NCBI RefSeq assembly: GCF_003545715.1
Contig: NZ_QVNU01000007.1
Span: 186,001-250,000, forward strand
Source of the DNA: Taibaiella koreensis
GTDB taxonomy: Bacteria > Bacteroidota > Bacteroidia > Chitinophagales > Chitinophagaceae
Direction: 5' to 3'
DNA: 64,000 bases
In this document: piece after piece, positions 1 through 64,000 of the stretch
Layout: every line of letters begins with the position of its first letter
Position numbering within the stretch: the first letter of the stretch is position 1
The notes under the pieces: model-generated
Databases searched by the model: none
What the model saw: only the letters and a program-made list of their open reading frames with translations
Told to the model about the DNA's origin: nothing
Translations under genes and position numbers: made by a program

Positions 1-132
1 TTCCCGCACCACTACAAGCGCCCTTTCGACCTGTACAACGATACTTTTATTCAGAATGTTTCGCGTTGCCCTGCCACATTCAATCTCATTGAACGGCTGA
101 AGAAACGAGTAGAGGCGGAATACGAATGGTAG
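1..132 (+). CDS. 3' end of an unidentified protein (partial)
   Basis: An open frame enters from the left edge and ends at TAG 130-132, giving 43 residues that begin FPHHYKRPFDLYND and end RVEAEYEW. The end is rich in charged and aromatic residues, with no membrane segment. It converges on the LytTR regulator gene, whose stop lies 18 bp away. The fragment is too short for a family call; I treat it as a real gene end because the frame is open from base 1 and the neighbouring intergenic gap is short. The upstream part lies outside the window. Confidence 0.5.
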   Translation, partial: FPHHYKRPFDLYNDTFIQNVSRCPATFNLIERLKKRVEAEYEW

Positions 133-150
133 GAGCGCTATATACGCTGT

Positions 151-837
151 TTAGCCCAACTGTTCTTTATACTTTCGTCCCAGTGGAATAGGAATGTCAT
201 TGAGCAGGGTGAGGTGATAATAGGTTCGTTTGGCGATCTTCTTCTTATGCACGATATAGGAGCGGTGTACCCGCGCAAACAGCTCCCGTGGGAAGAGCGC
301 TTCGATATCGTTCAGGGGCATGGATACAAAAGCTTTCTTCCCTTCGTAAAATATGGTCGAGTAAGATCCGTTGGCCTTGATGTAATCAACCTTATCATAT
401 TCGATCACGATCTGTCCCGTAGGCGTCTTGGCCTCAAATGAAGCAACAACCACTGTCGGTTCTGTGTCTTTAGCAGCAGCATTAAGAAATATCGCTTCTA
501 TCTTTTTAATCGCTATCATAAAGCGATTGAAGGTGATCGGCTTCAGCAGGTAATCCACTGTGTTTACATAAGACAGCGCCGACAGGGCATGATGTTCGTG
601 CGCTGTAGTAAAAATCGCTTTGTTGGGCACCAGCTCAATGAACTCAAGGCCGGAGAGCTCATCCATGCTGATGTCAAGGAACAGGAAATCCACTTCGTGG
701 CTGCGCAGGTAGTTCAGGGCTTCGAAAGGATCTGTAGCATAGCCTTTCAGCGTCAGTATCGGGGTCTTTTCAATAAACCGGATCAGGTCGTCTATCGCTC
801 TTGGTTCGTCATCCAGTATATAGCAGCTTATTTTCAT
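151..837 (-). CDS. LytTR-family response regulator
   Basis: 228-residue response regulator. Residues 1-120 form a receiver domain: acidic pocket in YILDDEP, phospho-acceptor Asp in FLFLDISMDE (about residue 55), switch Thr in FTTAHE and the conserved Lys in DYLLKPI. Residues about 130-228 form a LytTR DNA-binding domain (DYIKANGSYS, VHRSYIVHKK). Such regulators bind pairs of short direct repeats and are normally phosphorylated by a LytS-type kinase. That kinase gene lies immediately upstream and overlaps this one by 29 bp, so the two are co-transcribed and translationally coupled. The nearest candidate target is the small peptide gene at 1974..2144, whose upstream region carries a 13-bp direct repeat (inference). 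Confidence 0.93.
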   Translation of the reverse strand: MKISCYILDDEPRAIDDLIRFIEKTPILTLKGYATDPFEALNYLRSHEVDFLFLDISMDELSGLEFIELVPNKAIFTTAHEHHALSALSYVNTVDYLLKPITFNRFMIAIKKIEAIFLNAAAKDTEPTVVVASFEAKTPTGQIVIEYDKVDYIKANGSYSTIFYEGKKAFVSMPLNDIEALFPRELFARVHRSYIVHKKKIAKRTYYHLTLLNDIPIPLGRKYKEQLG

Positions 838-1873
838 TACAACCGATGTTTTTTATCTTTAGGGAAACGGTATAGTCGCTATCCTTATCTTCGATCTTCA
901 GCTCATAGCGGCCGGCAAAAGCATCTTCAAGCTGTCGCCGGATATAGTTAAGACCAATGCCTCTTGAGTCGTCTTTAATGCGGCGGCTTTTCCAGTTATG
1001 CACATGAAACAGCAGATCGTTGTCCTCTGTTCTTAGTTCTATGGTAAGTGGCTTTTCCCTGCGGGTAAAGCTACCGTGCTTGAAAGCATTCTCCACAAAG
1101 GCGGCAAAGATATGCGGTACAATGCGAAGGTCCTCTTCAATCTCCTTATGGTACCGGATATTGGCATTGGGAAACCGTCGCTGATAGATCGTGATCAGGC
1201 TTTCTATGGCAGCCACTTCTTCGTCCAGGGCTATGGTTCCGTTACCATCGGGTCGCATCATCGAAGAGCGCATGAACAATATCATCGCTTCGATGCCTTT
1301 TGCCGTTTCGGGTAGCATGGGCGCTACCTCGACCCGGAAGGCGTTCATTGTATTGACAAAGAAATGTGGATTGATCTGTGCCCTCAGCGCAGCATTCTCG
1401 AGCTGCAGCCGGGCGCGCTCTGCCTCGGTGAACTCCTTTCTCCGGGCCTCTTTTTCTACACGTACCAACCGGCGCGCCAGCCAATAGCCCAGCGAGAACA
1501 GGGCGAAGGTAAACCAGTACCAGCTAAAGACCAGTACCAGCTTCACTATCGAGTATCCCGCGATAGAAGAGGATCGGTTGAGCAGCACAGGATCGATGCA
1601 AAAGGCAAAGAGATACCGGATGCCGAAGTTATACAGCACCGTTACAAGCATACCAATAACATACAGCAGGTACTTCCGTTTTTCGGCCAGCACCGGCAGC
1701 AGATAATAGGCATGTAAATAAAATACGGAAGCGGAGATGCAAAAAGAAACTACCGTTTCATAGAGTACGTTCTGCAAACCGACATCGTATCCATAAACGA
1801 GTATGGCAAAGGCAATGTACAATAGCCATACGCAGATATGCACCAGGACAATCTTGAGCTTTCCCGCTATCAC
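809..1873 (-). CDS. LytS-like sensor histidine kinase
   Basis: 354-residue membrane kinase. Residues 1-150 contain about four hydrophobic segments (for example IVLVHICVWLLYIAFAILVY and LVLVFSWYWFTFALFSLGYW), then a coiled linker rich in Glu/Arg, then the His_kinase (PF06580-type) dimerisation motif AQINPHFFVNTMNAF with the phospho-His, and a C-terminal ATPase domain (AFVENAFKHG N-box, GIGLNYIRRQL G-box). It has no extracellular sensor domain, so the signal is probably sensed in or at the membrane. It overlaps the start of the LytTR regulator gene by 29 bp, forming a two-gene operon. The stop of the divergent-looking peptide gene (also on minus) lies 100 bp upstream, so read-through from that gene could supply part of its expression. 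Confidence 0.93.
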   Translation of the reverse strand: MIAGKLKIVLVHICVWLLYIAFAILVYGYDVGLQNVLYETVVSFCISASVFYLHAYYLLPVLAEKRKYLLYVIGMLVTVLYNFGIRYLFAFCIDPVLLNRSSSIAGYSIVKLVLVFSWYWFTFALFSLGYWLARRLVRVEKEARRKEFTEAERARLQLENAALRAQINPHFFVNTMNAFRVEVAPMLPETAKGIEAMILFMRSSMMRPDGNGTIALDEEVAAIESLITIYQRRFPNANIRYHKEIEEDLRIVPHIFAAFVENAFKHGSFTRREKPLTIELRTEDNDLLFHVHNWKSRRIKDDSRGIGLNYIRRQLEDAFAGRYELKIEDKDSDYTVSLKIKNIGCNENKLLYTG

Positions 1874-1973
1874 GCTGTAAATTTGGGGTAGTGATACAAG
1901 CCATGTTTATAAATTAAACGGCTTGCTGATAACCCAAATATACATTTATTATTATAAAAATAGCTTTTAGCGG

Positions 1974-2144
1974 TTAAAGTGTACAGCCATAGCTGCCTGG
2001 TTTGGCGCCAACACCGATCGGCAGCAGGGCCATGACGAGCTGGTCTCCACCGGCGATCTTTGCTTGCTCAGCGGCGTTTAAGGCCACTATGGCTGTTTTT
2101 ACCAATTCCATTTTGCGCGATGCTGTTTTGCGTGTCGTTTTCAT
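1974..2144 (-). CDS. putative RiPP (class I lanthipeptide-like) precursor peptide with GG leader
   Basis: A 56-residue frame, ATG at 2144 and TAA at 1974. The N-terminal half is a charged leader (MKTTRKTASRKMEL) followed by VALNAAEQAKIAGG, residues 20-33, which matches the pattern L(N/S)xxExxxIxGG of Bacteroidota double-glycine natural-product precursors. After Gly-Gly comes a 23-residue hydrophobic core, DQLVMALLPIGVGAKPGSYG then CTL, with one Ser (51), one Cys (54) and one Thr (55), so at most one thioether ring. A TAnnTTTG -7 box (2180..2187) and a 13-bp direct repeat lie upstream. No LanB/LanC, radical-SAM or peptidase-transporter gene is in the window, so any maturation enzymes must be encoded elsewhere. 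Family assignment is by leader pattern only; it could also be an unmodified GG-leader signal peptide. Confidence 0.72.
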   Translation of the reverse strand: MKTTRKTASRKMELVKTAIVALNAAEQAKIAGGDQLVMALLPIGVGAKPGSYGCTL

Positions 2145-2179
2145 AATTTTTAATTTTAGGATAAAGAAATATAATCATG

Positions 2180-2187
2180 CAAAAATA
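2180..2187 (-). promoter_or_regulatory. -7 box for the GG-leader peptide gene
   Basis: The minus strand reads TATTTTTG, a perfect fit to the Bacteroidota -7 consensus TAnnTTTG, placed so that the leader of the peptide gene would be about 30 nt. No TTTG -33 element is found at the usual spacing; the direct repeat 2193..2225 occupies that position instead, as expected of an activator-dependent promoter. Confidence 0.5.
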
Positions 2188-2192
2188 CCGAA

Positions 2193-2225
2193 ATCGTAGT
2201 TTGTACTCTAAGATCGTAGTTCGTA
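2193..2225 (-). promoter_or_regulatory. 13-bp direct repeat, candidate LytTR operator
   Basis: Two copies of ATCGTAGTT(T/C)GTA (plus-strand sense) at 2193..2205 and 2213..2225 differ at one base and start 20 bp apart, about two helical turns. LytTR-domain regulators bind paired direct repeats with close to this spacing, and a LytTR regulator gene is 1.4 kb away. The repeat sits just upstream of the -7 box of the peptide gene at 2144. Assignment to that regulator is inference. Confidence 0.5.
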
Positions 2226-2341
2226 ATAAAAAGACCTGCTTCCGTTAAGTTAATTTACCGGAATCTTCAGGCGGATTTATTTTAGCTATAATAAAAAAAA
2301 CTTCCGGTATTCGGAAGCTGCAAAACCTAAAACGACAAACT

Positions 2342-2644
2342 ATGGCTACTATAAATGAGCTCGTTCCTGCCGGCCTGAGCAACGAGGGGAACGAATCCTG
2401 TCTTACTGAATTGGAACAACAACATCCTCAGAGGGTGTTGGCCGACTTTTTCGGCCTGTCAACCATAGACGAGGTGAGGGCGGGCTTGCGCAACTGGCTG
2501 TTTGCCTCACTTAAGGCCAACAACGGGGAGCAGTTTACCTATATTCATTTGTGGCAGCAGCTGGAACGCCTTGTAGAAGCCAATTGGCTGCTGAACCAAA
2601 AGGGAATAGCAGTGGCCTGTGGCGACGATGAGACCCTGTCTTAG
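2342..2644 (+). CDS. hypothetical protein, 100 aa
   Basis: Not recognised. A 100-residue soluble acidic protein starting MATINELVPAGLSNEG, with a central helical part (LADFFGLSTIDEVRAGLRNW, FTYIHLWQQLERLVEANWLL) and an acidic end GDDETLS. There is no signal peptide or membrane segment. It is transcribed divergently from the GG-leader peptide gene across a 197-bp spacer, and its stop codon overlaps the stop of the convergent PspC-domain gene. A short hairpin (CTTCCGGTATTCGGAAG) lies in its leader. The helical composition and compact size suggest a small regulatory or accessory protein, but no function can be stated. It is kept because codon use looks coding and the frame exactly fills the space between neighbours. 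Confidence 0.6.
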   Translation: MATINELVPAGLSNEGNESCLTELEQQHPQRVLADFFGLSTIDEVRAGLRNWLFASLKANNGEQFTYIHLWQQLERLVEANWLLNQKGIAVACGDDETLS

Positions 2645-2874
2645 CGCCAGCGCAGCGGATTTCTGCGATTAAGCCATATATAGTTCCTTATGTTCATCCA
2701 GAAGGCAAGGATCATATAGAGGATCAACGGAGAGCCCAGCGTAAGAAAGGAAATGTAAATAAACCAAAGCCTGATACGGGAAGTAGCAATGCCAAGCTTC
2801 TCACCTATAGCGCTGCATACGCCAAACGCCTGCCATTCGATATAATTCTTAAAACGATAAAGCGGATTTTTCAT
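2641..2874 (-). CDS. PspC domain-containing membrane protein
   Basis: 77 residues starting MKNPLYRFKNYIEWQAFGVC. A PspC domain fills it: FGVCSAIGEKLGIATSRIRL followed by two hydrophobic stretches (WFIYISFLTLGSPL, ILYMILAFWMN). The family is named for the phage-shock regulator PspC; short Bacteroidota members are inner-membrane proteins of undefined stress role. An open frame extends upstream to 3183, but that part overlaps the THX gene and its terminator, so I start at ATG 2874, where homology begins. The gene ends overlapping the stop of the convergent 100-aa gene. Confidence 0.85.
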   Translation of the reverse strand: MKNPLYRFKNYIEWQAFGVCSAIGEKLGIATSRIRLWFIYISFLTLGSPLILYMILAFWMNIRNYIWLNRRNPLRWR

Positions 2875-2980
2875 GTTGTAATAGCTTAAGCTGTCCTTCT
2901 GTTTCCGGTACAAAATTATCGTCTTTTCTGCTTTGGCGGCATCATTGGCCCTGGATTTAAGACAAAATTTTCCATAAATA

Positions 2981-3009
2981 AAAAACCTTCCGGTAGAGGA
3001 AGGTTTTTT
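2981..3009 (-). terminator. terminator of the THX gene
   Basis: Perfect 11-bp stem AAAAACCTTCC / GGAAGGTTTTT around a 6-nt loop, directly after the THX stop codon and A/T-rich on both sides, so it can act in either direction. Confidence 0.8.
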
Positions 3010-3010
3010 A

Positions 3011-3148
3011 TTAAGCTTTGGCCTTTTTGCCAGCAGCCTTGTCTTCGGCTTTGGGCGCGGTTGCCTTTTTAGCTTTAGCAGGACGGGAAACGCCGTAAGT
3101 GCCGCTGGAAATTTTACCTCTTTTGGTGCGAATATCACCTCTACCCAT
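3011..3148 (-). CDS. 30S ribosomal protein THX
   Basis: 45 residues, MGRGDIRTKRGKISSGTYGV then an Ala/Lys-rich tail (AKKATAPKAEDKAAGKKAKA). The N-terminal GRGDxRTxRGKI...GtyG pattern is that of Thx, a small basic protein that sits in the head of the 30S subunit among rRNA helices and is common in Bacteroidota. The start at 3148 is chosen because it restores the conserved MGRGD; the open frame continues upstream to 3214 without similarity. It lies between its own terminator and that of the HU gene, with its own -7 box, so it is probably monocistronic. Confidence 0.93.
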   Translation of the reverse strand: MGRGDIRTKRGKISSGTYGVSRPAKAKKATAPKAEDKAAGKKAKA

Positions 3149-3182
3149 GGTAATCTGTTTTTTTGAAAAAATGAATAAAGCA

Positions 3183-3190
3183 CAAAAATA
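3183..3190 (-). promoter_or_regulatory. -7 box for THX
   Basis: Minus strand TATTTTTG (TAnnTTTG), giving a leader of about 30 nt to the THX start codon; located between the HU terminator and the THX gene. Confidence 0.45.
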
Positions 3191-3191
3191 C

Positions 3192-3220
3192 AAAAACCCG
3201 TGAAATAGTTTCACGGGTTT
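3192..3220 (-). terminator. terminator of the HU gene
   Basis: Stem AAAACCCGTGAAA / TTTCACGGGTTT with a TAG loop, starting 25 bp after the HU stop codon and followed on the minus strand by a T-rich stretch. Confidence 0.8.
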
Positions 3221-3244
3221 TATAGAATAAGCTATTTTATCCGG

Positions 3245-3526
3245 TTACTTTTTGCCGCCTATTTTGGTAGAGAATTCTTTACCGGCTTTGAAGCGGGGCA
3301 CTTTACGTGCTTTGATCTTGATCACTTCACCGGTTTGTGGATTGCGGCCGTTGCGGGCAGAGCGCTCTGAAACGGAGAACGTTCCGAAGCCTACCAGCGT
3401 CACACGATCGCCTTTTTTAAGCGCACTTACTACACTGTTGGTAAACGAATCTAAAGCATCGTTCGCCTGGGTTTTGGTGAGGCCTGCATCTTTAGCAAGT
3501 TTGTCCACTAATTCTGCTTTGTTCAT
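3245..3526 (-). CDS. hup: HU family DNA-binding protein
   Basis: 93 residues, MNKAELVDKLAKDAGLTKTQ at the N-terminus and the DNA-arm signature GFGTFSVSERSARNGRNPQT followed by VPRFKAGKEF. This is the standard HU/IHF fold: a helical dimerisation body and beta-arms that intercalate at the conserved Pro of RNPQTGE to bend DNA. The length is normal for HU. It is a single gene with a strong vegetative promoter upstream (3577..3607) and a terminator downstream. HU organises the nucleoid and affects replication and transcription generally; nothing here links it to a particular neighbour. Confidence 0.96.
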   Translation of the reverse strand: MNKAELVDKLAKDAGLTKTQANDALDSFTNSVVSALKKGDRVTLVGFGTFSVSERSARNGRNPQTGEVIKIKARKVPRFKAGKEFSTKIGGKK

Positions 3527-3576
3527 AATTTGTGTTTTAATAAGTGAATTAATAGGTGAATGACAATGATGTATAG

Positions 3577-3607
3577 CAAATATACTCTTCTTTTCTACAT
3601 ATGCAAA
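3577..3607 (-). promoter_or_regulatory. promoter of the HU gene
   Basis: On the minus strand TTTG (3604..3607), a 19-bp spacer, then TATATTTG (3577..3584): a full match to the Bacteroidota sigma-ABfr promoter (TTTG, TAnnTTTG). The leader to the HU start is about 45 nt. This is the clearest housekeeping promoter in the window. Confidence 0.75.
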
Positions 3608-3717
3608 TTCCTAATAAAAAAAATCGGGGCCGAAACCCTTTCCTGTATTGCTTTTCCACAAATTATGCACAAATGATTGCTTTTGTAATACTTTAAAAGC
3701 CCCGGCAGCCGTATTCT

Positions 3718-4365
3718 TCAGAAAATTTCGTTACGAGCTGCTTCCGGTACAAACACCGAAAGGGCCGTCCCGGCTTCGTTGCAGCGGCCTCTGCCTGTTG
3801 CGGTATGCGAAGCGGTCATCTGTGTGCTGCTCTCACAAAGCTTTTTCAGATTGGCCAGTCCTTCGGAGAAATCTTTATCCATGCGGTCGTCCATATCAAT
3901 AAAGAAATAAAAAACGGCGTTCATCGGGTAGGGCATTTTACAATCGAATCCCCAGGTGAGCTTTACGGCATCGCCCTGTGGCTGCAGGTGATAAAAGGCC
4001 TTGGCCTTGCTCTTAAAGGGCTCTTTGAATTCAAGATCGATGAGTATATGCTCGTACGGTTGAAGTCTTGTAAACGTTTGTGAGCCGCTGCCTGCAGCAC
4101 TATTGCTCTTCCAGCTGTAAACCGCGCCCACGGTGCCGTCGGTGCCGCTGATGCTATACGTCATATGCGGATCTTTTGCTTTCCAGGGATGCCATTTTTC
4201 TATGTTCGCAAAGAGGCTGATGTTCTGCCATACCTCTTCTTTTGGGGCGTGGATCACGATGCTTCGCTCAAAGTGATACGATCGGGAAATAAAGATGCCC
4301 GATATCAGGATAAAGGTGATCACCAGCAGGACTACGATGCCCAGGAAGCGGAAAAAATTTTTCAT
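3718..4365 (-). CDS. SRPBCC family protein with N-terminal membrane anchor
   Basis: 215 residues. Residues 5-27 (FRFLGIVVLLVITFILISGI) form one membrane anchor or uncleaved signal; residues 32-180 form a polyketide-cyclase/START-like (SRPBCC) domain, beginning with the typical SIVIHAPKEEVW and followed by the W-P-W segment FANIEKWHPWKAKDP. These domains make a deep hydrophobic ligand pocket; the ligand here is unknown. The C-terminal 35 residues (TASHTATGRGRCNEAGTALS...) are low in similarity to anything I recognise. No obvious partner gene: HU lies downstream in the same direction with a terminator, and a T9SS cargo gene lies upstream. Confidence 0.85.
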   Translation of the reverse strand: MKNFFRFLGIVVLLVITFILISGIFISRSYHFERSIVIHAPKEEVWQNISLFANIEKWHPWKAKDPHMTYSISGTDGTVGAVYSWKSNSAAGSGSQTFTRLQPYEHILIDLEFKEPFKSKAKAFYHLQPQGDAVKLTWGFDCKMPYPMNAVFYFFIDMDDRMDKDFSEGLANLKKLCESSTQMTASHTATGRGRCNEAGTALSVFVPEAARNEIF

Positions 4366-4520
4366 TTGCTCTTCTGTTTTTAAAGGAGAGGCCAGGCGGT
4401 AATGGCTTCAATGGTTCATGGTTGCTATGTGCTGTGCCATATTTAATATAAAGCCGGCAGCAAAATGTAAAAATAGTCATAATCGCCGGCAAACGGAAGA
4501 CAGGCATATCTCATCAACAC

Positions 4521-4550
4521 AAAGAGGCTGCTCCGCAGAACAGCCTCTTT
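4521..4550 (-). terminator. hairpin after the 562-aa T9SS gene
   Basis: Stem AAAGAGGCTG / CAGCCTCTTT with a 10-nt loop, 40 bp past the stop of the T9SS protein gene; probable terminator. Confidence 0.6.
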
Positions 4551-4589
4551 GCCTGATATGAGCTAAGGTACAGAAGACAGTATGCGCTT

Positions 4590-6278
4590 TTAGCGTTTCA
4601 TCACCTTTTGCACACCTGCATCGCTGTCTTTATAGCGCAACCGTAGCAGGTACAGCCCCGGAGGATAGGGGCCGAGGTCTATGGTTGTCCGTGCTGTACT
4701 GAGCTTCTGCTGTTGCAATCGTCTTCCCATATAGTCGAAAAGCTGCACCGTAATCAGGCCGGGGCTTCCCGGCAGGTTTGCTACTTCCAGATATACGGTT
4801 CCCGCAGTGGGATTGGGGTAGAGTCTTATAGTGGGCTTATCGTCGTCAGGTACGAGTATCGCGGTGGTGGTATCGGCGGGATAGCGCACGGAGTCGGTAA
4901 TGATGGGGAAGGTTACCGTATCGGTGGGGGTACGGCGGCCCAGGCTATCGGTAAGCACCAGCCAGGCAATTCCTCCGGCAGTGTCAAAACAAGGTGGTTG
5001 TGCGGTCTGTTGGCCTATCACTCCTCCCCTTGCAATGCCACCATGAGGGGTTAGCTTCATTGAATATAGGAACTGACCAAGTTCAAATGGGCAATTATAA
5101 CGCTTTGTTTCTTTGAACCATTTTAATCTGCCAATACTATCTGTACAGAATAGTGAAGGGCCGCCGTGATTAGCCCCATTACTTTGTCCCATAAACACCA
5201 GGTCGCCATTAGACTTCTGCATCAGTGCGGTACACCGCTCTTCATGTAGTATGTCGCGCTGGTATGTTTTTGCCCATGCAACATCACCTTGCTCATTTAA
5301 TTTTCCGCAATAATAAATGGTTTTATAGGTACCTGGCTCCCCAGGAAACGGTACAGCCATGGGAGCAACTCCCATGAAATAGTAGCCGCTGCCGTTGTTC
5401 GCTCGAACCACATCAAAAAAAATATCATTGCCATAAAAGTCGTCGCTAGCCCATTGTGGCGTCTTAGGAATACTCTTTCGCCACAATACATTACCTGCTG
5501 TATCTATTTTCCAAAGTGTATAGCATGACTTATGGATGGTATCTCGATCACCGGAAAGGCCAGCTACGATATAATCGTTATCGTTACCATTTATTATTTT
5601 ATAACCTTGTACACGAGTCCTGTAAAATGGAGTATCTACAATCACCTTTCTCCAAAGGTAATTTCCACTGCTATCAAATTTGGCGAGCCATATACCGGCG
5701 GTATCCATCATTGGTTTATTCCAATAAGTTCCTGTTGTAATAACGTTGTATTGTTTATCAACCATTAAGGCACAAAACAGATGTGTATTTTGATTATTGC
5801 CGTTAGGAACTGGTACAAAACGTAAACTATCGCCCATTGAATTAAAAAAGTATAAAAATGGGCGAGGCATGCAGTAACCAGGTAGGCTGGCGCAGTCTGA
5901 ACCACTACTGCCTACAACATATTTACCAGGTCTTACTTTGGCGATCAAATTGAAAAGATAAGGTTCGTTACCCCGATATGGCGTATTGGCCGGAAATGTT
6001 ATATTTTTTTTCCATTGTACATTGCCCGAGTAATTGATTGAGCTGATAAACGTAGAAGTCCCTGTAGGACTAAAGTCTAAAGTATCACGTATTGTCATGC
6101 CTATAGCAAATATACTTTGTGTATCTGCATATAGGGAGTGTATTCTGCTTATGTAAATAGGGCTGGGCAAGGTCGGGCTGTAATTGATTAATTTATCAAA
6201 GCCTGATTGAGCAGCGGCTGTGCCCATACAACAGCATAGGTACAGCAAAAGACTCCAATTTATCAACTGATTGCGCAT
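4590..6278 (-). CDS. secreted protein with T9SS type A sorting domain
   Basis: 562 residues. Signal peptide about 1-23 (LLYLCCCMGTAAAQ). The body repeats WxK-type beta elements (GNVQWKKNITFP, GNYLWRKVIVDTP, GNVLWRKSIPKTP, GDVAWAKTYQRD), which resembles the repeat layout of beta-propeller or SBBP-like secreted proteins. The last 80 residues are a T9SS type A C-terminal domain (IRLYPNPTAGTVYLEVANLP ... GLYLLRLRYKD). It is therefore exported across the outer membrane and probably attached to the surface or released. The gene starts 4 bp after the stop of the small T9SS gene 6283..6666, so the two form an operon. Base composition of 5050-6250 is visibly more A/T-rich than the flanks, which may mean recent acquisition of the body. 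Specific function unknown. Confidence 0.88.
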   Translation of the reverse strand: MRNQLINWSLLLYLCCCMGTAAAQSGFDKLINYSPTLPSPIYISRIHSLYADTQSIFAIGMTIRDTLDFSPTGTSTFISSINYSGNVQWKKNITFPANTPYRGNEPYLFNLIAKVRPGKYVVGSSGSDCASLPGYCMPRPFLYFFNSMGDSLRFVPVPNGNNQNTHLFCALMVDKQYNVITTGTYWNKPMMDTAGIWLAKFDSSGNYLWRKVIVDTPFYRTRVQGYKIINGNDNDYIVAGLSGDRDTIHKSCYTLWKIDTAGNVLWRKSIPKTPQWASDDFYGNDIFFDVVRANNGSGYYFMGVAPMAVPFPGEPGTYKTIYYCGKLNEQGDVAWAKTYQRDILHEERCTALMQKSNGDLVFMGQSNGANHGGPSLFCTDSIGRLKWFKETKRYNCPFELGQFLYSMKLTPHGGIARGGVIGQQTAQPPCFDTAGGIAWLVLTDSLGRRTPTDTVTFPIITDSVRYPADTTTAILVPDDDKPTIRLYPNPTAGTVYLEVANLPGSPGLITVQLFDYMGRRLQQQKLSTARTTIDLGPYPPGLYLLRLRYKDSDAGVQKVMKR

Positions 6279-6282
6279 GGGA

Positions 6283-6666
6283 TTATTGTTTTACGATCTT
6301 CTGTTGGTATACCAATTTGCCATTAACCGTGATCTGAGCCCAATATACACCCGGCGTCAATTGACCGATGGCTACGCTACTACCGGCATCTACCGGCTGC
6401 TGCAGCACCAGACGCCCCCATGCATCGATCAGCGCCAGGCTGGCCTTGTTGCCGATCCCGCGTATATACAGTCGGTCCGACGCCGGGTTAGGGTAGATCT
6501 TTTCCGTGCTCATTGCGAAGGCAAGGTGCTGGCTCATAGGCGACAGTTCTCCATCTGCAGTCACCGTATAATTGGTAAAAATGTCTGCAGGTATTAGCGC
6601 ATAGGCTTTGGTCAGCAGCAACAGCAGGAAGCATGTCAGGGTGAACAGTTTTTTTAATGTTTTCAT
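6283..6666 (-). CDS. very small T9SS type A cargo protein
   Basis: 127 residues: signal peptide about 1-23 (LFTLTCFLLLLLTKAYA), a short stretch LIPADIFTNYTVTADGELSP to residue about 54, then a complete T9SS type A sorting domain (KIYPNPASDRLYIRG ... LTPGVYWAQITVNGKLVYQQ). If the sorting domain is removed on export, as is normal for T9SS, only about 30 residues remain outside. It is the first gene of a two-gene operon with the 562-aa cargo and has its own -7 box. It might be a secreted peptide, a decayed larger cargo, or a carrier for surface attachment; the sequence does not decide. Confidence 0.8.
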   Translation of the reverse strand: MKTLKKLFTLTCFLLLLLTKAYALIPADIFTNYTVTADGELSPMSQHLAFAMSTEKIYPNPASDRLYIRGIGNKASLALIDAWGRLVLQQPVDAGSSVAIGQLTPGVYWAQITVNGKLVYQQKIVKQ

Positions 6667-6700
6667 GAATAATGAATATTTTTTGTTAAAAAAATATTCA

Positions 6701-6708
6701 CAAACATA
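6701..6708 (-). promoter_or_regulatory. -7 box for the T9SS gene pair
   Basis: Minus strand TATGTTTG (TAnnTTTG) in an A/T-rich spacer, about 35 bp before the start codon at 6666. No convincing -33 element at 17-21 bp. Confidence 0.4.
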
Positions 6709-6892
6709 TAAAATGCATAAATTAAAAACTGCTTTTTAGCAAATAAAGTTTTTAGAGATATTCTAAATGCTTTGCTGTATAACGATTTGGGTGTTTCTGG
6801 TTGGATTCGTAGTTATTAAACGCGAAAATTATTTGCATAATTTACGCCTTTTAGAGCTAATTTTTGTCTTAATGCCGGCGCAGTTACCTTGC

Positions 6893-7444
6893 TCAAGGCA
6901 TAATGGCTCTTGCGACCAGGTGGTCGATGAGCTGTTGTAACTGTGCGGTCATGGCGGGATCGGTGAGCGCGCCATCGGGTGAGAGAAGCTTATTCACACT
7001 GGGAATACATAGTGTGGAAGGTTCCGGCATGAGCGTACCCAATGCCTTGAGTGTGGGGAGGAGCGAGGCCATGGCCTTGTCGCCGCCGGTATACAGGGGA
7101 GAGGCCGTGATGGCTGCAACGGGCTTGTCGTTAAGGCTGCCGGAAGATACGGTCCAGTCCAGGGCGTTTTTTAAGGTGCCGGGTATGCCAAACGCATATT
7201 CTGGTGTGCAGATGAGCACCGCTGCGGCATCCGCGATCTGCCGGCGAAAGGTGGCGACCGCTTCCGGCGCCGGACTGTCCTGTTGGTCATGGTCTGGGTT
7301 GAAAGGCGGCAGCTGATCCACGCCGATGCTGTAGCTAAGCGTTGCGGTTGGCGGCAGCAGATGGACGATGGCCTTTAACAGGCTGTGATTGGAAGAAGCG
7401 GCGCGTACGCTGCCCGAGATCGCGAGTATATGGAGCGGTACCAT
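6893..7444 (-). CDS. NADPH-dependent FMN reductase family protein
   Basis: 183 residues of the flavodoxin-like FMN_red family. The N-terminal ILAISGSVRAASSNHSLLKA is the FMN phosphate-binding loop; CTPEYAFGIPGTLKNALDWT is the second signature near residue 80-100, and PVAAITASP follows. These cytosolic enzymes reduce FMN, quinones, azo compounds or metals with NAD(P)H. It begins 24 bp after the stop of the MauE-type redox gene on the same strand, so the two may be co-transcribed. A second member of the family is at 25140..25640. Confidence 0.9.
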   Translation of the reverse strand: MVPLHILAISGSVRAASSNHSLLKAIVHLLPPTATLSYSIGVDQLPPFNPDHDQQDSPAPEAVATFRRQIADAAAVLICTPEYAFGIPGTLKNALDWTVSSGSLNDKPVAAITASPLYTGGDKAMASLLPTLKALGTLMPEPSTLCIPSVNKLLSPDGALTDPAMTAQLQQLIDHLVARAIMP

Positions 7445-7468
7445 GACAATGATTTGATGAAGATGAGG

Positions 7469-8431
7469 TTATTGGGCGATCCAGTGCTCGATTTCTTTTT
7501 GATTGAGCGCGGGTGCGTCTATCTTACGCACGACAGTTGTATCCTGCATCCACAGGATCACCGGTACGCCGTCGCTGCCCGCTGCGCGTACCATATCGAT
7601 AAAATCTTCGGGGCTCAGAAAATGATAAGGTATGTCCTGTGCATGGGTCTCAGCCAGAAAATCGGCGAAGCGTTCCTTGCGTGTGCTGTCTGTTCCGCCC
7701 GATAAGGCAAAGTAAAACGGCAGGGAGGGGTTGTCCTTCTTCATCACGGCAATGGCCGCGGCCGCTTTCCGGCAATGCCGGCAGCTCAGGCTCATGAGGC
7801 AGAGTATATGCTTACCGCGACGCAGCTCGGTAACAGGATGCTCTGAGCGGGTGGTGGTATAGAGCCGGCTAAGCGGCAGCTGTAGCTGCTTTTGCATCGG
7901 GTAGACAAAGAATGGTACGGCGATAATGATCGCCGCTACGGGAAAAGAAGCCACATTCAGCACGGCGCCATCCTGCGGACGATGCCATTTCAGCAATGCG
8001 GATATCATAGCAATGAGACCGGCATTTTTCAGCAAAGACAGCATGGGCGACATGGGCGCGATATTGCCCATACAACCGCAGTTCACGTCATTGCCCTGCG
8101 TGAGCAAGAGATAAAACAGGTGAAGGCTGAAGAGTAGCAGCAGGTACAGGCAGCAGCGGAGCACCCAACGCCGCCAACCCAGTATGCTCAGCAGCAACAG
8201 TAGGCCCAGTGCGGCTTCCAGCCCAATGAAGAAACGTGCCAGTACGGCGGACAGTTTCATAGACAGGTGAAGCTGGCTGCTGATCGTATATTCAAAATAT
8301 GCCACAGGTTCCGTCTTACTATATGCGGAAAAAAGGAAAACGGCGCCCACGATGGCCGATAAAAGGATCATCGTTATTTTCAGCCCGTTATGCTGTCTTC
8401 CCCGCGGCGGCATAGGTGTTTCTGGTATCAT
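7469..8431 (-). CDS. MauE/DoxX-type membrane protein with C-terminal thioredoxin-like domain
   Basis: 320 residues. Residues 18-170 carry about five membrane segments in a MauE/DoxX arrangement, with the conserved paired cysteines NDVNCGCMGN in a periplasmic loop. Residues 200-320 look like a thioredoxin fold, with a CRHC redox motif in CLMSLSCRHCRKAAAA. The combination suggests a membrane redox relay that moves electrons from quinone or cytosolic thiols to a periplasmic thiol partner, as MauE does in methylamine dehydrogenase maturation (family knowledge; the partner here is unknown). The first 26 codons are duplicated upstream in a 225-bp tandem repeat. An FMN reductase follows 24 bp downstream. 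Confidence 0.85.
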   Translation of the reverse strand: MIPETPMPPRGRQHNGLKITMILLSAIVGAVFLFSAYSKTEPVAYFEYTISSQLHLSMKLSAVLARFFIGLEAALGLLLLLSILGWRRWVLRCCLYLLLLFSLHLFYLLLTQGNDVNCGCMGNIAPMSPMLSLLKNAGLIAMISALLKWHRPQDGAVLNVASFPVAAIIIAVPFFVYPMQKQLQLPLSRLYTTTRSEHPVTELRRGKHILCLMSLSCRHCRKAAAAIAVMKKDNPSLPFYFALSGGTDSTRKERFADFLAETHAQDIPYHFLSPEDFIDMVRAAGSDGVPVILWMQDTTVVRKIDAPALNQKEIEHWIAQ

Positions 8432-8575
8432 TATTCAAAAATAAAGCCGGCACTCTTAAAGGGTGCCGGTATATTGTTAAAGCTGCTGTTAATAATAGCA
8501 GGCAAAGTGGCTTTTAATAAAATGGCCGCTCATTTGAGGAGCGACCATTTTATTAATATCGTTCGTCGCTTATGC

Positions 8576-8656
8576 TTAGGCCGATAAAAGGATCATCGTT
8601 ATTTTCAGCCCGTTGTACTGTCTTCCCTGCGGCGGCATGGGTGTTTCTGATATCAT
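8576..8656 (-). pseudogene. duplicated 5' fragment of the MauE-type gene
   Basis: ATG at 8656 opens a frame whose first 20 residues are MISETPMPPQGRQYNGLKIT, matching 17 of the first 20 residues of the intact protein (MIPETPMPPRGRQHNGLKIT), then MILLSA and a TAA formed exactly at the duplication junction. It is a 26-codon relic made by the tandem duplication, and it may still be transcribed as a leader ORF ahead of the intact gene. Confidence 0.7.
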
Positions 8657-8745
8657 TATTCAAAAATAAAGCCGGCACTCTTAAAGGGTGCCGGTATATT
8701 GTTAAAGCTGCTGTTAATAATGGCAGGTAAAATGGCTTTTAATAA

Positions 8746-8775
8746 TATGGCCGCTCATGTCGAGGAGCGGCCATA
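8746..8775 (-). terminator. terminator of the DUF6252 lipoprotein gene
   Basis: Strong hairpin with arms ATATGGCCGCTC / GAGCGGCCATAT shortly after the stop at 8798; lies in copy 2 of the 225-bp duplication. The sister copy at 8521..8550 now sits in front of the MauE gene. Confidence 0.65.
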
Positions 8776-8797
8776 TTCTCAATATCGTTCGTTGCGC

Positions 8798-9334
8798 TTA
8801 TTTCGGTATGCTGAAGGTACCGCTGCTGATCGTATGGTTGTCGGCAGTGCCCATACCACCGGGAGCCACTACGAAGTTGAAGGTGCCTTCCACATCGCCC
8901 TGGTCCTTGGTAATGGTGACCACAAAAGTCTCATCTCCTGTTTTGGCCAGGAAGTTGGTATAGGTACCATCACTCTGTACGGCATACAGTCCCACTGTAC
9001 CCATTTGAATGGGATAGGTACCAGGGCCCATATAATTGGTGATAGTCATCGATATCGCTTTGTTGTTTTTCGGATCTTTAGCCTTGCTGTCCATTACACC
9101 GGAAACCATCAGCGTACGAACACCATTAACAGTGGCATCGTTTACATATTTGGAATTGGCTACAAAAGTCTCTCCGTCAACTACCGCAGTGAAGGTGCCT
9201 CGCAACGGGTTCTTTATGGTATCCCTGCCAGGCACCTGAGGTGTAGCGTCATACTGCGAGGAGCAGGAGGAGGAAGATACTGCAAACAGCCCGATGCCGG
9301 CGCACAATACAGCCAATTGGAGAATTTTTTTCAT
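8798..9334 (-). CDS. DUF6252-like lipoprotein
   Basis: 178 residues starting MKKILQLAVLCAGIGLFAVS with a lipobox-like SSSSC (Cys about 24), so a lipoprotein. The mature part begins with a Thr/Pro linker and then FTAVVDGETFVANSKYV, the opening beta-hairpin pattern of the DUF6252 family in Bacteroidota, followed by an all-beta domain of about 130 residues (NKAISMTITNYMGPGTYPIQ, NHTISSGTFSIPK). The family is of unknown function and outer-membrane-associated. It has its own terminator. The B12-linked operon ends 105 bp upstream, so co-transcription with it is possible but not evident. Confidence 0.8.
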   Translation of the reverse strand: MKKILQLAVLCAGIGLFAVSSSSCSSQYDATPQVPGRDTIKNPLRGTFTAVVDGETFVANSKYVNDATVNGVRTLMVSGVMDSKAKDPKNNKAISMTITNYMGPGTYPIQMGTVGLYAVQSDGTYTNFLAKTGDETFVVTITKDQGDVEGTFNFVVAPGGMGTADNHTISSGTFSIPK

Positions 9335-9438
9335 GCTATGAAAAGATGTTGATCGTTTTGAAGATAATAATCCCCGTAAAGATATAATTTACAGAATAAA
9401 TTCAAACAATTCAGTCAAAAAAATTGAAGGGCCCCGGT

Positions 9439-10509
9439 TTAGCGATCGAAAAGCAGGAATCCCGGCCCCAGTCCTGTAGTAAAAGACTGCAGCAGGCTGC
9501 CATCGGTTTGGTAAATGCTGATATTTCCCTGCTGGATAAAGCCTTTGGGATCGCCTACATAGATGCGATTAGTGGCAGGATCTACCAGCAACGCCCAGAA
9601 ATACTGCAAGGGTTTGGCCGGGATGAACAGGTCGGTAGGCAAGGCCGGTGCGTCGATGCTCATGCGGTAAACGCCGTTGTAAGCCGTGCCGCCATTGTAA
9701 TTGACGCCAAGGAAATAAAGGGTATCCCTGCCGGGATTCCAACAGGGCTTCAGCACATCGGCGCCGGCCGGAAAGGTGAAACTCTTCAGGGTAGCACCGC
9801 TGACCGGGTCGATGCAAGTAAGGGTGGCCACCTTTTGCTTGTATACATTGCCGGCCAGCACCCATAGTTTGCCGTTCTTATCGCTCAGCACCTGCTGTCC
9901 CGCCGCTCCCGCTATGGGAATGCGCCGGGTAATGGTATCGGCAACCGGGTCGATCTCGTAAAGATGACGGCTGGCAGTATCCCAGTTACATACATATACT
10001 TTGCCGTTGACAAGGGCCATGCCTTCGGAATTGGGATGGTCGATAGCAATGCTGCCGGTTACCTGAAGTGTTTTCGGGTTTACGATGCTGACCGTGGGTG
10101 CATACAGGCAGCTTACGTACATTTTGTCTTCGCTCACCTTAAGCATATAACGGGGCTTGGGTACCGTAATGGTACCCTGCAGCTTAAAATCGCTTAAGCT
10201 TACTACAGCTACCTTGTCGGAATTGTTGACGGCCAGAAAAAGCCGGTCGCCGTCGATCAACATGCTTTGCAGCACATCGCCCAGCGGCTGTCCGCCGTTG
10301 GCCTGGCTGTAGACATTGTTGAATACCGTCCCTGTGCCGGGCTCAAAGAAAGACAGTGATGCATTGCCGTTGCCAAAGCTACCCTCATCGGCAATCAATA
10401 GCCGCCGTGCACCGGTCGATGGCGGTGGAGGCGCCGGATCGGCCGGCTTATCCTTTACGCAGGCTGCCATTGGCAGCAGCGCCAGCAGGAGCAGGTACTT
10501 CCTCATCAT
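9439..10509 (-). CDS. BtuG-like beta-propeller lipoprotein (DUF5074/YncE family)
   Basis: 356 residues. Lipoprotein signal MMRKYLLLLALLPMAAC with Cys 17, a Pro-rich linker (PADPAPPPPSTGARR), then a seven-bladed-propeller type repeat set: LLIADEGSFGNGNASLSFFE, LFLAVNNSDKVAVVSLSDFK, MYVSCLYAPTVSIVNPKTLQ, VYVCNWDTASRHLYEIDPVA and IYVGDPKGFIQQGNISIYQT. Surface lipoproteins of this kind include BtuG, which binds vitamin B12 very tightly and hands it to the TonB receptor BtuB in Bacteroides. It starts 4 bp after the stop of 10514..11515, in a cobalamin-riboswitch operon, which supports a B12-capture role. BtuG equivalence is inference from context and fold; no BtuB is adjacent here. Confidence 0.82.
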   Translation of the reverse strand: MMRKYLLLLALLPMAACVKDKPADPAPPPPSTGARRLLIADEGSFGNGNASLSFFEPGTGTVFNNVYSQANGGQPLGDVLQSMLIDGDRLFLAVNNSDKVAVVSLSDFKLQGTITVPKPRYMLKVSEDKMYVSCLYAPTVSIVNPKTLQVTGSIAIDHPNSEGMALVNGKVYVCNWDTASRHLYEIDPVADTITRRIPIAGAAGQQVLSDKNGKLWVLAGNVYKQKVATLTCIDPVSGATLKSFTFPAGADVLKPCWNPGRDTLYFLGVNYNGGTAYNGVYRMSIDAPALPTDLFIPAKPLQYFWALLVDPATNRIYVGDPKGFIQQGNISIYQTDGSLLQSFTTGLGPGFLLFDR

Positions 10510-10513
10510 AAGA

Positions 10514-11515
10514 CTATTGTTTCCTTATTTTGGCTACGGCATGTTCCCGGCCATTGTCGAGCTGCATAAAATAGAGGCCCGCGCATAGCCCGGCCAGGCT
10601 GACCCTGGTTTGCCTCTCAAATGCGCCCTGTCGCAGCGGGCGGCCACTGACATCGGTCAGCTGATATTGCAGGCGCTCGTCCGAACGCGCTTCCAGCAGC
10701 AGCACATCGCTGGCAGGATTGGGATAGAGCTTAAGTTGCCAGCCGGCGGCCACAGGGTCGATACCGGATGACGGCTGGTCGCTGTTGATCACACCAACGC
10801 CCTGCAGATCGAAACCGCCCGACGCAAAAACGCTGGGATAAGGATCGTTGATGATACGGCCGTCCTTGTCACGTGAGGCGTATTGCGGATCGATGCTGCC
10901 CACTACGTCGACAATGCGGACATGGGTAATATGGTTCACATCCAGACCGGGCGTGCTCTTCAACTCTTCAAGATCAAATGGCGTGCCATACCCGGTTTTG
11001 TACTTGCCGGCAAGATTGTTGTAGTAGATGGCATTGCTGTAAGTAAAGTTGTCGATCTGTGTGGTGTTTTGCATCAGCGAGGTGGCCGGGAAACGGAAAA
11101 AGTTCTGGCCGTCGGAGCTTACTTCTACAAAGGCCAGCTCCAGGAAGGCCATAGAATCATTCTCCGGGTTGGCAAAGCCATTCTCAAATACGGCAAAGTC
11201 GGGACCTGGGCCGTTCATTATGGCATGAGGAAAAGTAACCACAGCTACGCCGCTGTCGCCCAGGCTAAGCACGAGGCCATGTGGCGCACCATATATATCA
11301 CTTTCGGAGCCCATTGAAGGCTGCCCCTGGCTTTTGTCGGCAATATCCAGCCAGCCCCGGTACAAGGTGCATCCCGAGGCCCATTCTTTAAACAGTGTGC
11401 TGGTAGCGGCAATCCCCTCGTTGCCGGGCAAGGGTACCTGTGCGGCAAACTGGGCAAGGGCGGGGATGCTCCATAGTGCAAGAGCGGCGACCAGGATCGG
11501 TAATCGTTTTTTCAT
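10514..11515 (-). CDS. T9SS-exported cell-surface protein of the B12 operon
   Basis: 333 residues. Signal peptide about 1-21 (LPILVAALALWSIPALAQ). The central domain (residues 60-240) contains DSGVAVVTFPHAIMNGPGPD FAVFENGF, AFVEVSSDGQNFFRFPATSL, DVVGSIDPQYASRDKDGRII and FASGGFDLQGVGVI, a beta-sandwich cell-surface family that I associate with cobalamin-regulated loci in Bacteroidota. The last 80 residues are a T9SS type A sorting domain (LKLYPNPASDVLLLEARSDE ... LCAGLYFMQLDNG). It is middle gene of three: 60 bp below the DUF4465 gene and 4 bp above the propeller lipoprotein gene. A binding role for cobalamin or related corrinoids is inferred from the riboswitch. Confidence 0.82.
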   Translation of the reverse strand: MKKRLPILVAALALWSIPALAQFAAQVPLPGNEGIAATSTLFKEWASGCTLYRGWLDIADKSQGQPSMGSESDIYGAPHGLVLSLGDSGVAVVTFPHAIMNGPGPDFAVFENGFANPENDSMAFLELAFVEVSSDGQNFFRFPATSLMQNTTQIDNFTYSNAIYYNNLAGKYKTGYGTPFDLEELKSTPGLDVNHITHVRIVDVVGSIDPQYASRDKDGRIINDPYPSVFASGGFDLQGVGVINSDQPSSGIDPVAAGWQLKLYPNPASDVLLLEARSDERLQYQLTDVSGRPLRQGAFERQTRVSLAGLCAGLYFMQLDNGREHAVAKIRKQ

Positions 11516-11575
11516 AAGGCAAAATTACACAGGAAAAAATTTCGCCCGCGATCTTATTCGCGGGCGAAGCAATCG

Positions 11576-12817
11576 CTAGTTCTGTTTGGTAAAGCGCAGG
11601 GTGGCTTGCCTGCCTGTTCCGGCGGCATCGGTTGCCTTCAGCAGGTAAAGACCGGCCGGCAGTGTGCTGATATCGATCTGCCTTGTACGGGTAGCGGTCA
11701 GCAGCACTTTCCCTTCGATGCTGTATACTGTAGCATCCAGGGCCATATCGCTGTTCAGGTTAATGACATGCGTGGCAGGGTTGGGGCTGAGGCTCAGCTG
11801 CAGCGTATTGGGCTGTGCATTGAAGATGCCGGTACCGGGCAGGGTTTTGAAAGACGCCGTATCCCAATTGGAAAAGGCCCCGCTTCCACAGGCGGCACGT
11901 ACATGCACATAATAAAGCGTATTCGAGCTAAGACCGGTTTTGCTATAGGTCGGTGCGGTAACCGTTACCGTTGTTGCGGTAGGCGCCAGGGTGGCCGATT
12001 GATCCACTGCAATTTCATAATCGGGTGTCACGCCTGTAAGGCCGCTGATCCAGGTAATAGTAGCGCTATTCTCGTTAACACTGGTTGCTGCCAGGTTCTT
12101 GGGTTCCGGGCAAATACTGTCGACTGTAAAGTTGTCGAAAGCGAAGTAGAAAGGCGTAAATTCATCGGAAGACACGACCTGGAACGATAAACTATCCACA
12201 TTACCCAAAGCAGTAAGGTCCATCCATTCCCAGGTTTTGCGCAGTACCGTATCGGTGGCGGTATAGCTGGCAAGGGTATAGGTAGCGCTATCGGTTACCT
12301 GCACATGATTGCGGTATCCTCTTACGATCAGCTTATACCAGTCGCCGTCACGATAATTATCCTGGATGTAGCGATAAGCGTAGGTGGTATTGGTTACATA
12401 CATACCCACCGCCCTGCTGGCATTTGTATTTCCTTCGATCCTGGCGCCGATTAGTAAGCTTTGATCGGGATGGGTGGGCCAGTCGGCGGGTGCATAAGCC
12501 ACACCGTAATTGGCCGAATTATTATAGCCGATGCCTGTCATCGCCGCTTTATCATTACCGAATCCCGATGTTATGGTATCGACCACATTACTATAGTTGA
12601 ACTGGCCGTAGCCGCCCCAGCTTTCCAGCACGCCATGAAAGGTTACACGGCCGCTGGTGAAAACGTATTGCTGTGCCGAAGGTAACGAGGTGGCATAATC
12701 GGTATTGGCGCCGGGAAGCGTAAGGTCGTCCAGGGTAGAGACTGTTTGTGCGTTTACCCCGGCTGCACCCATCGTAAATAAGGCTGCTGCAAGAAGAGAT
12801 TGTAATTTGTATGTCAT
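11576..12817 (-). CDS. DUF4465 / fibronectin III protein with T9SS sorting domain
   Basis: 413 residues. Signal peptide about 1-23 (LLAAALFTMGAAGVNAQ). Residues 30-235 match the DUF4465 pattern: DLTLPGANTDYATSLPSAQQ, FTSGRVTFHGVLESWGGYGQF, FSYSNVVDT-like segment, MYVTNTTYAYRYIQ and FYFAFDNFTVDSICPEP. Residues 238-325 are a fibronectin III domain, and the end is a T9SS type A sorting domain (LSLSPNPATHVINLNSDMAL ... LPAGLYLLKATDAAG). It is the first gene after the cobalamin riboswitch. DUF4465 proteins recur in B12 uptake loci of Bacteroidota, and some B12-binding surface proteins (BtuH) may belong here; that link is from memory and not certain. Confidence 0.82.
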   Translation of the reverse strand: MTYKLQSLLAAALFTMGAAGVNAQTVSTLDDLTLPGANTDYATSLPSAQQYVFTSGRVTFHGVLESWGGYGQFNYSNVVDTITSGFGNDKAAMTGIGYNNSANYGVAYAPADWPTHPDQSLLIGARIEGNTNASRAVGMYVTNTTYAYRYIQDNYRDGDWYKLIVRGYRNHVQVTDSATYTLASYTATDTVLRKTWEWMDLTALGNVDSLSFQVVSSDEFTPFYFAFDNFTVDSICPEPKNLAATSVNENSATITWISGLTGVTPDYEIAVDQSATLAPTATTVTVTAPTYSKTGLSSNTLYYVHVRAACGSGAFSNWDTASFKTLPGTGIFNAQPNTLQLSLSPNPATHVINLNSDMALDATVYSIEGKVLLTATRTRQIDISTLPAGLYLLKATDAAGTGRQATLRFTKQN

Positions 12818-12949
12818 AGATCAATTTTAGCACGGTGAGCACATCACGTTATCCGGGACATAGGAAATTACGGAAAAGACATACCAGGTATGAACTGGTT
12901 TGCAGGTTCGTATCTCCGGCCTTTATTCCCGAAAGCGGTTGATGCAGTA

Positions 12950-13102
12950 TATTGACCCTGGGAGGTCTTCTGACTTATCCCTGCTGCCCGGGCCTTCCCG
13001 CCTTAACCAGGCAGTGGCATTGTGGAGAACAGCATTGAAATGGGCTTACAGCAGCGGGTACTGTTCCGGATTTACACCGGATTCCCTTGTCCAAGGCGGC
13101 AC
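12950..13102 (-). promoter_or_regulatory. cobalamin (adenosylcobalamin-type) riboswitch
   Basis: Minus-strand RNA contains the core elements in order: GGGAATCCGGTGTAAATCCGG (the P3/P4 hairpin region, 13068-13090), ACAGTACCCGCTGCTGTAAG, then the B12 box GCCACTGCCTGGTTAAGGCG / GGAAGGCCCGGGCAGCAGGG and the closing AAGTCAGAAGACCTCCC. This is the typical Bacteroidota cobalamin riboswitch layout. It ends about 130 nt before the start codon of the DUF4465 gene, so bound cobalamin should switch off the three-gene surface operon 9439..12817. The 3' limit is approximate. Confidence 0.9.
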
Positions 13103-13133
13103 AAAGGTAATTAAAAATTAAAACCCCTGTCAA
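13102..13133 (-). promoter_or_regulatory. promoter of the riboswitch operon
   Basis: Minus strand TTG (13131..13133), 21-bp spacer, TACCTTTG (13102..13109), a good TAnnTTTG -7 box; transcription would begin just inside the first helix of the riboswitch. Confidence 0.6.
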
Positions 13134-13209
13134 TTAAAATTTTGTTCCGAAATTTGTATTGTTGTGTTGGCTTGTTGCCCGTACAGCCCTATAAAAGGAG
13201 ATACAGATC

Positions 13210-14217
13210 ATGAAATTCTCGATCGGCGATATTGTCTTGCTGAAGCGGACCGGTGAAGAAGGCCGGGTAGTGGACTTTGTGAATAAGGACATGATCGAGG
13301 TAGAAGTGGGCGGCACGCACTTCCCGGTTTTCCTCGACGAGGTCGACCATCCCTATCTGAAATGGTTCACCGATAAGAAAAAAGATCGCCCGGCGACGAT
13401 ACGGCACATCGATGAAGTGCCGGTAGAAGCCCAAGCCAAAGGTATCGGTCATGGTGTGGCCTCAGGTTTTCATCTTTCCTTCCTGCCCGTGTTCCGTTTT
13501 GACGAATATGAAGATGTGGTCGACAAGCTGAAAGCTTATTTCATCAACCAGACACCGCACCAGCTCACACTGCAATACGAATGCCTGGGTCAAAGCGGCG
13601 CTATCTTCAGGCATAAGGCCGAACTGCGACCCTTTTCCCACTTTTATCTCCACGATATTCCCTTTGCGGCGATGCAGGAGCAGCCGCGCTTCTTATGGAT
13701 ACTGGAGCAGCAGCTGTCGCGTCTTCATGCCGGTAGCCTGAGCAATACCTTGCGTATCAAACCTAAGAAACTTTTTGAATATATCCATCATATCCAGCAG
13801 GCCAATAAGCCTATGTTCCATATTCAGCTGGCCGAAGATTTTCCGTTGCCGGCAGCAACCCTACCACAGCCGGAGCTGAAGGAGTCGGTAGGAAGCATCG
13901 TTACGGCATTGAAAGCCGGTAAAAAAGAAAAGCCACGTACGGAGATTGATCTGCATATAGAGGCTTTGGTGGCCGATACCCGCGGCCTCAGCAATTTTGA
14001 AATGCTGACCATTCAGATGGAGGCCTTTGGCGATGCGCTGGATGAAGCTATGCGTAACCATCAGCAGTCCCTGGTCGTGATCCACGGCGTGGGCAAGGGC
14101 CGGCTTAAAGAGGAAATACACCAGGTACTACGCGAAACGGCGGCAGTTGATTTTTTTCAGCACGATTGGAACCCGCGCTACGGTTACGGCGCTACCGAAA
14201 TATTTTTCCGGCATTAA
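13210..14217 (+). CDS. DUF2027 domain protein with C-terminal Smr domain
   Basis: 335 residues. Residues 1-60 form a small KOW/Tudor-like beta domain (FSIGDIVLLKRTGEEGRVVD), residues 85-210 the DUF2027 beta-sandwich (FDEYEDVVDKLKAYFINQTP, AELRPFSHFYLHDIPF), and residues 240-335 an Smr domain with the signature EIDLHIEALVAD and the catalytic-type loop VVIHGVGKGRLKEEI. Smr domains in MutS2 and related proteins are nucleases acting on branched DNA or on mRNA of stalled ribosomes. The soluble protein is probably cytosolic. An AAGGAG ribosome site sits 10 nt before the ATG, unusual in this phylum. It is divergent from the riboswitch operon and ends at a bidirectional terminator. Confidence 0.9.
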   Translation: MKFSIGDIVLLKRTGEEGRVVDFVNKDMIEVEVGGTHFPVFLDEVDHPYLKWFTDKKKDRPATIRHIDEVPVEAQAKGIGHGVASGFHLSFLPVFRFDEYEDVVDKLKAYFINQTPHQLTLQYECLGQSGAIFRHKAELRPFSHFYLHDIPFAAMQEQPRFLWILEQQLSRLHAGSLSNTLRIKPKKLFEYIHHIQQANKPMFHIQLAEDFPLPAATLPQPELKESVGSIVTALKAGKKEKPRTEIDLHIEALVADTRGLSNFEMLTIQMEAFGDALDEAMRNHQQSLVVIHGVGKGRLKEEIHQVLRETAAVDFFQHDWNPRYGYGATEIFFRH

Positions 14218-14239
14218 AGATAAAGACCGGAACATAAGT

Positions 14240-14281
14240 GAAAGTAAAAGCGCAAGGCATAGCCCGGCGCTTTTTACTTTC
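14240..14281. terminator. bidirectional terminator
   Basis: Arms GAAAGTAAAAGCGC / GCGCTTTTTACTTTC around a 13-nt loop, between the convergent DUF2027-Smr gene (ends 14217) and the lipoprotein gene (ends 14295). A/T tracts lie on both sides. Confidence 0.8.
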
Positions 14282-14294
14282 AGGGAAAAGAATA

Positions 14295-14753
14295 TTAATA
14301 GCTGAACTGCTTGATATAACCGTTAGAAGAAACGATATTCTCAGTAACGTCGTTTTGAACGGTTCCATTCACCTCGGCCTTGTACTTAAGGGTATAGCTG
14401 GTAGCGCCGAAATTCTGAGCGCTGATCGATAAGCTGGCGGCCATTAAAGGCTTCACCGATTCAATAACGAAAGTACCGCCGGCTTCCAATTCTTCTTCTG
14501 CAATAATAAAGCCTTGCTCGTTGCTGCGTACCTGGCCGTTTACCTTCCAGAGAGTATTGTCCCCGGAGCCGTCGGAGCCGGCAAGGTTAAAGCTGGCAGC
14601 ATCGCCCTCGGCATCCTTGATACCGGGTGTCGAGAAGGTAAATTTAATGTTCTTAGTACCTGTGGGAACAAGTGGGTTATTATCTTTTGAGCAGGAGCCC
14701 AGGGTGAGCGCGCAGGCGGCCAGGATACCCAGGTGTAACATCGTCTTTTTCAT
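14295..14753 (-). CDS. hypothetical lipoprotein, 152 aa
   Basis: Signal MKKTMLHLGILAACALTLGS with lipobox LGSC (Cys 21), so a lipoprotein. The mature region (residues 30-152) is predicted all-beta and resembles a secreted jelly-roll: TGTKNIKFTFSTPGIKDAEG, DNTLWKVNGQVRSNEQGFII, TFVIESVKPLMAASLSISAQ, SYTLKYKAEVNGTVQNDVTE. I do not recognise the family. The gene is monocistronic, with a -7-like box about 50 bp upstream and the shared bidirectional terminator downstream. Confidence 0.72.
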   Translation of the reverse strand: MKKTMLHLGILAACALTLGSCSKDNNPLVPTGTKNIKFTFSTPGIKDAEGDAASFNLAGSDGSGDNTLWKVNGQVRSNEQGFIIAEEELEAGGTFVIESVKPLMAASLSISAQNFGATSYTLKYKAEVNGTVQNDVTENIVSSNGYIKQFSY

Positions 14754-14800
14754 AAAAAAATTTAGGGGGTGTAAATAATAACAGGGTTTATTCTGAAAAT

Positions 14801-14808
14801 CAAAATTA
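14801..14808 (-). promoter_or_regulatory. -7 box for the 152-aa lipoprotein gene
   Basis: Minus strand TAATTTTG (TAnnTTTG) about 48 bp before the start codon. The rest of the 276-bp spacer 14754-15029 is A/T-rich and shows no gene. Confidence 0.35.
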
Positions 14809-15029
14809 ATGCCAAGCTATAAAGTATGCTATACCTTATACTGATGGTTTTTATCTACCCATTTCCAGGTATTTTTGATTTATGAACGAATAAATATTTC
14901 CTTAATCATTGTAAGTAAATAAATTACAAATAATATATTGTTTACAGTAAATGAATAGCCTGCCAATCTAAAAAGAAGTGGCCTTTGTTAAAAAATACAT
15001 AATAAATGCAAATAATTCCTGACAGATGA

Positions 15030-15917
15030 TTACCCTTGGGGCTGTCTGCGGAAGCTGCCGGCAGAGTAGCCGGTATGTTTGCGGAAGAAACGATTGAAAT
15101 AGGCCGGATCCTCAAAGCCCAGGTGGTAGCTGATCTCTTTCACAATGTATCCGGTGTGCAGCAGCAGGCGCTTGGCCTCGATAAGGAGTCGTTCCTTGAT
15201 CAGCCCGTTCAGAGTGGTGCCGCTATGCTGGCGGCAAAGCTCATTAAGCTTTTTGGTGGTTACCAGCAAGCTGGCCGCATAGAAAGAAGGCAGGTGTTGT
15301 GTACGGTAGTGTTCTTCCAGTAACTGCTTCAGCCGGCCAAAAAGCAGCGACTCTGCTCTTAAGGTAGGGTAGGCCGCGGTTTCGGCAAACAGCCCGCATT
15401 TCAGCAGGAAAATGTGCAGGTAGCTGCGTACGACATCCATATGGATATCGGTGGCGCCTGCGCCCTCACGGCCCATGGCATACGATAGCTGTTGCAGTTC
15501 CGCAAATTGCTCCGGCGCCAATGTCATTACGGGCGATCCGCCGGCATACGCAGTCAGAAAGCGGTCGGGAAGGGCAGTACTGGTACTGTTGACCAGATAA
15601 TAAAAGTCGGTTGAAAACAAAAGAATGGATCCATAGGAGCCGTGTTCACGGTTTACTTTATGTACCTGGCCCGGCAGTACAAAATGAATGCTATGGTCAG
15701 GAATATCGTAAGTGCCAAGATCGATCTGGTGGGTACCGCCCCCTTTATTGAAAAGAAAGATCTCATAATAGCTATGGCGATGAGCCAACGAAGGATCGTA
15801 TTGGGAGCGCTGGTCCAGCGCGATATACTGGAACAATATTTCCTCTTCTTTCCGGATCGAAAGGTTGTGCGTGGGTATCAGTGCTGCTTCCATCTTTGTT
15901 GTATAGACAATAGACAT
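15030..15917 (-). CDS. AraC family transcriptional regulator
   Basis: 295 residues. An N-terminal AraC-type cupin ligand domain (HRHSYYEIFLFNKGGGTHQI, DHSIHFVLPGQVHKVNREHG) covers residues 40-130, and a C-terminal double helix-turn-helix covers residues 195-292, with the signature VKEISYHLGFEDPAYFNRFF RKHTGYS near the end. Regulators of this kind respond to a small molecule and usually activate nearby or unlinked operons. It is alone, with gdh downstream on the same strand after 308 bp upstream spacing and a lipoprotein gene 276 bp beyond its stop. Its inducer and targets cannot be read from the sequence. Confidence 0.92.
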   Translation of the reverse strand: MSIVYTTKMEAALIPTHNLSIRKEEEILFQYIALDQRSQYDPSLAHRHSYYEIFLFNKGGGTHQIDLGTYDIPDHSIHFVLPGQVHKVNREHGSYGSILLFSTDFYYLVNSTSTALPDRFLTAYAGGSPVMTLAPEQFAELQQLSYAMGREGAGATDIHMDVVRSYLHIFLLKCGLFAETAAYPTLRAESLLFGRLKQLLEEHYRTQHLPSFYAASLLVTTKKLNELCRQHSGTTLNGLIKERLLIEAKRLLLHTGYIVKEISYHLGFEDPAYFNRFFRKHTGYSAGSFRRQPQG

Positions 15918-16225
15918 AAAAAAAAGTACCGGGTGTAGGGTATGGCATTAAGATGTAGGAAGGTAGCGGAATCTGCGGTATCTATACAGGTATTATCAAA
16001 AATTTATAGGTCTTATTTTTGGCAACAAAGAAAACCGATGGGCAAAATAAGGATCAGGTGGCTTTTGGATAAAAGTAATTGTTCAATTGTTTAGCAGCCG
16101 GGTCGACGATAACTTTACCAAAGAGGAATAAAGCTGAATAATGTGGCAAAATAGATAACGGAAAAGAAACAGGGCTGTCCGCAACCGGACAGCCCTGCCA
16201 ATAATAAGAAATAGTCTGATATAAT
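15918..16225. other. 308-bp spacer between araC-type and glutamate dehydrogenase genes
   Basis: Holds the leader of the AraC-type regulator (A/T-rich around 16000-16020, CAAAAATTTATA resembling a degenerate -7 box on the minus strand) and the strong terminator of the dehydrogenase gene at 16170..16197. No open frame longer than 20 codons with a plausible start was seen. Confidence 0.6.
16170..16197 (-). terminator. terminator of the glutamate dehydrogenase gene
   Basis: Perfect 11-bp stem CAGGGCTGTCC / GGACAGCCCTG with a 6-nt loop, 28 bp after the stop codon, followed on the minus strand by TTTCTTTTCC. Confidence 0.85.
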
Positions 16226-17671
16226 TTAAGGGAAGATACCCAGCTCTTCGTAAGCCACGCCGATCTTATTGATAGAGCAAATGAAGGCCGCTGTACGCAG
16301 GTCTTCTACGCCGGAATGTGATTTGAAGGCTTCGCGGATCTCATGGTATGAAGTGATCATCGTGTCTTCCAGGCCGGAATAAACCAGGTCTACTTCATCG
16401 GGACCGTGCAGCAGCACTTTGCGCTCAACCTCGTTGGCGCGCTTGCCGGTCATGCTTTCCATGGTCTTCAGTATTTCGCCAAACTGGTTTTCGCTGAAGC
16501 GCTTTTCCAGGCGGCCGTAGCGTACGTGGCTCAGGTTTTTCAGCCATTCGAAATAAGAAACTGTTACACCACCGGCGTTGAGGTACATATCGGGTACCAC
16601 AACCACGCCTTTCTGATTCAGGATCACGTCGGCATCGGGCGTCAGCGGACCGTTGGCAGCTTCGCCTACGATCTTGGCTTTAATGTTGGCCGCATTGCCG
16701 CCATGGATCACGCTTTCCAGCGCTGCAGGGATCAGGATATCGCACTCCAGCTCGAGGGCATGAGCGCTTACGGGAATGTTTTCGGCGCCGGGGAAATTGA
16801 GGATAGAACCGGTTTCTTTACGGTGTGCAACTACCTTTTCGAGGTCAAGACCATTAGGATTGGAGATAGCGCCTTCGTATTCGGCCAGGCCTACAAGAAT
16901 AGCGCCGCTTTCCTGGAAATACTTGGCGGCGTAGTAACCTACATTACCCAGGCCCTGGATCACTACTTTTTTACCTGCCAGACCTGTGGTCAGGCCCAGG
17001 TTCTTCATGTCTTCTGAAACATTGCACAGCTCGCGGATACCGTAATAAACACCGAGGCCGGTAGCTTCGGTGCGGCCGCGTACACCACCTTGTGCTACGG
17101 GCTTACCGGTTACACAGGCCTGCGCGTTCAACTCGCCGGGATTGAGGGAAGCGTAAGTATCTACGATCCAGCTCATTTCGCGGGCGCTGGTACCATAATC
17201 GGGGGCGGGCACATCGATGCCGGGTCCGATAAAGTTCTTTTTGGCTAATTCGGAAGTATAACGACGGGTGATCTTTTCCAGCTCGAAGGGTGTGTATTTC
17301 TTCGGATCAATTTTAATACCGCCTTTACCGCCACCGAAGGGCACGTTCACCATAGCGCATTTGTAGGTCATGAGGGCAGCCAGGGCCATTACCTCATCCT
17401 GGTTTACGTCCATGCTGAAACGGATACCGCCTTTACAGGGCAGCTTGTGATGGGAGTGCTGTACGCGGTACGCTTCGATTACCTCTACACCATTGCCAAT
17501 GCGTACGGGAAATTTGATCTGGAGGATAGAGTTACAGGCTTTGATTTGCTCGAGGATACCTTTTTCAAAACGGGTAAATTTCGCAGCTTTATCGAAGTTA
17601 CGCTCGACACCCTGGAAAAAGCTGTATTCAGTGTGACCTGAAGTTGTGGTTACTGTTGCCGTAGAAGCCAT
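16226..17671 (-). CDS. Glu/Leu/Phe/Val dehydrogenase (glutamate dehydrogenase)
   Basis: 481 residues, slightly longer than the usual 415-450 for this family. The catalytic region contains the substrate motif [12 protein letters not shown], the active-site Lys in [18 protein letters not shown], and [20 protein letters not shown]. The Rossmann domain begins at [19 protein letters not shown] (GxGxxG). It interconverts glutamate and 2-oxoglutarate plus ammonia, linking amino-acid catabolism to the TCA cycle; specificity for Glu over branched substrates is likely but not proven. Start chosen at 17671 because the next upstream gene stops at 17712. It is followed by a strong terminator, and shares direction with the ccsA-ccmD pair 40 bp upstream. 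Confidence 0.93.
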
Positions 17672-17711
17672 AAAATTTAAAATGAGTGATGAATTACTTA
17701 GTCTCGTTCAA

Positions 17712-17960
17712 TTATTGTTTGTGATTGTGTTGATTACGTTCCAGTTTTTTGATTTTTCGCTCCAAAAACACCAGAAATAAAATAATGCCGGCAAAAATAG
17801 TGCAAATAACCAATAGAACAACATAAATTTTGCCGCTGGAGCGGAAAGTATCGGCCATCTCGGGACGCTCATGAGCCTGGCAGAAAAGCGGTAGCAGCAG
17901 CAATAAGGTGAGTAGACGCTTACTGTTGATCCAGGTCGAAATATTACGAAATATCTTCAT
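17712..17960 (-). CDS. CcmD-like small membrane protein
   Basis: 82 residues. An N-terminal signal-like hydrophobic stretch (LLTLLLLLPLFCQAHERP) is followed by a second membrane segment (IYVVLLVICTIFAGIILFLV) and a Lys/Arg/Asn-rich cytosolic tail (ERKIKKLERNQHNHKQ). The pattern of one membrane helix plus a basic tail, overlapping the end of a CcmC/CcsA gene by 17 bp, is that of CcmD, which helps release haem-loaded CcmE from the CcmABC complex. The leading signal is longer than in proteobacterial CcmD but usual in Bacteroidota annotations. Confidence 0.75.
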   Translation of the reverse strand: MKIFRNISTWINSKRLLTLLLLLPLFCQAHERPEMADTFRSSGKIYVVLLVICTIFAGIILFLVFLERKIKKLERNQHNHKQ

Positions 17961-18618
17961 TGAGTATATCCTTTTTTTCTATAAGGTTGAGCCGTATCGT
18001 GAGCGAGGTGATCCATACACCCAGCAATATCCAGCCGATAACGGCCGGGTAAAATACCATACGCATATGGTTGTCGAGGTCGTAAGTGTTGAAGCCGGTA
18101 TTGCCGCCGCTGCCGGGATGCAAGGAGTCGGCCAGGCTGGGCAGGATCCAGAGGAAGGGGATCATAAGCGCAAAGGCGAAAATATTATACACCGCGCTGA
18201 TCTTGGCCCGCTTGTCGTAGTCGCTTATAGCGCCGCGCAGGGCCAGGTAGGCAAAATAGGAAAGCATGCTGAGCGCTGCGCCGAGCTGCTTGGGATCGTT
18301 GCTCCAGGGCTCGCCCCAGGTATAATTGGCCCACTCCATGCCGGTGATCAATCCCAGGGCTCCGAATAGCAGGCCTATATTGACAAACTGCACCGAGTAG
18401 ATATCATCTTTCAGATTGCCGCTGCGCAGGTAGCGGATCGCATAGACCAGGCTCACGGTGAACAAGGTCATCATGCCAAACCACATGGGCACATGAAAAT
18501 AAAGATTGCGGATACTTTCGTGGATGAGGGCCAGTGCCGGAACGGGGAAGAGAAGACCGCCTATAATCGTATAGACCAGCAGCGCTACGCAGAGAATTTT
18601 CCACCAGGACTTTCGCAT
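17944..18618 (-). CDS. ccsA: cytochrome c biogenesis protein CcsA/CcmC
   Basis: 224 residues with six hydrophobic segments. The haem-handling Trp-rich motif is present as EWANYTWGEPWSNDPKQLGA (residues 105-125), together with the flanking His residues of HVPMWFGMM and FYPAVIGWILLG. CcmC/CcsA proteins deliver haem to the periplasm for attachment to apocytochromes c. In Bacteroidota this protein often works with a CcmD-like partner, encoded here with a 17-bp overlap. The window also encodes a di-haem peroxidase at 34849..36735 that would need this pathway. A promoter with TTG-N21-TACCTTTG lies 45 bp upstream of the start codon. Confidence 0.88.
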   Translation of the reverse strand: MRKSWWKILCVALLVYTIIGGLLFPVPALALIHESIRNLYFHVPMWFGMMTLFTVSLVYAIRYLRSGNLKDDIYSVQFVNIGLLFGALGLITGMEWANYTWGEPWSNDPKQLGAALSMLSYFAYLALRGAISDYDKRAKISAVYNIFAFALMIPFLWILPSLADSLHPGSGGNTGFNTYDLDNHMRMVFYPAVIGWILLGVWITSLTIRLNLIEKKDILNEDIS

Positions 18619-18664
18619 GAAGCAAATCGGAATTGATAAGGCAGCCGGGGCTGCGAAATTTGCG

Positions 18665-18696
18665 CAAAGGTAGTGGGTTTATTGAAATAAAGCCAA
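18665..18696 (-). promoter_or_regulatory. promoter of the ccsA-ccmD pair
   Basis: Minus strand TTG (18694..18696), 21-bp spacer, TACCTTTG (18665..18672). Same arrangement and -7 sequence as the riboswitch-operon promoter. Confidence 0.6.
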
Positions 18697-18774
18697 TTGA
18701 ACCCGATCATTTTTGTATAGCGCCTGCTGTCGCAGCTTTGGGCCTTGCGCTGCCATGGCATTTGTTTTACCGGG

Positions 18775-19224
18775 CTAGGCTTTACCCTTGCCCGATACCT
18801 TTTCATCTTTCTGCACTGCCAGGCGATAGGCTTCTTCCAGGTAGGGCCATATCCGGTCAACAGTAGCTTCAGTGGGATTAAGCACACACACCCAGTACAT
18901 ATTGCCATAAATCGGGTGGGGCATCAACGTGTCTAATGCGGTAAAGTCGGGGCCGCTTTCCACGAAGCCGCCGATTCCGGGCCGGGAAGGCAGATTGCCG
19001 AACAAATCCTTAAAGCTTTCTTTACCGACACCGATGCTCAGCCGGAAAACACCTTCTCTGTTCAAGTGTGAAATAGCATCGAAATCATTGTCTGCAGTGA
19101 CGATAGTTGCAAAAGGAAAGCGGTCGTCGGCGCCATATAAAAAGAAAAAGTCGCCGCCGGCTTCAGTAATATAGCTGTCCTTAAGATCCTTTGTGATCCT
19201 GTCTTTGAGCAGATCGATGTTCAT
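18775..19224 (-). CDS. DUF6194 family protein
   Basis: 149 residues starting MNIDLLKDRITKDLKDSYIT. The family pattern is clear: EAGGDFFFLYGADDRFPFAT, NREGVFRLSIGVGKESFKDL and HPIYGNMYWVCVLNPTEATV. Small soluble proteins of this family resemble DUF5519/MmcQ-like (YjbR) folds and have no established activity. The start at 19224 is preferred to the longer frame from 19269, whose extra residues MVICYICSSSTYTKP are unlike the family; a TATATTTG -7 box at 19250..19257 on the minus strand supports this. No partner genes are evident. Confidence 0.85.
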   Translation of the reverse strand: MNIDLLKDRITKDLKDSYITEAGGDFFFLYGADDRFPFATIVTADNDFDAISHLNREGVFRLSIGVGKESFKDLFGNLPSRPGIGGFVESGPDFTALDTLMPHPIYGNMYWVCVLNPTEATVDRIWPYLEEAYRLAVQKDEKVSGKGKA

Positions 19225-19331
19225 TGGTTTGGTATAGGTTGAGGAGGAACAAATATAACAAATAACCAACGATAGGGCCGGGATAATTCTTACCGGCCCA
19301 CGATATGGATACAGGCTAAAACCGCGTGTCG

Positions 19332-19592
19332 TTACTTTTCTTTTTTATCCTCCGCGGTTTCCTTCTTCGCTTTTTTTGCCTTGCGGGCATCCTGTTTGGC
19401 GGTGTGCTTTTCGTGCTCATTCTTCCAGAAGTCGCGCTGATCGGTACCTACCTTTTTCCAGAACTTTTTATGTCTTTCTTTGGCTTCTGCGCGGCTTTCC
19501 TTCTTTTCATTTTTGGTTTTCGGAGCGTCCTGCGCCAGGGCGGTTTGTTGTATCAGGCCCGCAGCCAGGATAAGGATCAGTATTTTTTTCAT
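19332..19592 (-). CDS. small secreted Lys/Glu-rich protein
   Basis: 86 residues. Signal peptide about 1-21 (MKKILILILAAGLIQQTALA QD), then a highly charged, helix-forming mature part: PKTKNEKKESRAEAKERHKK, FWKKVGTDQRDFWKNEHEKH and ARKAKKAKKETAEDKKEK. There are no cysteines and no recognised domain. Short periplasmic proteins of this composition are common in Bacteroidota and their role is unknown. Coding is supported by the signal peptide and the isolated position between two genes on either side. Confidence 0.65.
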   Translation of the reverse strand: MKKILILILAAGLIQQTALAQDAPKTKNEKKESRAEAKERHKKFWKKVGTDQRDFWKNEHEKHTAKQDARKAKKAKKETAEDKKEK

Positions 19593-19819
19593 AGGGTTCT
19601 TTTTGCTTTACGCTTCAAAAATAATCAATACCGGCATCCGGCATATATGCTTATTACGTGGCAGGGCAGGCGTATATCTGATGTGGCGCCTTGTTTTTCT
19701 GAAACCCTTTGCCAGCATGGTGTATAGCCTGTTCTCCTGCTGTACAAAAGGTGTGTCAATGGGTGTTATACTTTTCACAATACCCCTTTTCCGGTAGGCT
19801 GCTGCTTGACGCTGCAAAG

Positions 19820-19827
19820 TATTTTTG
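19820..19827 (+). promoter_or_regulatory. -7 box for the 234-aa lipoprotein gene
   Basis: TATTTTTG fits TAnnTTTG and lies 17 bp before the first candidate start codon and 32 bp before the second, which favours the second (19859). Confidence 0.4.
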
Positions 19828-19843
19828 CCGCGCAATTTGAACA

Positions 19844-20548
19844 ATGAAAATTTTGACGATGAAAACAAAACTTACGATCAATCGCTGTTCCCTCAAACAA
19901 TTATTATTTGCAGGCCTCTTGCCTGCTCTCATCATGATGATCGCTTCCTGCGGTAAGGATGACGGACCCGGACCCGATCCCGGCACCGGTGTTCCGCCCA
20001 ATGACTCACCTGGTCATATCTCCGGGATGGGTGAGTTTGGTGGCGCACTGCAGGGAACCCCTTACGTATTCCCGGCTGGTGTAAGCCTGGTCAACGATAC
20101 CCTTTTCGGCGACAATCCAACTGAAGATACCGTATTGGCTAGCCTGGGACATGGTTCGTATGTGGACGTGCACTGTTTGTTGTACAACAGCGGCCCCGAG
20201 GTGATATGGCATGTCCCCGGCGGGCTTACTTTCCAATGCTATGATCCCGAATATCAGAACGGTATCTGTGCCGAATCCAATAGTGTTACCTTACCGGCGC
20301 ACGATACAGTGGTAGTGCTTATCAGGGCTTATTGCGTCAACGCGTCGAAGCATCCCAGCGGCGATTATTTCAAGCTGGGGCCAGTAACCAATTCCGCTTC
20401 TATGAGTGAGCTTGTCGAACTGCTGCGCAACAAAGCTGTACCCGATGGTGAAGGTAGTGCCGTGCAAAGCGGAGTATGGGCTATCTCAGACTATGATGGC
20501 CTCAGCACATCGAACCGGTCCGACATTGCCGGCATGCCTGATAAATAA
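19844..20548 (+). CDS. hypothetical lipoprotein, 234 aa
   Basis: Two in-frame ATGs are possible, 19844 and 19859; the second gives MKTKLTINRCSLKQLLFAGL with lipobox IASC (Cys 37 from the first ATG). The mature part opens with a Gly/Asp/Pro linker (GKDDGPGPDPGTGVPPND) and contains a single beta-rich domain with VDVHCLLYNSGPEVIWHVPG, YDPEYQNGICAESNSVTLPA and VVVLIRAYCVNASKHPSGDY, including four Cys that could pair. I do not recognise the family. A TATTTTTG -7 box (19820..19827) and a strong terminator (20569..20609) make it a monocistronic unit. Confidence 0.75.
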   Translation: MKILTMKTKLTINRCSLKQLLFAGLLPALIMMIASCGKDDGPGPDPGTGVPPNDSPGHISGMGEFGGALQGTPYVFPAGVSLVNDTLFGDNPTEDTVLASLGHGSYVDVHCLLYNSGPEVIWHVPGGLTFQCYDPEYQNGICAESNSVTLPAHDTVVVLIRAYCVNASKHPSGDYFKLGPVTNSASMSELVELLRNKAVPDGEGSAVQSGVWAISDYDGLSTSNRSDIAGMPDK

Positions 20549-20568
20549 ATTTACTGATCTTTTAAGCC

Positions 20569-20609
20569 AAACGGCCGGTAGAATCCAAGCATTCGACCGG
20601 CCGTTTTTT
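20569..20609 (+). terminator. terminator of the 234-aa lipoprotein gene
   Basis: Perfect 11-bp stem AAACGGCCGGT / ACCGGCCGTTT followed by a T run, 21 bp after the stop codon. Confidence 0.85.
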
Positions 20610-20623
20610 ATCCGTATCCTTTA

Positions 20624-20773
20624 AGAGGCTGTCTGAAAATTTGGAGTTAAAGTGCATGAATGAATTGGAACAGGACACTTTCTAAAGATTATGAATGTAC
20701 CACCATTCCTTCCTAATCAATGATTTACCGCTCAAACATTCGTAGAATTATCTCTAAAATTTAGAAAGCCTCT
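20624..20773. mobile_element. MITE-like or insertion-sequence relic, 150 bp
   Basis: The ends form imperfect inverted repeats: AGAGGCTGTCTGAAAATTTG on the left against AGAGGCTTTCTAAATTTTAG read inward from the right. GAGGCTGTCT-type ends are common on Bacteroidota insertion sequences. The interior has only a 9-codon frame. No target duplication is visible at the borders, so it is probably an old, decayed element sitting between a terminator and the methyltransferase gene. Confidence 0.4.
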
Positions 20774-20800
20774 GAGCAAAATTCTTCAGGCCATGCTCTT

Positions 20801-21601
20801 TTACTGTGGCCACTCTTTCTGTAATGTGATAAAAAGATAGTCGCCAAGCCCGTTGTTATAGCTATTTTTAATTGTTTCAAAGCTGCCGTTGTCTATGTCC
20901 GACTTTAGCTGAAGCAAGCCATGTTCCACTTCTTCGGCATTGGCCAGTGCGACAAATGATGATATGCCTTGTCGTACCGCTTCTTCGAAGTATAGTCCAG
21001 GCCTGTTCTTGCCGGAATAAAGAAAGAGGTCTTCCAGCTCATCAAGCACAAAGTAAGGCTCACAGCCTGTTATCTTCAATCCTGCCTCAGATGCGGCTTT
21101 AATTAAAATTTCCGGTGAAGGCATTTGAATCGCCGAAGCTTCAAGCATAGCAGGGAAATAATGGTTCAGCCAATAGCCTTTCATTTGTTCAGGCGTGGCG
21201 GTAAACAGTACCAGGCGCCCGGTATCTTTCATTACCCTTCTTATTTCGGTAAAGGCCGATTGGAGGTTATTCCAATGATGAATGGTAAGGGTAGCCATAA
21301 CACCGTCAAACAAGCCATCCGAAATTGGAATGAGCTCCGCCATGCCCTGTATCCAGCTTACTTTCGTGCTTCTGGATCTTGCTTCCTGAAGCATCTTTTC
21401 TGAAGGGTCTGCACCATAAAATTTCATGCCCATACTGGCCAGCGCTATGGTGTAGTTACCTGTTCCGCAACCAATATCGAGATAAACCGCATCCGTTGCA
21501 GGCTTCAGGAGATGAGCAAGCCGGCTGGTAAGGTAGGGATCTGCGCAACGTGTTTTGTTATATCCCCTTCCTATAACATCGTATTTGTATTCAGGTGTCA
21601 T
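20801..21601 (-). CDS. class I SAM-dependent methyltransferase
   Basis: 266 residues. The SAM-binding motif I is VYLDIGCGTGNYTIALASMG (about residue 40), motif II FYGADPSEKMLQEARSR, and motif III/post I GVMATLTIHHWNNLQSAFTE with RRVMKDTGRLVLFTATPEQM. The sequence resembles the Methyltransf_11/UbiE-like small-molecule group. The substrate is unknown. It starts 30 bp after the stop of the large protease gene on the same strand, but no functional link is apparent. The first residues MTPEYKYDVIGRGYNKTRCA are typical of this subgroup, supporting the start. Confidence 0.9.
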   Translation of the reverse strand: MTPEYKYDVIGRGYNKTRCADPYLTSRLAHLLKPATDAVYLDIGCGTGNYTIALASMGMKFYGADPSEKMLQEARSRSTKVSWIQGMAELIPISDGLFDGVMATLTIHHWNNLQSAFTEIRRVMKDTGRLVLFTATPEQMKGYWLNHYFPAMLEASAIQMPSPEILIKAASEAGLKITGCEPYFVLDELEDLFLYSGKNRPGLYFEEAVRQGISSFVALANAEEVEHGLLQLKSDIDNGSFETIKNSYNNGLGDYLFITLQKEWPQ

Positions 21602-21631
21602 GCCTTATGAATTTAGACAGCCTATAAGTGT

Positions 21632-24600
21632 TCAACGTTTGGCCAGCTTCACGGCAAACCCTTTGCCACTGAGCAGGTACATACCTGGCGCAAGACCGGC
21701 CAGGCTTAGGGTATACCCGTCGCGATCCACGTTAAGCTGCTTCAGTATCCTGCCGCTCATATCGGTGAGCACAGCCGCCAGTGGCAGCTGCCGTCCCTTT
21801 ACCTGTATACTGACCTGGCTCGTGGCCGGGTTGGGAACGATGGTAAGACCGGGCAGGTTGCTGAAATGTACGACCGCAATATTGCTGTACCGGAAATCGC
21901 CATCGGTCTGGTTGGCTCTTACCCGATAGTAATTGCTGCCTTCAGCAGCGCCGGTATGCCAGTAGCTATAATGGCCTTCTTCCTGCTTCGCCTCATTTTT
22001 GCCCAGGGTCTTGAACGGGCTGAAATTGCGTCCGTCGCTGCTTTGTTCCAGCTGGAAGTTGCTAAGGGACGGAAGGCCTTCTGTTTGCCAGTAAAGCCGC
22101 GACGCTTGTTGCTCCTGTCGCGCCGTAAGCTTCAGGTATTCGTAGGGTAAAGGTGTTGGTGTAATGGTAACGGTCACGCTGTTGCTACTGACTGCAAGGC
22201 ATTCTCCTGAGCCAAAGCCGGCGGTAAGTAAGCTGTTGAATGGCTGGTTGAGGTAGCTATTGATCGCAATGGAGGGGCTGTAGCTGAGCCCGTAAACCGT
22301 ATAGCTCCCCGGGCCCTGGCTTTGCAGATTGGGCGGGCCGGCGCTGATCGCGATGATGGTACCGGTGCTGTTTACCACAAGGTAGGCATAACTACCGACG
22401 GGGGTTTGTGTCTCCGGATATACTTTCGCAGGGCCGCTGAAATCGATGCGATAAGTACCAAGGATCGTTGCATTCCTTCGCAGTATAGCAAGAGTGTACA
22501 CGCTGTCACGAAGGGCATTAAAAGTAAAGCGTACGTCGGTGGTGGTAGTGGTACCGCCAGGTGTCTGGAAGGCGGTTGTGCTGCCATATTGGTAATTGGT
22601 GCAGGCATTGGCGGCATTAGCTGCTACCAGGCCGCCGGAACCGTAGATGGTCATGTAGGGATTGGCAGGGAGCGTATATAGCGTTCTGCCTACAGTATAA
22701 ATACCTGGCTGGGCCACACGGAAGCGAAAGAGGTCGTACCGGCCGCTGTAGCCCGAGCCGGCACGGCAGGTCGAATCAGTGGGGCTGTTGCGAAAGCCTA
22801 TAATACCCGTAGGATCTGTGGCCGTAATCTCGCCGGCAAGGGTATCGAATGGTTGTCCGAGCAAAGGCAGGAGATCAAGCTGTAAAGATGGATCTCCCTG
22901 CTGCGCCGTTACCGGATCCTGGGGCCAGATTCCCGAGGGCTGAGCCGAAGCGCAGGCGGGCTGGATGGTAAGATCGGCATTGTTGATATCGAAGAAAAGA
23001 TTGCCCTGGGCAGCGACCATGATCCTGCCATTGGTAGTGGGCATGTTGGGAACAGTTACGGTAGCCGTGCCGTTATTGGGTGTAGCGCTTAGTAAGGGTA
23101 TATTATAATTGAGGCCATCAACGGCAAACAGGATCTGTACCTGCTGTGTATTGACCGGCGCCTGGTCGGTGCCGGCGACATCCCAGGTAAGCGTAAGCGA
23201 TGTGCCACCATTAAGTGTAGCAGGCGTATTTTGGCTGGTTACCTGGAAGGGGCTTGTCCCTGTGGTTTTGATCAGAAAAGTATCTGTGCCGGTGCAGCCG
23301 CATCCCGGATGATTATCGCGCACTGTGGTCCGGTAAGTGAGTTGCCTGGGAACGGAAGACAGCAGCTCGAAGGCCGGAACAGTATTGGTAAGAATGCTAT
23401 CCATGCGCGGTACATAACGGAAAGACCGGGTAGAAGGCTGAAAGTTCCTTACAATAGGGCCGAAAGCGGTGGCTGGTGTAGGGCGGGTAGAGTCGCCCGT
23501 ACCCAGGTCCATTTCTTCAAAATTATAGGTAAGGTTATTGTCTTCGGCATCTGTGGCATTGGCATAAAGCCGGTAGGGTGTGGAAACGGGTATGAAAAAA
23601 GTATCGTCAGATGGCGTATTGATCGCAGGGGTAGTGTTGACTGCTCCAGCGGTATAGCAGCTGCCATTTGCACTGTTAATAAAGGTTTTCATCTGGCCGA
23701 TGTTGCCACCGTGAAAGTAGACAAAGGTGTTATAGGAATTATAGGAAGGCTGGCAGTCAGTATAAGCCATGATGGTGGATCCGCCGCCTACTTCCCAGGC
23801 CGAATTGGGAGAGAAGGAGCAGCCGGCGCCATTGGCATTGTGGCTATGGCCCGCGCCCAGCCGGTGGCCCAGCTCGTGCGCTGTAACAGTGCCCAGGTAA
23901 GTGGTGGGATCGAGCGAATTGTAGCCTGCAGTCGTCCTGCCTTTGGTGCTGCCGATGCAGGTGGTACCGCCGGCACAGCCGCCGAAATTGGTGTAGAAGA
24001 TAATGATCCCCATATCGTAATCGGCATCGTTAAGGTTGTTGCTGAAGCTGTTTTCCGCATAAGTCGTTTGTGGACTGCAGGGACCGGCAGCAGGATTAAA
24101 AGGGTCGGTGGTCGGGTCGGTATAGATCAGGTTATTATTCGTGACTACGGTAAAGCGAACGCCCAGATCCCTTTCAAATACAGCGTTGACGGTATTGATC
24201 AGGGCGGTGAGGTGGGCTATAGCATCGGCCTGCGAGCCGCTGGCTGCCGTGAACTCACCGGTACAACCAACGGCCAGGCGATAGGTGCGCAGGAAGCAGC
24301 CTGTAGAAGGGGTTAAAGTAGGCTTCAGCGCTGTAATTTCTTGTGGAAGCTGTAGCATATTGTCGTCCATGCCGCACATGGCGAGTTTCGCGCCGGCATC
24401 GGGTCGCCCGGCATCGTCAAAAATATAGATCAGGCCTCGTGGCTGGTCGGCCGGCAACTGTGCCGAGGTGCTTATATACCATGTATAGCCGGCCCGCAGC
24501 ACGATCCCGTAGATCTTGTCCTTATAGGTACTGAGGTGGATAAGCTCGCTTTTATCACGGCTGTAGCCGCTGTACGTGTGTACCGGTACGGCCGGGGTTC

Positions 24601-24898
24601 CGGAAGTGAGCTGCAATAATTGTGTTTCTTCCAAAACAAATTCTGTAAGGCGCCCTTCGGGAGAAGGAAGTATCAATGTCGTTACGTCGGACGGCCGTCG
24701 CAGCGCGTTTCCCGGCTGAGCGTTACTGAGCTGGTCGGCCAATGCTTTTCTGTCAGTCAGGTATGCTTTGAAATGGCCGCTTTCGGAAAGGTTTTTTGCC
24801 GTGGCATTGAGACGTTGCCAGGTCTGCGACTGGGCCCTGAGGCATAAAAGAAGCAGTAAGAGCATGGAGGCTGCCCTTAGGGTAGAAGAGTGGTTCAT
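21632..24898 (-). CDS. reprolysin-like zinc metalloprotease with T9SS sorting domain
   Basis: 1088 residues. Signal peptide about 1-25 (MLLLLLCLRAQSQ), propeptide-like segment to about 195, then a metzincin catalytic domain (residues 200-410) with the zinc motif HELGHRLGAGH near residue 340 and a downstream Met-turn candidate in GGSTIMAYTD. Two or three beta domains follow (residues 420-990; PVNTQQVQILFAVDGLNYNI, PAYAYLVVN-like and a DUF-type proprotein region), and the C-terminus is a T9SS type A sorting domain (LTIVPNPATSQVSIQVKGRQ ... LAPGMYLLSGKGF). It should be a secreted or surface-attached protease that degrades extracellular protein. The gene stands alone with a distant -7 box at 24981. 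Confidence 0.92.
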   Translation of the reverse strand: MNHSSTLRAASMLLLLLLCLRAQSQTWQRLNATAKNLSESGHFKAYLTDRKALADQLSNAQPGNALRRPSDVTTLILPSPEGRLTEFVLEETQLLQLTSGTPAVPVHTYSGYSRDKSELIHLSTYKDKIYGIVLRAGYTWYISTSAQLPADQPRGLIYIFDDAGRPDAGAKLAMCGMDDNMLQLPQEITALKPTLTPSTGCFLRTYRLAVGCTGEFTAASGSQADAIAHLTALINTVNAVFERDLGVRFTVVTNNNLIYTDPTTDPFNPAAGPCSPQTTYAENSFSNNLNDADYDMGIIIFYTNFGGCAGGTTCIGSTKGRTTAGYNSLDPTTYLGTVTAHELGHRLGAGHSHNANGAGCSFSPNSAWEVGGGSTIMAYTDCQPSYNSYNTFVYFHGGNIGQMKTFINSANGSCYTAGAVNTTPAINTPSDDTFFIPVSTPYRLYANATDAEDNNLTYNFEEMDLGTGDSTRPTPATAFGPIVRNFQPSTRSFRYVPRMDSILTNTVPAFELLSSVPRQLTYRTTVRDNHPGCGCTGTDTFLIKTTGTSPFQVTSQNTPATLNGGTSLTLTWDVAGTDQAPVNTQQVQILFAVDGLNYNIPLLSATPNNGTATVTVPNMPTTNGRIMVAAQGNLFFDINNADLTIQPACASAQPSGIWPQDPVTAQQGDPSLQLDLLPLLGQPFDTLAGEITATDPTGIIGFRNSPTDSTCRAGSGYSGRYDLFRFRVAQPGIYTVGRTLYTLPANPYMTIYGSGGLVAANAANACTNYQYGSTTAFQTPGGTTTTTDVRFTFNALRDSVYTLAILRRNATILGTYRIDFSGPAKVYPETQTPVGSYAYLVVNSTGTIIAISAGPPNLQSQGPGSYTVYGLSYSPSIAINSYLNQPFNSLLTAGFGSGECLAVSSNSVTVTITPTPLPYEYLKLTARQEQQASRLYWQTEGLPSLSNFQLEQSSDGRNFSPFKTLGKNEAKQEEGHYSYWHTGAAEGSNYYRVRANQTDGDFRYSNIAVVHFSNLPGLTIVPNPATSQVSIQVKGRQLPLAAVLTDMSGRILKQLNVDRDGYTLSLAGLAPGMYLLSGKGFAVKLAKR

Positions 24899-24980
24899 AG
24901 CGGTAACTGTTTTTTTGAGTATGAAGGTCGTGTTGGTCTATTGGTACAACAATACTCGGAATTAGCCGTGCTACGTGCCG

Positions 24981-24988
24981 CAAAACTA
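24981..24988 (-). promoter_or_regulatory. -7 box for the metalloprotease gene
   Basis: Minus strand TAGTTTTG (TAnnTTTG), 83 bp before the start codon, implying a leader of about 75 nt. No clear -33 element. Confidence 0.35.
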
Positions 24989-25139
24989 ACTATTTTAAAG
25001 GAAAAGAATATGTTTCCTGGTGTGCACGATAAAGATTTGCTGAGAAAGCGGGTGCACGTACGATACCTTTATCGGCAATACATATTGTACAGGCCGGTCT
25101 TTGCTTGTACCTTTACCGTTCTTTATTTTTTTAGCGTCG

Positions 25140-25640
25140 ATGATCACCATTATATCCGGGACCAACAGGAAAGACAGCCGCACCATGCAGGTAGCTGCTT
25201 ATTATTTTCGTTTGCTGCAGGAGAAGGGGGCGACAGTGCATTTGCTCTCGCTCGAAGGTAGAAATGTATTTACCCGCAACGCGGAGGTAAAGCAGCTGGA
25301 AGAAACCCTGCTTATCCCTTCTGAAAAATTCGTCATGATTATGCCGGAATACAACGGCAGTTTCCCCGGGGTATTGAAAGCCTTGCTCGACAGTACCGAC
25401 ATAAAAAAATGCTGGTGGCATAAAAAAGTCCTGCTCACCGGCGTGGCCGACGGACGCGGCGGCAACCTGCGCGGTATTGAGCATATGACCAATATCCTGC
25501 ATTACCTGAAAATGAATGTTTACTACGATAAGCTGCCCTTGTCCCGGATCAACGAGGAAATGGATGCCGCCGGGACCTTCCTGCACGAACGGACGATCCG
25601 GGCGATCGATGGACAGATCGATGGATTTGTGCAGTATTGA
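25140..25640 (+). CDS. NAD(P)H-dependent oxidoreductase (FMN reductase family)
   Basis: 166 residues from ATG 25140 (MITIISGTNRKDSRTMQVAA). A flavodoxin-like FMN_red protein: the N-terminal ISGTNRKDSRT phosphate loop, IMPEYNGSFPGVLKALLDS (PEYNgs motif near residue 75-95), and LTGVADGRGGNLRGIEHMTN. A longer frame reaches TTG 25101 but adds only hydrophobic residues not seen in the family. It reduces flavin or quinone-type substrates with NAD(P)H; the substrate here is unknown. It lies 73 bp ahead of the M1 aminopeptidase on the same strand, possibly in one transcript. Confidence 0.9.
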   Translation: MITIISGTNRKDSRTMQVAAYYFRLLQEKGATVHLLSLEGRNVFTRNAEVKQLEETLLIPSEKFVMIMPEYNGSFPGVLKALLDSTDIKKCWWHKKVLLTGVADGRGGNLRGIEHMTNILHYLKMNVYYDKLPLSRINEEMDAAGTFLHERTIRAIDGQIDGFVQY

Positions 25641-25713
25641 TCTATAAAACCGGTAGCAATAATCCCCCCGCGTGGGGTAATCCCGGCTGGCCGATAAACC
25701 TCAAATTTGCGGT

Positions 25714-28311
25714 ATGACCCCCACAAAAAACGGCTTTGCCGCACTCTTGCTCTGTTGTATCCTGGCTTCCTGCAGTACTTTGAAAAAGAGCACAACGGTA
25801 CCGCCGACGCCCCGGGAAAGTACGGACGCTCTTTCCGACAGCCTGATAGGCATTTACCGGGCCAGCGCGACAAAGACCTGGGAATTGGTGCATACAGGCA
25901 TCGATATCCGCTTGCACATCAAAGAGCAGACTGCCAGTGGTACCACCCGCTTAACGCTTCATCCCTATTATTATGCCACCGATAGCCTGGTACTGGATGC
26001 CAAGGCGATGACGATCGAAAGTGTGACCACCGCAGGACAACCACTGCACTACACCTACGATACGCTGCAGTTGAAGATAAAGCTGCCGCAACGCTACAGC
26101 CGGAAAGATACGCTTCAATTGGAGGTCCGCTATCAGGCAATGCCCTACGCTTTCGCAGCAGGCGGCAGTGACGCAATCAAGGAAGACCGGGGGCTGTATT
26201 TTGTGAATGCAGATGGAAAGGAGCCGTATCAGCCGGTGCAGGTATGGACGCAGGGCGAAACGGAAGCCAATAGCCATTGGTTCCCCACTTTCGATAAAAC
26301 CAATTTTCGTTCGGCCTTCGATATTACCATTCATATTCCTGATAGCTTTAAGACCTTGAGCAATGGTCTCCTGGTACAATCGGTAAAGGAAGGCGATGGT
26401 TGGCGTGCCGATAGCTGGAAACAGGCCGTTCCCATTCCGCCTTACCTGGCCATGATGGCTGTAGGGAATTTTGCGGTGACAAAGGATAGCTGGAAGGGAA
26501 AAGAGGTGAGTTATTATGTACCGCAGCAATATGGCGCCTTTGCAAAAGATATTTTTGCCAGAACACCCGATATGATCGAATTCTACACTAACCTGTTGAA
26601 GGTCCCTTTTCCCTGGGATAAATATAGCCAGGTGGTGACCTATGACTATGTGTCGGGTGCGATGGAAAATGTTTCGGCCAGCCTTTTCGGCGCTTTCAAC
26701 CTGAAGGATAAACGGCAGATTGCCGATGATAACAACGATTTTATTGTAGCCCACGAGCTGTTCCACCAATGGTTCGGCGACTACGTAACAGCCGAGTCCT
26801 GGAGCAATCTTACACTGAACGAATCTTTTGCCGACTATGGCGAATACCTGTGGGCCGAGCACCGCTATGGCAAACCGGCTTTACAGCTGGCCTGGATACA
26901 GGGTCAGATGAAATACCTGGGCCAGGCCCGGCGCAACGATCCGCCGCTGGTGCGGTATCATTATCTCTCGCATGAAGATATGTTTGACCGGGTCTCTTAT
27001 TCCAAAGGAGGACTTATCCTGCATTACCTGCGGCAGCTGACGGGCGACGAGGCTTTCTTCGATGCGCTCCATCTTTACCTGGAACAAAATGCATTGCGCA
27101 GCGCCGAAGCCAGCCAGCTACGCCTGGCCATAGAGCAGGTTACCGGCAAGGACTGGAACTGGTTCTTTGATCAGTGGTATTACCGGGGAGGGCATCCAAA
27201 GCTATCTATACGCTACCGCTATGATGATGCCGGGCAAAGACTCGAAGTAAACGTGAGCCAGACACAGAGCGATTCAGCAGGTATCTATATCCTCCCCTTA
27301 AAAGCACAGCTGATCAGCGGGGGGCAGGTATCCGAAACGGATTGGTATATTGACAGGAAAGAGCAAACGTTCCGCTATCCTTACCGGAACGGGCAACGGC
27401 CTGTACTGGTGCCGGATGCAGGACACTGGCTTCCTGGTGAGCTCGAAGACAATAAAACGGTGATCCAATGGAAAAGTCAGTTTGAATACAGCAACGACCG
27501 GATCAGTAAACGCCAGGCGGTAATGGCCTGCGCCTTGCTCCGCAGCAACGATACGGCACAGCAGGTGCTGGAGAGTGCCCTGAGCGATACTGATCCTTAT
27601 ATCCGTAACCTGGCGATCAACCTCAAGACATACGAAGCCGGCAAAAAGCTGCCCGATACCTGGATCGCAAAGCTGGCGCATATCGCAACCTTTGACCAGG
27701 ACAACAGGGCCCGTGCCAGCGCCCTGATCGCGCTGGGCCTTCTTAAAAATGAGGCATACGCAGCGGCTTATCAGCATGCCCTGGATGATAGCTCCTACCA
27801 GGTAGCGGCTGCCGGTCTGTATGCTTTGGACCAGGTCAACCATAAGCAGGCGCTGGAACAAGCCCGGGCGCTGAAGCCGGAGACAATGATGGGTAACAAC
27901 CTGCTGTATACGGCGGCCGATGTGATTGCCAAAGAAGGGCTGCCGGCCGATTATGATTTTTTCGAACAAAAGCTATTGCACTTGTTTGAAGGCATGCGCA
28001 GCTATTTCCTGGATGCCTTCAAAAGCTACATGTTGCAGCTCAAAGACGAAGCTGCTTTTGGTAAAGGGGTAGCCTTGCTCAGCCGTCTGTCGGATAATAA
28101 AAAAGACAGTCCCGGTGGCCTGTTCACGGCATCGATCCTGTACCGTCTGCAGGTAAACGCAGATAAGCAGGTTAAGCTGGGCACAGACCGTGCTGCCGTG
28201 GATGAAGCCAAAAGCCGCCGTGAAGTGGCCGCCGCAGCCTGGCAGCGTTTTAAAGAAAGCCTTACCGACGAGGAGCTGAAAGAAGCGGCCGCCCGTTATG
28301 AGAAAGAATAA
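25714..28311 (+). CDS. M1 family zinc aminopeptidase, lipoprotein
   Basis: 865 residues. Signal with lipobox LASC (LLLCCILASC, Cys 20). The M1 catalytic region has the exopeptidase motif GAMEN at about residue 312 and the zinc site HELFHQW at about 346 with the third ligand Glu in NESFADYGEY about 369. The N-terminal beta-saddle domain precedes this, and residues 590-865 form a helical HEAT-like C-terminal domain (DPYIRNLAINLKTYEAGKKL, RARASALIALGLLKNEAYAA). It removes N-terminal amino acids from peptides in the periplasm or at the outer membrane, helping use of peptides made by secreted proteases such as 21632..24898. A shared terminator lies just downstream. Confidence 0.94.
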   Translation: MTPTKNGFAALLLCCILASCSTLKKSTTVPPTPRESTDALSDSLIGIYRASATKTWELVHTGIDIRLHIKEQTASGTTRLTLHPYYYATDSLVLDAKAMTIESVTTAGQPLHYTYDTLQLKIKLPQRYSRKDTLQLEVRYQAMPYAFAAGGSDAIKEDRGLYFVNADGKEPYQPVQVWTQGETEANSHWFPTFDKTNFRSAFDITIHIPDSFKTLSNGLLVQSVKEGDGWRADSWKQAVPIPPYLAMMAVGNFAVTKDSWKGKEVSYYVPQQYGAFAKDIFARTPDMIEFYTNLLKVPFPWDKYSQVVTYDYVSGAMENVSASLFGAFNLKDKRQIADDNNDFIVAHELFHQWFGDYVTAESWSNLTLNESFADYGEYLWAEHRYGKPALQLAWIQGQMKYLGQARRNDPPLVRYHYLSHEDMFDRVSYSKGGLILHYLRQLTGDEAFFDALHLYLEQNALRSAEASQLRLAIEQVTGKDWNWFFDQWYYRGGHPKLSIRYRYDDAGQRLEVNVSQTQSDSAGIYILPLKAQLISGGQVSETDWYIDRKEQTFRYPYRNGQRPVLVPDAGHWLPGELEDNKTVIQWKSQFEYSNDRISKRQAVMACALLRSNDTAQQVLESALSDTDPYIRNLAINLKTYEAGKKLPDTWIAKLAHIATFDQDNRARASALIALGLLKNEAYAAAYQHALDDSSYQVAAAGLYALDQVNHKQALEQARALKPETMMGNNLLYTAADVIAKEGLPADYDFFEQKLLHLFEGMRSYFLDAFKSYMLQLKDEAAFGKGVALLSRLSDNKKDSPGGLFTASILYRLQVNADKQVKLGTDRAAVDEAKSRREVAAAAWQRFKESLTDEELKEAAARYEKE

Positions 28312-28313
28312 AA

Positions 28314-28347
28314 AATAATAACCAGCTCCGGAAAGCTGGTTATTATT
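28314..28347. terminator. bidirectional terminator
   Basis: Arms AATAATAACCAGCT / AGCTGGTTATTATT around CCGGAA, between the convergent M1 aminopeptidase and egtD genes. Confidence 0.85.
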
Positions 28348-28367
28348 ATTGCAAGGCATGTTATCGT

Positions 28368-29378
28368 TTAACGACTACCAAGTACGCTCTTAAGCGAAGG
28401 GACAGTCCATAGGGTATCCAAAAAATTCCGTTCCCGGTCGTAAAAATGCTGTATGGGTGTAAAGCCCGACTTGCGTGCCATTTGCTCAATCTGGCCCATG
28501 TCGTACTTCTGCGATACTTCCATATAGATAGCTTCATCCTTTTCGAACGATATCCTTGTGTCGCCAAGTGTTACCACCTGGGCTTCTGTGCTGATCAGGT
28601 AACTTTTGCAAGCGCCTGTTCCCGGGTCGTACACAGGATAATGCCGGAATTTTTTCAGGTCGAAATTACCTTCAAGTTCCCGGTTGATGCGGGCCAGCAG
28701 GTTAAGATTAAAGTCGCGCGTAATGCCTGCCGCGTCATTGTAAGCAGCCAGGATGGTAGCAGGATCTTTTTTCAGGTCGAACCCGATGAGCAGCAGGTCG
28801 CCTTCATTCAGGTAAGTATGCAACTCTCTGCAGAAATGAAAAGCTTCTTCGGGCTGCATATTGCCAATGGTCGCGCCCAGGAAGAGCACGAGCTTGGGTC
28901 CCTTGCTGTAGCGATTCAGCTCTTCCAGCATATGAAAATATTCACCGGTAAATCCCCTGGTCGTCATGCCGGGAAGCTTTCCGGGCAGGGATGTTTCCAG
29001 GTAGCCGATCACATTTCCCGAAATATCGATAGGATAATAGTGATAGCTTATCCCGCGTTGCAGCGCCTGTTCGAGCAGGTATAGCGATTTGGAGGCATCG
29101 CCGGCGCCCAGCTCCACGATATCGAATTGGCGATGGAACTGCAGGCAGGAGCCCAGAATGGCATTGCTTTGTCTTTGCAGGATTTCCAGCTCTGCATTAG
29201 TAAGGTAGTATTCCGGGCTTTGCATGATCTGCTGAAACAAGCGATCGCCGGTAGCATCGTAAAAATATTTGGGCTCAAGATACTTTTGTCTTGCCGATAA
29301 TCCCCTGATCACATCCCTGCGAAAATTGCTATCCGGTATCGTCATGTATGACTTGTCTTGTGCTATCGTCGATTTCAT
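28368..29378 (-). CDS. egtD: L-histidine N-alpha-methyltransferase EgtD
   Basis: 336 residues. EgtD (DUF2260) trimethylates histidine to hercynine with three SAM molecules, the first step of ergothioneine synthesis. Family features: LEPKYFYDATGDRLFQQIMQ near residue 35, SPEYYLTNAELEIL, the SAM loop VELGAGDASKSLYLL at about 88, YPIDISGNVI, LFLGATIGNMQPEEAFHFCR and the substrate-pocket region YNDAAGITRDFNLNLLARIN. The C-terminus (SQKYDMGQIEQMARKSGFTP) is also standard. It is 22 bp downstream of egtB on the same strand, forming an operon whose other member is the FAD oxidoreductase 30568..31956. Confidence 0.95.
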   Translation of the reverse strand: MKSTIAQDKSYMTIPDSNFRRDVIRGLSARQKYLEPKYFYDATGDRLFQQIMQSPEYYLTNAELEILQRQSNAILGSCLQFHRQFDIVELGAGDASKSLYLLEQALQRGISYHYYPIDISGNVIGYLETSLPGKLPGMTTRGFTGEYFHMLEELNRYSKGPKLVLFLGATIGNMQPEEAFHFCRELHTYLNEGDLLLIGFDLKKDPATILAAYNDAAGITRDFNLNLLARINRELEGNFDLKKFRHYPVYDPGTGACKSYLISTEAQVVTLGDTRISFEKDEAIYMEVSQKYDMGQIEQMARKSGFTPIQHFYDRERNFLDTLWTVPSLKSVLGSR

Positions 29379-29400
29379 AATGTGTGCATATTAATGTTCG

Positions 29401-30558
29401 TTACCGGGCCAGGCGCAGGCCGGTAAATTGCCAGCGCAGACCGGGCTGAAAAAAGTTGCGGTACGTATTGCGGCTGTGCCCCGGCGTAGTCGCCTCCGAA
29501 GCACCGCGCAGCACCATTTGGTTCACCATAAATTTTCCATTGTATTCACCTATCGCGCCCTCGGCTTTCACAAAGCCGGGGTAAGGCAGGTAGGCGCTTT
29601 CGGTCCATTCCCAGCGCGCCCCCCAGGGGAAGCGATCGCTGGCAAGCTCCCATTCCGCCTCTGTAGGCAGGCGACAGCCGGCCCAGGCGGCAAAAGCCCA
29701 GGCTTCGTAATAGCTGATGTGGCACACGGGCTGCTTCAATGGCACCAATGTAAGTCCTTCGGGTGTATAGTGGTACCAGGCGCCCTCGATCTGCTGCCAG
29801 TACATCGGCGCTGCGACCTGGTGCTGCTGCACCCAGGCCCATCCATCCGAATGCCAGTGGCGGAAATCCTGGTAACCCCCGTCTTCGATAAAGGCTATGA
29901 ATTGCTCGTTGGTCACCGGTCCGCTCTGGATGGCAAAGGCCTGTGCATAGACTTTGTGCCGGTTCAGCTCGTTGTCGAAGCAGAACTGGTCTCCTTTGGC
30001 GCCAATCTCGTATACGCCTTCCGGGATATCGAGCCAGGCTTGCTCTACAATGTCCGGCACTTCCGGTTTTTCATAGGTGCAGGCATATGCGGGTAGTAAA
30101 GGGTTATTGCCCAATATATATTTGATATCGGTGATCAGCAATTCCTGGTGCTGTTCTTCGTGGTTCAATCCCAGCTCGATAATGGCCCGCAGCGATGCAT
30201 CAATCGCCGTTTCATCGCTGAGAAAAGCGATCATGGCGGCATCGACATAGGCGCGGTAGCGGAATACTTCTTCTACGGTAGGCCGGCTCAAGTTGCCTCT
30301 GTCGGTCCGCACCACGCGCGCCCCGACAGTTTCATAATAGCTGTTGAACACATAATTGTAATCGGGGTCAAACACTGCGTAGTCCTGCTGGTGCGGTGTG
30401 AGCACGAAAGTCTCAAAAAACCAGGTGGTGTGTCCGAGGTGCCATTTGGGCGGACTAACATCTACCACAGGTTGCACCACATAGTCTTCCGGGGCCAGCG
30501 AGGCGCAAATGGCAATGGTGCGTGCCCGTAGTCTCTGGTATTTTTCTTTAAAGCTCAT
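29401..30558 (-). CDS. egtB: ergothioneine biosynthesis protein EgtB (iron sulfoxide synthase)
   Basis: 385 residues. EgtB joins hercynine to a thiol donor (cysteine or gamma-glutamylcysteine) with O2, making a sulfoxide. The N-terminal DinB-like half carries the iron ligands in WHLGHTTWFFETFVL (about 37-50) and NHEEQHQELLITDIKYIL (about 130-148); the C-terminal half is a formylglycine-generating-enzyme type fold with CRLPTEAEWELASDRFPWGA and GASEATTPGHSRNTYRNFF. No egtA or egtC amidase is nearby, so a cysteine-using EgtB is plausible (inference). Gaps of 22 bp to egtD and 9 bp to the FAD oxidoreductase gene make a three-gene operon. Confidence 0.94.
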   Translation of the reverse strand: MSFKEKYQRLRARTIAICASLAPEDYVVQPVVDVSPPKWHLGHTTWFFETFVLTPHQQDYAVFDPDYNYVFNSYYETVGARVVRTDRGNLSRPTVEEVFRYRAYVDAAMIAFLSDETAIDASLRAIIELGLNHEEQHQELLITDIKYILGNNPLLPAYACTYEKPEVPDIVEQAWLDIPEGVYEIGAKGDQFCFDNELNRHKVYAQAFAIQSGPVTNEQFIAFIEDGGYQDFRHWHSDGWAWVQQHQVAAPMYWQQIEGAWYHYTPEGLTLVPLKQPVCHISYYEAWAFAAWAGCRLPTEAEWELASDRFPWGARWEWTESAYLPYPGFVKAEGAIGEYNGKFMVNQMVLRGASEATTPGHSRNTYRNFFQPGLRWQFTGLRLAR

Positions 30559-30567
30559 GTATGCTTA

Positions 30568-31956
30568 CTATCGTTCCAATGAAAAGAATAAATTGTTCAG
30601 CGATTCGGAAAGGGTAGGGTGCGCAAACATATGCTCTTTCACCTGTTCGTAGCTAAAACCGGCTACCATCGCCATTTGCAGTACGCTCATGATCTCTCCG
30701 CCGTTATGACACAGCAGTGATGCGCCCAGTATCTTACCCGTGCTTTTATCCACAATGGCTTTCAGCAGTCCCTGGGGCCTGTGATCGATAATGCCCCTCG
30801 ACGCCTTGTCCATTTCCAACCGGGCTACATCGATATCAAAGCCCTTTTCCCGTGCTTCTTTTTCCGTCAATCCTACCCGTCCCAGCTCAGGCTCGGTAAA
30901 CATGCAGTAAGGCACGATGCGGTCATTGGTAGAAACCGATGCGCCTTCTACCAGGTTGCGGTAGACGATCCGGTAATCGTTATACGAGATATGGGTAAAG
31001 GCTGGTCCGCCTTTCGCGTCTCCAAGAGCGAATATACGGTCGACATTTGTCTCGAGCCTATCATTTACTTTTATATAGCCATGATCATCCAGTATGATGC
31101 CGGCGTTCCCGGGTTGCAGGATATCGGAATTGGGCTGGCGCCCGGCCGCGACCAGCAGGTGGCTCCCCGTCACAATAGCGGGTACCCCGTTTTTTTCAAT
31201 ATGGAGTACCACGTCTTGCTTGCTGTTGCGGCTTACTTCGGCTACACGTGCACCTGTGAGTATTGTAATGCCTTCTTCCTCAAGGAACCGGGTTACGGTC
31301 TGCCGGATATCTTCATCCTCCTTGTCCAGGATATGGCTTTTACTTTCTATAAGGGTAACCTTGCTGCCGAAGCGGCGGAAAGCCTGCCCCATTTCAAGGC
31401 TGATGTATCCCGCGCCGAGAATAACAAGATGCTGGGGCAGGGCTTCCAATTCCATAACGGATGTGGAAGTAAGGAAGTCGCTGTCTTTCAGGCCGGGAAT
31501 GTCGGGAATAGCCGGTCTGGCACCGGTATTTATAAAAATGTAATCGGCCTTGATCTGCTCGCGGCTGCCATCATTTCTGGTAACGGTTACCTCTTTCTCA
31601 CCGCTGAATACGGCTGTTCCATAGATCAGCTCGAGGTTTTCCGTTTCCCGCAGCGAGCGTTCGCTACCGCCCCGGAAGCGATCCACGATCTGACGCTTGC
31701 GGTCGATGATCTCCTTAAAACGGACTTCGTAGGGTTGCGTGTTATGGATACCCAGCGCATCTGCATGCGCTGCATCGTAAGCGGCCCTGGCCGATGCGAT
31801 GATGCTTTTGCTGGGTATGCAGCCGTCGTTGATGCAGGTGCCGCCGACGGCTCTTTTTTCGATTAGGGCTGTAGAATAACCGGCTTTAGCCATCCGGATG
31901 GCCAGGGGCGTTCCGGCCTGGCCCGAGCCGATGATCAGGGCATTGAAGTGCTTCAT
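30568..31956 (-). CDS. FAD-dependent pyridine nucleotide-disulfide oxidoreductase
   Basis: 462 residues. The N-terminal FAD-binding loop is ALIIGSGQAGTPLAIRMAKA, and the redox-active disulfide is in VGGTCINDGCIPSKSIIAS (Cys 43/48 approx). An NAD(P) domain (LVILGAGYISLEMGQAFRRF) follows, then ALGDAKGGPAFTHISYNDYR and a dimerisation domain ending in HPTLSESLNNLFFSLER with the catalytic His-Pro. It resembles mercuric reductase or lipoamide dehydrogenase, but has no N-terminal metal-binding domain and no C-terminal vicinal Cys, so mercury reduction is not supported. Being first gene of the egtB-egtD operon, it may reduce a thiol or thiol-derived compound linked to ergothioneine (inference). Confidence 0.9.
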   Translation of the reverse strand: MKHFNALIIGSGQAGTPLAIRMAKAGYSTALIEKRAVGGTCINDGCIPSKSIIASARAAYDAAHADALGIHNTQPYEVRFKEIIDRKRQIVDRFRGGSERSLRETENLELIYGTAVFSGEKEVTVTRNDGSREQIKADYIFINTGARPAIPDIPGLKDSDFLTSTSVMELEALPQHLVILGAGYISLEMGQAFRRFGSKVTLIESKSHILDKEDEDIRQTVTRFLEEEGITILTGARVAEVSRNSKQDVVLHIEKNGVPAIVTGSHLLVAAGRQPNSDILQPGNAGIILDDHGYIKVNDRLETNVDRIFALGDAKGGPAFTHISYNDYRIVYRNLVEGASVSTNDRIVPYCMFTEPELGRVGLTEKEAREKGFDIDVARLEMDKASRGIIDHRPQGLLKAIVDKSTGKILGASLLCHNGGEIMSVLQMAMVAGFSYEQVKEHMFAHPTLSESLNNLFFSLER

Positions 31957-32077
31957 GAAAGGGCACGGCTTGATGTGCGGTAGTACAACAAGATTCCTTT
32001 CTTATTGTTCGAACCGTCAGCATAACAACGTTCTATGTTATGGATTGCTGGTGTAGCTTTGCCGGAAAAGGACAATT

Positions 32078-32464
32078 ATGATCGATCTGATGGCATTGCG
32101 TCCCGGCAATTATATTCATGCCGGACAGGCTGGTAACCATGCCGAACCGGATAGCAGCCGTTACCTGCGCGTATTGTCGGTGCAGCTTATGGAAAAGCGG
32201 CTTACGGCGAAGGCTGATGAGGATGTGGAAATCTATACGCTCGGCGCGGGCGATATTTATCCCTGCCCGCTCGACCGGCTGATGCAGATGATCGGCGGAC
32301 TTGCTTTCGGCGAACATTCCATCCTGATACAGGGGCCTGGCGCGGTGGCGATCGTGCATGAAAACGGCTCCCTCATTCCCCTGCCGCATATACGATACCT
32401 GCACGAGTTCCAGAACCTGTTTAGAAGCCTTACAGGGCAGGAATTTCCTTATAATGTAGGCTAA
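32078..32464 (+). CDS. conserved hypothetical protein, 128 aa
   Basis: Soluble protein starting MIDLMALRPGNYIHAGQAGN. The pattern LRxGNYxx at the start and YLHEFQNLFRSLTGQEFPYN at the end belongs to a small Bacteroidota family of unknown function in which the C-terminal LHxLQNLxxxLTGxEL is conserved; proteins of this type are often encoded near phage-like or catalytic genes but no role is known to me. There is no signal or membrane segment. A TAGCTTTG -7 box (32054..32061) lies only 17 bp before the ATG. It is divergent from the FAD oxidoreductase operon. Confidence 0.7.
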   Translation: MIDLMALRPGNYIHAGQAGNHAEPDSSRYLRVLSVQLMEKRLTAKADEDVEIYTLGAGDIYPCPLDRLMQMIGGLAFGEHSILIQGPGAVAIVHENGSLIPLPHIRYLHEFQNLFRSLTGQEFPYNVG

Positions 32465-32591
32465 TTTATGCTCGCCTGGTTTATTCAGCAAGGTGTTTTT
32501 ATTATTTTCACAAGAGACATGGCGATGGTGCAATGTAAACTTCATTTATATTGGATCGCGCTTGCCATCAATGTCCTTAACCCTTTAACCT

Positions 32592-33449
32592 ATGAAATTT
32601 GTAGTGTTGCCCCTGCTTATCGTACTCTGTAGTTATACGGCTTTTGCCGGGTTTGCCGGATGGTACATTTTGCCCTCCAGGGACAACAAAATAGGGGATG
32701 CCCATTTGATCCTGGAAGAATCGGGCCATTTCTATATGTTCTGCGACCATCTTTATCGCTGGGGTACCTGGCGGGAGACGGACCGGGGTACTGCAGCGCT
32801 GGTTTTTGGAAAAATAGATGCTGTAGCGGGTTATGTGTATGGCAATGAGCAGGAACAGGAACGCTTTGTTTTTGGCGGCTTTGGCGACAAGCAGGGCTTT
32901 GCAAGCATCGGGAAAAAGGGGAGCGGCGAAAAGGAATTTACACCTATTTTTAAGAAAGAACCGGCTTGCCCATACGATAATGCTCCTGCCATTGTCCTGC
33001 CACAAAAGGGCCTGGACGAAATAACGGTCGCTTTGCGTTCCGGATCCGGGGAAGGGAAGGACGGCCCTGCCGATTGTTACACTTTTGCCTTGCAGGGCCG
33101 GAACGGCAACGTATCCGTGATTGTCGATAATGATGCTTTCCTGGAACAGCCGGGCTTTAGTATTACTTTGAAAGACAAACAATATATGGTGGGTGATGCG
33201 ACACTGGAAAAGCAGAATATTGACCTGAGTAAGTTGCCCGGACTGCTTGACGATCGCCGGGCGCTCTGGCGGAAAGCCCGGATTGACTGGTTCCGGAAGG
33301 AATACTATGTGCGGGAAGAAAAGGTAACATTATTGGAGCCTGTAGTATCCCGTAATATTATCCAGGTTGCGGGAGACCCCTTGTTTTCCGGCGATTGCCC
33401 GGAAGCAGACCCTTTCCCGCCCGTTGTTCCTGTAAAGAAGCCTGATTAG
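32592..33449 (+). CDS. secreted protein of unknown function, 285 aa
   Basis: Signal peptide about 1-19 (MKFVVLPLLIVLCSYTAFAG). The mature sequence begins FAGWYILPSRDNKIGDAHLI, then has two beta-rich parts: YMFCDHLYRWGTWRETDRGT ... YGNEQEQERFVFGGFGDKQG and CPYDNAPAIVLPQKGLDEIT ... NDAFLEQPGFSITLKDKQY. The C-terminal 85 residues (LPGLLDDRRALWRKARIDWF and SGDCPEADPFPPVVPVKKPD) end with a Pro-rich tail. No domain recognised. Its stop is 12 bp from the convergent stop of the transglutaminase-like gene, with no terminator hairpin between them. Confidence 0.75.
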   Translation: MKFVVLPLLIVLCSYTAFAGFAGWYILPSRDNKIGDAHLILEESGHFYMFCDHLYRWGTWRETDRGTAALVFGKIDAVAGYVYGNEQEQERFVFGGFGDKQGFASIGKKGSGEKEFTPIFKKEPACPYDNAPAIVLPQKGLDEITVALRSGSGEGKDGPADCYTFALQGRNGNVSVIVDNDAFLEQPGFSITLKDKQYMVGDATLEKQNIDLSKLPGLLDDRRALWRKARIDWFRKEYYVREEKVTLLEPVVSRNIIQVAGDPLFSGDCPEADPFPPVVPVKKPD

Positions 33450-33461
33450 GTCATTGTTCCT

Positions 33462-34667
33462 TTACTGTACGGGATCATATTCATAAGCCACCTGGTAAGG
33501 AACGTCTTTCAGCTTGGGTGATAGCTCTCCCACGGAGAGGTCGACCAGCTGCGGCGTAGGTTCGCATACCGAGTATTCACCGTTCTTATAGCGGATTACG
33601 TGCCCTTTGGGCTTATCGAACCTTACGGCAATAGTAACATGATGCGGGTAAGCCAGCACGATCATGGGCAGGTTGTAGATCTCTTTGACCAGGCAGAAGA
33701 ACAGGGCTGCACGATCGTCGCAGTCGCTGTATTGGGTCAGCAGGGTCTGCTCCGGTGAAAGCCTTTTTTCCTTGCCGAAATTATCCTGGTCGTTTTCATA
33801 GGAGAAGGCATTGCGCGTAAAGCGCATGAGGTAGTCAACGCCTTTGCGCTGATCCATCCCTTTCAGGGTATTGCGTAGCTCGGGGATAAGGGTATTGTAA
33901 GTCTTATTGCTCAAAGGGATATTGAAATAGGCCTCATAGTCGACTACAGGATAATTGGCAAACAGGGTCTGGACCTGGCTGTTCACCTTGATCTTAAATA
34001 GGTAGCTCTTATTCTTATAATCGAACTGGATGTCTTTTTCCTCGTAGTCGGCATCGGTAAATTCGGGCATACGGGTGATCCTGTAGGAGAAAGCCTTTGT
34101 ACCTTCCGGTATCTTCACGGTTACCTCGTTAGGCTCCTGCTGCTTGAAGTCGATCTGGCCATAATCGTGGTAGTTAAGGCAAACATATTGTTTCCCTTCT
34201 TTCTGGTAGTAAGGAATATCATAAATATTTTCGTCGCTTTGAACGTAGAAGAGCAATACATCACCCCTTATGGCCAGGTGGGCATCGTAACCCGATTTAT
34301 TCAGCAAAAACCATTTGTACAGGGTATAGCGGTGATAATTCTCCTTTTTGGGACTTAATTGCTGGGCCATTTTCCGGATCAGCTGATAATACAGCCAATC
34401 GTTCAGCTGGTTTTTTTCCTTACAGGCCAGTAAGGCATCGACCAGGGGCTGGCATGGGTTGGTATTAAGGCTGTCGTAAAATTCCCGGATGGCGCCATTG
34501 CTTAAAGGGCCCTGGAAATCGGTAAAATGCCATTGATCCAGCTGAACATCAAGTGTGTCTCCGTAAAATGAAAAGTGAATATGCCGCGCCTGTTCCTGCG
34601 CATGAGCTACCTTCTGCGTAACGCAGAGGAAGAAGCAGGTACACAACAGGATTAGCGTGTTTTTCAT
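33462..34667 (-). CDS. secreted transglutaminase-like protein
   Basis: 401 residues. Signal peptide about 1-23 (LILLCTCFFLCVTQKVAHAQ). A beta-rich N-terminal region (residues 25-230) is followed by a transglutaminase/papain-like core: the probable catalytic Cys in TQYSDCDDRAALFFCLVKEI (about residue 316) and the His in AYPHHVTIAVRF (about 346). The fold is that of periplasmic or surface cysteine proteases or amide-bond-modifying enzymes. The spacing from Cys to His of roughly 30 residues and the Asp in PTPQLVDLS would complete a triad, but this is inferred. No partner gene is apparent; the divergent neighbour is the di-haem peroxidase. Confidence 0.78.
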   Translation of the reverse strand: MKNTLILLCTCFFLCVTQKVAHAQEQARHIHFSFYGDTLDVQLDQWHFTDFQGPLSNGAIREFYDSLNTNPCQPLVDALLACKEKNQLNDWLYYQLIRKMAQQLSPKKENYHRYTLYKWFLLNKSGYDAHLAIRGDVLLFYVQSDENIYDIPYYQKEGKQYVCLNYHDYGQIDFKQQEPNEVTVKIPEGTKAFSYRITRMPEFTDADYEEKDIQFDYKNKSYLFKIKVNSQVQTLFANYPVVDYEAYFNIPLSNKTYNTLIPELRNTLKGMDQRKGVDYLMRFTRNAFSYENDQDNFGKEKRLSPEQTLLTQYSDCDDRAALFFCLVKEIYNLPMIVLAYPHHVTIAVRFDKPKGHVIRYKNGEYSVCEPTPQLVDLSVGELSPKLKDVPYQVAYEYDPVQ

Positions 34668-34848
34668 ATTACATGTGCCAGTCAGGCTATCTAAAGTTAC
34701 GAAAAATTAATAATTACTTAATATTGAAAATTTGCTTTTGTTCCATAGGCTTGTTCTATATAGTTGTATGGCGGTGAATTTTAATTCTTGTTTATCATTT
34801 CCTAACCTTAAGGAAATATTTTGGTAACCGTTATTTAGTGTTTTGTTC

Positions 34849-36735
34849 ATGGCCAAAAGGGACCTTCGCGCGCTGATGCAGCCTGCTGCTGCCGGTATGT
34901 TTATGAAGCAGTTCCTCAGATGGGCCCTGGTGTGTTGCGCCGGTGTTTTCCTGGCATATACCTTGTCGGCCCTGAAGGTAAATAAGGCGCCTTCCGATCC
35001 CTGGGCGGCACATTGCTTGTCGCAGTTCCTAAGCGATGCGCGCAGCTTTTCCACTGCCACTTCCGATCTTAAAACCACAGTGAACGATCTTTCTGCCGGC
35101 GATACGGCGAGCCTGACCCATGCCCGGCAGGCCTTGCTTCGCTGTCGCCTTTCCTATAAAAAGATCGAGTATTTCATGGAGTACTTCTTTGCCTATCCCG
35201 TGAACCTGTACAACCGTGCGCCGGTACACGAGATCGAGGAACCCTATATGGAATACCAGTCGCCTGTTGGTCTGCAGTTGATCGAGGATCTATTGTATGG
35301 CGAGGATCCCTTTGCTCAGAAGCAAGCCCTGCAGGAACAGGCTGCCGTAGTGCAATCGACCGCCGCCGATATCCCGGCCTCGGTTTATGGTTTTGAGGCA
35401 ACGGGTGTCCAGGTTGCCGAAAGCCTGAGCCAGGAGCTCATAAGGGTGATGGCCCTGGGCATTGCCGGCTACGATGCTCCGGTCTGTAAATCGGGCCTGC
35501 CCGAATCGGCGGTAGCCCTGCAATCGGTAAAGGCAGTCCTGGCCGCAAAAACTGCCGGGGAACAGAATCTGTATGCCGACAGCTGCATGCATTACCTGGA
35601 TAAAGCCATAGTCCTGCTGCAGGCATCAACCGGTTTTGATACATTTGATCGTCTATCCTTACTGACAGATGCATTGTTGCCGGCGCAGGAGTACCTGAAC
35701 CGTTATTGTTGCCAGCAATATCCCGGTATCGGCGGCGAAGGTGCTTATAACTATAATGCCCGGCATTTGTTTCGCCCCGATGCTTTGCGGCAGGCTGCTT
35801 TCGATCGCCTCGCACAGAGCGATACGGCCGCCGGCCTGGTGGCTTTGGGTAAATTGCTGTTTAGCGATAACCGGCTATCGGGTGATAATACACGTAGCTG
35901 CGCTACCTGCCATAAGCCGTCACTGTATTTTAGCGATGGTCTGAAAGGCAGTCCTACCATCGGAAACGGAGGCAGCACCCGTCGGAACGCGCCTTCCTTA
36001 CTATACAGTAGCTACCAGTACGGGCAATTTCTCGACGCCCGGGATGCTTCATTGGAGAAGCAGATCTATACTGTACTGCAAAACCCCGACGAAATGCACA
36101 GCAGACTGGACGATGTGGTACGCAAGCTGGATAATAAAACTTACCGGCCCTTGTTGCGGAAGGCTTTTTCGCAGGCAGGGAAGCAGATCACGCCAGCTAT
36201 GATCGCCAGGGCTATTGCTGCTTATGAGCGTAGCCTCAGTCCCTTCAATTCCGCTTTTGACCGGTATATCAATGGTGATCACAACGCAATGAACGTATCG
36301 CAGCGCCGGGGCTTCAACCTGTTTATGGGTAAGGCGCTTTGTGGTACCTGTCATTTTGCACCCTTATTCAACGGCACCTTGCCACCCTTATTTAACCGTA
36401 CTGAGCTGGAGGTGCTGGGTACACCGGACGGTGGCAGCCTGGACAAGCCTGTGCCGGATACAGATAGCGGTAGGTTTGGTATTTTCCCCATCGAATTTTA
36501 CCAATACGCTTTCAAAACACCAACGGTGCGTAATGCCGGAGAAACGGCACCCTATATGCACAATGGCAGCTTTACTACCCTGGAGGATCTGATCGAATTC
36601 TACAACCGTGGCGGGGGAGCGGGTATAGGTCTTGAGGTACCTACGCAAACATTATCGCCACGTAAGCTCAACCTGAGCCAAGCGGAGATAGCCGATCTTA
36701 AAAGCTTTATGCTTGCATTAAAAGATTCGTTATAG
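34849..36735 (+). CDS. di-haem cytochrome c peroxidase with N-terminal imelysin-like domain
   Basis: About 628 residues. Start options are ATG 34849 and ATG 34903 (MKQFLRWALVCCAGVFLAYT); a membrane or signal segment follows. Residues 40-290 are helical, of the imelysin-like kind found fused to Bacteroidota peroxidases (EPYMEYQSPVGLQLIEDLLY). The C-terminal half is a CcpA/MauG-type di-haem unit with two CxxCH motifs, CATCHKPSLYFSDG (about residue 350) and CGTCHFAPLFNG (about residue 497), and YMHNGSFTTLEDLIEFYNRG. It should reduce peroxide or oxidise a partner in the periplasm; haem attachment would need the CcsA/CcmD system at 17.7-18.6 kb. The substrate is unknown. Confidence 0.9.
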   Translation: MAKRDLRALMQPAAAGMFMKQFLRWALVCCAGVFLAYTLSALKVNKAPSDPWAAHCLSQFLSDARSFSTATSDLKTTVNDLSAGDTASLTHARQALLRCRLSYKKIEYFMEYFFAYPVNLYNRAPVHEIEEPYMEYQSPVGLQLIEDLLYGEDPFAQKQALQEQAAVVQSTAADIPASVYGFEATGVQVAESLSQELIRVMALGIAGYDAPVCKSGLPESAVALQSVKAVLAAKTAGEQNLYADSCMHYLDKAIVLLQASTGFDTFDRLSLLTDALLPAQEYLNRYCCQQYPGIGGEGAYNYNARHLFRPDALRQAAFDRLAQSDTAAGLVALGKLLFSDNRLSGDNTRSCATCHKPSLYFSDGLKGSPTIGNGGSTRRNAPSLLYSSYQYGQFLDARDASLEKQIYTVLQNPDEMHSRLDDVVRKLDNKTYRPLLRKAFSQAGKQITPAMIARAIAAYERSLSPFNSAFDRYINGDHNAMNVSQRRGFNLFMGKALCGTCHFAPLFNGTLPPLFNRTELEVLGTPDGGSLDKPVPDTDSGRFGIFPIEFYQYAFKTPTVRNAGETAPYMHNGSFTTLEDLIEFYNRGGGAGIGLEVPTQTLSPRKLNLSQAEIADLKSFMLALKDSL

Positions 36736-36841
36736 ATGAATGTCTATTTATTCCGGTTAACCGTCAGGTAACCTTATGGTAAGAAGGGGGTTACAATGAC
36801 GTAACAATAGCCTTTGAAATTTGCGCGCACAAATTGAACCA

Positions 36842-39800
36842 ATGAAATATATTATTACATCACTCTTTTTGCTGGGGGTGCTGGGCTATGCCGGCACGGC
36901 CCGCGCGCAAACTATTACCCTGAACAGATCCGTCGCTACGGGATCGGATGACGCCGAAGAATGCGTACCGGGCGGTACCGGCGGCACAGTGGGCGCTGTT
37001 GATCTGGCCAGCACCGACCTGGAGATCATGTTGGACGGCCCTAAAAAACAAATGATCGGCCTGCGTTTTACCAATATCACGATCCCGCCCGGATCGGTGA
37101 TACAGAACGCTTACATCCAGTTCTCGACCAAAGGCGATAAGAACCCGGTATTGGGCAATGCTTATCTTTCCATACAGGATGCCGATAATCCGGCCACCTT
37201 TGGCGGCAATTTTAATATTACATCACGTGCCCGTATCGCCGATTCGGTGCTGTGGCCCGGCAGCACCAGCAGCACCTGGGGAACCAGTAGTGCCGGCGTG
37301 GCCGGTCCCGATCAGAAGACACCCGAGCTGAAAACACTGGTGCAGGCAGTGATCAACCGTTCCGGCTGGGTAAGCGGCAATGCGCTGGTCTTTTTCATTA
37401 CGGGTCCCGATGGCGTACGTAATGCCAATTCATACGATAATCCTCCTCTAGGTTCCGGCGCGGCCAAGCTTGTGATCCAGTATACTTCTTCGGTGGTACC
37501 ACAAATACCCGTAACCGCCTTCCCGATCGCTAAGCTAAGCCAATGGAAGTACCTGGACAATGGCAGCAACCAGGATACAGCCTGGCGAATGCCTTCGTTC
37601 AACGACAGCAGCTGGAGCTTTGGTCCGGGTAAGCTGGGTTACAGCGACAATCCGGCAACGACCTTAAGCTATGGACCCAACTCCGGTAATAAATACATTA
37701 CCTATTATTTCCGTAAGCCTTTTACCGTAAGTAACCTCGCAGGTCTTAGCGATAGCCTGGACCTGAATATTCTGCGCGACGACGGGGCTGTGGTCTTTAT
37801 CAACGGGGTGGAAGTAGTGCGCAGTAATATGGATCCGGGTACGTACGATTACCTGACCCACTCTTCTACCATTGTAGACGGCGCCGATGAATCGACCTAT
37901 TTTCATTATTCGGTACCCAAAAGCGTGTTGGTGAATGGTAACAACCTGATCGCGGTAGAAATACACCAGCGCGATGGTACCAGCTCCGACCTGGGCTTTG
38001 ATATGGAGCTGATCGAGCATGTACCTCCTGCCGGTCCTTCCCTTTTGCGCGGTCCTTATCTGAATGCGGCTACTCCCAACAGCATCGTTATCCGTTGGCG
38101 CACCGATCTCCCGGCAAAGAGCCGTGTACGTTTTGGCGCTACTGCAGCTCAACTGGACCAGGTGGTGCAGGATACCAATGCTGTGACAGAGCACATCATC
38201 AAGCTTACCGGTCTTACACCTTATACCCGGTATTTTTACAGCATCGGTTCCCTGACCGATACCCTGCAGGGTGACGCGGCCAACTACTTCAGTACCTTGC
38301 CTGTGGCTGGTCTTACCGATAGCCTGATCCGTATCGGGGTGATCGGCGACTGCGGCAACAACTCGACCAACCAGCGTAATGTGCGGGACCAGCTGGTGAA
38401 TTACCTTGGTCAAAACTATATGAACGCCTGGATCCTTCTCGGCGATAATGCTTATTCTTCCGGTTTCGACAACGAGTACCAGGCAGAGTTTTTCAATATC
38501 TACAAAGACAGGTTCCTGAAACAAAATCCCCTGTTCCCTGCGCCGGGTAATCATGATTATGGTAACAGCACAAGCTCACCTTCCGTAACCAACCATGCGC
38601 TGGCGCCGTATTACCAGAACTTCACCATGCCGGTAGCTGGCGAAGCGGGAGGCACGCCTTCCAACAATCCTGCTTTTTATTCCTACGACGTAGGCAACAT
38701 GCATTTTCTCTCTCTCGATTCTTATGGCAAGGAGGCTGACGCTTCGCTGATGTACGATACCAACGGTGTGCAGGTGCAATGGATCAAGCAGGACCTCGCC
38801 AACAATACCAACAAAGGTTGGGTAGTCGCTTACTGGCACCACCCGCCCTATACTATGGGCTCGCATAACTCCGACAACGAAGGCGACCTCGTGCAGATCC
38901 GGCAGAAGTTCATCCAGATACTGGAGCGTATGGGCGTAGACCTTATTCTTTGCGGCCACAGTCACGATTACGAGCGGTCCAAGCTGATGAAAGGACACTA
39001 CGGTAACGAAGCCAGCTTCGATGCCAATGTACACCACCTGAGCGCATCCAGCGGTATGTATGATGGTTCGGCCAACTCTTGTCCTTATGTCAAGGATTCT
39101 GCAACCAATTACCAGGGCACGGTTTATGTCGTGTCGGGATCGGCAGGCCAGCTGGGCGGCCAGCAGGGCAGCTTTCCGCACAATGCTATGTATTATTCCA
39201 ATGCCAGTAATGGTGGCTCGATGATCCTTGAGGTAAAAGGCAACCGCCTGGATGCAAAATGGATCTGTGCCGATGGGGTGATCCGTGATCAGTTCACCAT
39301 GATGAAGGATGCCAACCGGAAACGTACATACGAGATCGACGGCGGCAGCCCTGTTACCCTGAAGGCGGCATATAATGGCGTCTATAACTGGCAGGGTGTT
39401 GCGGCCAATACGCAATCGGTTACCGTGAGCCCTACCGATACGACCACTTATGTGGTAACAGATAATTTCAGCTGTATCAGCGATACCTTCGTGGTACAGG
39501 CAAGGGCAGTGCCGCTACCTGTAAGCTGGGGCTATATGCGGGCCAGCGTCAAGGATGCGCACAGCAACCTGGTAGTATGGCAGACACTGAGCGAGCACAA
39601 TACGGCTTACTTTGAAGTGGAGCGCGCTATGGCCGCCGGCGCCTTTACCGCCGTAGGTAAAGTAAAGGCAGCGGGCAACAGCAGTCAGTCTGTAAACTAT
39701 CAGTTGGCGGATGCCACGATCGATCCCACACAATCGCTTTACCTGTACCGGGTACGCCAGGTAGACCTGGATGGGAAAGTGACCTATTCCCAGGTTGTTC

Positions 39801-40069
39801 CGGTCAGTCGTAATGGCAACGAGGCATCGACACTTATCCTGGCGCCCAACCCGGCACACGATGGCGAAATGATCATTGCTTTGACCAAAGGTGGCGAAGT
39901 GGCTGCAGAACTACTGCTTTCCGACGTGGCGGGCCGCAAAGTATGGCGTCACCATATAATGCTCAGCGGCAAGCCGCAACCATTCCTGCCATCGCTTCAG
40001 CAGGGCATTTACTTCCTTACGGTTAAGTACGAGGGCGGGTCCTTTACCCGGAAGATTGTAATCAAATAA
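36842..40069 (+). CDS. purple acid phosphatase-like metallophosphoesterase with T9SS sorting domain
   Basis: 1075 residues from ATG 36842, with signal peptide about 1-24 (ITSLFLLGVLGYAGTARAQ). Order of parts: a DNRLRE-like beta domain (IPPGSVIQNAYIQFSTKGDK), a second beta domain, a fibronectin III-like domain of purple acid phosphatases (SIVIRWRTDLPAKSRVRFGA), and the metallophosphoesterase core with GVIGDCGN, WILLGDNAYSSG, PGNHDYGNS, VAYWHHPPY and LCGHSHDYERS, all metal ligands present. The end is a T9SS type A domain (LAPNPAHDGEMIIALTKGG). It is a secreted phosphatase or phosphodiesterase, probably for phosphate scavenging. It follows the di-haem gene by 106 bp and ends at a strong terminator. 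Confidence 0.93.
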   Translation: MKYIITSLFLLGVLGYAGTARAQTITLNRSVATGSDDAEECVPGGTGGTVGAVDLASTDLEIMLDGPKKQMIGLRFTNITIPPGSVIQNAYIQFSTKGDKNPVLGNAYLSIQDADNPATFGGNFNITSRARIADSVLWPGSTSSTWGTSSAGVAGPDQKTPELKTLVQAVINRSGWVSGNALVFFITGPDGVRNANSYDNPPLGSGAAKLVIQYTSSVVPQIPVTAFPIAKLSQWKYLDNGSNQDTAWRMPSFNDSSWSFGPGKLGYSDNPATTLSYGPNSGNKYITYYFRKPFTVSNLAGLSDSLDLNILRDDGAVVFINGVEVVRSNMDPGTYDYLTHSSTIVDGADESTYFHYSVPKSVLVNGNNLIAVEIHQRDGTSSDLGFDMELIEHVPPAGPSLLRGPYLNAATPNSIVIRWRTDLPAKSRVRFGATAAQLDQVVQDTNAVTEHIIKLTGLTPYTRYFYSIGSLTDTLQGDAANYFSTLPVAGLTDSLIRIGVIGDCGNNSTNQRNVRDQLVNYLGQNYMNAWILLGDNAYSSGFDNEYQAEFFNIYKDRFLKQNPLFPAPGNHDYGNSTSSPSVTNHALAPYYQNFTMPVAGEAGGTPSNNPAFYSYDVGNMHFLSLDSYGKEADASLMYDTNGVQVQWIKQDLANNTNKGWVVAYWHHPPYTMGSHNSDNEGDLVQIRQKFIQILERMGVDLILCGHSHDYERSKLMKGHYGNEASFDANVHHLSASSGMYDGSANSCPYVKDSATNYQGTVYVVSGSAGQLGGQQGSFPHNAMYYSNASNGGSMILEVKGNRLDAKWICADGVIRDQFTMMKDANRKRTYEIDGGSPVTLKAAYNGVYNWQGVAANTQSVTVSPTDTTTYVVTDNFSCISDTFVVQARAVPLPVSWGYMRASVKDAHSNLVVWQTLSEHNTAYFEVERAMAAGAFTAVGKVKAAGNSSQSVNYQLADATIDPTQSLYLYRVRQVDLDGKVTYSQVVPVSRNGNEASTLILAPNPAHDGEMIIALTKGGEVAAELLLSDVAGRKVWRHHIMLSGKPQPFLPSLQQGIYFLTVKYEGGSFTRKIVIK

Positions 40070-40092
40070 TGGATCATAAACAATGCTTGAGT

Positions 40093-40120
40093 AAAGGCGG
40101 CGCAGGAAAGCGTCGCCTTT
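40093..40120 (+). terminator. terminator of the phosphatase gene
   Basis: Stem AAAGGCGGCG / CGTCGCCTTT (one bulge or G-T pair) followed by GTCTTTTTT, 23 bp after the stop codon. Confidence 0.75.
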
Positions 40121-40236
40121 GTCTTTTTTATTTGAAAATATTATCTGGGTAAATTGTTTATTTGTAATTGTTAAATGGACAATGTTACCAATGTGATAAT
40201 TTATCCGAAGATGTGTTTCAGCCCCCTGCTGTTTGA

Positions 40237-40244
40237 TACTTTTG
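40237..40244 (+). promoter_or_regulatory. -7 box for the 64-aa gene
   Basis: TACTTTTG (TAnnTTTG) 18 bp before ATG 40262, with a TTTC at 40216..40219 in the -33 position; the leader would be short. Confidence 0.45.
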
Positions 40245-40261
40245 CAGGAAACTAATGAATT

Positions 40262-40456
40262 ATGCTTCGCCAGATTAACGAACTTTACGAGGATGCCATC
40301 AAAGCCGGAAAAAAAGTGTCACAGATCCTGATCAGCTATATGGGGTATGACCATCTGAAAAGCGAGCTGAATAATCATAAAGACCGTCCCGAGTGGCTGG
40401 ACAGGCTTAAGGTGGAGGAGAATATCAGAGGTGTTAAGATCGTGCCTCAGGAATAA
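40262..40456 (+). CDS. small hypothetical protein, 64 aa
   Basis: MLRQINELYEDAIKAGKKVS then QILISYMGYDHLKSELNNHK and DRPEWLDRLKVEENIRGVKI. A soluble, charged, mainly helical protein with no signal peptide. I do not know the family. It has a good -7 box and a strong terminator ahead of it from the previous gene, so it is a separate unit, and it ends 10 bp from the convergent transporter gene. The compact helical design and isolation could fit a small regulator or antitoxin-like protein, but no partner toxin is present. Confidence 0.55.
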   Translation: MLRQINELYEDAIKAGKKVSQILISYMGYDHLKSELNNHKDRPEWLDRLKVEENIRGVKIVPQE

Positions 40457-40465
40457 TTCCGGGGC

Positions 40466-40852
40466 TTAGTTTTTAAAGGCAAAGAATTTGAGGCCGGTAA
40501 TACCGCCCATGATCATCAAGATAAAAAAGACTTCAGCCAGGCTGGTCTTTTGCTGAAAGAAGATCACTTCCGAAAGCTTGATCAGCACAAGGCTGGCGCC
40601 CGTCCATGCGGCAAACGCTGTTGCCAGCGGGATTTGCCTGGTGGCCATGGAAAAGAAGTACACATTGGCGATACCGAAGCAGATATAGCCTGCAAAAGGC
40701 GCCAATACCTTGAGGCCGCTCTGTGGCACATAAAAGTTGGACCAGGTAAGCTGCCTGAGGTTTTTGAATTGCATCACCTTTAGGGAGTAGGTCCAGAAGG
40801 CTTCCATTAATGCGGCCAGCAATAAATATCCCCAATATATCCAGTTAGTCAA
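40466..40852 (-). CDS. EmrE/SMR-like small membrane transporter
   Basis: 128 residues with four hydrophobic segments: WGYLLLAALMEAFWTYSL, VLAPFAGYICFGIANVYFFS, IPLATAFAAWTGASLVLIKL and LAEVFFILMIMGGITGLKFF. The membrane Glu in the first helix (LMEAFW, residue 17) is in the position of the essential proton-coupling Glu of SMR exporters, and IPLATAFAAWTG matches the family's IPlsiAYAvWsG. Usual SMR length is about 105-110; this one has a longer loop after the first helix. Substrates could be cationic compounds or guanidinium-type metabolites; not deducible. It follows the sugar/desaturase operon past a repeat pair. Confidence 0.82.
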   Translation of the reverse strand: MTNWIYWGYLLLAALMEAFWTYSLKVMQFKNLRQLTWSNFYVPQSGLKVLAPFAGYICFGIANVYFFSMATRQIPLATAFAAWTGASLVLIKLSEVIFFQQKTSLAEVFFILMIMGGITGLKFFAFKN

Positions 40853-40872
40853 GTCTTATTGTTTTATTTTCT

Positions 40873-41016
40873 GTGGCTGAGCTTGTCGAAGCCACATTAT
40901 ATTTTTTTATCCCTTCGACGGAGCTCAGGGACCGCTTACTTCCGGTGGCTGAGCTTGTCGAAGCCAGGTTGTATTTTTTTATCCCTTCGACGGGGCTCAG
41001 GGACCGCTTAGGTCCC
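40873..41016. repeat. two 72-bp repeats, each a REP-like hairpin
   Basis: Copy 1 40873..40944 and copy 2 40945..41016 share most of their sequence. Each contains CTGAGCTTGTCGAAG and, 21 bp on, its near-complement CTTCGACGGAGCTCAG, so each can form a long hairpin with an A/T loop. The stop codon of the desaturase gene (41008) lies inside copy 2. The CTTCGACAAGCTCAG-type core is a common interspersed repeat in Bacteroidota genomes (from memory). Confidence 0.85.
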
Positions 41017-41952
41017 GGTCTGTATCGCCTCCGTTTCTTTTTCTGCTATTATAGCTGCTGGAAGTATACCGGCATCCTGCAAAGGCTTTTTCCTCCTGAC
41101 AAACAAACGTATGAAAGCCGGTCGCAGGTTGTAATACCAGCGGAACCACTTGTGACGCAATAGCTGCTTTTCATCAAAGCGCTTTACGGAAAAGGCATGT
41201 TGCAGAAAGTAGTCCTTTGGATAATCGTAATACAGCCCCCAGTTCTCTGGCTTGTTGCCGGGCTTTGTTCCCGGAAAATAGACGGTGCCGAACAAATAGT
41301 CCCAAAGGGAGAGCTTGGTCGCAAAATTGGCATGGAACACTTCCCTGTAATTGGCATGATGCCAGAGGTGCAGCTCGGGAGAATTGAAAATGTATTTCAG
41401 CTTGCCCATTTTCACTCGGATATTACCGTGGATGAACATGCCGTACATGGAATCGATCAACGCCTTGATGGGGATCACTTCGGGCGATGCACCCAGCAGG
41501 ATGATGGGCCCAAATTCAATTGTCTGGTTAATGATGATCTCCACAATATGTGAGCGGGAGCCGGAAAGAAAATCAACTTCCTTGCCCGAATGATGCGCTT
41601 CATGGGTGCGCCAGAAAAACTTATTGCTGTGCTGAAAGCGATGGAACCAGTATATATAAAAGTCATGCATCACGAAGAACAGCAATACTTGCAGCGCCAC
41701 AGGCCAATTGCTCACGCCCTGGAAGCGCGACCAATCAAAATGATGTTGCAGCGGCGCAATGATATAGTCAAAGATGACGATCTTGAGCACAAAGCTCTGG
41801 ATGATCGTATACCATACCAGGTCTACCCAAAAGCCTTCCCGGAATAAGGGAAGGCCTTTGCGGTAGGGAAACAGCCGTTCCCAGGTTATAATGATAACGG
41901 CCCAGCAGGCTAGTATGATCGAGGTGATCGTGAGTATGCGTTCCTGGCTCAT
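41008..41952 (-). CDS. sterol desaturase / fatty acid hydroxylase family membrane protein
   Basis: 314 residues with about four membrane segments. The eight-histidine di-iron signature is complete: HDFYIYWFHRFQH (HX4-5H), HEAHHSGKEV (HXXHH) and LHLWHHANYREVFH (HX3H region). Enzymes of this group hydroxylate or desaturate fatty acyl chains or sterols at the membrane with O2. The start codon overlaps the stop of the HAD-NeuB fusion gene (ATGA, 4 bp), so it is the last gene of the eight-gene sugar operon. It may hydroxylate the lipid that carries the sugar made by the operon (inference), or be a lipid-tailoring enzyme recruited by chance. Confidence 0.9.
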   Translation of the reverse strand: MSQERILTITSIILACWAVIIITWERLFPYRKGLPLFREGFWVDLVWYTIIQSFVLKIVIFDYIIAPLQHHFDWSRFQGVSNWPVALQVLLFFVMHDFYIYWFHRFQHSNKFFWRTHEAHHSGKEVDFLSGSRSHIVEIIINQTIEFGPIILLGASPEVIPIKALIDSMYGMFIHGNIRVKMGKLKYIFNSPELHLWHHANYREVFHANFATKLSLWDYLFGTVYFPGTKPGNKPENWGLYYDYPKDYFLQHAFSVKRFDEKQLLRHKWFRWYYNLRPAFIRLFVRRKKPLQDAGILPAAIIAEKETEAIQTGT

Positions 41953-43400
41953 GCGATTACGCCATCCTTCTTACTTTCTGTTTGTCCGGGATTAATATTT
42001 ACCCTCAGACGCTTCATAGGGCCCAGTTCCGACTCGTATACTTTTTTGATACCGTCGCCCATGGCCAGCTCTACATCGCGTATATCGCGTACCAGGCGCT
42101 GGAAGCCCTGGGGTTCTACAGAGGCAGCATGGTCTGATCCCCACATGGCACGGTCAAGGGTAAAGTGCCTTTCCACAAAAGTAGCGCCCAGGCTCACGGC
42201 AGTCACCGTGGTAGACAAGCCCGTCTCGTGTCCGGAATAGCCGATAGGTACGCCGGGGAATTTGCGGCTGAGCACAGGGATCATTCTCAGGTTCAGTTCT
42301 TCCAGCTTGCAGGGGTAGGCCGAGGTCGAATGTGCGATAAAGAAGGGATATTCTTCATCGTAGCTTCGGATGAGCGCTACGGCATCTTCTATTTCCTGCA
42401 TGGTGCTCATGCCGGTCGACAACATCAGAGGCTTTCCGGTAAACAGGATACGCTTGATTAGCTCAAAGTCGGTGAGGCTGGCAGAAGCCAATTTGTAGAT
42501 CACCGTGTCGAACTGTTCCATAAAGTCTACGGATGCGGTATCCCAGGGCGATACGAACCAGTCGATACCCTTTTCCTTACAATATTGATCGATCACACTG
42601 TATTCGTCAAAGCCAAATTCTGTCTTACGTTTATAATCGATATAGGTCATGCGGCCCCATGGGGTATCGCGCATCACTTCCCACTGGTCTTTGGGCACGC
42701 AGATCTCAGGTGTTCTTTTCTGGAATTTAACCGCGCAGGCCTTGGCGGCTACCGCTTCGTCAATCAGCTGCTTGGCGATATCAAGCGAACCGTTGTGGTT
42801 GATACCGATCTCGGCAATGATATAGCAAGGCTGGTCTTTATCGATGATACGGCCGTTGGATAGCGTAACGCCGCGGCTTACAGAAAAAGCCTGGCTATTA
42901 TGCGCACGGGCTTCGATAATGATCTCGGCAAATTCGCGGAAGCAACCTTCACCGCCTTTGGCGCGGCAGATGAGGTCTACCTGCTGCTTTACGGCGGGGA
43001 GGGCATCGGCGGGACAAGCACTGAGGCCTACCAGCTGCATAATACCCAGGTCGTTGTGATCGTCGCCAATATAGGCTACGTTTTCGGGTAAAATATGGTA
43101 GCGTTCCAGTATGCTGCTCAGCAAGGCAGCTTTGTCTTTGATGCCGCCATGCAGCTCATTGATACGTAGCTTCTCGGCGCGTTGATGCAGGGACGCTGAG
43201 TTTTCACCGGAAATGATCCCGGTATCGGTGCCCGCAAAGCGACGGAGACGTTCTACGGCCATGCCGTCGCGCAGGTTGAATTTTTTCAGGGTTTCGCCCA
43301 TTTCACCATAATAAACGCTCGCATTGGTCAATACGCCGTCGCAGTCGGTCAGCAGCAGTTGGATGCGGCTGGCTTTTTCTCTAAGCAGGTTCTTGTTCAT
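41949..43400 (-). CDS. fused KdsC-type phosphatase and NeuB-type sialic acid synthase
   Basis: 483 residues, two enzymes in one chain. Residues 1-165 form a HAD phosphatase of the KdsC/YrbI type (LLLTDCDGVLTN with Asp 19 and 21; GIISGENSASLHQRAEKL; YIGDDHNDLGIMQLVG). Residues 185-483 form a NeuB-type synthase: YIIAEIGINHNGS, AVKFQKRTPE, YKLASASLTDFELI, LMLSTGMSTM, FFIAHSTSAYPC, VPIGYSGHETG and ATFVERHFTLD. NeuB condenses phosphoenolpyruvate with an aldose to make a 3-deoxy-ulosonic acid; an attached phosphatase would suit a phosphorylated product, as in the mammalian-type pathway. The usual C-terminal SAF domain is absent: the chain ends soon after MKRLRVNINPG. The fusion is unusual. Confidence 0.9.
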   Translation of the reverse strand: MNKNLLREKASRIQLLLTDCDGVLTNASVYYGEMGETLKKFNLRDGMAVERLRRFAGTDTGIISGENSASLHQRAEKLRINELHGGIKDKAALLSSILERYHILPENVAYIGDDHNDLGIMQLVGLSACPADALPAVKQQVDLICRAKGGEGCFREFAEIIIEARAHNSQAFSVSRGVTLSNGRIIDKDQPCYIIAEIGINHNGSLDIAKQLIDEAVAAKACAVKFQKRTPEICVPKDQWEVMRDTPWGRMTYIDYKRKTEFGFDEYSVIDQYCKEKGIDWFVSPWDTASVDFMEQFDTVIYKLASASLTDFELIKRILFTGKPLMLSTGMSTMQEIEDAVALIRSYDEEYPFFIAHSTSAYPCKLEELNLRMIPVLSRKFPGVPIGYSGHETGLSTTVTAVSLGATFVERHFTLDRAMWGSDHAASVEPQGFQRLVRDIRDVELAMGDGIKKVYESELGPMKRLRVNINPGQTESKKDGVIA

Positions 43401-43419
43401 GTTTTTGTTTTTTTATGGG

Positions 43420-44235
43420 TTAGATAGCTGTCCAGCCGCCATCCACAACGAGATTGGCGCCGGTCATATAGGCCGAGGCATCGCCGGCCAGGAATACCAG
43501 GGCTCCCTGGTAATCGTCCGGTTGCGCCATGCGGCCCAGCAAGGTTTTTGAAGAATAGTTCTGAATGAAAAAATCGTCTTGACCTTGTTCCACACCGCCA
43601 GGAGAAAGGGTATTTACCCTTACACCTTTATGACCCCAATAGGCCGCGAGGAAACGGGTGAAGTTGATCACCGCCCCTTTGGTCACCGGGTAGGCGGCCG
43701 ACTTGTAAAAAGTCTGTACGCCATCCGGGTCGCGGTAGATCGACTGGTCGGGACCTACCATGCCGTAAGTAGAGGCCACATTGATGATGCTGCCTTTCCC
43801 CTGTTCCGCCATCACGGTTCCCAGCACCTGCGCGCAAAGGAACACGCCGGTAATGTTCACATCGATCGAGCGCTGAAAGGCATCGAGCGGATATTGCTCA
43901 AATGCAGAAAGTGTCGCCGCCATCGCCGGATTTTCAAACTTGTCGTTGATCGCAGCATTATTGACCAGGATATCAATACGGCCATAGCGCGCCAGCACCT
44001 GGTCCCGTAGTGCGGTCACCGATGTCTTATTTGTCACATCGACATCTGCCCCCATGTGTGTCGAACCGAGTGTTGCGGCAAAGGATTGCAGCGCCCCATG
44101 ATTGACGTCAGCCGCTACTACCTGCGCGCCGGCTTCCGCCAGGGCTTCGCAGTGCCTGCGGCCCAGGAGGCCTAGCGCTCCGGTCACAACAGCCGTTTTG
44201 TCTTTTAGCGAGAAGCGTTCCATATTATCCGGCAA
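43420..44235 (-). CDS. SDR family oxidoreductase
   Basis: 271 residues. The NAD(P) motif [20 protein letters not shown] (TGxxGxxG) is followed by VAADV, an acidic end of beta-2 favouring NAD. The NNAAI motif and the catalytic set Ser in [11 protein letters not shown], Tyr and Lys in [14 protein letters not shown] are all present, and [11 protein letters not shown] follows. It probably oxidises or reduces a sugar hydroxyl or keto group in the pathway encoded by the operon. It starts 11 bp inside the end of the aminotransferase gene and ends 19 bp before the fused synthase gene, so the three are tightly coupled. Substrate unknown. Confidence 0.92.
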
Positions 44236-45574
44236 CAGGTGTGGTTTTGGGTTTAATGTTATAGTTGTTCACCTTGCGGAAGACGGCTTCCAGCACCTCG
44301 CCTTTGAGGTATTGCTGTACATTACCGTTTTCAATTGCCGTTTTGATCAGAGGCAATACATCGGCATAGGCCGAAAGCGTGTATTCAATATCTTCTGGTG
44401 TATGGCTGAAGCACATGTTGTGAAAGCCGGCCCACAGGATACCCCGTTTGATCATTTCCTGCTGCATCAGGGTTTTTAGCTCAAGTCCGTTACCGGCAAC
44501 AGGGGAGAAGGTGATCATGCTGCGGCAATTGTAGCCGATGCAATGCGTATAAGCTTCCATGCCCAGCTCCCGCACCAGGTTATTGTAGCCATCTTTTAGC
44601 AGGGCGCCTTTTTCATCAAGGTATTGTGGTACCTGTTTATCGCGCAACTCTTCGATAGTAGCGATACAAGCCGCGAGCGACAGGGCTTCGCCGCCAAAGG
44701 TGGTATAGCTGAATACTTCGCTGTTGAACAGTTCCATCACATCGGAGCGGCCCGTGAGGAGCGCTATGGGCATGCCATTGGCGCATGCTTTGGAGTAAAC
44801 GGCCAGGTCGGGCGTTACGCCAAAGTATTCCTGTGCGCCGCCGAGGGCAATGCGGAACCCGGTCCACATCTCATCAAAAATAAGGAGGGTACCGTTGGCG
44901 CGGCAGAGCGACAACAGCTCCTGCAGGTAACCTTCTTTCGGTGCTTCAAAAATAAAAGGCTCCAGGATAACGGCGGCGACATCGCTGTCCAGCGCTGCCT
45001 TTATCGATTCGATATCATTGTATTCAAACGTAAAGGTCATGTCCTGGGTCGACGCAGGGATGCCGGCGTTGCGGCTGGTAATGCCGATGTACCAGTCGTG
45101 CCAGCCGTGATAACCACAGCAGAATACTTTGTCGCGGCCGGTAAAGGCGCGGGCCACCCTTATCGCTGCAGAGCAGGCGTCGGCGCCTGTTTTGGTGATC
45201 TTCACCGCTTCGGCATTGGGGATCACTTTCTGTAATAGCTCTGACAGCTCCACTTCGAGGGGATGCATCAGCGAGAAGGTAATACCATCTTCCAATTGAC
45301 GCCGGATCGCTTCGTCCACTTTGGGATAGGCATACCCCAGGGATACGGGACCTATAGCACTATTGTAATCGATGTATTCGTTACCATCGACATCCCAAAC
45401 GCGGGCGCCTTTGCCACGCTGGATGTATTTGGGTGCAACGCCCTTGCTGAACTGCCCGGGGCCTTTAGCCAGTGTTTGCGTTACCGGTTTTTGTACGCTC
45501 AGGGCTCTTTGGTAGTAGGCGTCGGAGATGCTGATCTCAGGGTATTGTTCGTTAAAAGAAACCGTATTCGGCAT
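44225..45574 (-). CDS. class III aminotransferase (glutamate-1-semialdehyde aminomutase-like)
   Basis: 449 residues from ATG 45574 ([20 protein letters not shown]). The HemL/GSA-AM type is clear: [40 protein letters not shown] (cofactor phosphate), [26 protein letters not shown] with the PLP-contacting Asp, and the Schiff-base Lys in [14 protein letters not shown] near residue 261. The real hemL of tetrapyrrole synthesis usually sits among haem genes; here it sits in a sugar operon, so it probably aminates a keto- or aldo-sugar intermediate. A longer frame to 45604 overlaps the transketolase stop and is not preferred. The 3' end overlaps the SDR gene by 11 bp. Confidence 0.92.
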
Positions 45575-45593
45575 AAGAGATATGATTAAAGAA

Positions 45594-46532
45594 TTACTCG
45601 GCAAATTCGGATGGGGTCATCTGCACGGCTTGCTGACCGGTGGGATAGCCCAGTATCTCCTCGGCGATCTGCTTACCGGTGAAGCCTTCATACTGCAGCA
45701 CATCGGGCAGCAGTGCCGGTTTGAACCAGCGTTCCTTGAGCGCAAAGGGGATCACATTGGCGGTAATGCGATGCTTCAGCAAGGTCTCGGCGAGAATGCT
45801 GTACAGGCCCCCGGTGAGAAAATGATCTTCTACTGTGATCAGCAGTTTGCTATGCTGTGCCGCTTCTATGAGGGCTTTTTCGTCGACAGGCTTGAGCGAT
45901 CGCATATTGATGAGGCCTACAGATTTTCCTTCGGCCTGTAGTATGGTGGCGGCCTGCAGGCACTGGTCAAACAGCAATCCATAGCACAGCAGGGTAATGT
46001 CTTCCCCCTGGCTTACGATCTCCGCTTTGCCTGGCTCGTAGGGCGCATGATGGTAATGGGTGGGGCGTGTATTGATGCGTACATAGGACGGAGCAGATGA
46101 TGACCATATTGCAGGCAGCATCAGCAGCAGGTCTTCTTCGTCGGCAGGAGCAAATACCTCCATATTGGGGATCCCGCGCATCAGGGCAATGTCTTCGATG
46201 GCCTGGTGGGTCGGGCCATTGGCATCGGAAAGGAATCCGGGAATAAAGCCGCTCAGCTTTACGGGCAGGCCGGGGATGCCGACATCGGTACGTACAAATT
46301 CGAAGGCCCGCATGGTAAGGAAAGCGGTAAGCGCATGCACTACAGGTGTGCGGCCACGCAAGGCCAGACCCGCCGCAGCGCCGATCATGGTCTGTTCTGT
46401 AATACCGGTATCAATGAACCGCTGGCCGAGCGCAGCAGGTATATTGCGTACCAGGGCGCGGTTCTCGGCGGTCATTACGATATAGCGCTCATCTTCCAGC
46501 GCGGTTTGGGTCAGCAGTTGTTCGTAGTTCAT
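45594..46532 (-). CDS. transketolase C-terminal subunit
   Basis: 312 residues: the pyrimidine-binding and C-terminal domains of a transketolase split in two. The TPP-activating Glu is in RFIDTGITEQTMIGAAAGLA; LRGRTPVVHALTAFLTMRAF, ANGPTHQAIEDIALMRGIPN and FAPADEEDLLLMLPAIWSSS are typical, and the C-terminal domain has LLCYGLLFDQCLQAATILQA. It pairs with the N-terminal subunit encoded 1 bp upstream. Split transketolases of this sort act in amino-sugar and aminohydroxybenzoate-type pathways or replace the one-chain enzyme. Here it would remodel a sugar phosphate backbone, moving a two-carbon unit (inference). Confidence 0.93.
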   Translation of the reverse strand: MNYEQLLTQTALEDERYIVMTAENRALVRNIPAALGQRFIDTGITEQTMIGAAAGLALRGRTPVVHALTAFLTMRAFEFVRTDVGIPGLPVKLSGFIPGFLSDANGPTHQAIEDIALMRGIPNMEVFAPADEEDLLLMLPAIWSSSAPSYVRINTRPTHYHHAPYEPGKAEIVSQGEDITLLCYGLLFDQCLQAATILQAEGKSVGLINMRSLKPVDEKALIEAAQHSKLLITVEDHFLTGGLYSILAETLLKHRITANVIPFALKERWFKPALLPDVLQYEGFTGKQIAEEILGYPTGQQAVQMTPSEFAE

Positions 46533-46533
46533 T

Positions 46534-47388
46534 TTAACGTACGACTAAGGTTTGTGAGGTTAATTGGGCATGATGTTCGCCGTGCAGCTCCTGCAGCAGC
46601 TGTTCCGTTTCTTCGGTAGTAAAATTGCAGAACCAGCGGTCGGCGCGGCTTTCAATGCTGGGCAGGCCTTTGCCTCTGAGCGTGTCGGCGATCAGCACAT
46701 TCAATTTGCCTTCGCAGAAGGGGTACTGGCTCAATGCCTCATCCAATGCGCTGAAGCTATGACCATCGATACGCTTCACCTCTGCTCCGAAGGCGCGGAA
46801 CTTATCGGCGAGGGGCTCGAGGGGTATCAGGTCTTCTGTAGCCATATTGGCCTGGAACTGATTGCGGTCAACGATAAAGATCAGGTTGTCGAGCCGGTAA
46901 GCATTAGCCACCAATACGGCTTCCCAGCAGGTACCTTCGTTGAGCTCACCGTCGCCGAGAATGCAGACCACTTTATTGTTCCCGCCCCTTACCTTGATAT
47001 CAATGGCAACACCCAGTGCCACGGAAGGTAAATGACCCAACGAACCGGAATGAAATTCTATGCCGGCCACTTTGGTATTGGGATGCCAGTAGATATGGTC
47101 GTCTATAGACAAATGGTTTTGCAGACGTTCGCGGCTGATGATACCGAGCTCTGCCAATGTACCATACAGAGCCGGAACGTCGTGACCTTTGGACAGGAAC
47201 AAATAGTCCCTGTTGGGATCGTCAAGATTATTAATGTTGAGGTTCAGGAAGTCGGCGTAAAGAAATACGATAAGGTCTGTAGCCGACAGGGAGGCGCCGA
47301 TAAAGCAGCCGCCATTGGCCGACATGCGAATGATATGCTCCCGCACCTTAAAGGCAATGTCTTTTAAATGTTGGTATTGGCTTTCCAT
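46534..47388 (-). CDS. transketolase N-terminal subunit
   Basis: 284 residues: the diphosphate-binding domain. The TPP signature GDGELNEGTCWEAVLVANAY and LDNLIFIVDRNQFQANMAT (residues 143-175), plus FLSKGHDVPALYGTLAELGI and GSLGHLPSVALGVAIDIKVR, mark it as transketolase rather than DXS. It ends 1 bp before its partner gene 45594..46532 and lies 24 bp after the cytidylyltransferase gene. Only with the C-terminal subunit is the active site complete. Its placement inside an eight-gene sugar operon suggests a dedicated role, separate from central pentose-phosphate metabolism. Confidence 0.93.
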   Translation of the reverse strand: MESQYQHLKDIAFKVREHIIRMSANGGCFIGASLSATDLIVFLYADFLNLNINNLDDPNRDYLFLSKGHDVPALYGTLAELGIISRERLQNHLSIDDHIYWHPNTKVAGIEFHSGSLGHLPSVALGVAIDIKVRGGNNKVVCILGDGELNEGTCWEAVLVANAYRLDNLIFIVDRNQFQANMATEDLIPLEPLADKFRAFGAEVKRIDGHSFSALDEALSQYPFCEGKLNVLIADTLRGKGLPSIESRADRWFCNFTTEETEQLLQELHGEHHAQLTSQTLVVR

Positions 47389-47412
47389 ATGATTTTCAGG
47401 TTTGGATAGGAA

Positions 47413-48219
47413 TTACAACAGCACTTTGGTTTGCTCCGCGGAAATGGTTTTCAGATCGTCCAGATGATTGCGGTACCAGTTCACACCGGCGTAACCGGCA
47501 TTGATCTCATATATTCTGGGGCGGTCTTCCAGCAGCTGGAGAATATCGTTGCAGCTGAAAGACGGTCTTAGCGGGTAAAGCTTTTTGTACACCTGCACGA
47601 TAAAGTCATAATCTTCGGGGTAGTCGATCGTGAAGCGATGGGTCATCGACAGGTCCAGGCCGGTGCCCCATTCCAGGTTGCCGATACGGAAATGCTCCGG
47701 ATGCTCCCATATATAAGGCGTGGTATGTTCCAGCTCCCAGGAGTGTGCCGCTTCTTTGTACGCCCTTTCAAGACAATCCATGGTCATTACTTCCACATCG
47801 TTGCCGTCAGGCCAGGTAGCCGGATGCAGGTTGCTCACATAGTCGTACCGGCGGGGAATTTCATAGAACAGGTCCAGCGTAGCATCGATAGCCGCCGGAT
47901 CGATAAGCGGGCAATCTGATGGTATCTTCAGCACCACATGAGCGCCATGGTGCCGGGCCGCCAGGTAGTGCCTTTCAAGCAGGTTATCGAGGCTTCCGCG
48001 GTAGCAGGGAATGCCATGTGCATAGGCCTCGTTCTCGATCACATCATCTGAAGGGTCGACAGAGGTAGCGACTACGATGGTTACCGGATATTGCGTCCGC
48101 TGTACCCGCTCTATCATACGTATCAGCAGGCTTTTGCCCCATACGGGAAGCATTACCTTGCCGGGTAGCCGACTGGAAGACATACGGGCCTGTATCACGA
48201 TCACGATCTTATCCTGCAT
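47413..48219 (-). CDS. SpsF-type cytidylyltransferase
   Basis: 268 residues starting MQDKIVIVIQARMSSSRLPG, where the family motif QARMSSSRLPGK begins; a longer frame to 48363 overlaps the upstream gene and is rejected. Further motifs: VATSVDPSDDVIENEA, CYRGSLDNLLERHYLAARHH and VVLKIPSDCPLIDPAAI. SpsF and the related CMP-sialic acid synthetases transfer CMP to the anomeric hydroxyl of ulosonic acids. In this operon it would activate the product of the NeuB fusion. Its start overlaps the end of the glycosyltransferase-like gene by 11 bp. The C-terminal 90 residues (LSMTHRFTIDYPEDYDFIVQ) are usual for SpsF. Nucleotide and sugar specificity are inferred. Confidence 0.92.
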   Translation of the reverse strand: MQDKIVIVIQARMSSSRLPGKVMLPVWGKSLLIRMIERVQRTQYPVTIVVATSVDPSDDVIENEAYAHGIPCYRGSLDNLLERHYLAARHHGAHVVLKIPSDCPLIDPAAIDATLDLFYEIPRRYDYVSNLHPATWPDGNDVEVMTMDCLERAYKEAAHSWELEHTTPYIWEHPEHFRIGNLEWGTGLDLSMTHRFTIDYPEDYDFIVQVYKKLYPLRPSFSCNDILQLLEDRPRIYEINAGYAGVNWYRNHLDDLKTISAEQTKVLL

Positions 48220-49279
48220 ACGATTGTTCCTTTTCGTTAATGAAATAAAGAAGGGCGGCGTCCTGTTGCTCTTTGTACTGGTGAAGAAAATCCTGCACCG
48301 GTCCGTCAAAGTCGATAAAACTGCGGCAAAGTGTGGCGATCTGCTCAGCGGAGGTGCCGCCATTTTGCAATGGTGACAAACGTTTCAGCTGTCGTACATC
48401 AAAGTAAGAATGCACTTTTTTGCCCAGGGCAATACCCGTATATACCACCGTGGAATATTGTGTGATGAGCTCGCTGCAATTGGCAATCATGTGTTGCGTG
48501 TTGCCTTCGGTAAAGATGGCTGTATCCTCTGGTGTATGCTGTCGTATTTCCCCTATAGCACGGTCAAAGTTCTCATTGGGGTGCAGCTTAAATAACAAGG
48601 GTCTTCCGGCTGCAATCGCCACGCACTTTTTGATAAAGCGGACACGGTTCTCAGGCCTGGCCGTTTCGCGCATGTCGGTGGTCGCTACCATGACGTAGTC
48701 ATGGTAGGGAAAATCGTTGTCCAGGAATTGCGCTGCATGATCATAGTTGGGCGTGCCGGTTACCCATATCTTTCCGGGATCGGTACCCATGCCGGATATG
48801 TAGTCGCGATAACCATCCGAAGCGGCGCAATAGAGATCGCATTGGTTGGTAGAGCCATTCAGCGACGTATTGAAACACCAGGTAGGCGGTAGTCTCAGCG
48901 CTTTGATTATCCTGCTCAACAGGGTCATTTTGTCGATCATGCCCTCCTGTATCCACACGGTCCTGGTTTGCTTCAGCGGCGCCGGCACAATAAGGTCGCT
49001 GCAACATACGATAAGGTCGTAACGATGCCGGCTCCCGCCATAATCGATAGCGCAATCACGTTCCTTCAGGTAAGCTTCCGCCTTTTTGCGGTGTGGTTCG
49101 GAGATGATCGTTTTATCAAGCAGGCGTGTTTTGTTCTTCAGGAAATTGACCAGCGGATGATCGGTGAACAGTTGGCTGAACCAACAGTCGAACTCGCCGA
49201 GTGCGCTGGCAACCTGGTACATCTGGGATGTCTGGTTCAACGATCCGGTAAGAAATAGTATTTTTTTGCTCATTCCCAT
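48209..49279 (-). CDS. GT-B fold glycosyltransferase-like protein
   Basis: 356 residues, starting MGMSKK or MSKKILFLTGSLNQTSQMYQ. The overall layout is GT-B: an N-terminal Rossmann half with a DLIVCCSDLIVPAPLKQTRT segment and a C-terminal half starting IWVTGTPNYDHAAQFL, with YVMVATTDMRE, PLLFKLHPNENFD and HMIANCSELITQYSTVVYTG. The KLHPNE and S-T-V segments recall CDP-glycerol glycerophosphotransferases, sialyltransferase-like and KDO-transferase-like enzymes, or UDP-GlcNAc 2-epimerase relatives. It is first gene of the operon, so it is most likely the transferase that attaches the activated sugar, though an epimerase role cannot be excluded. Confidence 0.7.
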   Translation of the reverse strand: MGMSKKILFLTGSLNQTSQMYQVASALGEFDCWFSQLFTDHPLVNFLKNKTRLLDKTIISEPHRKKAEAYLKERDCAIDYGGSRHRYDLIVCCSDLIVPAPLKQTRTVWIQEGMIDKMTLLSRIIKALRLPPTWCFNTSLNGSTNQCDLYCAASDGYRDYISGMGTDPGKIWVTGTPNYDHAAQFLDNDFPYHDYVMVATTDMRETARPENRVRFIKKCVAIAAGRPLLFKLHPNENFDRAIGEIRQHTPEDTAIFTEGNTQHMIANCSELITQYSTVVYTGIALGKKVHSYFDVRQLKRLSPLQNGGTSAEQIATLCRSFIDFDGPVQDFLHQYKEQQDAALLYFINEKEQSYAG

Positions 49280-49301
49280 TAAAGCAATCCTCTTATGGCG
49301 G

Positions 49302-49309
49302 CAAACTTA
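49302..49309 (-). promoter_or_regulatory. -7 box for the eight-gene sugar operon
   Basis: Minus strand TAAGTTTG (TAnnTTTG) 22 bp before the start codon at 49279. No clear -33 TTG at the usual distance. The remaining spacer to 49565 (286 bp) shows no gene. Confidence 0.4.
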
Positions 49310-49565
49310 TATTCTGAACAGATAGCTTCACCCGCTTTCATTAAACATAACAGATACTTGATATTTTGCTAACCGATGGATAGTGTTTTGGTAAGACAAG
49401 GGTAACGATAGGATAATCTTCTGTTCATTTGCAAAGGGTATTTGTAGATACAAAACGGGAGCGGATCCCTGAATAGTGATCAGGCGCTTCAAGCCATAGC
49501 GTTATAGTAACGATACGCTCATGTTAAGGTTACATACAGGGGGTTTCTTTGCAAAACCAGATACA

Positions 49566-50684
49566 ATGAAAGCCTCCGCATTGTTGCTCTGCCTGCTGCT
49601 CTCTTTAGGGGCTGCAGCTCAATTCCAAGACAGCCTTTCCGCTCCCAACCTTTTTATCATCACCATTGATGGCCTGCGCTGGCAGGAGATCTTTCATGGC
49701 GCCGATGAAGCAATCCTGAAGGAGGGCGGCTATGTAGCTGATACCACGCTGATACGGGAGATGTATTGGAGCAATGACCAGGAGGAACGCCGCCGCCGGC
49801 TGACGCCATTCCTATGGAATGTGATCGCGCATAAAGGCCAGATTTACGGCAATCGCGACTACGGCAATAAAATGAATGTGAGCAATCGCTATAAATTTTC
49901 CTACCCCGGATACAACGAGATATTCACAGGCTATGCAGATACCCGCTTTATACCCAATACGCCGGTGCTCAATGAGAATACCAATGTGCTGGAATACCTC
50001 AATAAGCAAAAAGGGTACCAGCATAAGGTTGCGGCTTTCTCTTCCTGGAATATCTTTCCATTCATACTGAATGAAAAGAGAAGCTGTATCCCGGTCAATA
50101 GCGGGTACGAATCGCTGGACGATACAGATCCCATGTCGCAAATGATCGACAGCGTGCAGGAGGCGATCGGCAACAAGGCGCATACCCGTTACGACGAGCT
50201 GACCTTTATCAGCGCGAGGGAATATATCCGGAAACGTCATCCTAAAGTGGCGTTAGTTGCTTTTGGGGAAGCCGATGAATTTGCACATCATGGCCAGTAC
50301 GATCGCTACCTGCGCTCTATAGCCAATACCGACCGTATGATCGCAGAGCTGTGGTACGAAGTGCAGAGCGACCCCTTTTACCGCAACAATACAACCTTTC
50401 TCATCACCACCGATCATGGCCGTGGCCGCAGGACACGCACCTGGACCGATCACCTTTTCCTGATCGGCGGCAGCCGTGAAATATGGATGGCGGTAATGGG
50501 TCCCGGTATCAGCCCCCTGGGCGAGATGAAGACAGACCAGGTATTATACCAGAAGCAGATCGCGGCTACGATCGCCCGTCTGCTGGGACAACAATTTGAA
50601 TGCGAGCATAAGGTAGGACAATGTATCGATCTGCCAGGCATTGCGCCTGAGATCAGCGGTGGCATTGCATTGGACCGTCAATAG
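49566..50684 (+). CDS. secreted alkaline phosphatase superfamily protein
   Basis: 372 residues from ATG 49566, with signal peptide about 1-19 (LLLCLLLSLGAAAQ). The alkaline-phosphatase/phosphodiesterase/sulfatase fold is shown by NLFIITIDGLRWQEIFHGAD (first metal Asp; the nucleophile Thr/Ser position is not the standard one), VALVAFGEADEFAHHGQYDR and the metal motif FLITTDHGRGRRT followed by a His in WTDHLF. The length is normal for the phosphopentomutase/pyrophosphatase-like group. It should act in the periplasm on a phosphate ester or a sulfate ester; the absent usual nucleophile makes the exact reaction uncertain. It is divergent from the sugar operon across a 286-bp spacer. Confidence 0.82.
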   Translation: MKASALLLCLLLSLGAAAQFQDSLSAPNLFIITIDGLRWQEIFHGADEAILKEGGYVADTTLIREMYWSNDQEERRRRLTPFLWNVIAHKGQIYGNRDYGNKMNVSNRYKFSYPGYNEIFTGYADTRFIPNTPVLNENTNVLEYLNKQKGYQHKVAAFSSWNIFPFILNEKRSCIPVNSGYESLDDTDPMSQMIDSVQEAIGNKAHTRYDELTFISAREYIRKRHPKVALVAFGEADEFAHHGQYDRYLRSIANTDRMIAELWYEVQSDPFYRNNTTFLITTDHGRGRRTRTWTDHLFLIGGSREIWMAVMGPGISPLGEMKTDQVLYQKQIAATIARLLGQQFECEHKVGQCIDLPGIAPEISGGIALDRQ

Positions 50685-50729
50685 AAAAGAAGGCAAATAT
50701 GCCGGAAGACTACCTTGCCTGTATCAGGC

Positions 50730-52388
50730 CTATATTTCTTTTGCCGCGGCGTTGCCTGCTATCTTTCCCGAAAAAATACAGCCGCCCAGGAAGGTACCTT
50801 CCAGTGCACGGTAACCATGCATACCGCCACCGCCGAAGCCCGCCACCTCTCCCGCAGCATACAAGCCGCCGATGGGCTGTCCATCGCTGTTGAGCACACG
50901 TGCTGAAAGATCGGTATGTAATCCGCCAAGCGTTTTACGGGTCAGCAGGTGCAGGCGTACGGCGATCAATGGACCGGCCTTAGGGTCAAGGATAGGGTGG
51001 AGCGGCGCTGTACGGATGAGCCGGTCACCCAGGTATTTACGGGCGCCCCTGATGGCGGTCACTTGCAGGTCTTTGCTGAACTTATTCTGAAGCTCCCTGT
51101 CTCTGGCCTCCACTTCGTTCCTGATGTGCGCTGCATCCAGCAGAGATGTGCCGCTCAGCTCATTCATGGCCGCGACCAGCTCCTCAAGGCCGGACCGGAC
51201 AATAAAGTCTTCCCCTTTTTCTTTGAAGGCTTCTACCGGCGGTGTAGCGCTTTTCCCTATGGCCCGCTTTAGTACCTGCTTCCAGCTTTTTCCAGTCAGG
51301 TCGGGGTTTTGTTCGGAGCCCGAGAGGGCAAATTCTTTTTTAATGATCTTCTGGTTCAGGATAAACCAGGTATATTCTTTTCCGGTAGTGAGGATATGCT
51401 GCAAAGTGCCCCTGGTATCAAAGCCGGGAAACAGCGGCACGGGCAGGCGACGGCCATAAGCGTCGAACCACATCGATGAGGGGCCGGGTAGGATGCGTAT
51501 GCCATGACCGGTCCACAAAGGGTTCCAGTTGGCAATGCCCTCGGTATAATGCCACATGCGGTCGGGATTAATGATCTGTCCGCCGGCCGCTTCGGTGATG
51601 GCCAGCATACGGCCGTCCACGTGGTCGGGTACACCGCACAGCATATGTTCCGGCGCCTGCCCCAGGCTTATGGGCCAGTTGCGGCGCACCAGCTCGTGGT
51701 TGGCGCCGATACCGCCGGAGGTAACGATCACGGCACTTGCCTTGAAGGAGAAGGAACCGGTGGCGACACGGGCGGTTTTGATACCTCTTTCCGCTGTACT
51801 TTCTTCCAGTATATCGCCGGCAACGCCTGTTACCCGGCCATTAACAATAAGCAGCTCATTGACACGATGCCGGAACCGCAGCCGGATAAGGCCTTTCTGC
51901 TCTGCTTCCTTTACCTTTTGGATAAAAGGCGCCAGCACACCGGGGCCGGTGCCCCAGGTTACATGGAAACGAGGCACCGAATTACCATGGCCGATCGCGC
52001 CGTATCCGCCCCGCTCGGCCCAGCCCACGACAGGAAAGAATCGCATGCCCAAACGTCCGAGCCAGGCCCTTTTTTCGCCCGCGGCGAAGTCGAGGTAGGC
52101 CTCTGCCCAAAGTCGCGGCCAATGGTCTTCCGGCCGGTCAAATGCTGCTGTACCCATCCAATCCTGGTGGGCCAGGGCATAAGAATCCCGGATGCCCATG
52201 CGGCGCTGTTCTGGAGAGTTAACGAAGAAAAGACCGCCAAAAGACCAGAAGGCCTGGCCGCCTAGGCTTTGCTCCGGCTCCTGGTCGAGCAATAAAACGG
52301 ATTTGCCCTTTTGGGCCAGTTCCGAAGCCGCAACAAGGCCGGCAAGCCCTGCGCCCACGATAATCACATCGGTTTCGGTTGTCGCCAT
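50730..52388 (-). CDS. FAD-binding dehydrogenase (3-ketosteroid dehydrogenase-like)
   Basis: 552 residues of the flavocytochrome c/fumarate reductase-like FAD family. The N-terminal FAD loop is DVIIVGAGLAGLVAASELAQ, followed by LLLDQEPEQSLGGQAFWSFG; the C-terminal nucleotide region is VLNSDGQPIGGLYAAGEVAG and GFGGGGMHGYRALEGTFLGG. The sequence closely fits the bacterial FAD-binding dehydrogenase group that resembles KstD 3-oxosteroid 1-dehydrogenase, length about 550. The natural substrate is unknown. It has no signal peptide and is a single gene: the neighbour on one side is convergent (49566..50684) and the other divergent. Confidence 0.88.
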   Translation of the reverse strand: MATTETDVIIVGAGLAGLVAASELAQKGKSVLLLDQEPEQSLGGQAFWSFGGLFFVNSPEQRRMGIRDSYALAHQDWMGTAAFDRPEDHWPRLWAEAYLDFAAGEKRAWLGRLGMRFFPVVGWAERGGYGAIGHGNSVPRFHVTWGTGPGVLAPFIQKVKEAEQKGLIRLRFRHRVNELLIVNGRVTGVAGDILEESTAERGIKTARVATGSFSFKASAVIVTSGGIGANHELVRRNWPISLGQAPEHMLCGVPDHVDGRMLAITEAAGGQIINPDRMWHYTEGIANWNPLWTGHGIRILPGPSSMWFDAYGRRLPVPLFPGFDTRGTLQHILTTGKEYTWFILNQKIIKKEFALSGSEQNPDLTGKSWKQVLKRAIGKSATPPVEAFKEKGEDFIVRSGLEELVAAMNELSGTSLLDAAHIRNEVEARDRELQNKFSKDLQVTAIRGARKYLGDRLIRTAPLHPILDPKAGPLIAVRLHLLTRKTLGGLHTDLSARVLNSDGQPIGGLYAAGEVAGFGGGGMHGYRALEGTFLGGCIFSGKIAGNAAAKEI

Positions 52389-52596
52389 AATTATGTAGCT
52401 TTAGCAATTACACCTGCTATCCCGAAGTTAAGTACAAACGGCCGGAAAAAAATTCTACCGAAAACCTGCCGAAATTTTTTGTAGAAATTAAACAGTTGTT
52501 TAATTTTGAAGAGCAAGATAGCTATAGGACCTTGCTATCGGCACTTGCCTGATTTCCGGTCACCTTATTTTTCAGATCTTTTTAAACGCTTCCAAG

Positions 52597-52818
52597 ATGA
52601 ACATAGAACGGAACAACTTTGTCATGAAAGGCTTACAGGGCCTCTATTGCATCAACCATCGCAAAAATCCCAATGTTTATATCAACGATGAAGGATTTAT
52701 TACAGTATCGACTTGCTGTGATGAATTTCATGAAGCGCTGTATCATGCGCAGGACAGCCTGCGTGACCAATACGACCAGCTGAGTGTGCAAGCCAGGGAA
52801 GAGATGATGCGCTCGTGA
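52597..52818 (+). CDS. small hypothetical protein, 73 aa
   Basis: MNIERNNFVMKGLQGLYCIN, with possible starts at 52597 and 52624 (MKGLQGLYCINHRKNPNVYI). The sequence continues DEGFITVSTCCDEFHEALYH and DQYDQLSVQAREEMMRS. A soluble, mainly helical protein with three Cys but no pairing pattern or known domain. It lies between a divergent FAD dehydrogenase gene and an OmpR-type regulator gene, with a terminator 94 bp downstream. Coding is likely because the frame and composition fit, but the function is unknown. Confidence 0.55.
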   Translation: MNIERNNFVMKGLQGLYCINHRKNPNVYINDEGFITVSTCCDEFHEALYHAQDSLRDQYDQLSVQAREEMMRS

Positions 52819-52866
52819 AGCCAGGCATCGGGTAGTGTGTATTGTGTGGTGCGTATTGGGATTTCA

Positions 52867-52909
52867 AATTTGCATTTTGAAATTTAAAATTTGGAATTTG
52901 TATTTTGAA
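52867..52909. repeat. A/T-rich direct repeat
   Basis: AATTTGCATTTTGAA at 52867..52881 recurs with one change at 52895..52909, offset 28 bp, with AAATTTAAAATTTGG between. Runs like this (TTTGAAATTTAAAATTT) are frequent spacer sequence in Bacteroidota; the stretch lies between the 73-aa gene and its terminator. Confidence 0.5.
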
Positions 52910-52911
52910 TT

Positions 52912-52936
52912 AACCTCCTTCGACGGAGGTTTTTTT
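52912..52936 (+). terminator. terminator of the 73-aa gene
   Basis: Stem AACCTCC / GGAGGTT around TTCGAC, followed by a T run; a classical intrinsic terminator 94 bp after the stop codon at 52818. Confidence 0.8.
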
Positions 52937-53028
52937 ATGGCCCTTACTGTTTATTGCTTTATTATGTCCGGTTTTAATATTACATTGCTATAAGATGTTC
53001 TGGTTGTTATCTGCTTAAATAGGACCTT

Positions 53029-53718
53029 ATGCAACGGATACTGATGATCGAGGCAGATGAGAAGATCGCAAAGCTGGTAGGCGCCCGGCTGGAAGCGGAT
53101 GGCTGCAGCCTGGATTATGCGTCAGGGGCTGTTGCCGGGCTTGTACTGGCTCATGAAAGGCATTACGATCTCATTGTGCTGGATATGGAGCTGACAGATA
53201 TGCCTGCTGCCGAAGCGCTGGTACAGCTCAAACGGGAAAAGACTGGTACGCCTATGCTGATCCTCGTTGTTCATCAGGAAGAGATCATCCCCGATCCCAC
53301 AGGCTTATGCGATTATTTATTGAAGCCCTTTAGTATGAGCAGCTTCCTTATCCGTGTGAAAGCTTTGATGAAAAGCGCCGCCCTGCAACAGGAAGCACCG
53401 GGCCCGGTGCCGGATGTCATTGTAAGAGGAGCGTTGCGGCTGGATGGGCCCAACCGGCAGGTAACGCTGAACGGTGCATTGCTGGAGCTGGGTTATAAGG
53501 AATTTGACCTCTTGCAAGTGCTGATGGCCCATCCCGGAAGAACCTTCGCTGCGGAAAGCCTGCTGAAAGAGGTATGGGGATTGGGTTTTACCGGCTTTGA
53601 GCATACCCTGACATCCGCGCTCAGTCACCTTCGCGCCCGCATAGAGCCCGATCCGCTGCATCCAAGGTATATCCTTACCACCTGGGGCGTCGGTTACCGT
53701 TTTACGGAAGACTATTAG
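53029..53718 (+). CDS. OmpR/PhoB-family response regulator
   Basis: 229 residues. Receiver domain 1-120: acidic pocket in IEADEKIAK (the usual Asp-Asp pair is Glu-Ala-Asp-Glu), phospho-acceptor Asp in LIVLDMELTDMP (about 51), and Lys in YLLKPFSMSS. Winged-helix DNA-binding domain 130-228: LNGALLELGYKEFDLLQVLM, RTFAAESLLKEVWGLGFTGF, HLRARIEPDPLHPRYILTTW and GVGYRF. No histidine kinase is adjacent; the nearest kinases are the TPR kinases 1.5 kb on, of another class, so the partner kinase is unlinked or lies elsewhere. The regulated genes are unknown. Confidence 0.93.
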   Translation: MQRILMIEADEKIAKLVGARLEADGCSLDYASGAVAGLVLAHERHYDLIVLDMELTDMPAAEALVQLKREKTGTPMLILVVHQEEIIPDPTGLCDYLLKPFSMSSFLIRVKALMKSAALQQEAPGPVPDVIVRGALRLDGPNRQVTLNGALLELGYKEFDLLQVLMAHPGRTFAAESLLKEVWGLGFTGFEHTLTSALSHLRARIEPDPLHPRYILTTWGVGYRFTEDY

Positions 53719-53845
53719 GCTTTCTTCTCCCGCTGCGTCGCCGCGGCACTGTGAGATGTAGATGTCTACCCGGTTTTGAGATCAAGAAAAGGGACACGGA
53801 TCTTATCCATGCCCCTCTGAAACAGAAACACTACTTACTCATTGG

Positions 53846-55045
53846 CTATTTCCGGATCAGCAGCTTGCCCGAGCGGGTTTGCTGGTCTTGCGTCAGGCTG
53901 ACCAGATATATGCCTTCTGTCAGCGCGCTGATGTCGATTGTCTTATTCTTTACTTTTTCAATATAGAGCAATGTCCTTCCGCTGAGGTCGCTGATCTTCA
54001 GCTCGGCTCCGAGGAAACGGGCATCCAGCTCAATTTTGTCTTTTGCCGGATTGGGGTAGAGTGTCGTGCTTTCCAGTAAAGTCTTTTCATCGATACCGGT
54101 GCTATTGGTGATGGTAATATAATTGGTCTTGGTTATATCGTCTTCGCCATCATCGTTCGTCACTTTCAGCTTAACGGTATAGGTACCTGCGGCTGTGAAT
54201 TTCACGCTGGGATTGTTGGATGTGGCGCTTGTGCCAGACTGGTAGGCAACATTGTTGGGTGTTATGGTCCATTCCCATGCGGTAGGTGTATTGGTGCTGA
54301 GATCGGTAAAGTTGACTACTGTTACATTGGTATTACCGGCCACAGGCGTAGCAGAGAAATCGGCTACAGGTGGCGCCGGCGCCCGGTACAATGTGATGCT
54401 GTCGAGGGTGAGGTCGCTGAACACACCGTTGGTAGGCACTGTTGCCGCATTGGAGGAAGAAAAGATCGTAGTGATCGTATCGGGCGTTACGCCGGGCATC
54501 ATATCGGGAAGCGCAATAGAGAATGCCGTATAAGTTGCCTGTGGGGAAAAGGTATGTGTGGCATCGCTTACCGTATCGCGTTTATTGTCGTCAACATTAT
54601 ATCGCGTCAGCAATATGCGTGCTGTGCCCTGATCGGCGGCTGAGCCTGTATTGTATTTGTAGAAGCCGCGTAGTTCAGTGGGCTTGATGGATATTCGTGT
54701 GCCCCCGCCGGAAACGTAACTGACATTGGCGCCGCCGCCCCCGCCGCCATAGTTAAATTCGGCGCCATTACCGTTGACCAGAATACCGATCGTGGTGTAT
54801 TGTACAAAGCCAAAAGGTGCGGTGTTCACTTTTGCTGCATAGGAACCCTGGTAAGCCCCGCTTTCTTTGTATAGGGAGCGTACCGGATACATGACCACAT
54901 TGTTGCTGGAGCTCCAGCCAACAAGGGAATCCGTACCGTTGTCGGCAGTCGTCCAGTCTTCAAAATTGCTGTTGGGGATCTGTGTTTGCGCCAGGGCCAG
55001 CTGTCCTGCTACCATCGCCGAGAAAAAAATAGCCGTCTTTTTCAT
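53846..55045 (-). CDS. PKD-domain secreted protein with T9SS sorting domain
   Basis: 399 residues. Signal peptide about 1-19 (MKKTAIFFSAMVAGQLALA). Residues 25-225 resemble the carbohydrate-binding-like PCMD domain (IPNSNFEDWTTADNGTDSLV, GTRISIKPTELRGFYKYNTG); residues 228-315 are a PKD domain (PVADFSATPVAGNTNVTVVN, TPTAWEWTITPNNVAYQSGT, AGTYTVKLKVTNDDGEDDIT). The last 80 residues are a T9SS type A domain (TTLYPNPAKDKIELDARFLG ... LTEGIYLVSLTQD). It is a surface or secreted adhesin- or binding-type protein. Its promoter shares an overlapping -7 region with the divergent kinase gene 55204..57222, which suggests linked regulation. Confidence 0.85.
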   Translation of the reverse strand: MKKTAIFFSAMVAGQLALAQTQIPNSNFEDWTTADNGTDSLVGWSSSNNVVMYPVRSLYKESGAYQGSYAAKVNTAPFGFVQYTTIGILVNGNGAEFNYGGGGGGANVSYVSGGGTRISIKPTELRGFYKYNTGSAADQGTARILLTRYNVDDNKRDTVSDATHTFSPQATYTAFSIALPDMMPGVTPDTITTIFSSSNAATVPTNGVFSDLTLDSITLYRAPAPPVADFSATPVAGNTNVTVVNFTDLSTNTPTAWEWTITPNNVAYQSGTSATSNNPSVKFTAAGTYTVKLKVTNDDGEDDITKTNYITITNSTGIDEKTLLESTTLYPNPAKDKIELDARFLGAELKISDLSGRTLLYIEKVKNKTIDISALTEGIYLVSLTQDQQTRSGKLLIRK

Positions 55046-55109
55046 ATTGGGTTATTAAAGGAATTCAAAAATGTACTTTTCATGGAGGAAAAGCGTTGGA
55101 TACAAAGAA

Positions 55110-55123
55110 CAAAAATACTTTTG
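55110..55123. promoter_or_regulatory. overlapping divergent -7 boxes
   Basis: Minus strand TATTTTTG (55110..55117) faces the PKD/T9SS gene and plus strand TACTTTTG (55116..55123) faces the kinase gene; both fit TAnnTTTG and share two bases. The leaders would be about 60 nt (minus) and about 75 nt (plus). Confidence 0.4.
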
Positions 55124-55203
55124 CTGCATACGGCAGCCTAGATACAAGTGTATCATAAAATAATTTTTCATACATTAGAGCAGATGATTTAACCCCTTTA
55201 CAA

Positions 55204-57222
55204 TTGCCATTGTTGTCCTATTTATCCGCCTGTTGCAGAAGGGCGGGCGCTTGCCTGTCTATACTATGCAAACCGTATGCAAAGCCTGTCTTTTGTATGC
55301 TGGCAGGGTTGCTGTGCCTGGTTGCCGATGTGGCTGCACAGGAAGGCAGGCCTGTGCTGTATGCGCTCACACCAGGGAAGCCTGAAGACACTGCCGCAAT
55401 AGCAGCTCATATCGCCAGGGCGCAGCAAATAACAGGTACGCAGCCCGATAGTGCGATCGCATTGCTAAGGGTTGCGCTTTACAGGAGCGGGCAGGCGCTC
55501 TATCCTGCCGGGATACGCAAGGGGCTGCAGGCCATTTTGCCGCTGCTTAGCGGACCTGAAGGAGAAGCGCTACTGCAAAGGGAGCTCTGGCTGTGCCGGC
55601 ATACTGTAGCCCTGGAGCCGGCATTGGATGTGATCTACTCAGGCCTGGGCAAGCTCATGCAGCTCCGGGAGCAATACGATAAGGCAGGCATCCATTATCT
55701 GAACGCCATTCCCGTTGCTGTTAAGTACCATCCCGACTATCTTGCTACGGTATATAATAACTACGGCGCCCTGTTGTCCCTGCTGCCCGACAGCGTGCTT
55801 AATGTGCAGCGGAGCATGTACTATCTGGATAAGGCGCAGGAGATTGCCGGAAGGGACAATAATTTCCGTATCCTTACCTGTGTCTACTGTAATAAAGCAA
55901 AGTTGCTGAGAAGTCTGAAGCGCTATCCCGAAAGCCTCGAGCTTGCCTACCGTGCCCTGGCGCTAGCCCAAAGAGAGCATTTCATTCAATGGGAAATGGT
56001 GGCGCTCAATAATATCGGCGATCTGTATTTCAATATGGGACAGCCCGATAAAGCGATCCCTTATCTGGAACGTTCCCTTAAAATAGAAGGAACGGGCATA
56101 GCACCATATTACCGCAATATGGCGGTCTTTACGCTGGGCGAAGTGTACTATACCCTGAACGATATGGAACGGGCCAAAAGGTACTTTTCCCTGTCGCTGG
56201 ACTTTGCCCGGGAGTTCGGTATTTCCCGCGACCTCATCGAGAGCAACCGGAAACTAGCCCAGATCTATGCGGCGCTGGGTGATTACAACAAGGCCTTTCA
56301 TCACCAGGTTACCTACTCGCATATGAGCGACAGTTTTCGTAACCACGAAGTGATACAAAATGTACAGCAGCTTGAAGTGAAATTCCGGACCTCGGAGAAA
56401 GACCGGGAATTGCTTCGGAATAAGCTGCAGATGGAGCATCAGGAGCAGGCGCTGCACCGGAAGAATACGATTGTTGCCCTGTCGGTAGCGTTTGCCTTAC
56501 TGGCCGCGCTCGTTTGCCTGTTCCTGTACAACCGCTTCCGGCAAAAGCGAAAGCTGATGCTCCGGGATGAGCAGATCCGTGAGATGCGGGCCCTGATCCA
56601 GGGAGAAGAGCAGGAGCGGATAAGACTGGCCCAGGAGCTGCACGACGGCATAGGCGGTATGCTGGCAGCTGTGAATATGAACATGCAGGCGGCCCGCAAA
56701 GACGAGTTCAGTCATAAGCAGGAGCTGCTCGATGTGATGCAGATGATCGAAGATACTACCGACGAGCTGCGCAAGACGGCTCACAACCTGATGCCATCTG
56801 CTCTGCTGCGCAAAAACCTTGGCGAAGCTTTGCAGTATTACTGTGATACCATAAGCCACAGGAGCGGCTTTTGCATAGACCTGCACCGGCACGGCGACCT
56901 GGAAGCGATCAACCCGGTCTATGTCAATATGCTTTTCCGCATCGTGCAGGAGCTGATACAAAACGTGATCCGCCATGCGGGCGCCGATCACGTGATCGTT
57001 TCGCTGGAAAAGGAAAACGATAGGATATCCCTGATGGTCGAAGACAATGGCCGGGGCTTCGATACAGACAACCGCGGCTTTGGCTTCGGACTGGAAAACC
57101 TGGAATACCGGGTGCGGACCCTGGGGGGCAACCTGAATATACAATCGGAATCTGGTGTGGGCACCTGCATTATGGTAACCTTTGCGCGAAAGGATGTGAC
57201 CCTATCGGCCACAGGCGCCTGA
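55204..57222 (+). CDS. TPR-containing sensor histidine kinase (HisKA_3 type)
   Basis: 672 residues from TTG 55204 (or about 641 from ATG 55297). N-terminal signal or anchor (KPVFCMLAGLLCLVADVAAQ), then TPR-like helical repeats over residues 60-400 (AIPVAVKYHPDYLATVYNNY, AIPYLERSLKIEGTGIAPYY), a membrane segment at about 425-445 (TIVALSVAFALLAALVCLFL), HisKA_3 with the phospho-His in LAQELHDGIGGMLAAVNMNM, and an ATPase domain (FRIVQELIQNVIRHAGADHV; EDNGRGFD; GFGLENLEYRV). It should sense a signal, perhaps protein or peptide, in the periplasm through the TPRs and phosphorylate the NarL-type regulator encoded 22 bp downstream. A paralogue lies tail to tail at 58525..60537. Confidence 0.92.
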   Translation: MPLLSYLSACCRRAGACLSILCKPYAKPVFCMLAGLLCLVADVAAQEGRPVLYALTPGKPEDTAAIAAHIARAQQITGTQPDSAIALLRVALYRSGQALYPAGIRKGLQAILPLLSGPEGEALLQRELWLCRHTVALEPALDVIYSGLGKLMQLREQYDKAGIHYLNAIPVAVKYHPDYLATVYNNYGALLSLLPDSVLNVQRSMYYLDKAQEIAGRDNNFRILTCVYCNKAKLLRSLKRYPESLELAYRALALAQREHFIQWEMVALNNIGDLYFNMGQPDKAIPYLERSLKIEGTGIAPYYRNMAVFTLGEVYYTLNDMERAKRYFSLSLDFAREFGISRDLIESNRKLAQIYAALGDYNKAFHHQVTYSHMSDSFRNHEVIQNVQQLEVKFRTSEKDRELLRNKLQMEHQEQALHRKNTIVALSVAFALLAALVCLFLYNRFRQKRKLMLRDEQIREMRALIQGEEQERIRLAQELHDGIGGMLAAVNMNMQAARKDEFSHKQELLDVMQMIEDTTDELRKTAHNLMPSALLRKNLGEALQYYCDTISHRSGFCIDLHRHGDLEAINPVYVNMLFRIVQELIQNVIRHAGADHVIVSLEKENDRISLMVEDNGRGFDTDNRGFGFGLENLEYRVRTLGGNLNIQSESGVGTCIMVTFARKDVTLSATGA

Positions 57223-57244
57223 GCTTATAAAAAGAGAATGGACT

Positions 57245-57883
57245 ATGGAGATCAAGATCATGATCGTGGACGACCACCCGATGATTATAGACGGCCTGAA
57301 GAATATGCTCAGGGGATACCGGCATATCCGCCTGATCGGCGCCTTCAATGATGGTGCATCCCTGATGGCGGACCTTCCCCTGCAACAGCCCGATGTATTG
57401 CTGTTGGATATACAGCTGCCGGGAACCCCCGGCGATGAGTTGGTGCCGCTTATCCTGCAGCAGTATCCCGGGATTGCCGTGCTGGCGCTGACCAATTTCA
57501 ACAGCACCCTTTATGTCAATACGATGCTGCGCCAGGGTGCGAAAGGATACCTACTGAAGACAACGCGTCAGCCCACACTGATCCACGCAATAGAAACCGT
57601 ATCGCAGGGTGGAACTTACATTGAGCCGGCATTGCAGGATAAGCTTCAGCAAGAGCAGCCGCAACGGCACAAGCATATCTATGCCCGTTTATCGCTGACG
57701 ATAAGAGAAAAAGAGATACTGCGTCTGCTTGCTGCCGGAAAGTCTAACCAGGAGATCGCCGACAGCCTGTTCCTGGGCTACAATACGGTGCGCAATTACC
57801 GGGCACGTATCTTTACCAAGCTGGAAGTGGGCTCTATCGGCGAGCTCGTTAAGAAGGCGCTTACCCTGGGCCTGGGAGAGTAA
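57245..57883 (+). CDS. NarL/FixJ-family response regulator
   Basis: 212 residues. Receiver domain: MIVDDHPMIIDGLKNMLRGY, phospho-acceptor Asp in PDVLLLDIQLPGTPGDEL (about 56), Lys in KGYLLKTTRQP. LuxR-type helix-turn-helix at residues 145-210: LTIREKEILRLLAAGKSNQE and NTVRNYRARIFTKLEVGSIG. It is the second gene of a kinase-regulator pair (22 bp after the TPR kinase gene) and ends 7 bp from the stop of the paralogous regulator on the opposite strand. Target promoters are unknown; the PKD/T9SS gene next to the kinase is a candidate. Confidence 0.95.
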   Translation: MEIKIMIVDDHPMIIDGLKNMLRGYRHIRLIGAFNDGASLMADLPLQQPDVLLLDIQLPGTPGDELVPLILQQYPGIAVLALTNFNSTLYVNTMLRQGAKGYLLKTTRQPTLIHAIETVSQGGTYIEPALQDKLQQEQPQRHKHIYARLSLTIREKEILRLLAAGKSNQEIADSLFLGYNTVRNYRARIFTKLEVGSIGELVKKALTLGLGE

Positions 57884-57890
57884 AGCAGCT

Positions 57891-58535
57891 TTAAATAAAC
57901 CCTTTTTCCTGCGCAACGCGGATCAGGCCTACGGTGTTCTTCGCATTGAGCTTTTGCATCAGGCTAAAGCGGTGGTTCTCGACAGTGCGGGTGCTAATGC
58001 TTAATGTAGCGGCGATCTCTGCGCTGGTAAGTGCTTTGGCGATTAGCTGCAATATCTCTTTTTCCCGGCGGGTAAGTGGGGATGCCGGCGCATGCTTCGT
58101 TTTCAGCATCTCCTGTAGCAATTGCTCCTTTAACGAAGACTCGAGGTATTCGCCACCCTGGTAAATTGTCTCTATGGCTTCCAGCAACGTTTCCCGGGGC
58201 GCGGTTTTCAGCAGGTAGCCTTTACTTCCTGCCTTCATCGCGTCCTTAATATGGAACATGCTTTCCATGCTGGTGATCACCAGTATGCTGATAGCGGGGT
58301 ATTGGCTTACTATGAGACGGATGAGCTCGTTGCCGCTGATGTCGGGAAGCTGAAGGTCCAGCAGCAGGATATCCGGCTGGCTTGTTTTGAGACCTTCCAT
58401 CAACGCAGCGCCGTTGGTGTAAGTATCCGCCACTTCAATATGCCGGTAATAGTGCAGCATATTCCTGATACCGCTAATGACCATCGGATGATCATCAGTT
58501 ATGGTCAATCGTATGATAGGAAGATTATTGTTCAT
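57891..58535 (-). CDS. NarL/FixJ-family response regulator (paralogue)
   Basis: 214 residues. Receiver domain: LTITDDHPMVISGIRNMLHY, Asp in PDILLLDLQLPDISGNEL, Lys in KGYLLKTAPRE. LuxR-type helix-turn-helix near the end: LTRREKEILQLIAKALTSAE and STRTVENHRFSLMQKLNAKN. The start overlaps the end of the TPR kinase gene 58525..60537 by 11 bp, so the pair is co-transcribed. Similarity to the convergent regulator 57245..57883 is plain across the whole length (DDHPM, GxxNML-Y-HI, LLLD-QLP-GNEL), consistent with an inverted duplication. The recognition helix differs, so the two regulators should bind different targets. Confidence 0.95.
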   Translation of the reverse strand: MNNNLPIIRLTITDDHPMVISGIRNMLHYYRHIEVADTYTNGAALMEGLKTSQPDILLLDLQLPDISGNELIRLIVSQYPAISILVITSMESMFHIKDAMKAGSKGYLLKTAPRETLLEAIETIYQGGEYLESSLKEQLLQEMLKTKHAPASPLTRREKEILQLIAKALTSAEIAATLSISTRTVENHRFSLMQKLNAKNTVGLIRVAQEKGFI

Positions 58536-60537
58536 GTGTGCTCAGGTCAAATTCGAAATAAAGCGTTGTCCCTTCGTTGGGCGCGCTGCTGTAGTGAAAC
58601 TGCCCGCCCAGGCTTTCTACCCTGGTACGGAAATTATACAACCCAGCGCCGGTAGACCTTTCTGCCGGCCGATCAAATCCTTTGCCGTTATCTTCAATGG
58701 TAATACCCAGTATGCCTTTGTCATAATTGAACTGTACGATCGCCTGATCGGCTTCCGAGTGTTTGATGATATTCTGGATCGCCTCCTGGATCATCCGGTA
58801 GAGGGGTAATTCAAACGCAGGCTCCAGTTTGGGAAGGTAGCCGTAGCTCCGGAAATCAATATAAAGGGCATGCGATTGATTGAGCCGGTCGCAATAAAGC
58901 TGGGTAGCCTCACTTAGCCCGGCGTTCAGGAGTATCTCGGGCATCAGATTATGTGCGGTTTTACGGAGCTCTTTGATCGTTTCGTCCAGCTGCGACAGGT
59001 TTTCTCCATATTGTTCCGGCGACGGATGGGTATGATCCATAGCAGCAAAATTCATGCGTATGGCCGATAGCTGACTTACGAAACCATCATGCAGCTCACG
59101 CGCAAACCGTGCTCTTTCCTGCTCTTCTCCTTTCATGATGGCTTTCAACTGCTGCACCTCCTGCTCTTTGCTCATCAGCTGCAGCTGCTTCTCCTGGCGT
59201 AGTCTTTTGTTCCGGGCATTACGGTACAACAGGAGCAGTAACAAGGCGAGCATCAGGCCTCCGGCTGATATCGCCGTAATCCACAGGTATTGTTGCTCCA
59301 GCCGGTGCTGCTGGCGGTTGATCCGTACCTGGTTCTGGCTAAGCTTCCTGTCTTTTCCGGCGCTCTGCAATGCGGCATCCATCATATTCATTACCTCGGT
59401 GGCTTTATGGGTCAGGGTATCTTCAAGCAGCTCCTTTGTGCTTAAAGCCTGGTAGGCGGCATTATGATCGCCCAATGCGGCATAAGCTGCAGCGACCACC
59501 TGGTAAGGCGTTGTGAGATTATAGCGCTGCTCTGCCTGCCGGGCCGCCCGGATAGCCGGTAGCAATATGGCAATGGCCTCATGGTATTGTCCCTGCCGGT
59601 AGTAAGCATCCCCCAGCACAAAGGCTGCGTCGATCGCTTCACCAGGATCGGCCTTTGCCGGAAGGTAATTCCGGAGCAGGGCGATGGCGCTGTCGTTCCG
59701 GTTTTGCTGCAGCAGGGCCGCGGCGATATTAATGTGCAGCATGTAATCGAAGCTGTGGTCCTTGTTCCGGTCTGCAAGTTGCAGGGCTTCGGTGGCCGCG
59801 GCAATGGCCTTTTCAGGTACCTGCAGGCGGCAGTAGGTGCTGCTTTTGTTGGTAAGGATGCTCAACAGCTGGTATTGATGCTTGTTTTGCCGGGACAGCT
59901 GTTCGGCTTTGCCGATATAGACCAGACTACGTTCCGGGTATCCGGTCTGCAGCCAGCAGATGCCCAGGTATTGCTGCGCGTCGATCAGCGGATCGACCAG
60001 GCTACCCCGCGGATTAATGCTGCCCGGCGCTGCATTTTCATATAGTGTGATCACCTTGTAGCAATTCAGTGCCGCACTGTCAAACATTCCCAGGTGAAAG
60101 AAAACGCCGAACATAGCATTATAGGTGGCTGCCAGGTAATATTCCCGGTCTTGCTCCTGCTGCGCGATCACCGTAAGCGCCTCGCGGTATAGTGCCAGGC
60201 TCCGTGCATGCGCTCCCTTGTTGCGATATGCTGTAGCCATATTGGCCAAAGACAATCCCGAGCCGAAGGCATAGTTTAGCGCCAGGCTTTTACTCAGGGC
60301 GATCCGGGCATAGAAGATAGTACTGTCGGGATCGCTTCCCTGGAAGGCGTTAGCCTTATTGATCAGGGAAGAGATATTTGCAGAATCCGTCGCCGTAATA
60401 CGGGTATGCAGCCGGCCCCGTGTTTCCTGCGCCGGTACCTCCTGGCTCATGATCAGCAGACAGACCAACAGCAGACAGGTCCCGCGCCAGGCGCGCCATA
60501 AAGCAGCAGGAATATTACATCGGTCTATCCGGAACAT
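58525..60537 (-). CDS. TPR-containing sensor histidine kinase (paralogue)
   Basis: 670 residues, the same design as 55204..57222. N-terminal signal or anchor (TCLLLVCLLIMSQEVPAQE), TPR-like repeats over about 60-390 (ALYREALTVIAQQEQDREYY, SVLYIGKAEQ-like segments, IAAATEALQLADRNKDHSFD, EAIAILLPAIRAARQAEQRY), a membrane segment at about 410-435 (LWITAISAGGLMLALLLLLL), HisKA_3 with phospho-His in FARELHDGFVSQLSAIRMNF, and an ATPase domain (LYRMIQEAIQNIIKHSEADQ; EDNGKGFD). It signals to 57891..58535, encoded with an 11-bp overlap. The TPR part is much less alike between the two kinases than the catalytic part, so they probably sense different cues. Confidence 0.92.
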   Translation of the reverse strand: MFRIDRCNIPAALWRAWRGTCLLLVCLLIMSQEVPAQETRGRLHTRITATDSANISSLINKANAFQGSDPDSTIFYARIALSKSLALNYAFGSGLSLANMATAYRNKGAHARSLALYREALTVIAQQEQDREYYLAATYNAMFGVFFHLGMFDSAALNCYKVITLYENAAPGSINPRGSLVDPLIDAQQYLGICWLQTGYPERSLVYIGKAEQLSRQNKHQYQLLSILTNKSSTYCRLQVPEKAIAAATEALQLADRNKDHSFDYMLHINIAAALLQQNRNDSAIALLRNYLPAKADPGEAIDAAFVLGDAYYRQGQYHEAIAILLPAIRAARQAEQRYNLTTPYQVVAAAYAALGDHNAAYQALSTKELLEDTLTHKATEVMNMMDAALQSAGKDRKLSQNQVRINRQQHRLEQQYLWITAISAGGLMLALLLLLLYRNARNKRLRQEKQLQLMSKEQEVQQLKAIMKGEEQERARFARELHDGFVSQLSAIRMNFAAMDHTHPSPEQYGENLSQLDETIKELRKTAHNLMPEILLNAGLSEATQLYCDRLNQSHALYIDFRSYGYLPKLEPAFELPLYRMIQEAIQNIIKHSEADQAIVQFNYDKGILGITIEDNGKGFDRPAERSTGAGLYNFRTRVESLGGQFHYSSAPNEGTTLYFEFDLSTHEQ

Positions 60538-60612
60538 GAAGCGAAGGCAATGACTGGTTTAACGGTTGTTGTTAAAAATACCATTTTCCCTGCTCATTTC
60601 ACAGCCCCCCGG

Positions 60613-62823
60613 TTACCGGAGTAAGGTAATGTCTCCTTTCAATTGGTATACTTTGCCTTGTGTACCGGTTTCTGCGGTCACAGCATACATATAAGTACCT
60701 ACATCGGCCGGCTTCCCGTTCCAGGTGCCATCCCAGGCTTTTCCCGGATCGTTGCTGGAATAAATACGCTGTCCGAAGCGATTATAGATCGAGCACCGGA
60801 AATGTTTAATGGGGCAGCCTTCGCTGAATATAATGCCGAAGACATCATTGAGCCCGTCGCGGTTAGGGGAGAATGCCGTCGGTATCATGGGTATGCAGCT
60901 GCATATTTCGTCGCCGATATGAATGGCATCGCTGAAGACGCAGGGCGCATCTGAAATGTCTACAACGTAATAGCCTGTATCGGTAACGGGCAATAGGCCG
61001 CCTGTTTGTCCTGTGTTCCACAGGAAGGTTGCATTGGGATCCTTTACACGGGCGTCGAGCGTGAGCGCAACCGGGACGCCCCGGCACAGCGTCGAATCGG
61101 AGCCAAGATCCATCCTCAGGTCTTTGAACGAAATATAGATGCTATCCGCTTTTTGGCAGCCTCTTTGCCGTACGTTCACCCAATACAGACCGGTCGTATC
61201 GGCTATAAAGCGCTGGCTTGTGCTGTTGTCCTGCCATTGGTAGGACGCAGCACTCGGGGGTGCCTTCAGTTCGAAAGCGCTTTGGTTACAGATCACCGTA
61301 TCATTACCCAGGCTGAAGGTAAACGGTGGCGCCACTACAAAGGTGTCGATACGGTACTGGCAATAGGTCTGGGCGCTGCCGACCCAATAGGTGCCCGGGA
61401 GCTTTATCGTCAGGCCGGTATCCGTGCTACCGGTATTCCAGCTGTAGTATAGTGCCGGCGGCCCTTGCAGCCGTATGCTGTCGCCCGCGGTACAGATGAT
61501 GGTATCCTTTCGTCCAAACAGCGTATCGGCAGGAATGGGCCGTACAAAGCCATTGCAACCGATACCGGAGGTGTTATCGTCGGGATAAAGACGGTGCGGC
61601 ATCAGCACGGCATGCGGCTCATTGTCACAGGCGGTTCCTGCAAGGTTGGGCTGCTGTATGGCGCCCAGGTAGTCGGCGTCGCCAGGCACCGCGCTGTTGG
61701 ACATAATATAGTAGATCTTGCCGTCTCTTGTGAGCCGGATGGGTGTGGTGACAGCATAGGGCGATTTGATCGTATCGGCGGTCACGCGGGAAGCAGCGAT
61801 GGCGGCCGGTGTAGGCTGGCTGAGGTCGAACTGGTACAACAGGGTTTGAAAAGGATAAAGGCTGTTGACGTCATCCACAAAATTACAGGAGGTAAAATAG
61901 AGCTTGGAATTATCGGCAGAGAAAGCGAGGTCCCAGCTGTAAAAGCTGTCCAGCAGCAATTCGTTGGACACAACGCCGGTAGCGGTGTTGAAGTCGAACA
62001 ACTCCTGCTTGCCGCCATTCGTTTCGGGAAAGAGTTGGTAGGGGCTGGTGTAAGCCAGCTTTTTGCGGTCGGGTGTTACGGCCATGGAGCCATATCCGTG
62101 GCTGTAATTGCCAAGGTCGGGAATTACTACAGGTGCAAAGCCGGTGTTGGAGATCACAGGGGTCATATTGATGCCGGCTGCTGTGATCTCAAAGGCCTTG
62201 AAGCGGGGCGCCCGCTTCTCATGGCACAGCAGCCATATGTTGCAGTTGTCGCCGGGAACAGCGGTCATGTGAGCGCTCATATTGGTATCGATAAGATGCG
62301 GACCGCTGATCACGGCGCCCAGGCCGCTGTTCTGCGTCATATCGACGATCGAATAATTGAGCCACATAAAGGAGGTGGGGCCGCCGATATCTTCCCCGAA
62401 TACATAACCGGCGAGGGTGAACACATAATATTGCTTCGGATTGGCGATCACGGGCAGTATCAGCACACCCTGCGGCGCGCCATGAGAGGTCGCATCGAAA
62501 AACGGATCGTTCAACACCCAGCCGGGCGGTGGGATGATGGGGGAAGATAACAGGTAGCCGCCGGGCATTACATTGCCGTTACGGTCCCAGATATATTCCG
62601 AGTTGGTGTAAAATAACATGTGTCCGCCGGGATCCGATACCGATGCGATACAATTGTAGGAAGAAGGAACAGTAGCGCTGAAGGTATCGGGGCTGCCGCT
62701 ATTGAAGTCGAGTCCCAGGGAATCGGCAAAATTCCATATGGCGTTCTCTCTCAAATGCCAGCCGTGCTGGGCGCCGGCCGGAAAAGCATACAGGATCAAC
62801 AGCAGGGTAAATAGTTTTCTCAT
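60613..62823 (-). CDS. T9SS type B (gliding-motility-associated C-terminal) secreted protein
   Basis: 736 residues. Signal peptide about 1-18 (LFTLLLILYAFPAGAQ). Residues 20-420 repeat a beta-propeller-like or unknown fold with SYNCIASVSDPGGHMLFYTN, GNYSHGYGSMAVTPDRKKLA and KPYAVTTPIR-type blades. Two or three Ig-like stretches follow (DTIICTAGDSIRLQGPPALY, DTVICNQSAFELKAPPSAAS, DSTLCRGVPVALTLDARVKD). The C-terminus is the gliding-motility-associated (T9SS type B) domain: PTAFSPNRDGLNDVFGIIFS, IYNRFGQRIYSSNDPGKAWD and GTWNGKPADVGTYMY. It should be exported to the cell surface by T9SS. An operator-like inverted repeat lies upstream at 62941..62975. Confidence 0.9.
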   Translation of the reverse strand: MRKLFTLLLILYAFPAGAQHGWHLRENAIWNFADSLGLDFNSGSPDTFSATVPSSYNCIASVSDPGGHMLFYTNSEYIWDRNGNVMPGGYLLSSPIIPPPGWVLNDPFFDATSHGAPQGVLILPVIANPKQYYVFTLAGYVFGEDIGGPTSFMWLNYSIVDMTQNSGLGAVISGPHLIDTNMSAHMTAVPGDNCNIWLLCHEKRAPRFKAFEITAAGINMTPVISNTGFAPVVIPDLGNYSHGYGSMAVTPDRKKLAYTSPYQLFPETNGGKQELFDFNTATGVVSNELLLDSFYSWDLAFSADNSKLYFTSCNFVDDVNSLYPFQTLLYQFDLSQPTPAAIAASRVTADTIKSPYAVTTPIRLTRDGKIYYIMSNSAVPGDADYLGAIQQPNLAGTACDNEPHAVLMPHRLYPDDNTSGIGCNGFVRPIPADTLFGRKDTIICTAGDSIRLQGPPALYYSWNTGSTDTGLTIKLPGTYWVGSAQTYCQYRIDTFVVAPPFTFSLGNDTVICNQSAFELKAPPSAASYQWQDNSTSQRFIADTTGLYWVNVRQRGCQKADSIYISFKDLRMDLGSDSTLCRGVPVALTLDARVKDPNATFLWNTGQTGGLLPVTDTGYYVVDISDAPCVFSDAIHIGDEICSCIPMIPTAFSPNRDGLNDVFGIIFSEGCPIKHFRCSIYNRFGQRIYSSNDPGKAWDGTWNGKPADVGTYMYAVTAETGTQGKVYQLKGDITLLR

Positions 62824-62898
62824 AGATCAATGGCTTTGCTACGTGGTGCCTTCTTTCCTCATTCCGGTGCCTGATGAGATGAATCAAAAAGATGAAAA

Positions 62899-62926
62899 CA
62901 AAACTATTTAACCTGCTGCAAAACAA
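62899..62926 (-). promoter_or_regulatory. promoter of the T9SS type B gene
   Basis: Minus strand TTG (62924..62926), 17-bp spacer, TAGTTTTG (62899..62906). The leader to the start codon at 62823 would be about 70 nt. Confidence 0.45.
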
Positions 62927-62940
62927 CCAGAGTACAAGCG

Positions 62941-62975
62941 CTCAATTTTGAAATTGAGTAGAACTACTCAATTTT
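62941..62975. promoter_or_regulatory. overlapping inverted repeats, possible operator
   Basis: Two palindromes share a half site: CTCAATTTTGAAATTGAG (62941..62958) and AAATTGAGTAGAACTACTCAATTT (62951..62974, 11-bp arms). Together they give three copies of AAATTGAG/CTCAATTT in 35 bp, immediately upstream of the promoter of the T9SS type B gene. They could bind a dimeric repressor or activator; a weak terminator for the ester cyclase gene is the alternative. Confidence 0.4.
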
Positions 62976-62999
62976 CCCTGCGATAGATAGCGATAGCTT

Positions 63000-63401
63000 C
63001 TAGAGCTGCCCGATCACTTGCATCACATCATTCCGTCCCCAGTGATCGACATATTGGCCGTCGCGAAGCCTTACAAAGTCCATCACGTTCATGATCACTT
63101 CTTTACCGGTAGGAGCATGGCCCATGATGTTGCCCAGGTGGGTGCCCCGGAGCACTTTGCGGCTGGCTACCAGGTCGCCTTCGCCTACCTGGTCCAGTAT
63201 GTCTACTCTGAGATCGGGAAAGCCTGTACGGAGCATCCCTATGAACTGGATGAGTCCCGATACATCTTTCGGAACGCCCGGCACAGCGGTATGGTTGGTG
63301 AAATCAGGGGCAACGATCTCATCGAGGATGGCAGTATTGCCGCCTTCGATAAATTCCTTGTTGAAGCGAAGCACTACCTGCTTATTGTCAGTTATAGTCA
63401 T
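63000..63401 (-). CDS. SnoaL-like ester cyclase family protein
   Basis: 133 residues, a SnoaL/NTF2-like cone fold. MTITDNKQVVLRFNKEFIEG, DEIVAPDFTNHTAVPG, GLIQFIGMLRTGFPDLRVDI and VASRKVLRGTHLGNIMGHAP fit the ester cyclase group, in which members act as cyclases, isomerases or ligand binders. The pocket Asp and His residues (PDFTNH, GTHLG) are present. It is single, follows the antiporter gene by 27 bp on the same strand, and may be in its transcript, but no functional link is evident. Confidence 0.88.
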   Translation of the reverse strand: MTITDNKQVVLRFNKEFIEGGNTAILDEIVAPDFTNHTAVPGVPKDVSGLIQFIGMLRTGFPDLRVDILDQVGEGDLVASRKVLRGTHLGNIMGHAPTGKEVIMNVMDFVRLRDGQYVDHWGRNDVMQVIGQL

Positions 63402-63428
63402 AATGTAAAGGTAGCACCGTTTGCCGGA

Positions 63429-64000
63429 TTAGTCTACCGCCGGGCTCTTCTCTGGGGCTGCCTCCCGTTGTTTCAGCCGTTTCACGATCCAGGGCAGGGT
63501 GATGCCCTGACCGATAATGGTGAAGAGAACAACGGCTACGGAGATAAAGATGATAGGGCTGCGTTGAGGGAAAGGGCTGCCATCTTTGAGGGTGAGGGGC
63601 AAGGCGATAGCAGTAGCGAGTGAGACAATACCCCGCATGCCCGACCAGGTGACGATAAGGCTGGTGGCAAAGTCGAGCAGGGCATGTTCGGAAATACGGC
63701 CGCGTTTGCTGTTGAAGGCCCTTTGCAGGTTGATCTGCTGCAGGAAGACCCTGGCCATACGCAGGAGCAGCGCTACGACGGTGATCGCGAAGGCATAGCC
63801 GATATAGGGAATGATCTGTGCCCGGTCAATAGTATGCAATACATAAGGGAACTGAAGCCCGATGAGGATAAAGATCAGACCGTTCAGGATAAAGATGATA
63901 ATGTCCCAGAAAGATTTCGATTGCTGCTTCAGCGGCTCGGGAAATACCTTCCTGCTGAAGCGCGCAATGCTCAGCCCCAGGATTACCACCGCGATCACAC
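63429..64000 (-). CDS. Na+/H+ antiporter (CPA1 family), 3' part only
   Basis: The C-terminal 190 residues of a membrane antiporter whose 5' end lies beyond the right edge. Six or so membrane segments are visible, including FWDIIIFILNGLIFILIGLQ, IGYAFAITVVALLLRMARVF, SLIVTWSGMRGIVSLATAIA and FISVAVVLFTIIGQGITLPW. The segment TWSGMRGIVSLATAIALP is typical of the CPA1 (NhaP/NHE-like) family. The chain ends in a short charged tail, LKQREAAPEKSPAVD, without a RCK/TrkA domain. It exchanges Na+ or K+ for H+ at the inner membrane. The ATG-like start shown at 63998 is a GTG inside the gene, so the true start is outside. Confidence 0.9.
   Translation of the reverse strand, partial: VIAVVILGLSIARFSRKVFPEPLKQQSKSFWDIIIFILNGLIFILIGLQFPYVLHTIDRAQIIPYIGYAFAITVVALLLRMARVFLQQINLQRAFNSKRGRISEHALLDFATSLIVTWSGMRGIVSLATAIALPLTLKDGSPFPQRSPIIFISVAVVLFTIIGQGITLPWIVKRLKQREAAPEKSPAVD

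Follow-up and report, generated by a model that had tools for sequence, protein, structure and literature searches.

A conserved nine-gene operon in Taibaiella koreensis predicted to make a lipid-linked amino-ulosonate

Which sugar is made, and to what it is attached, are the questions raised by an operon of Taibaiella koreensis in which a NeuB-type synthase and a cytidylyltransferase are encoded together with a transketolase and an aminotransferase. The window analysed is the whole stretch of 64,000 nucleotides from contig NZ_QVNU01000007.1. A preliminary description had recognised seven same-strand genes here, separated by 11 bp overlaps or gaps of 1-24 bp. An ORF check in the window located all seven on the minus strand with these coordinates and spacings; the description was nevertheless incomplete, as two further 3' genes belong to the operon, giving nine genes from 49279 to 40466. 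It is somewhat probable (roughly 0.6) that the operon product is an aminated 3-deoxy-2-ulosonic acid attached to a membrane lipid, possibly ceramide.

The first gene, GTB (48209..49279, minus strand like all that follow), encodes a GT-B fold protein, proposed from its AlphaFold model, motifs and a profile match to be a CMP-ulosonate:lipid glycosyltransferase. It overlaps by 11 bp the gene of the SpsF-type cytidylyltransferase (47413..48219; PF02348, CTP_transf_3, 78 bits), for which the ATG at 48219 was taken as start; the alignment of the Methylomagnum orthologue begins at residue 49 of the long ORF. After a gap of 24 bp follow the halves of a split transketolase, 1 bp apart: TKN (46534..47388), the thiamine-diphosphate half (PF00456, Transketolase_N, 76 bits), and TKC (45594..46532), the pyrimidine-binding and C-terminal half (PF02779, Transket_pyr; PF02780, Transketolase_C). 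A further 19 bp on, with its ATG at 45574, lies AT3 (44225..45574), a HemL-like class III PLP aminotransferase (PF00202, Aminotran_3, 171 bits; nearest NCBIfam model NF004856/HemL type, below cut-off), in which K262, presumably the PLP lysine as judged from its motif, is invariant across 18 orthologues. The SDR dehydrogenase (43420..44235, alternative ATG at 44223) is gluconate 5-dehydrogenase-like (PF13561, 167 bits; best NCBIfam model NF006070, below cut-off) and either lies 1 bp from AT3 or overlaps it by 11 bp, depending on the start chosen. Another 19 bp separate it from a fusion ORF (41949..43400), in which a HAD phosphatase (about 42876-43400), KdsC-type by Pfam and NCBIfam (TIGR01670 over cut-off), is joined to the NeuB-type synthase (NeuB 258 bits). 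The two additional genes are FAH (41008..41952; PF04116, 98.6 bits), of the fatty-acid-hydroxylase family, which shares 4 bp with the fusion ORF and has OlsE as its nearest model (NF052566, 116.6 bits, below the cut-off of 475), and, at a distance of 155 bp, the small SMR-family transporter (40466..40852; PF00893, 54 bits), a possible lipid flippase. For the seven genes named earlier, Pfam and NCBIfam agree with the families given, the GT-B protein being assigned by its AlphaFold model only.

When the gene set was searched as a conserved neighbourhood, it recurred in order across Bacteroidota as GTB-SpsF-TKN-TKC-AT3-SDR-HAD-NeuB-FAH-SMR. Counting only loci with full flanks, FAH is present in 63 and SMR in 62 of 65 loci of a named set, and in 30 and 8, respectively, of 38 loci of a phylum-wide set, four loci being common to both; FAH and SMR are thus members of the conserved unit. 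The first eight genes, with NeuB before HAD, are also found on a plasmid of the gammaproteobacterial methanotroph Methylomagnum, where the next gene encodes the lipid transporter LplT (552 bits, cut-off 297). Gene order kept over such distances is not due to chance. An AT3 search of plasmids returned 38 records, and the four inspected yielded this one true operon; the other three (two haloarchaeal, one Shinella) had no annotated NeuB beside the gene. HAD phosphatase and metallophosphoesterase are mutually exclusive in the operon loci: of 38, 25 have HAD alone, 6 the metallophosphoesterase alone, 7 neither and none both. No description of the operon was found in a partial coverage of the literature, mostly titles and abstract openings, so that a published account may still exist, and nothing relevant was found in the available parts of PMC10191378, PMC11334938, PMC11765627, PMC6148460 and PMC3438082.

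The NeuB half scores 254 bits against a curated NeuB cut-off of 399.65 and 217 against the PseI cut-off of 340.25, and no SAF domain match was found in the window protein. The whole operon clade is without the C-terminal SAF-type extension: separate ORFs (n=54, two truncated) are mostly 290-321 aa, about 296 aa, and fused ORFs (n=54) are 473-495 aa, with two at 563, whereas canonical NeuB is mostly 347-350 aa. The HAD half likewise stays below the KDN-9-P phosphatase model NF058599 (136.7 bits versus 180). Among the nine operon genes there is no UDP-sugar epimerase, dehydratase or DegT aminotransferase. The preliminary description had noted this lack of UDP-GlcNAc-route genes and had named their presence beside operon homologues as evidence against it; at 1e-10, none of 123 operon loci holds a relative of the NeuC, LegB or LegC encoded by this genome, while the same genome carries a legionaminate-type set (NeuC, NeuB, LegB and LegC, all over cut-off) on another contig. 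An ordinary NulO cluster was therefore ruled out by the sub-cut-off scores, the lack of the SAF-type extension and the missing UDP-sugar genes. The observations fit instead a phospho-ulosonate made from ordinary sugar phosphates and later aminated and CMP-activated, in line with the PEP-derived, CMP-activated amino-ulosonate of unassigned type proposed earlier. That proposal had leaned on the transketolase and the HemL-like aminotransferase for a sugar-phosphate backbone; the origin is upheld, but the transketolase is less diagnostic than assumed, as eight loci with an otherwise intact core lack it and one has a full-length enzyme in its place.

Known systems share parts of this set. Legionaminic and pseudaminic acid clusters have NeuB, a cytidylyltransferase and an aminotransferase in common with it, but combine a full-length NeuB with LegB, LegC and NeuC-type genes, the three that are absent here. 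The Bacteroides KDN pathway consists of KDN-9-P synthase, a phosphatase and CMP-KDN synthetase. Like the operon, it has a NeuB-type synthase that uses a sugar phosphate, a KdsC-type HAD and a cytidylyltransferase, and no UDP-sugar genes. The operon differs in its SpsF-type cytidylyltransferase and in having, besides, a transketolase, an aminotransferase, an SDR, a lipid hydroxylase and a transporter.

The role of GTB is central to the proposed destination. No Pfam or NCBIfam model matched it over cut-off. Its AlphaFold model (pLDDT 91) has a GT-B fold according to fold searches, which did not tell glycosyltransferase and epimerase apart. Across 44 orthologues, QEG at 111-113 and HP at 233-234, the latter in the context KLHPNE, are invariant, and a QYST region is conserved. 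Compared with bacterial GT-B sialyltransferases (GT38/52/80), HP is shared, and of the D/E-D/E-G motif, here QEG, only E-G fits. A KDN- or sialic-type nonulosonate pathway, with GTB as a divergent, NeuC-like UDP-GlcNAc 2-epimerase and the transketolase incidental, is very improbable, since in 5/5 inspected Chlorobiaceae-like loci GTB stands beside a cytidylyltransferase without an adjacent NeuB, its sole significant relative among solved sequences is the TagF-like polymerase Cps3D (profile search, E 2e-5), and the operon NeuB has the short form and low scores given above. GTB also reaches only 18.8 bits against the Epimerase_2 cut-off of 30.6, and hhalign of its profile with the genome's own NeuC gave no alignment, which does not in itself establish loss of the epimerase catalytic residues.

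GTB was found in 83/86 genomes of the Chlorobiaceae-like family, and among 306 genomes 112 carry it, 66 of them Chlorobiaceae-like; an AT3 orthologue is present in 44 of the remaining 46. All five inspected Chlorobiaceae-like loci read HpnL/LPG_TM-GTB-cytidylyltransferase-FeADH-KdnA-like, the families having been tested on members from three of them; the first protein of the row is flippase-like and FeADH is an alcohol dehydrogenase. By comparison with structures 5k8b and 5k8c, the best solved relative of the DegT aminotransferase is the 8-amino-Kdo transaminase KdnA, and the FeADH shows only distant likeness to KdnB. One transferase thus appears to be fed by two sugar routes. The operon itself was rejected as source of the Chlorobium lipid, because no AT3 orthologue was found in the Chlorobiaceae-like family, but GTB is there, with a different cassette.

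In Shewanella, whose LPS contains Kdo8N, a dehydrogenase and an aminotransferase (KdnB and KdnA) convert a 3-deoxy-ulosonate to the amino-ulosonate before CMP activation. In the Chlorobiaceae-like genomes, GTB goes together with a KdnA-like protein; the window operon differs in making its own ulosonate with NeuB and HAD, in having class III AT3 and SDR where Shewanella has DegT-type KdnA and Fe-dependent KdnB, and in ending with lipid-type genes. By analogy, the ulosonate might take the place of Kdo, or decorate it, within the lipid A core or in some other glycan of the envelope, as that KdnA-like gene would suggest and as LPS or capsule is, by general knowledge, the usual destination of CMP-ulosonates. 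We consider this rather unlikely, as the operon is self-contained, with neighbouring ORFs (not annotated singly) that differ between loci, and the linked genes are flippase-like and acyl-lipid ones. From the hydroxylase and SMR at the end, together with LplT, LPG_synthase_TM/HpnL-like and OlsF or OlsB/OlsA genes near relatives' loci, a glycolipid of the membrane seems more likely than a generic surface glycan.

As to the lipid, serine palmitoyltransferase Spt is over cut-off in the T. koreensis genome (730.7 bits versus 640). Most other operon genomes stay below the cut-offs of the curated models (2/53 genomes over it with one model, 0/58 with a second), which does not support ceramide as a universal acceptor; that objection is softened by Spt-like proteins in 10/10 sampled operon or Chlorobiaceae-like genomes, all nearer Spt than Kbl. 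The same amino-ulosonate could alternatively sit on an ornithine-type aminolipid made by OlsF/OlsB, glycosylated by GTB and hydroxylated by FAH as an OlsE relative. In keeping with FAH's nearest model, L057 and L062 have an OlsF gene, over cut-off, immediately downstream of the operon, L063, L065 and L184 have neighbouring genes of OlsB/OlsA type, below cut-offs in the cases tested, and four more genomes have Ols-type genes nearby as judged by coordinates. Against this, no PF13444 domain (OlsB/OlsF/GlsB) was found in the T. koreensis genome, so that OlsF/OlsB was rejected as a required partner, and the domain occurs in only 18/53 AT3-clade genomes versus 152/342 others; an ornithine-type acceptor is accordingly unlikely.

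For the amino-ulosonyl membrane lipid favoured here, we infer the following route. The transketolase would supply an ordinary aldose phosphate, which the SAF-less NeuB may condense with PEP, and HAD would remove the phosphate from the product. SDR is predicted to oxidise a hydroxyl and AT3 to aminate the oxidised position, the site of the amine and the carbon number being likewise conjectural. SpsF would then form the CMP-sugar, and GTB could pass the sugar from it on to a lipid acceptor, in most cases probably ceramide. Hydroxylation of the lipid may fall to FAH and its flipping to SMR, a task that LPG_synthase_TM or LplT may perform in relatives.

Jensen reportedly described an aminoglycosphingolipid of Chlorobium in 1991, and Batrakov is said to have described a glycosphingolipid of Gram-negative aquatic bacteria in 1999; to our knowledge neither lipid has known genes. 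The link to these lipids is one of taxa, which coincide down to the genus or the family, with GTB in Chlorobiaceae-like genomes and the operon in Flectobacillus and Arcicella genomes. Tentatively, GTB and two alternative cassettes might be the missing genes of amino-ulosonyl glycosphingolipids, a class that would take in the orphan lipids from Flectobacillus/Arcicella and from Chlorobium, with an undescribed, perhaps seven- or eight-carbon amino-ulosonate in the window. Of the two, the KdnA-type cassette belongs to the Chlorobiaceae-like genomes, and TK/AT3/SDR/NeuB/HAD to most of the other Bacteroidota carriers and to the methanotroph plasmid. If so, genes would be named for a widespread, genetically orphan membrane glycolipid class described decades ago, a route to amino-ulosonates starting from pentose-phosphate sugars would be added, and GTB could serve as a marker for predicting producers, reaching relatives of a trout symbiont and green sulfur bacteria. 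PMC5155239 reports that sphingolipids from this symbiont alter the proportions of B cells in the host. Flectobacillus major reportedly produces a unique glycosphingolipid, and the operon was seen in genomes of its genus other than its own. The lipids are pictured as ganglioside-like, acidic or zwitterionic, with the amino-ulosonate directly on the sphingolipid.

The operon occupies the minus strand from 49279 to 40466. Its seven open reading frames at 41949-49279 were confirmed with the spacings first reported, and Pfam and NCBIfam returned the same families; the genes encode a GT-B fold protein (GTB), an SpsF-type cytidylyltransferase, transketolase halves (TKN and TKC), a class III aminotransferase (AT3), a dehydrogenase (SDR) and a HAD phosphatase fused to a NeuB-type synthase. 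The unit is not limited to these seven, since it also includes a fatty-acid-hydroxylase family (FAH) gene overlapping the HAD-NeuB fusion by 4 bp and a gene of the SMR family of small transporters 155 bp beyond it. In outline, the analysis upholds the idea of a CMP-activated amino-ulosonate of unassigned kind, derived from sugar phosphates. What chiefly needs correcting in the preliminary description is the destination, a putative membrane glycolipid. Adjoining the operon end, a large secreted-looking protein (36821-40069) carries metallophosphatase-like sequence and a T9SS-like tail, both read by eye.

At 254 bits, the window NeuB falls short of the 399.65 cut-off, and no match to the SAF domain was found in the protein. 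Its clade is short: in counts that include the loci shared by the two sets described below, 54 separate NeuB frames are 290-321 aa (except two truncated and two, of uncertain start, that reach 339 and 343), and 54 fused HAD-NeuB frames measure 473-495 aa, with two at 563 from a longer predicted start. Canonical-like NeuBs in the same collection reach 347-350 aa in four of five cases and 333 in the fifth. The solved NeuB-type protein 6ncs, which we take to be from Leptospira, has 290 aa. H206 and H227, presumably the metal-binding residues of NeuB, hardly vary within the clade.

The closest named relatives among the matches listed are Taibaiella genomes, the window genome's own records possibly being excluded. 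With four candidates scored per genome, 53 of the 395 phylum genomes sampled have an AT3 orthologue of at least 50% identity. Within the window's own family, 11/195 genomes match AT3 at E up to 1e-60, comprising the window genome, six others with identities of 68-91% and a different group of four (35-38%). The best 80 of 532 named relatives were kept, chiefly Mucilaginibacter, the others including Taibaiella, Spirosoma, Fibrisoma, Flectobacillus, Arcicella, Pseudarcicella, Hymenobacter and Chitinophaga; with plasmid locus L184 they form a named set of 81 loci, sharing four with a phylum-wide set of 42. Genes were counted at loci with enough flank (65/81 and 38/42, respectively). In the named set GTB, SpsF, TKN, TKC, AT3 and SDR are each present in 65/65, HAD in 60, NeuB in 61, FAH in 63 and SMR in 62; four Mucilaginibacter loci (L124, L127, L130, L135) have no HAD-NeuB gene between SDR and FAH. 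The phylum-wide figures, out of 38, are 34 for GTB and for SpsF, 28 for TKN, 29 for TKC, 33 for SDR, 33 for NeuB, 25 for HAD, 30 for FAH and 8 for SMR. At L056, GTB to AT3 are present and NeuB is absent nearby. L070, L071, L074 and L075 have AT3 without GTB and NeuB; their family, f29 (probably Thermochlorobacter-like), carries GTB elsewhere in the genome, its pathway genes being dispersed rather than in a single operon (L209-L211 with L070, L071 and L074). Two GTB copies lie in tandem in L169:4939-7404 and on different contigs (C29, C41) in G289.

HAD and a metallophosphoesterase (MPE) occur together at none of the 38 phylum-wide loci. MPE directly follows FAH in 6 of 13 HAD-less loci, and seven have neither. 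This swap fits a phosphorylated ulosonate needing dephosphorylation, and is only suggestive because the six MPE loci come from related families. TKN is missing from 10/38 loci: seven (L058, L059, L062, L067, L068, L078, L081) keep the remaining core with no TKN within the 20-kb locus, L084 has a single full-length transketolase in place of both halves and lacks HAD and FAH, and the remaining two, L071 and L075, are dispersed or truncated. An eighth core-keeping case is L060, whose flank is too short for inclusion in the count. The window genome has ten further places matching PF02779, a domain common to other thiamine enzymes. We infer that a housekeeping transketolase can replace that of the operon; on this view the aldose phosphate is probably an ordinary one, and the transketolase substrate is not what is aminated.

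The reported absence of UDP-sugar route genes was borne out, as relatives of the window genome's NeuC, LegC and LegB were found by tblastn (1e-10, half of the query covered) in 0/123 operon loci (42 phylum-wide and 81 named). Those queries come from a legionaminate-type cluster on another contig (G000:C16, L024:4665-12516), with NeuC, NeuB, LegC and LegB over cut-off and a canonical NeuB (495.6 bits); the operon is therefore not the genome's sole nonulosonate-type locus. L020 and L023, where an AT3 homologue of ~35% identity accompanies SpsF and full-length NeuB in an apparent UDP-sugar type cluster, look like a separate nonulosonate variant. On haloarchaeal plasmids (L185, L186), an AT3-like gene (~44% identity) adjoins a DegT aminotransferase, with a ceramidase-N-terminal-domain protein near and no annotated NeuB; apparently this is a different pathway.

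GTB also accompanies a second cassette. FmoA is present in 5/33 operon genomes tested, including G199, which identifies the class of G199 as that of the green sulfur bacteria; family f18 is probably Chlorobiaceae. GTB occurs in 93/98 genomes of the class and 83/86 of f18. All five f18 loci opened read LPG_synthase_TM/HpnL-like, GTB, cytidylyltransferase, FeADH, aminotransferase, with family tests run on proteins of L204, L206 and L207 and the remaining assignments made from length and start sequence. The top solved relative of the L204 aminotransferase is KdnA (5k8b; 260 bits versus 169 for the next), whereas FeADH bears only distant likeness to KdnB. Among 306 genomes of the phylum sample, 112 have GTB; the AT3 orthologue is in none of the 66 from f18 and in 44 of the 46 others (exceptions G424 and G457). 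Thus, one transferase appears to be fed by two distinct ways of making an aminated, CMP-linked ulosonate.

Lipid genes adjoin several operons. A Methylomagnum plasmid carries GTB, SpsF, TKN, TKC, AT3, SDR, NeuB and HAD at 47-66% identity, followed with a 4 bp overlap by LplT (over its cut-off) and then by OlsB-like and OlsA-like genes (both below theirs); FAH and SMR are absent from this locus. L057 and L062 have OlsF (718 versus a cut-off of 620) after the operon, and OlsB/OlsA-type genes adjoin it in L063 and L065. By coordinates, a PF13444 gene lies 3.7-5.4 kb downstream of AT3 on the same strand in G223, G242, G305 and G528, bringing linked cases to 8/53 AT3-clade genomes, or 8 of the 18 with any PF13444 match, three of those 18 being weak. 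The window genome gave no PF13444 match. LPG_synthase_TM lies within 5/38 phylum-wide loci, and GTB still adjoins it in 3/3 f29 genomes opened.

As for the acceptor, serine palmitoyltransferase (Spt) is over cut-off in the window genome. The curated model passes in 2/53 operon genomes and a second model in 0/58, while a homologue at 1e-100 is found in 50/58. All ten homologues examined resemble the window genome's Spt (43-47%) more than they do its Kbl (32-38%); NF047600 is their best model, with scores of 457-493 bits that stay under the cut-off. Most of the ten adjoin an epimerase-type gene and several a GNAT gene (domains tested for three). In gene type these neighbours resemble bCerS/CerR, described in an excerpt of PMC11087976 as partners in bacterial ceramide synthesis. 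Ceramide is thus a plausible candidate acceptor in most operon carriers.

Glycosphingolipids are reported from taxa that apparently share a genus or family with GTB carriers. Arcicella (as Arcocella) was reportedly the second source alongside Flectobacillus, and the head group of the Chlorobium lipid is said to resemble neuraminic acid. A passage of PMC11762602 cites the Chlorobium limicola aminoglycosphingolipid of Jensen 1991. Large amounts of a unique glycosphingolipid type are attributed to F. major in part of PMC5155239 (citing Batrakov 1999 and 2000), whereas a review table in PMC10626005 lists this species under amino sphingophospholipids instead. The Flectobacillus loci analyzed here, from F. 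longus and Flectobacillus sp., each contain the whole operon.
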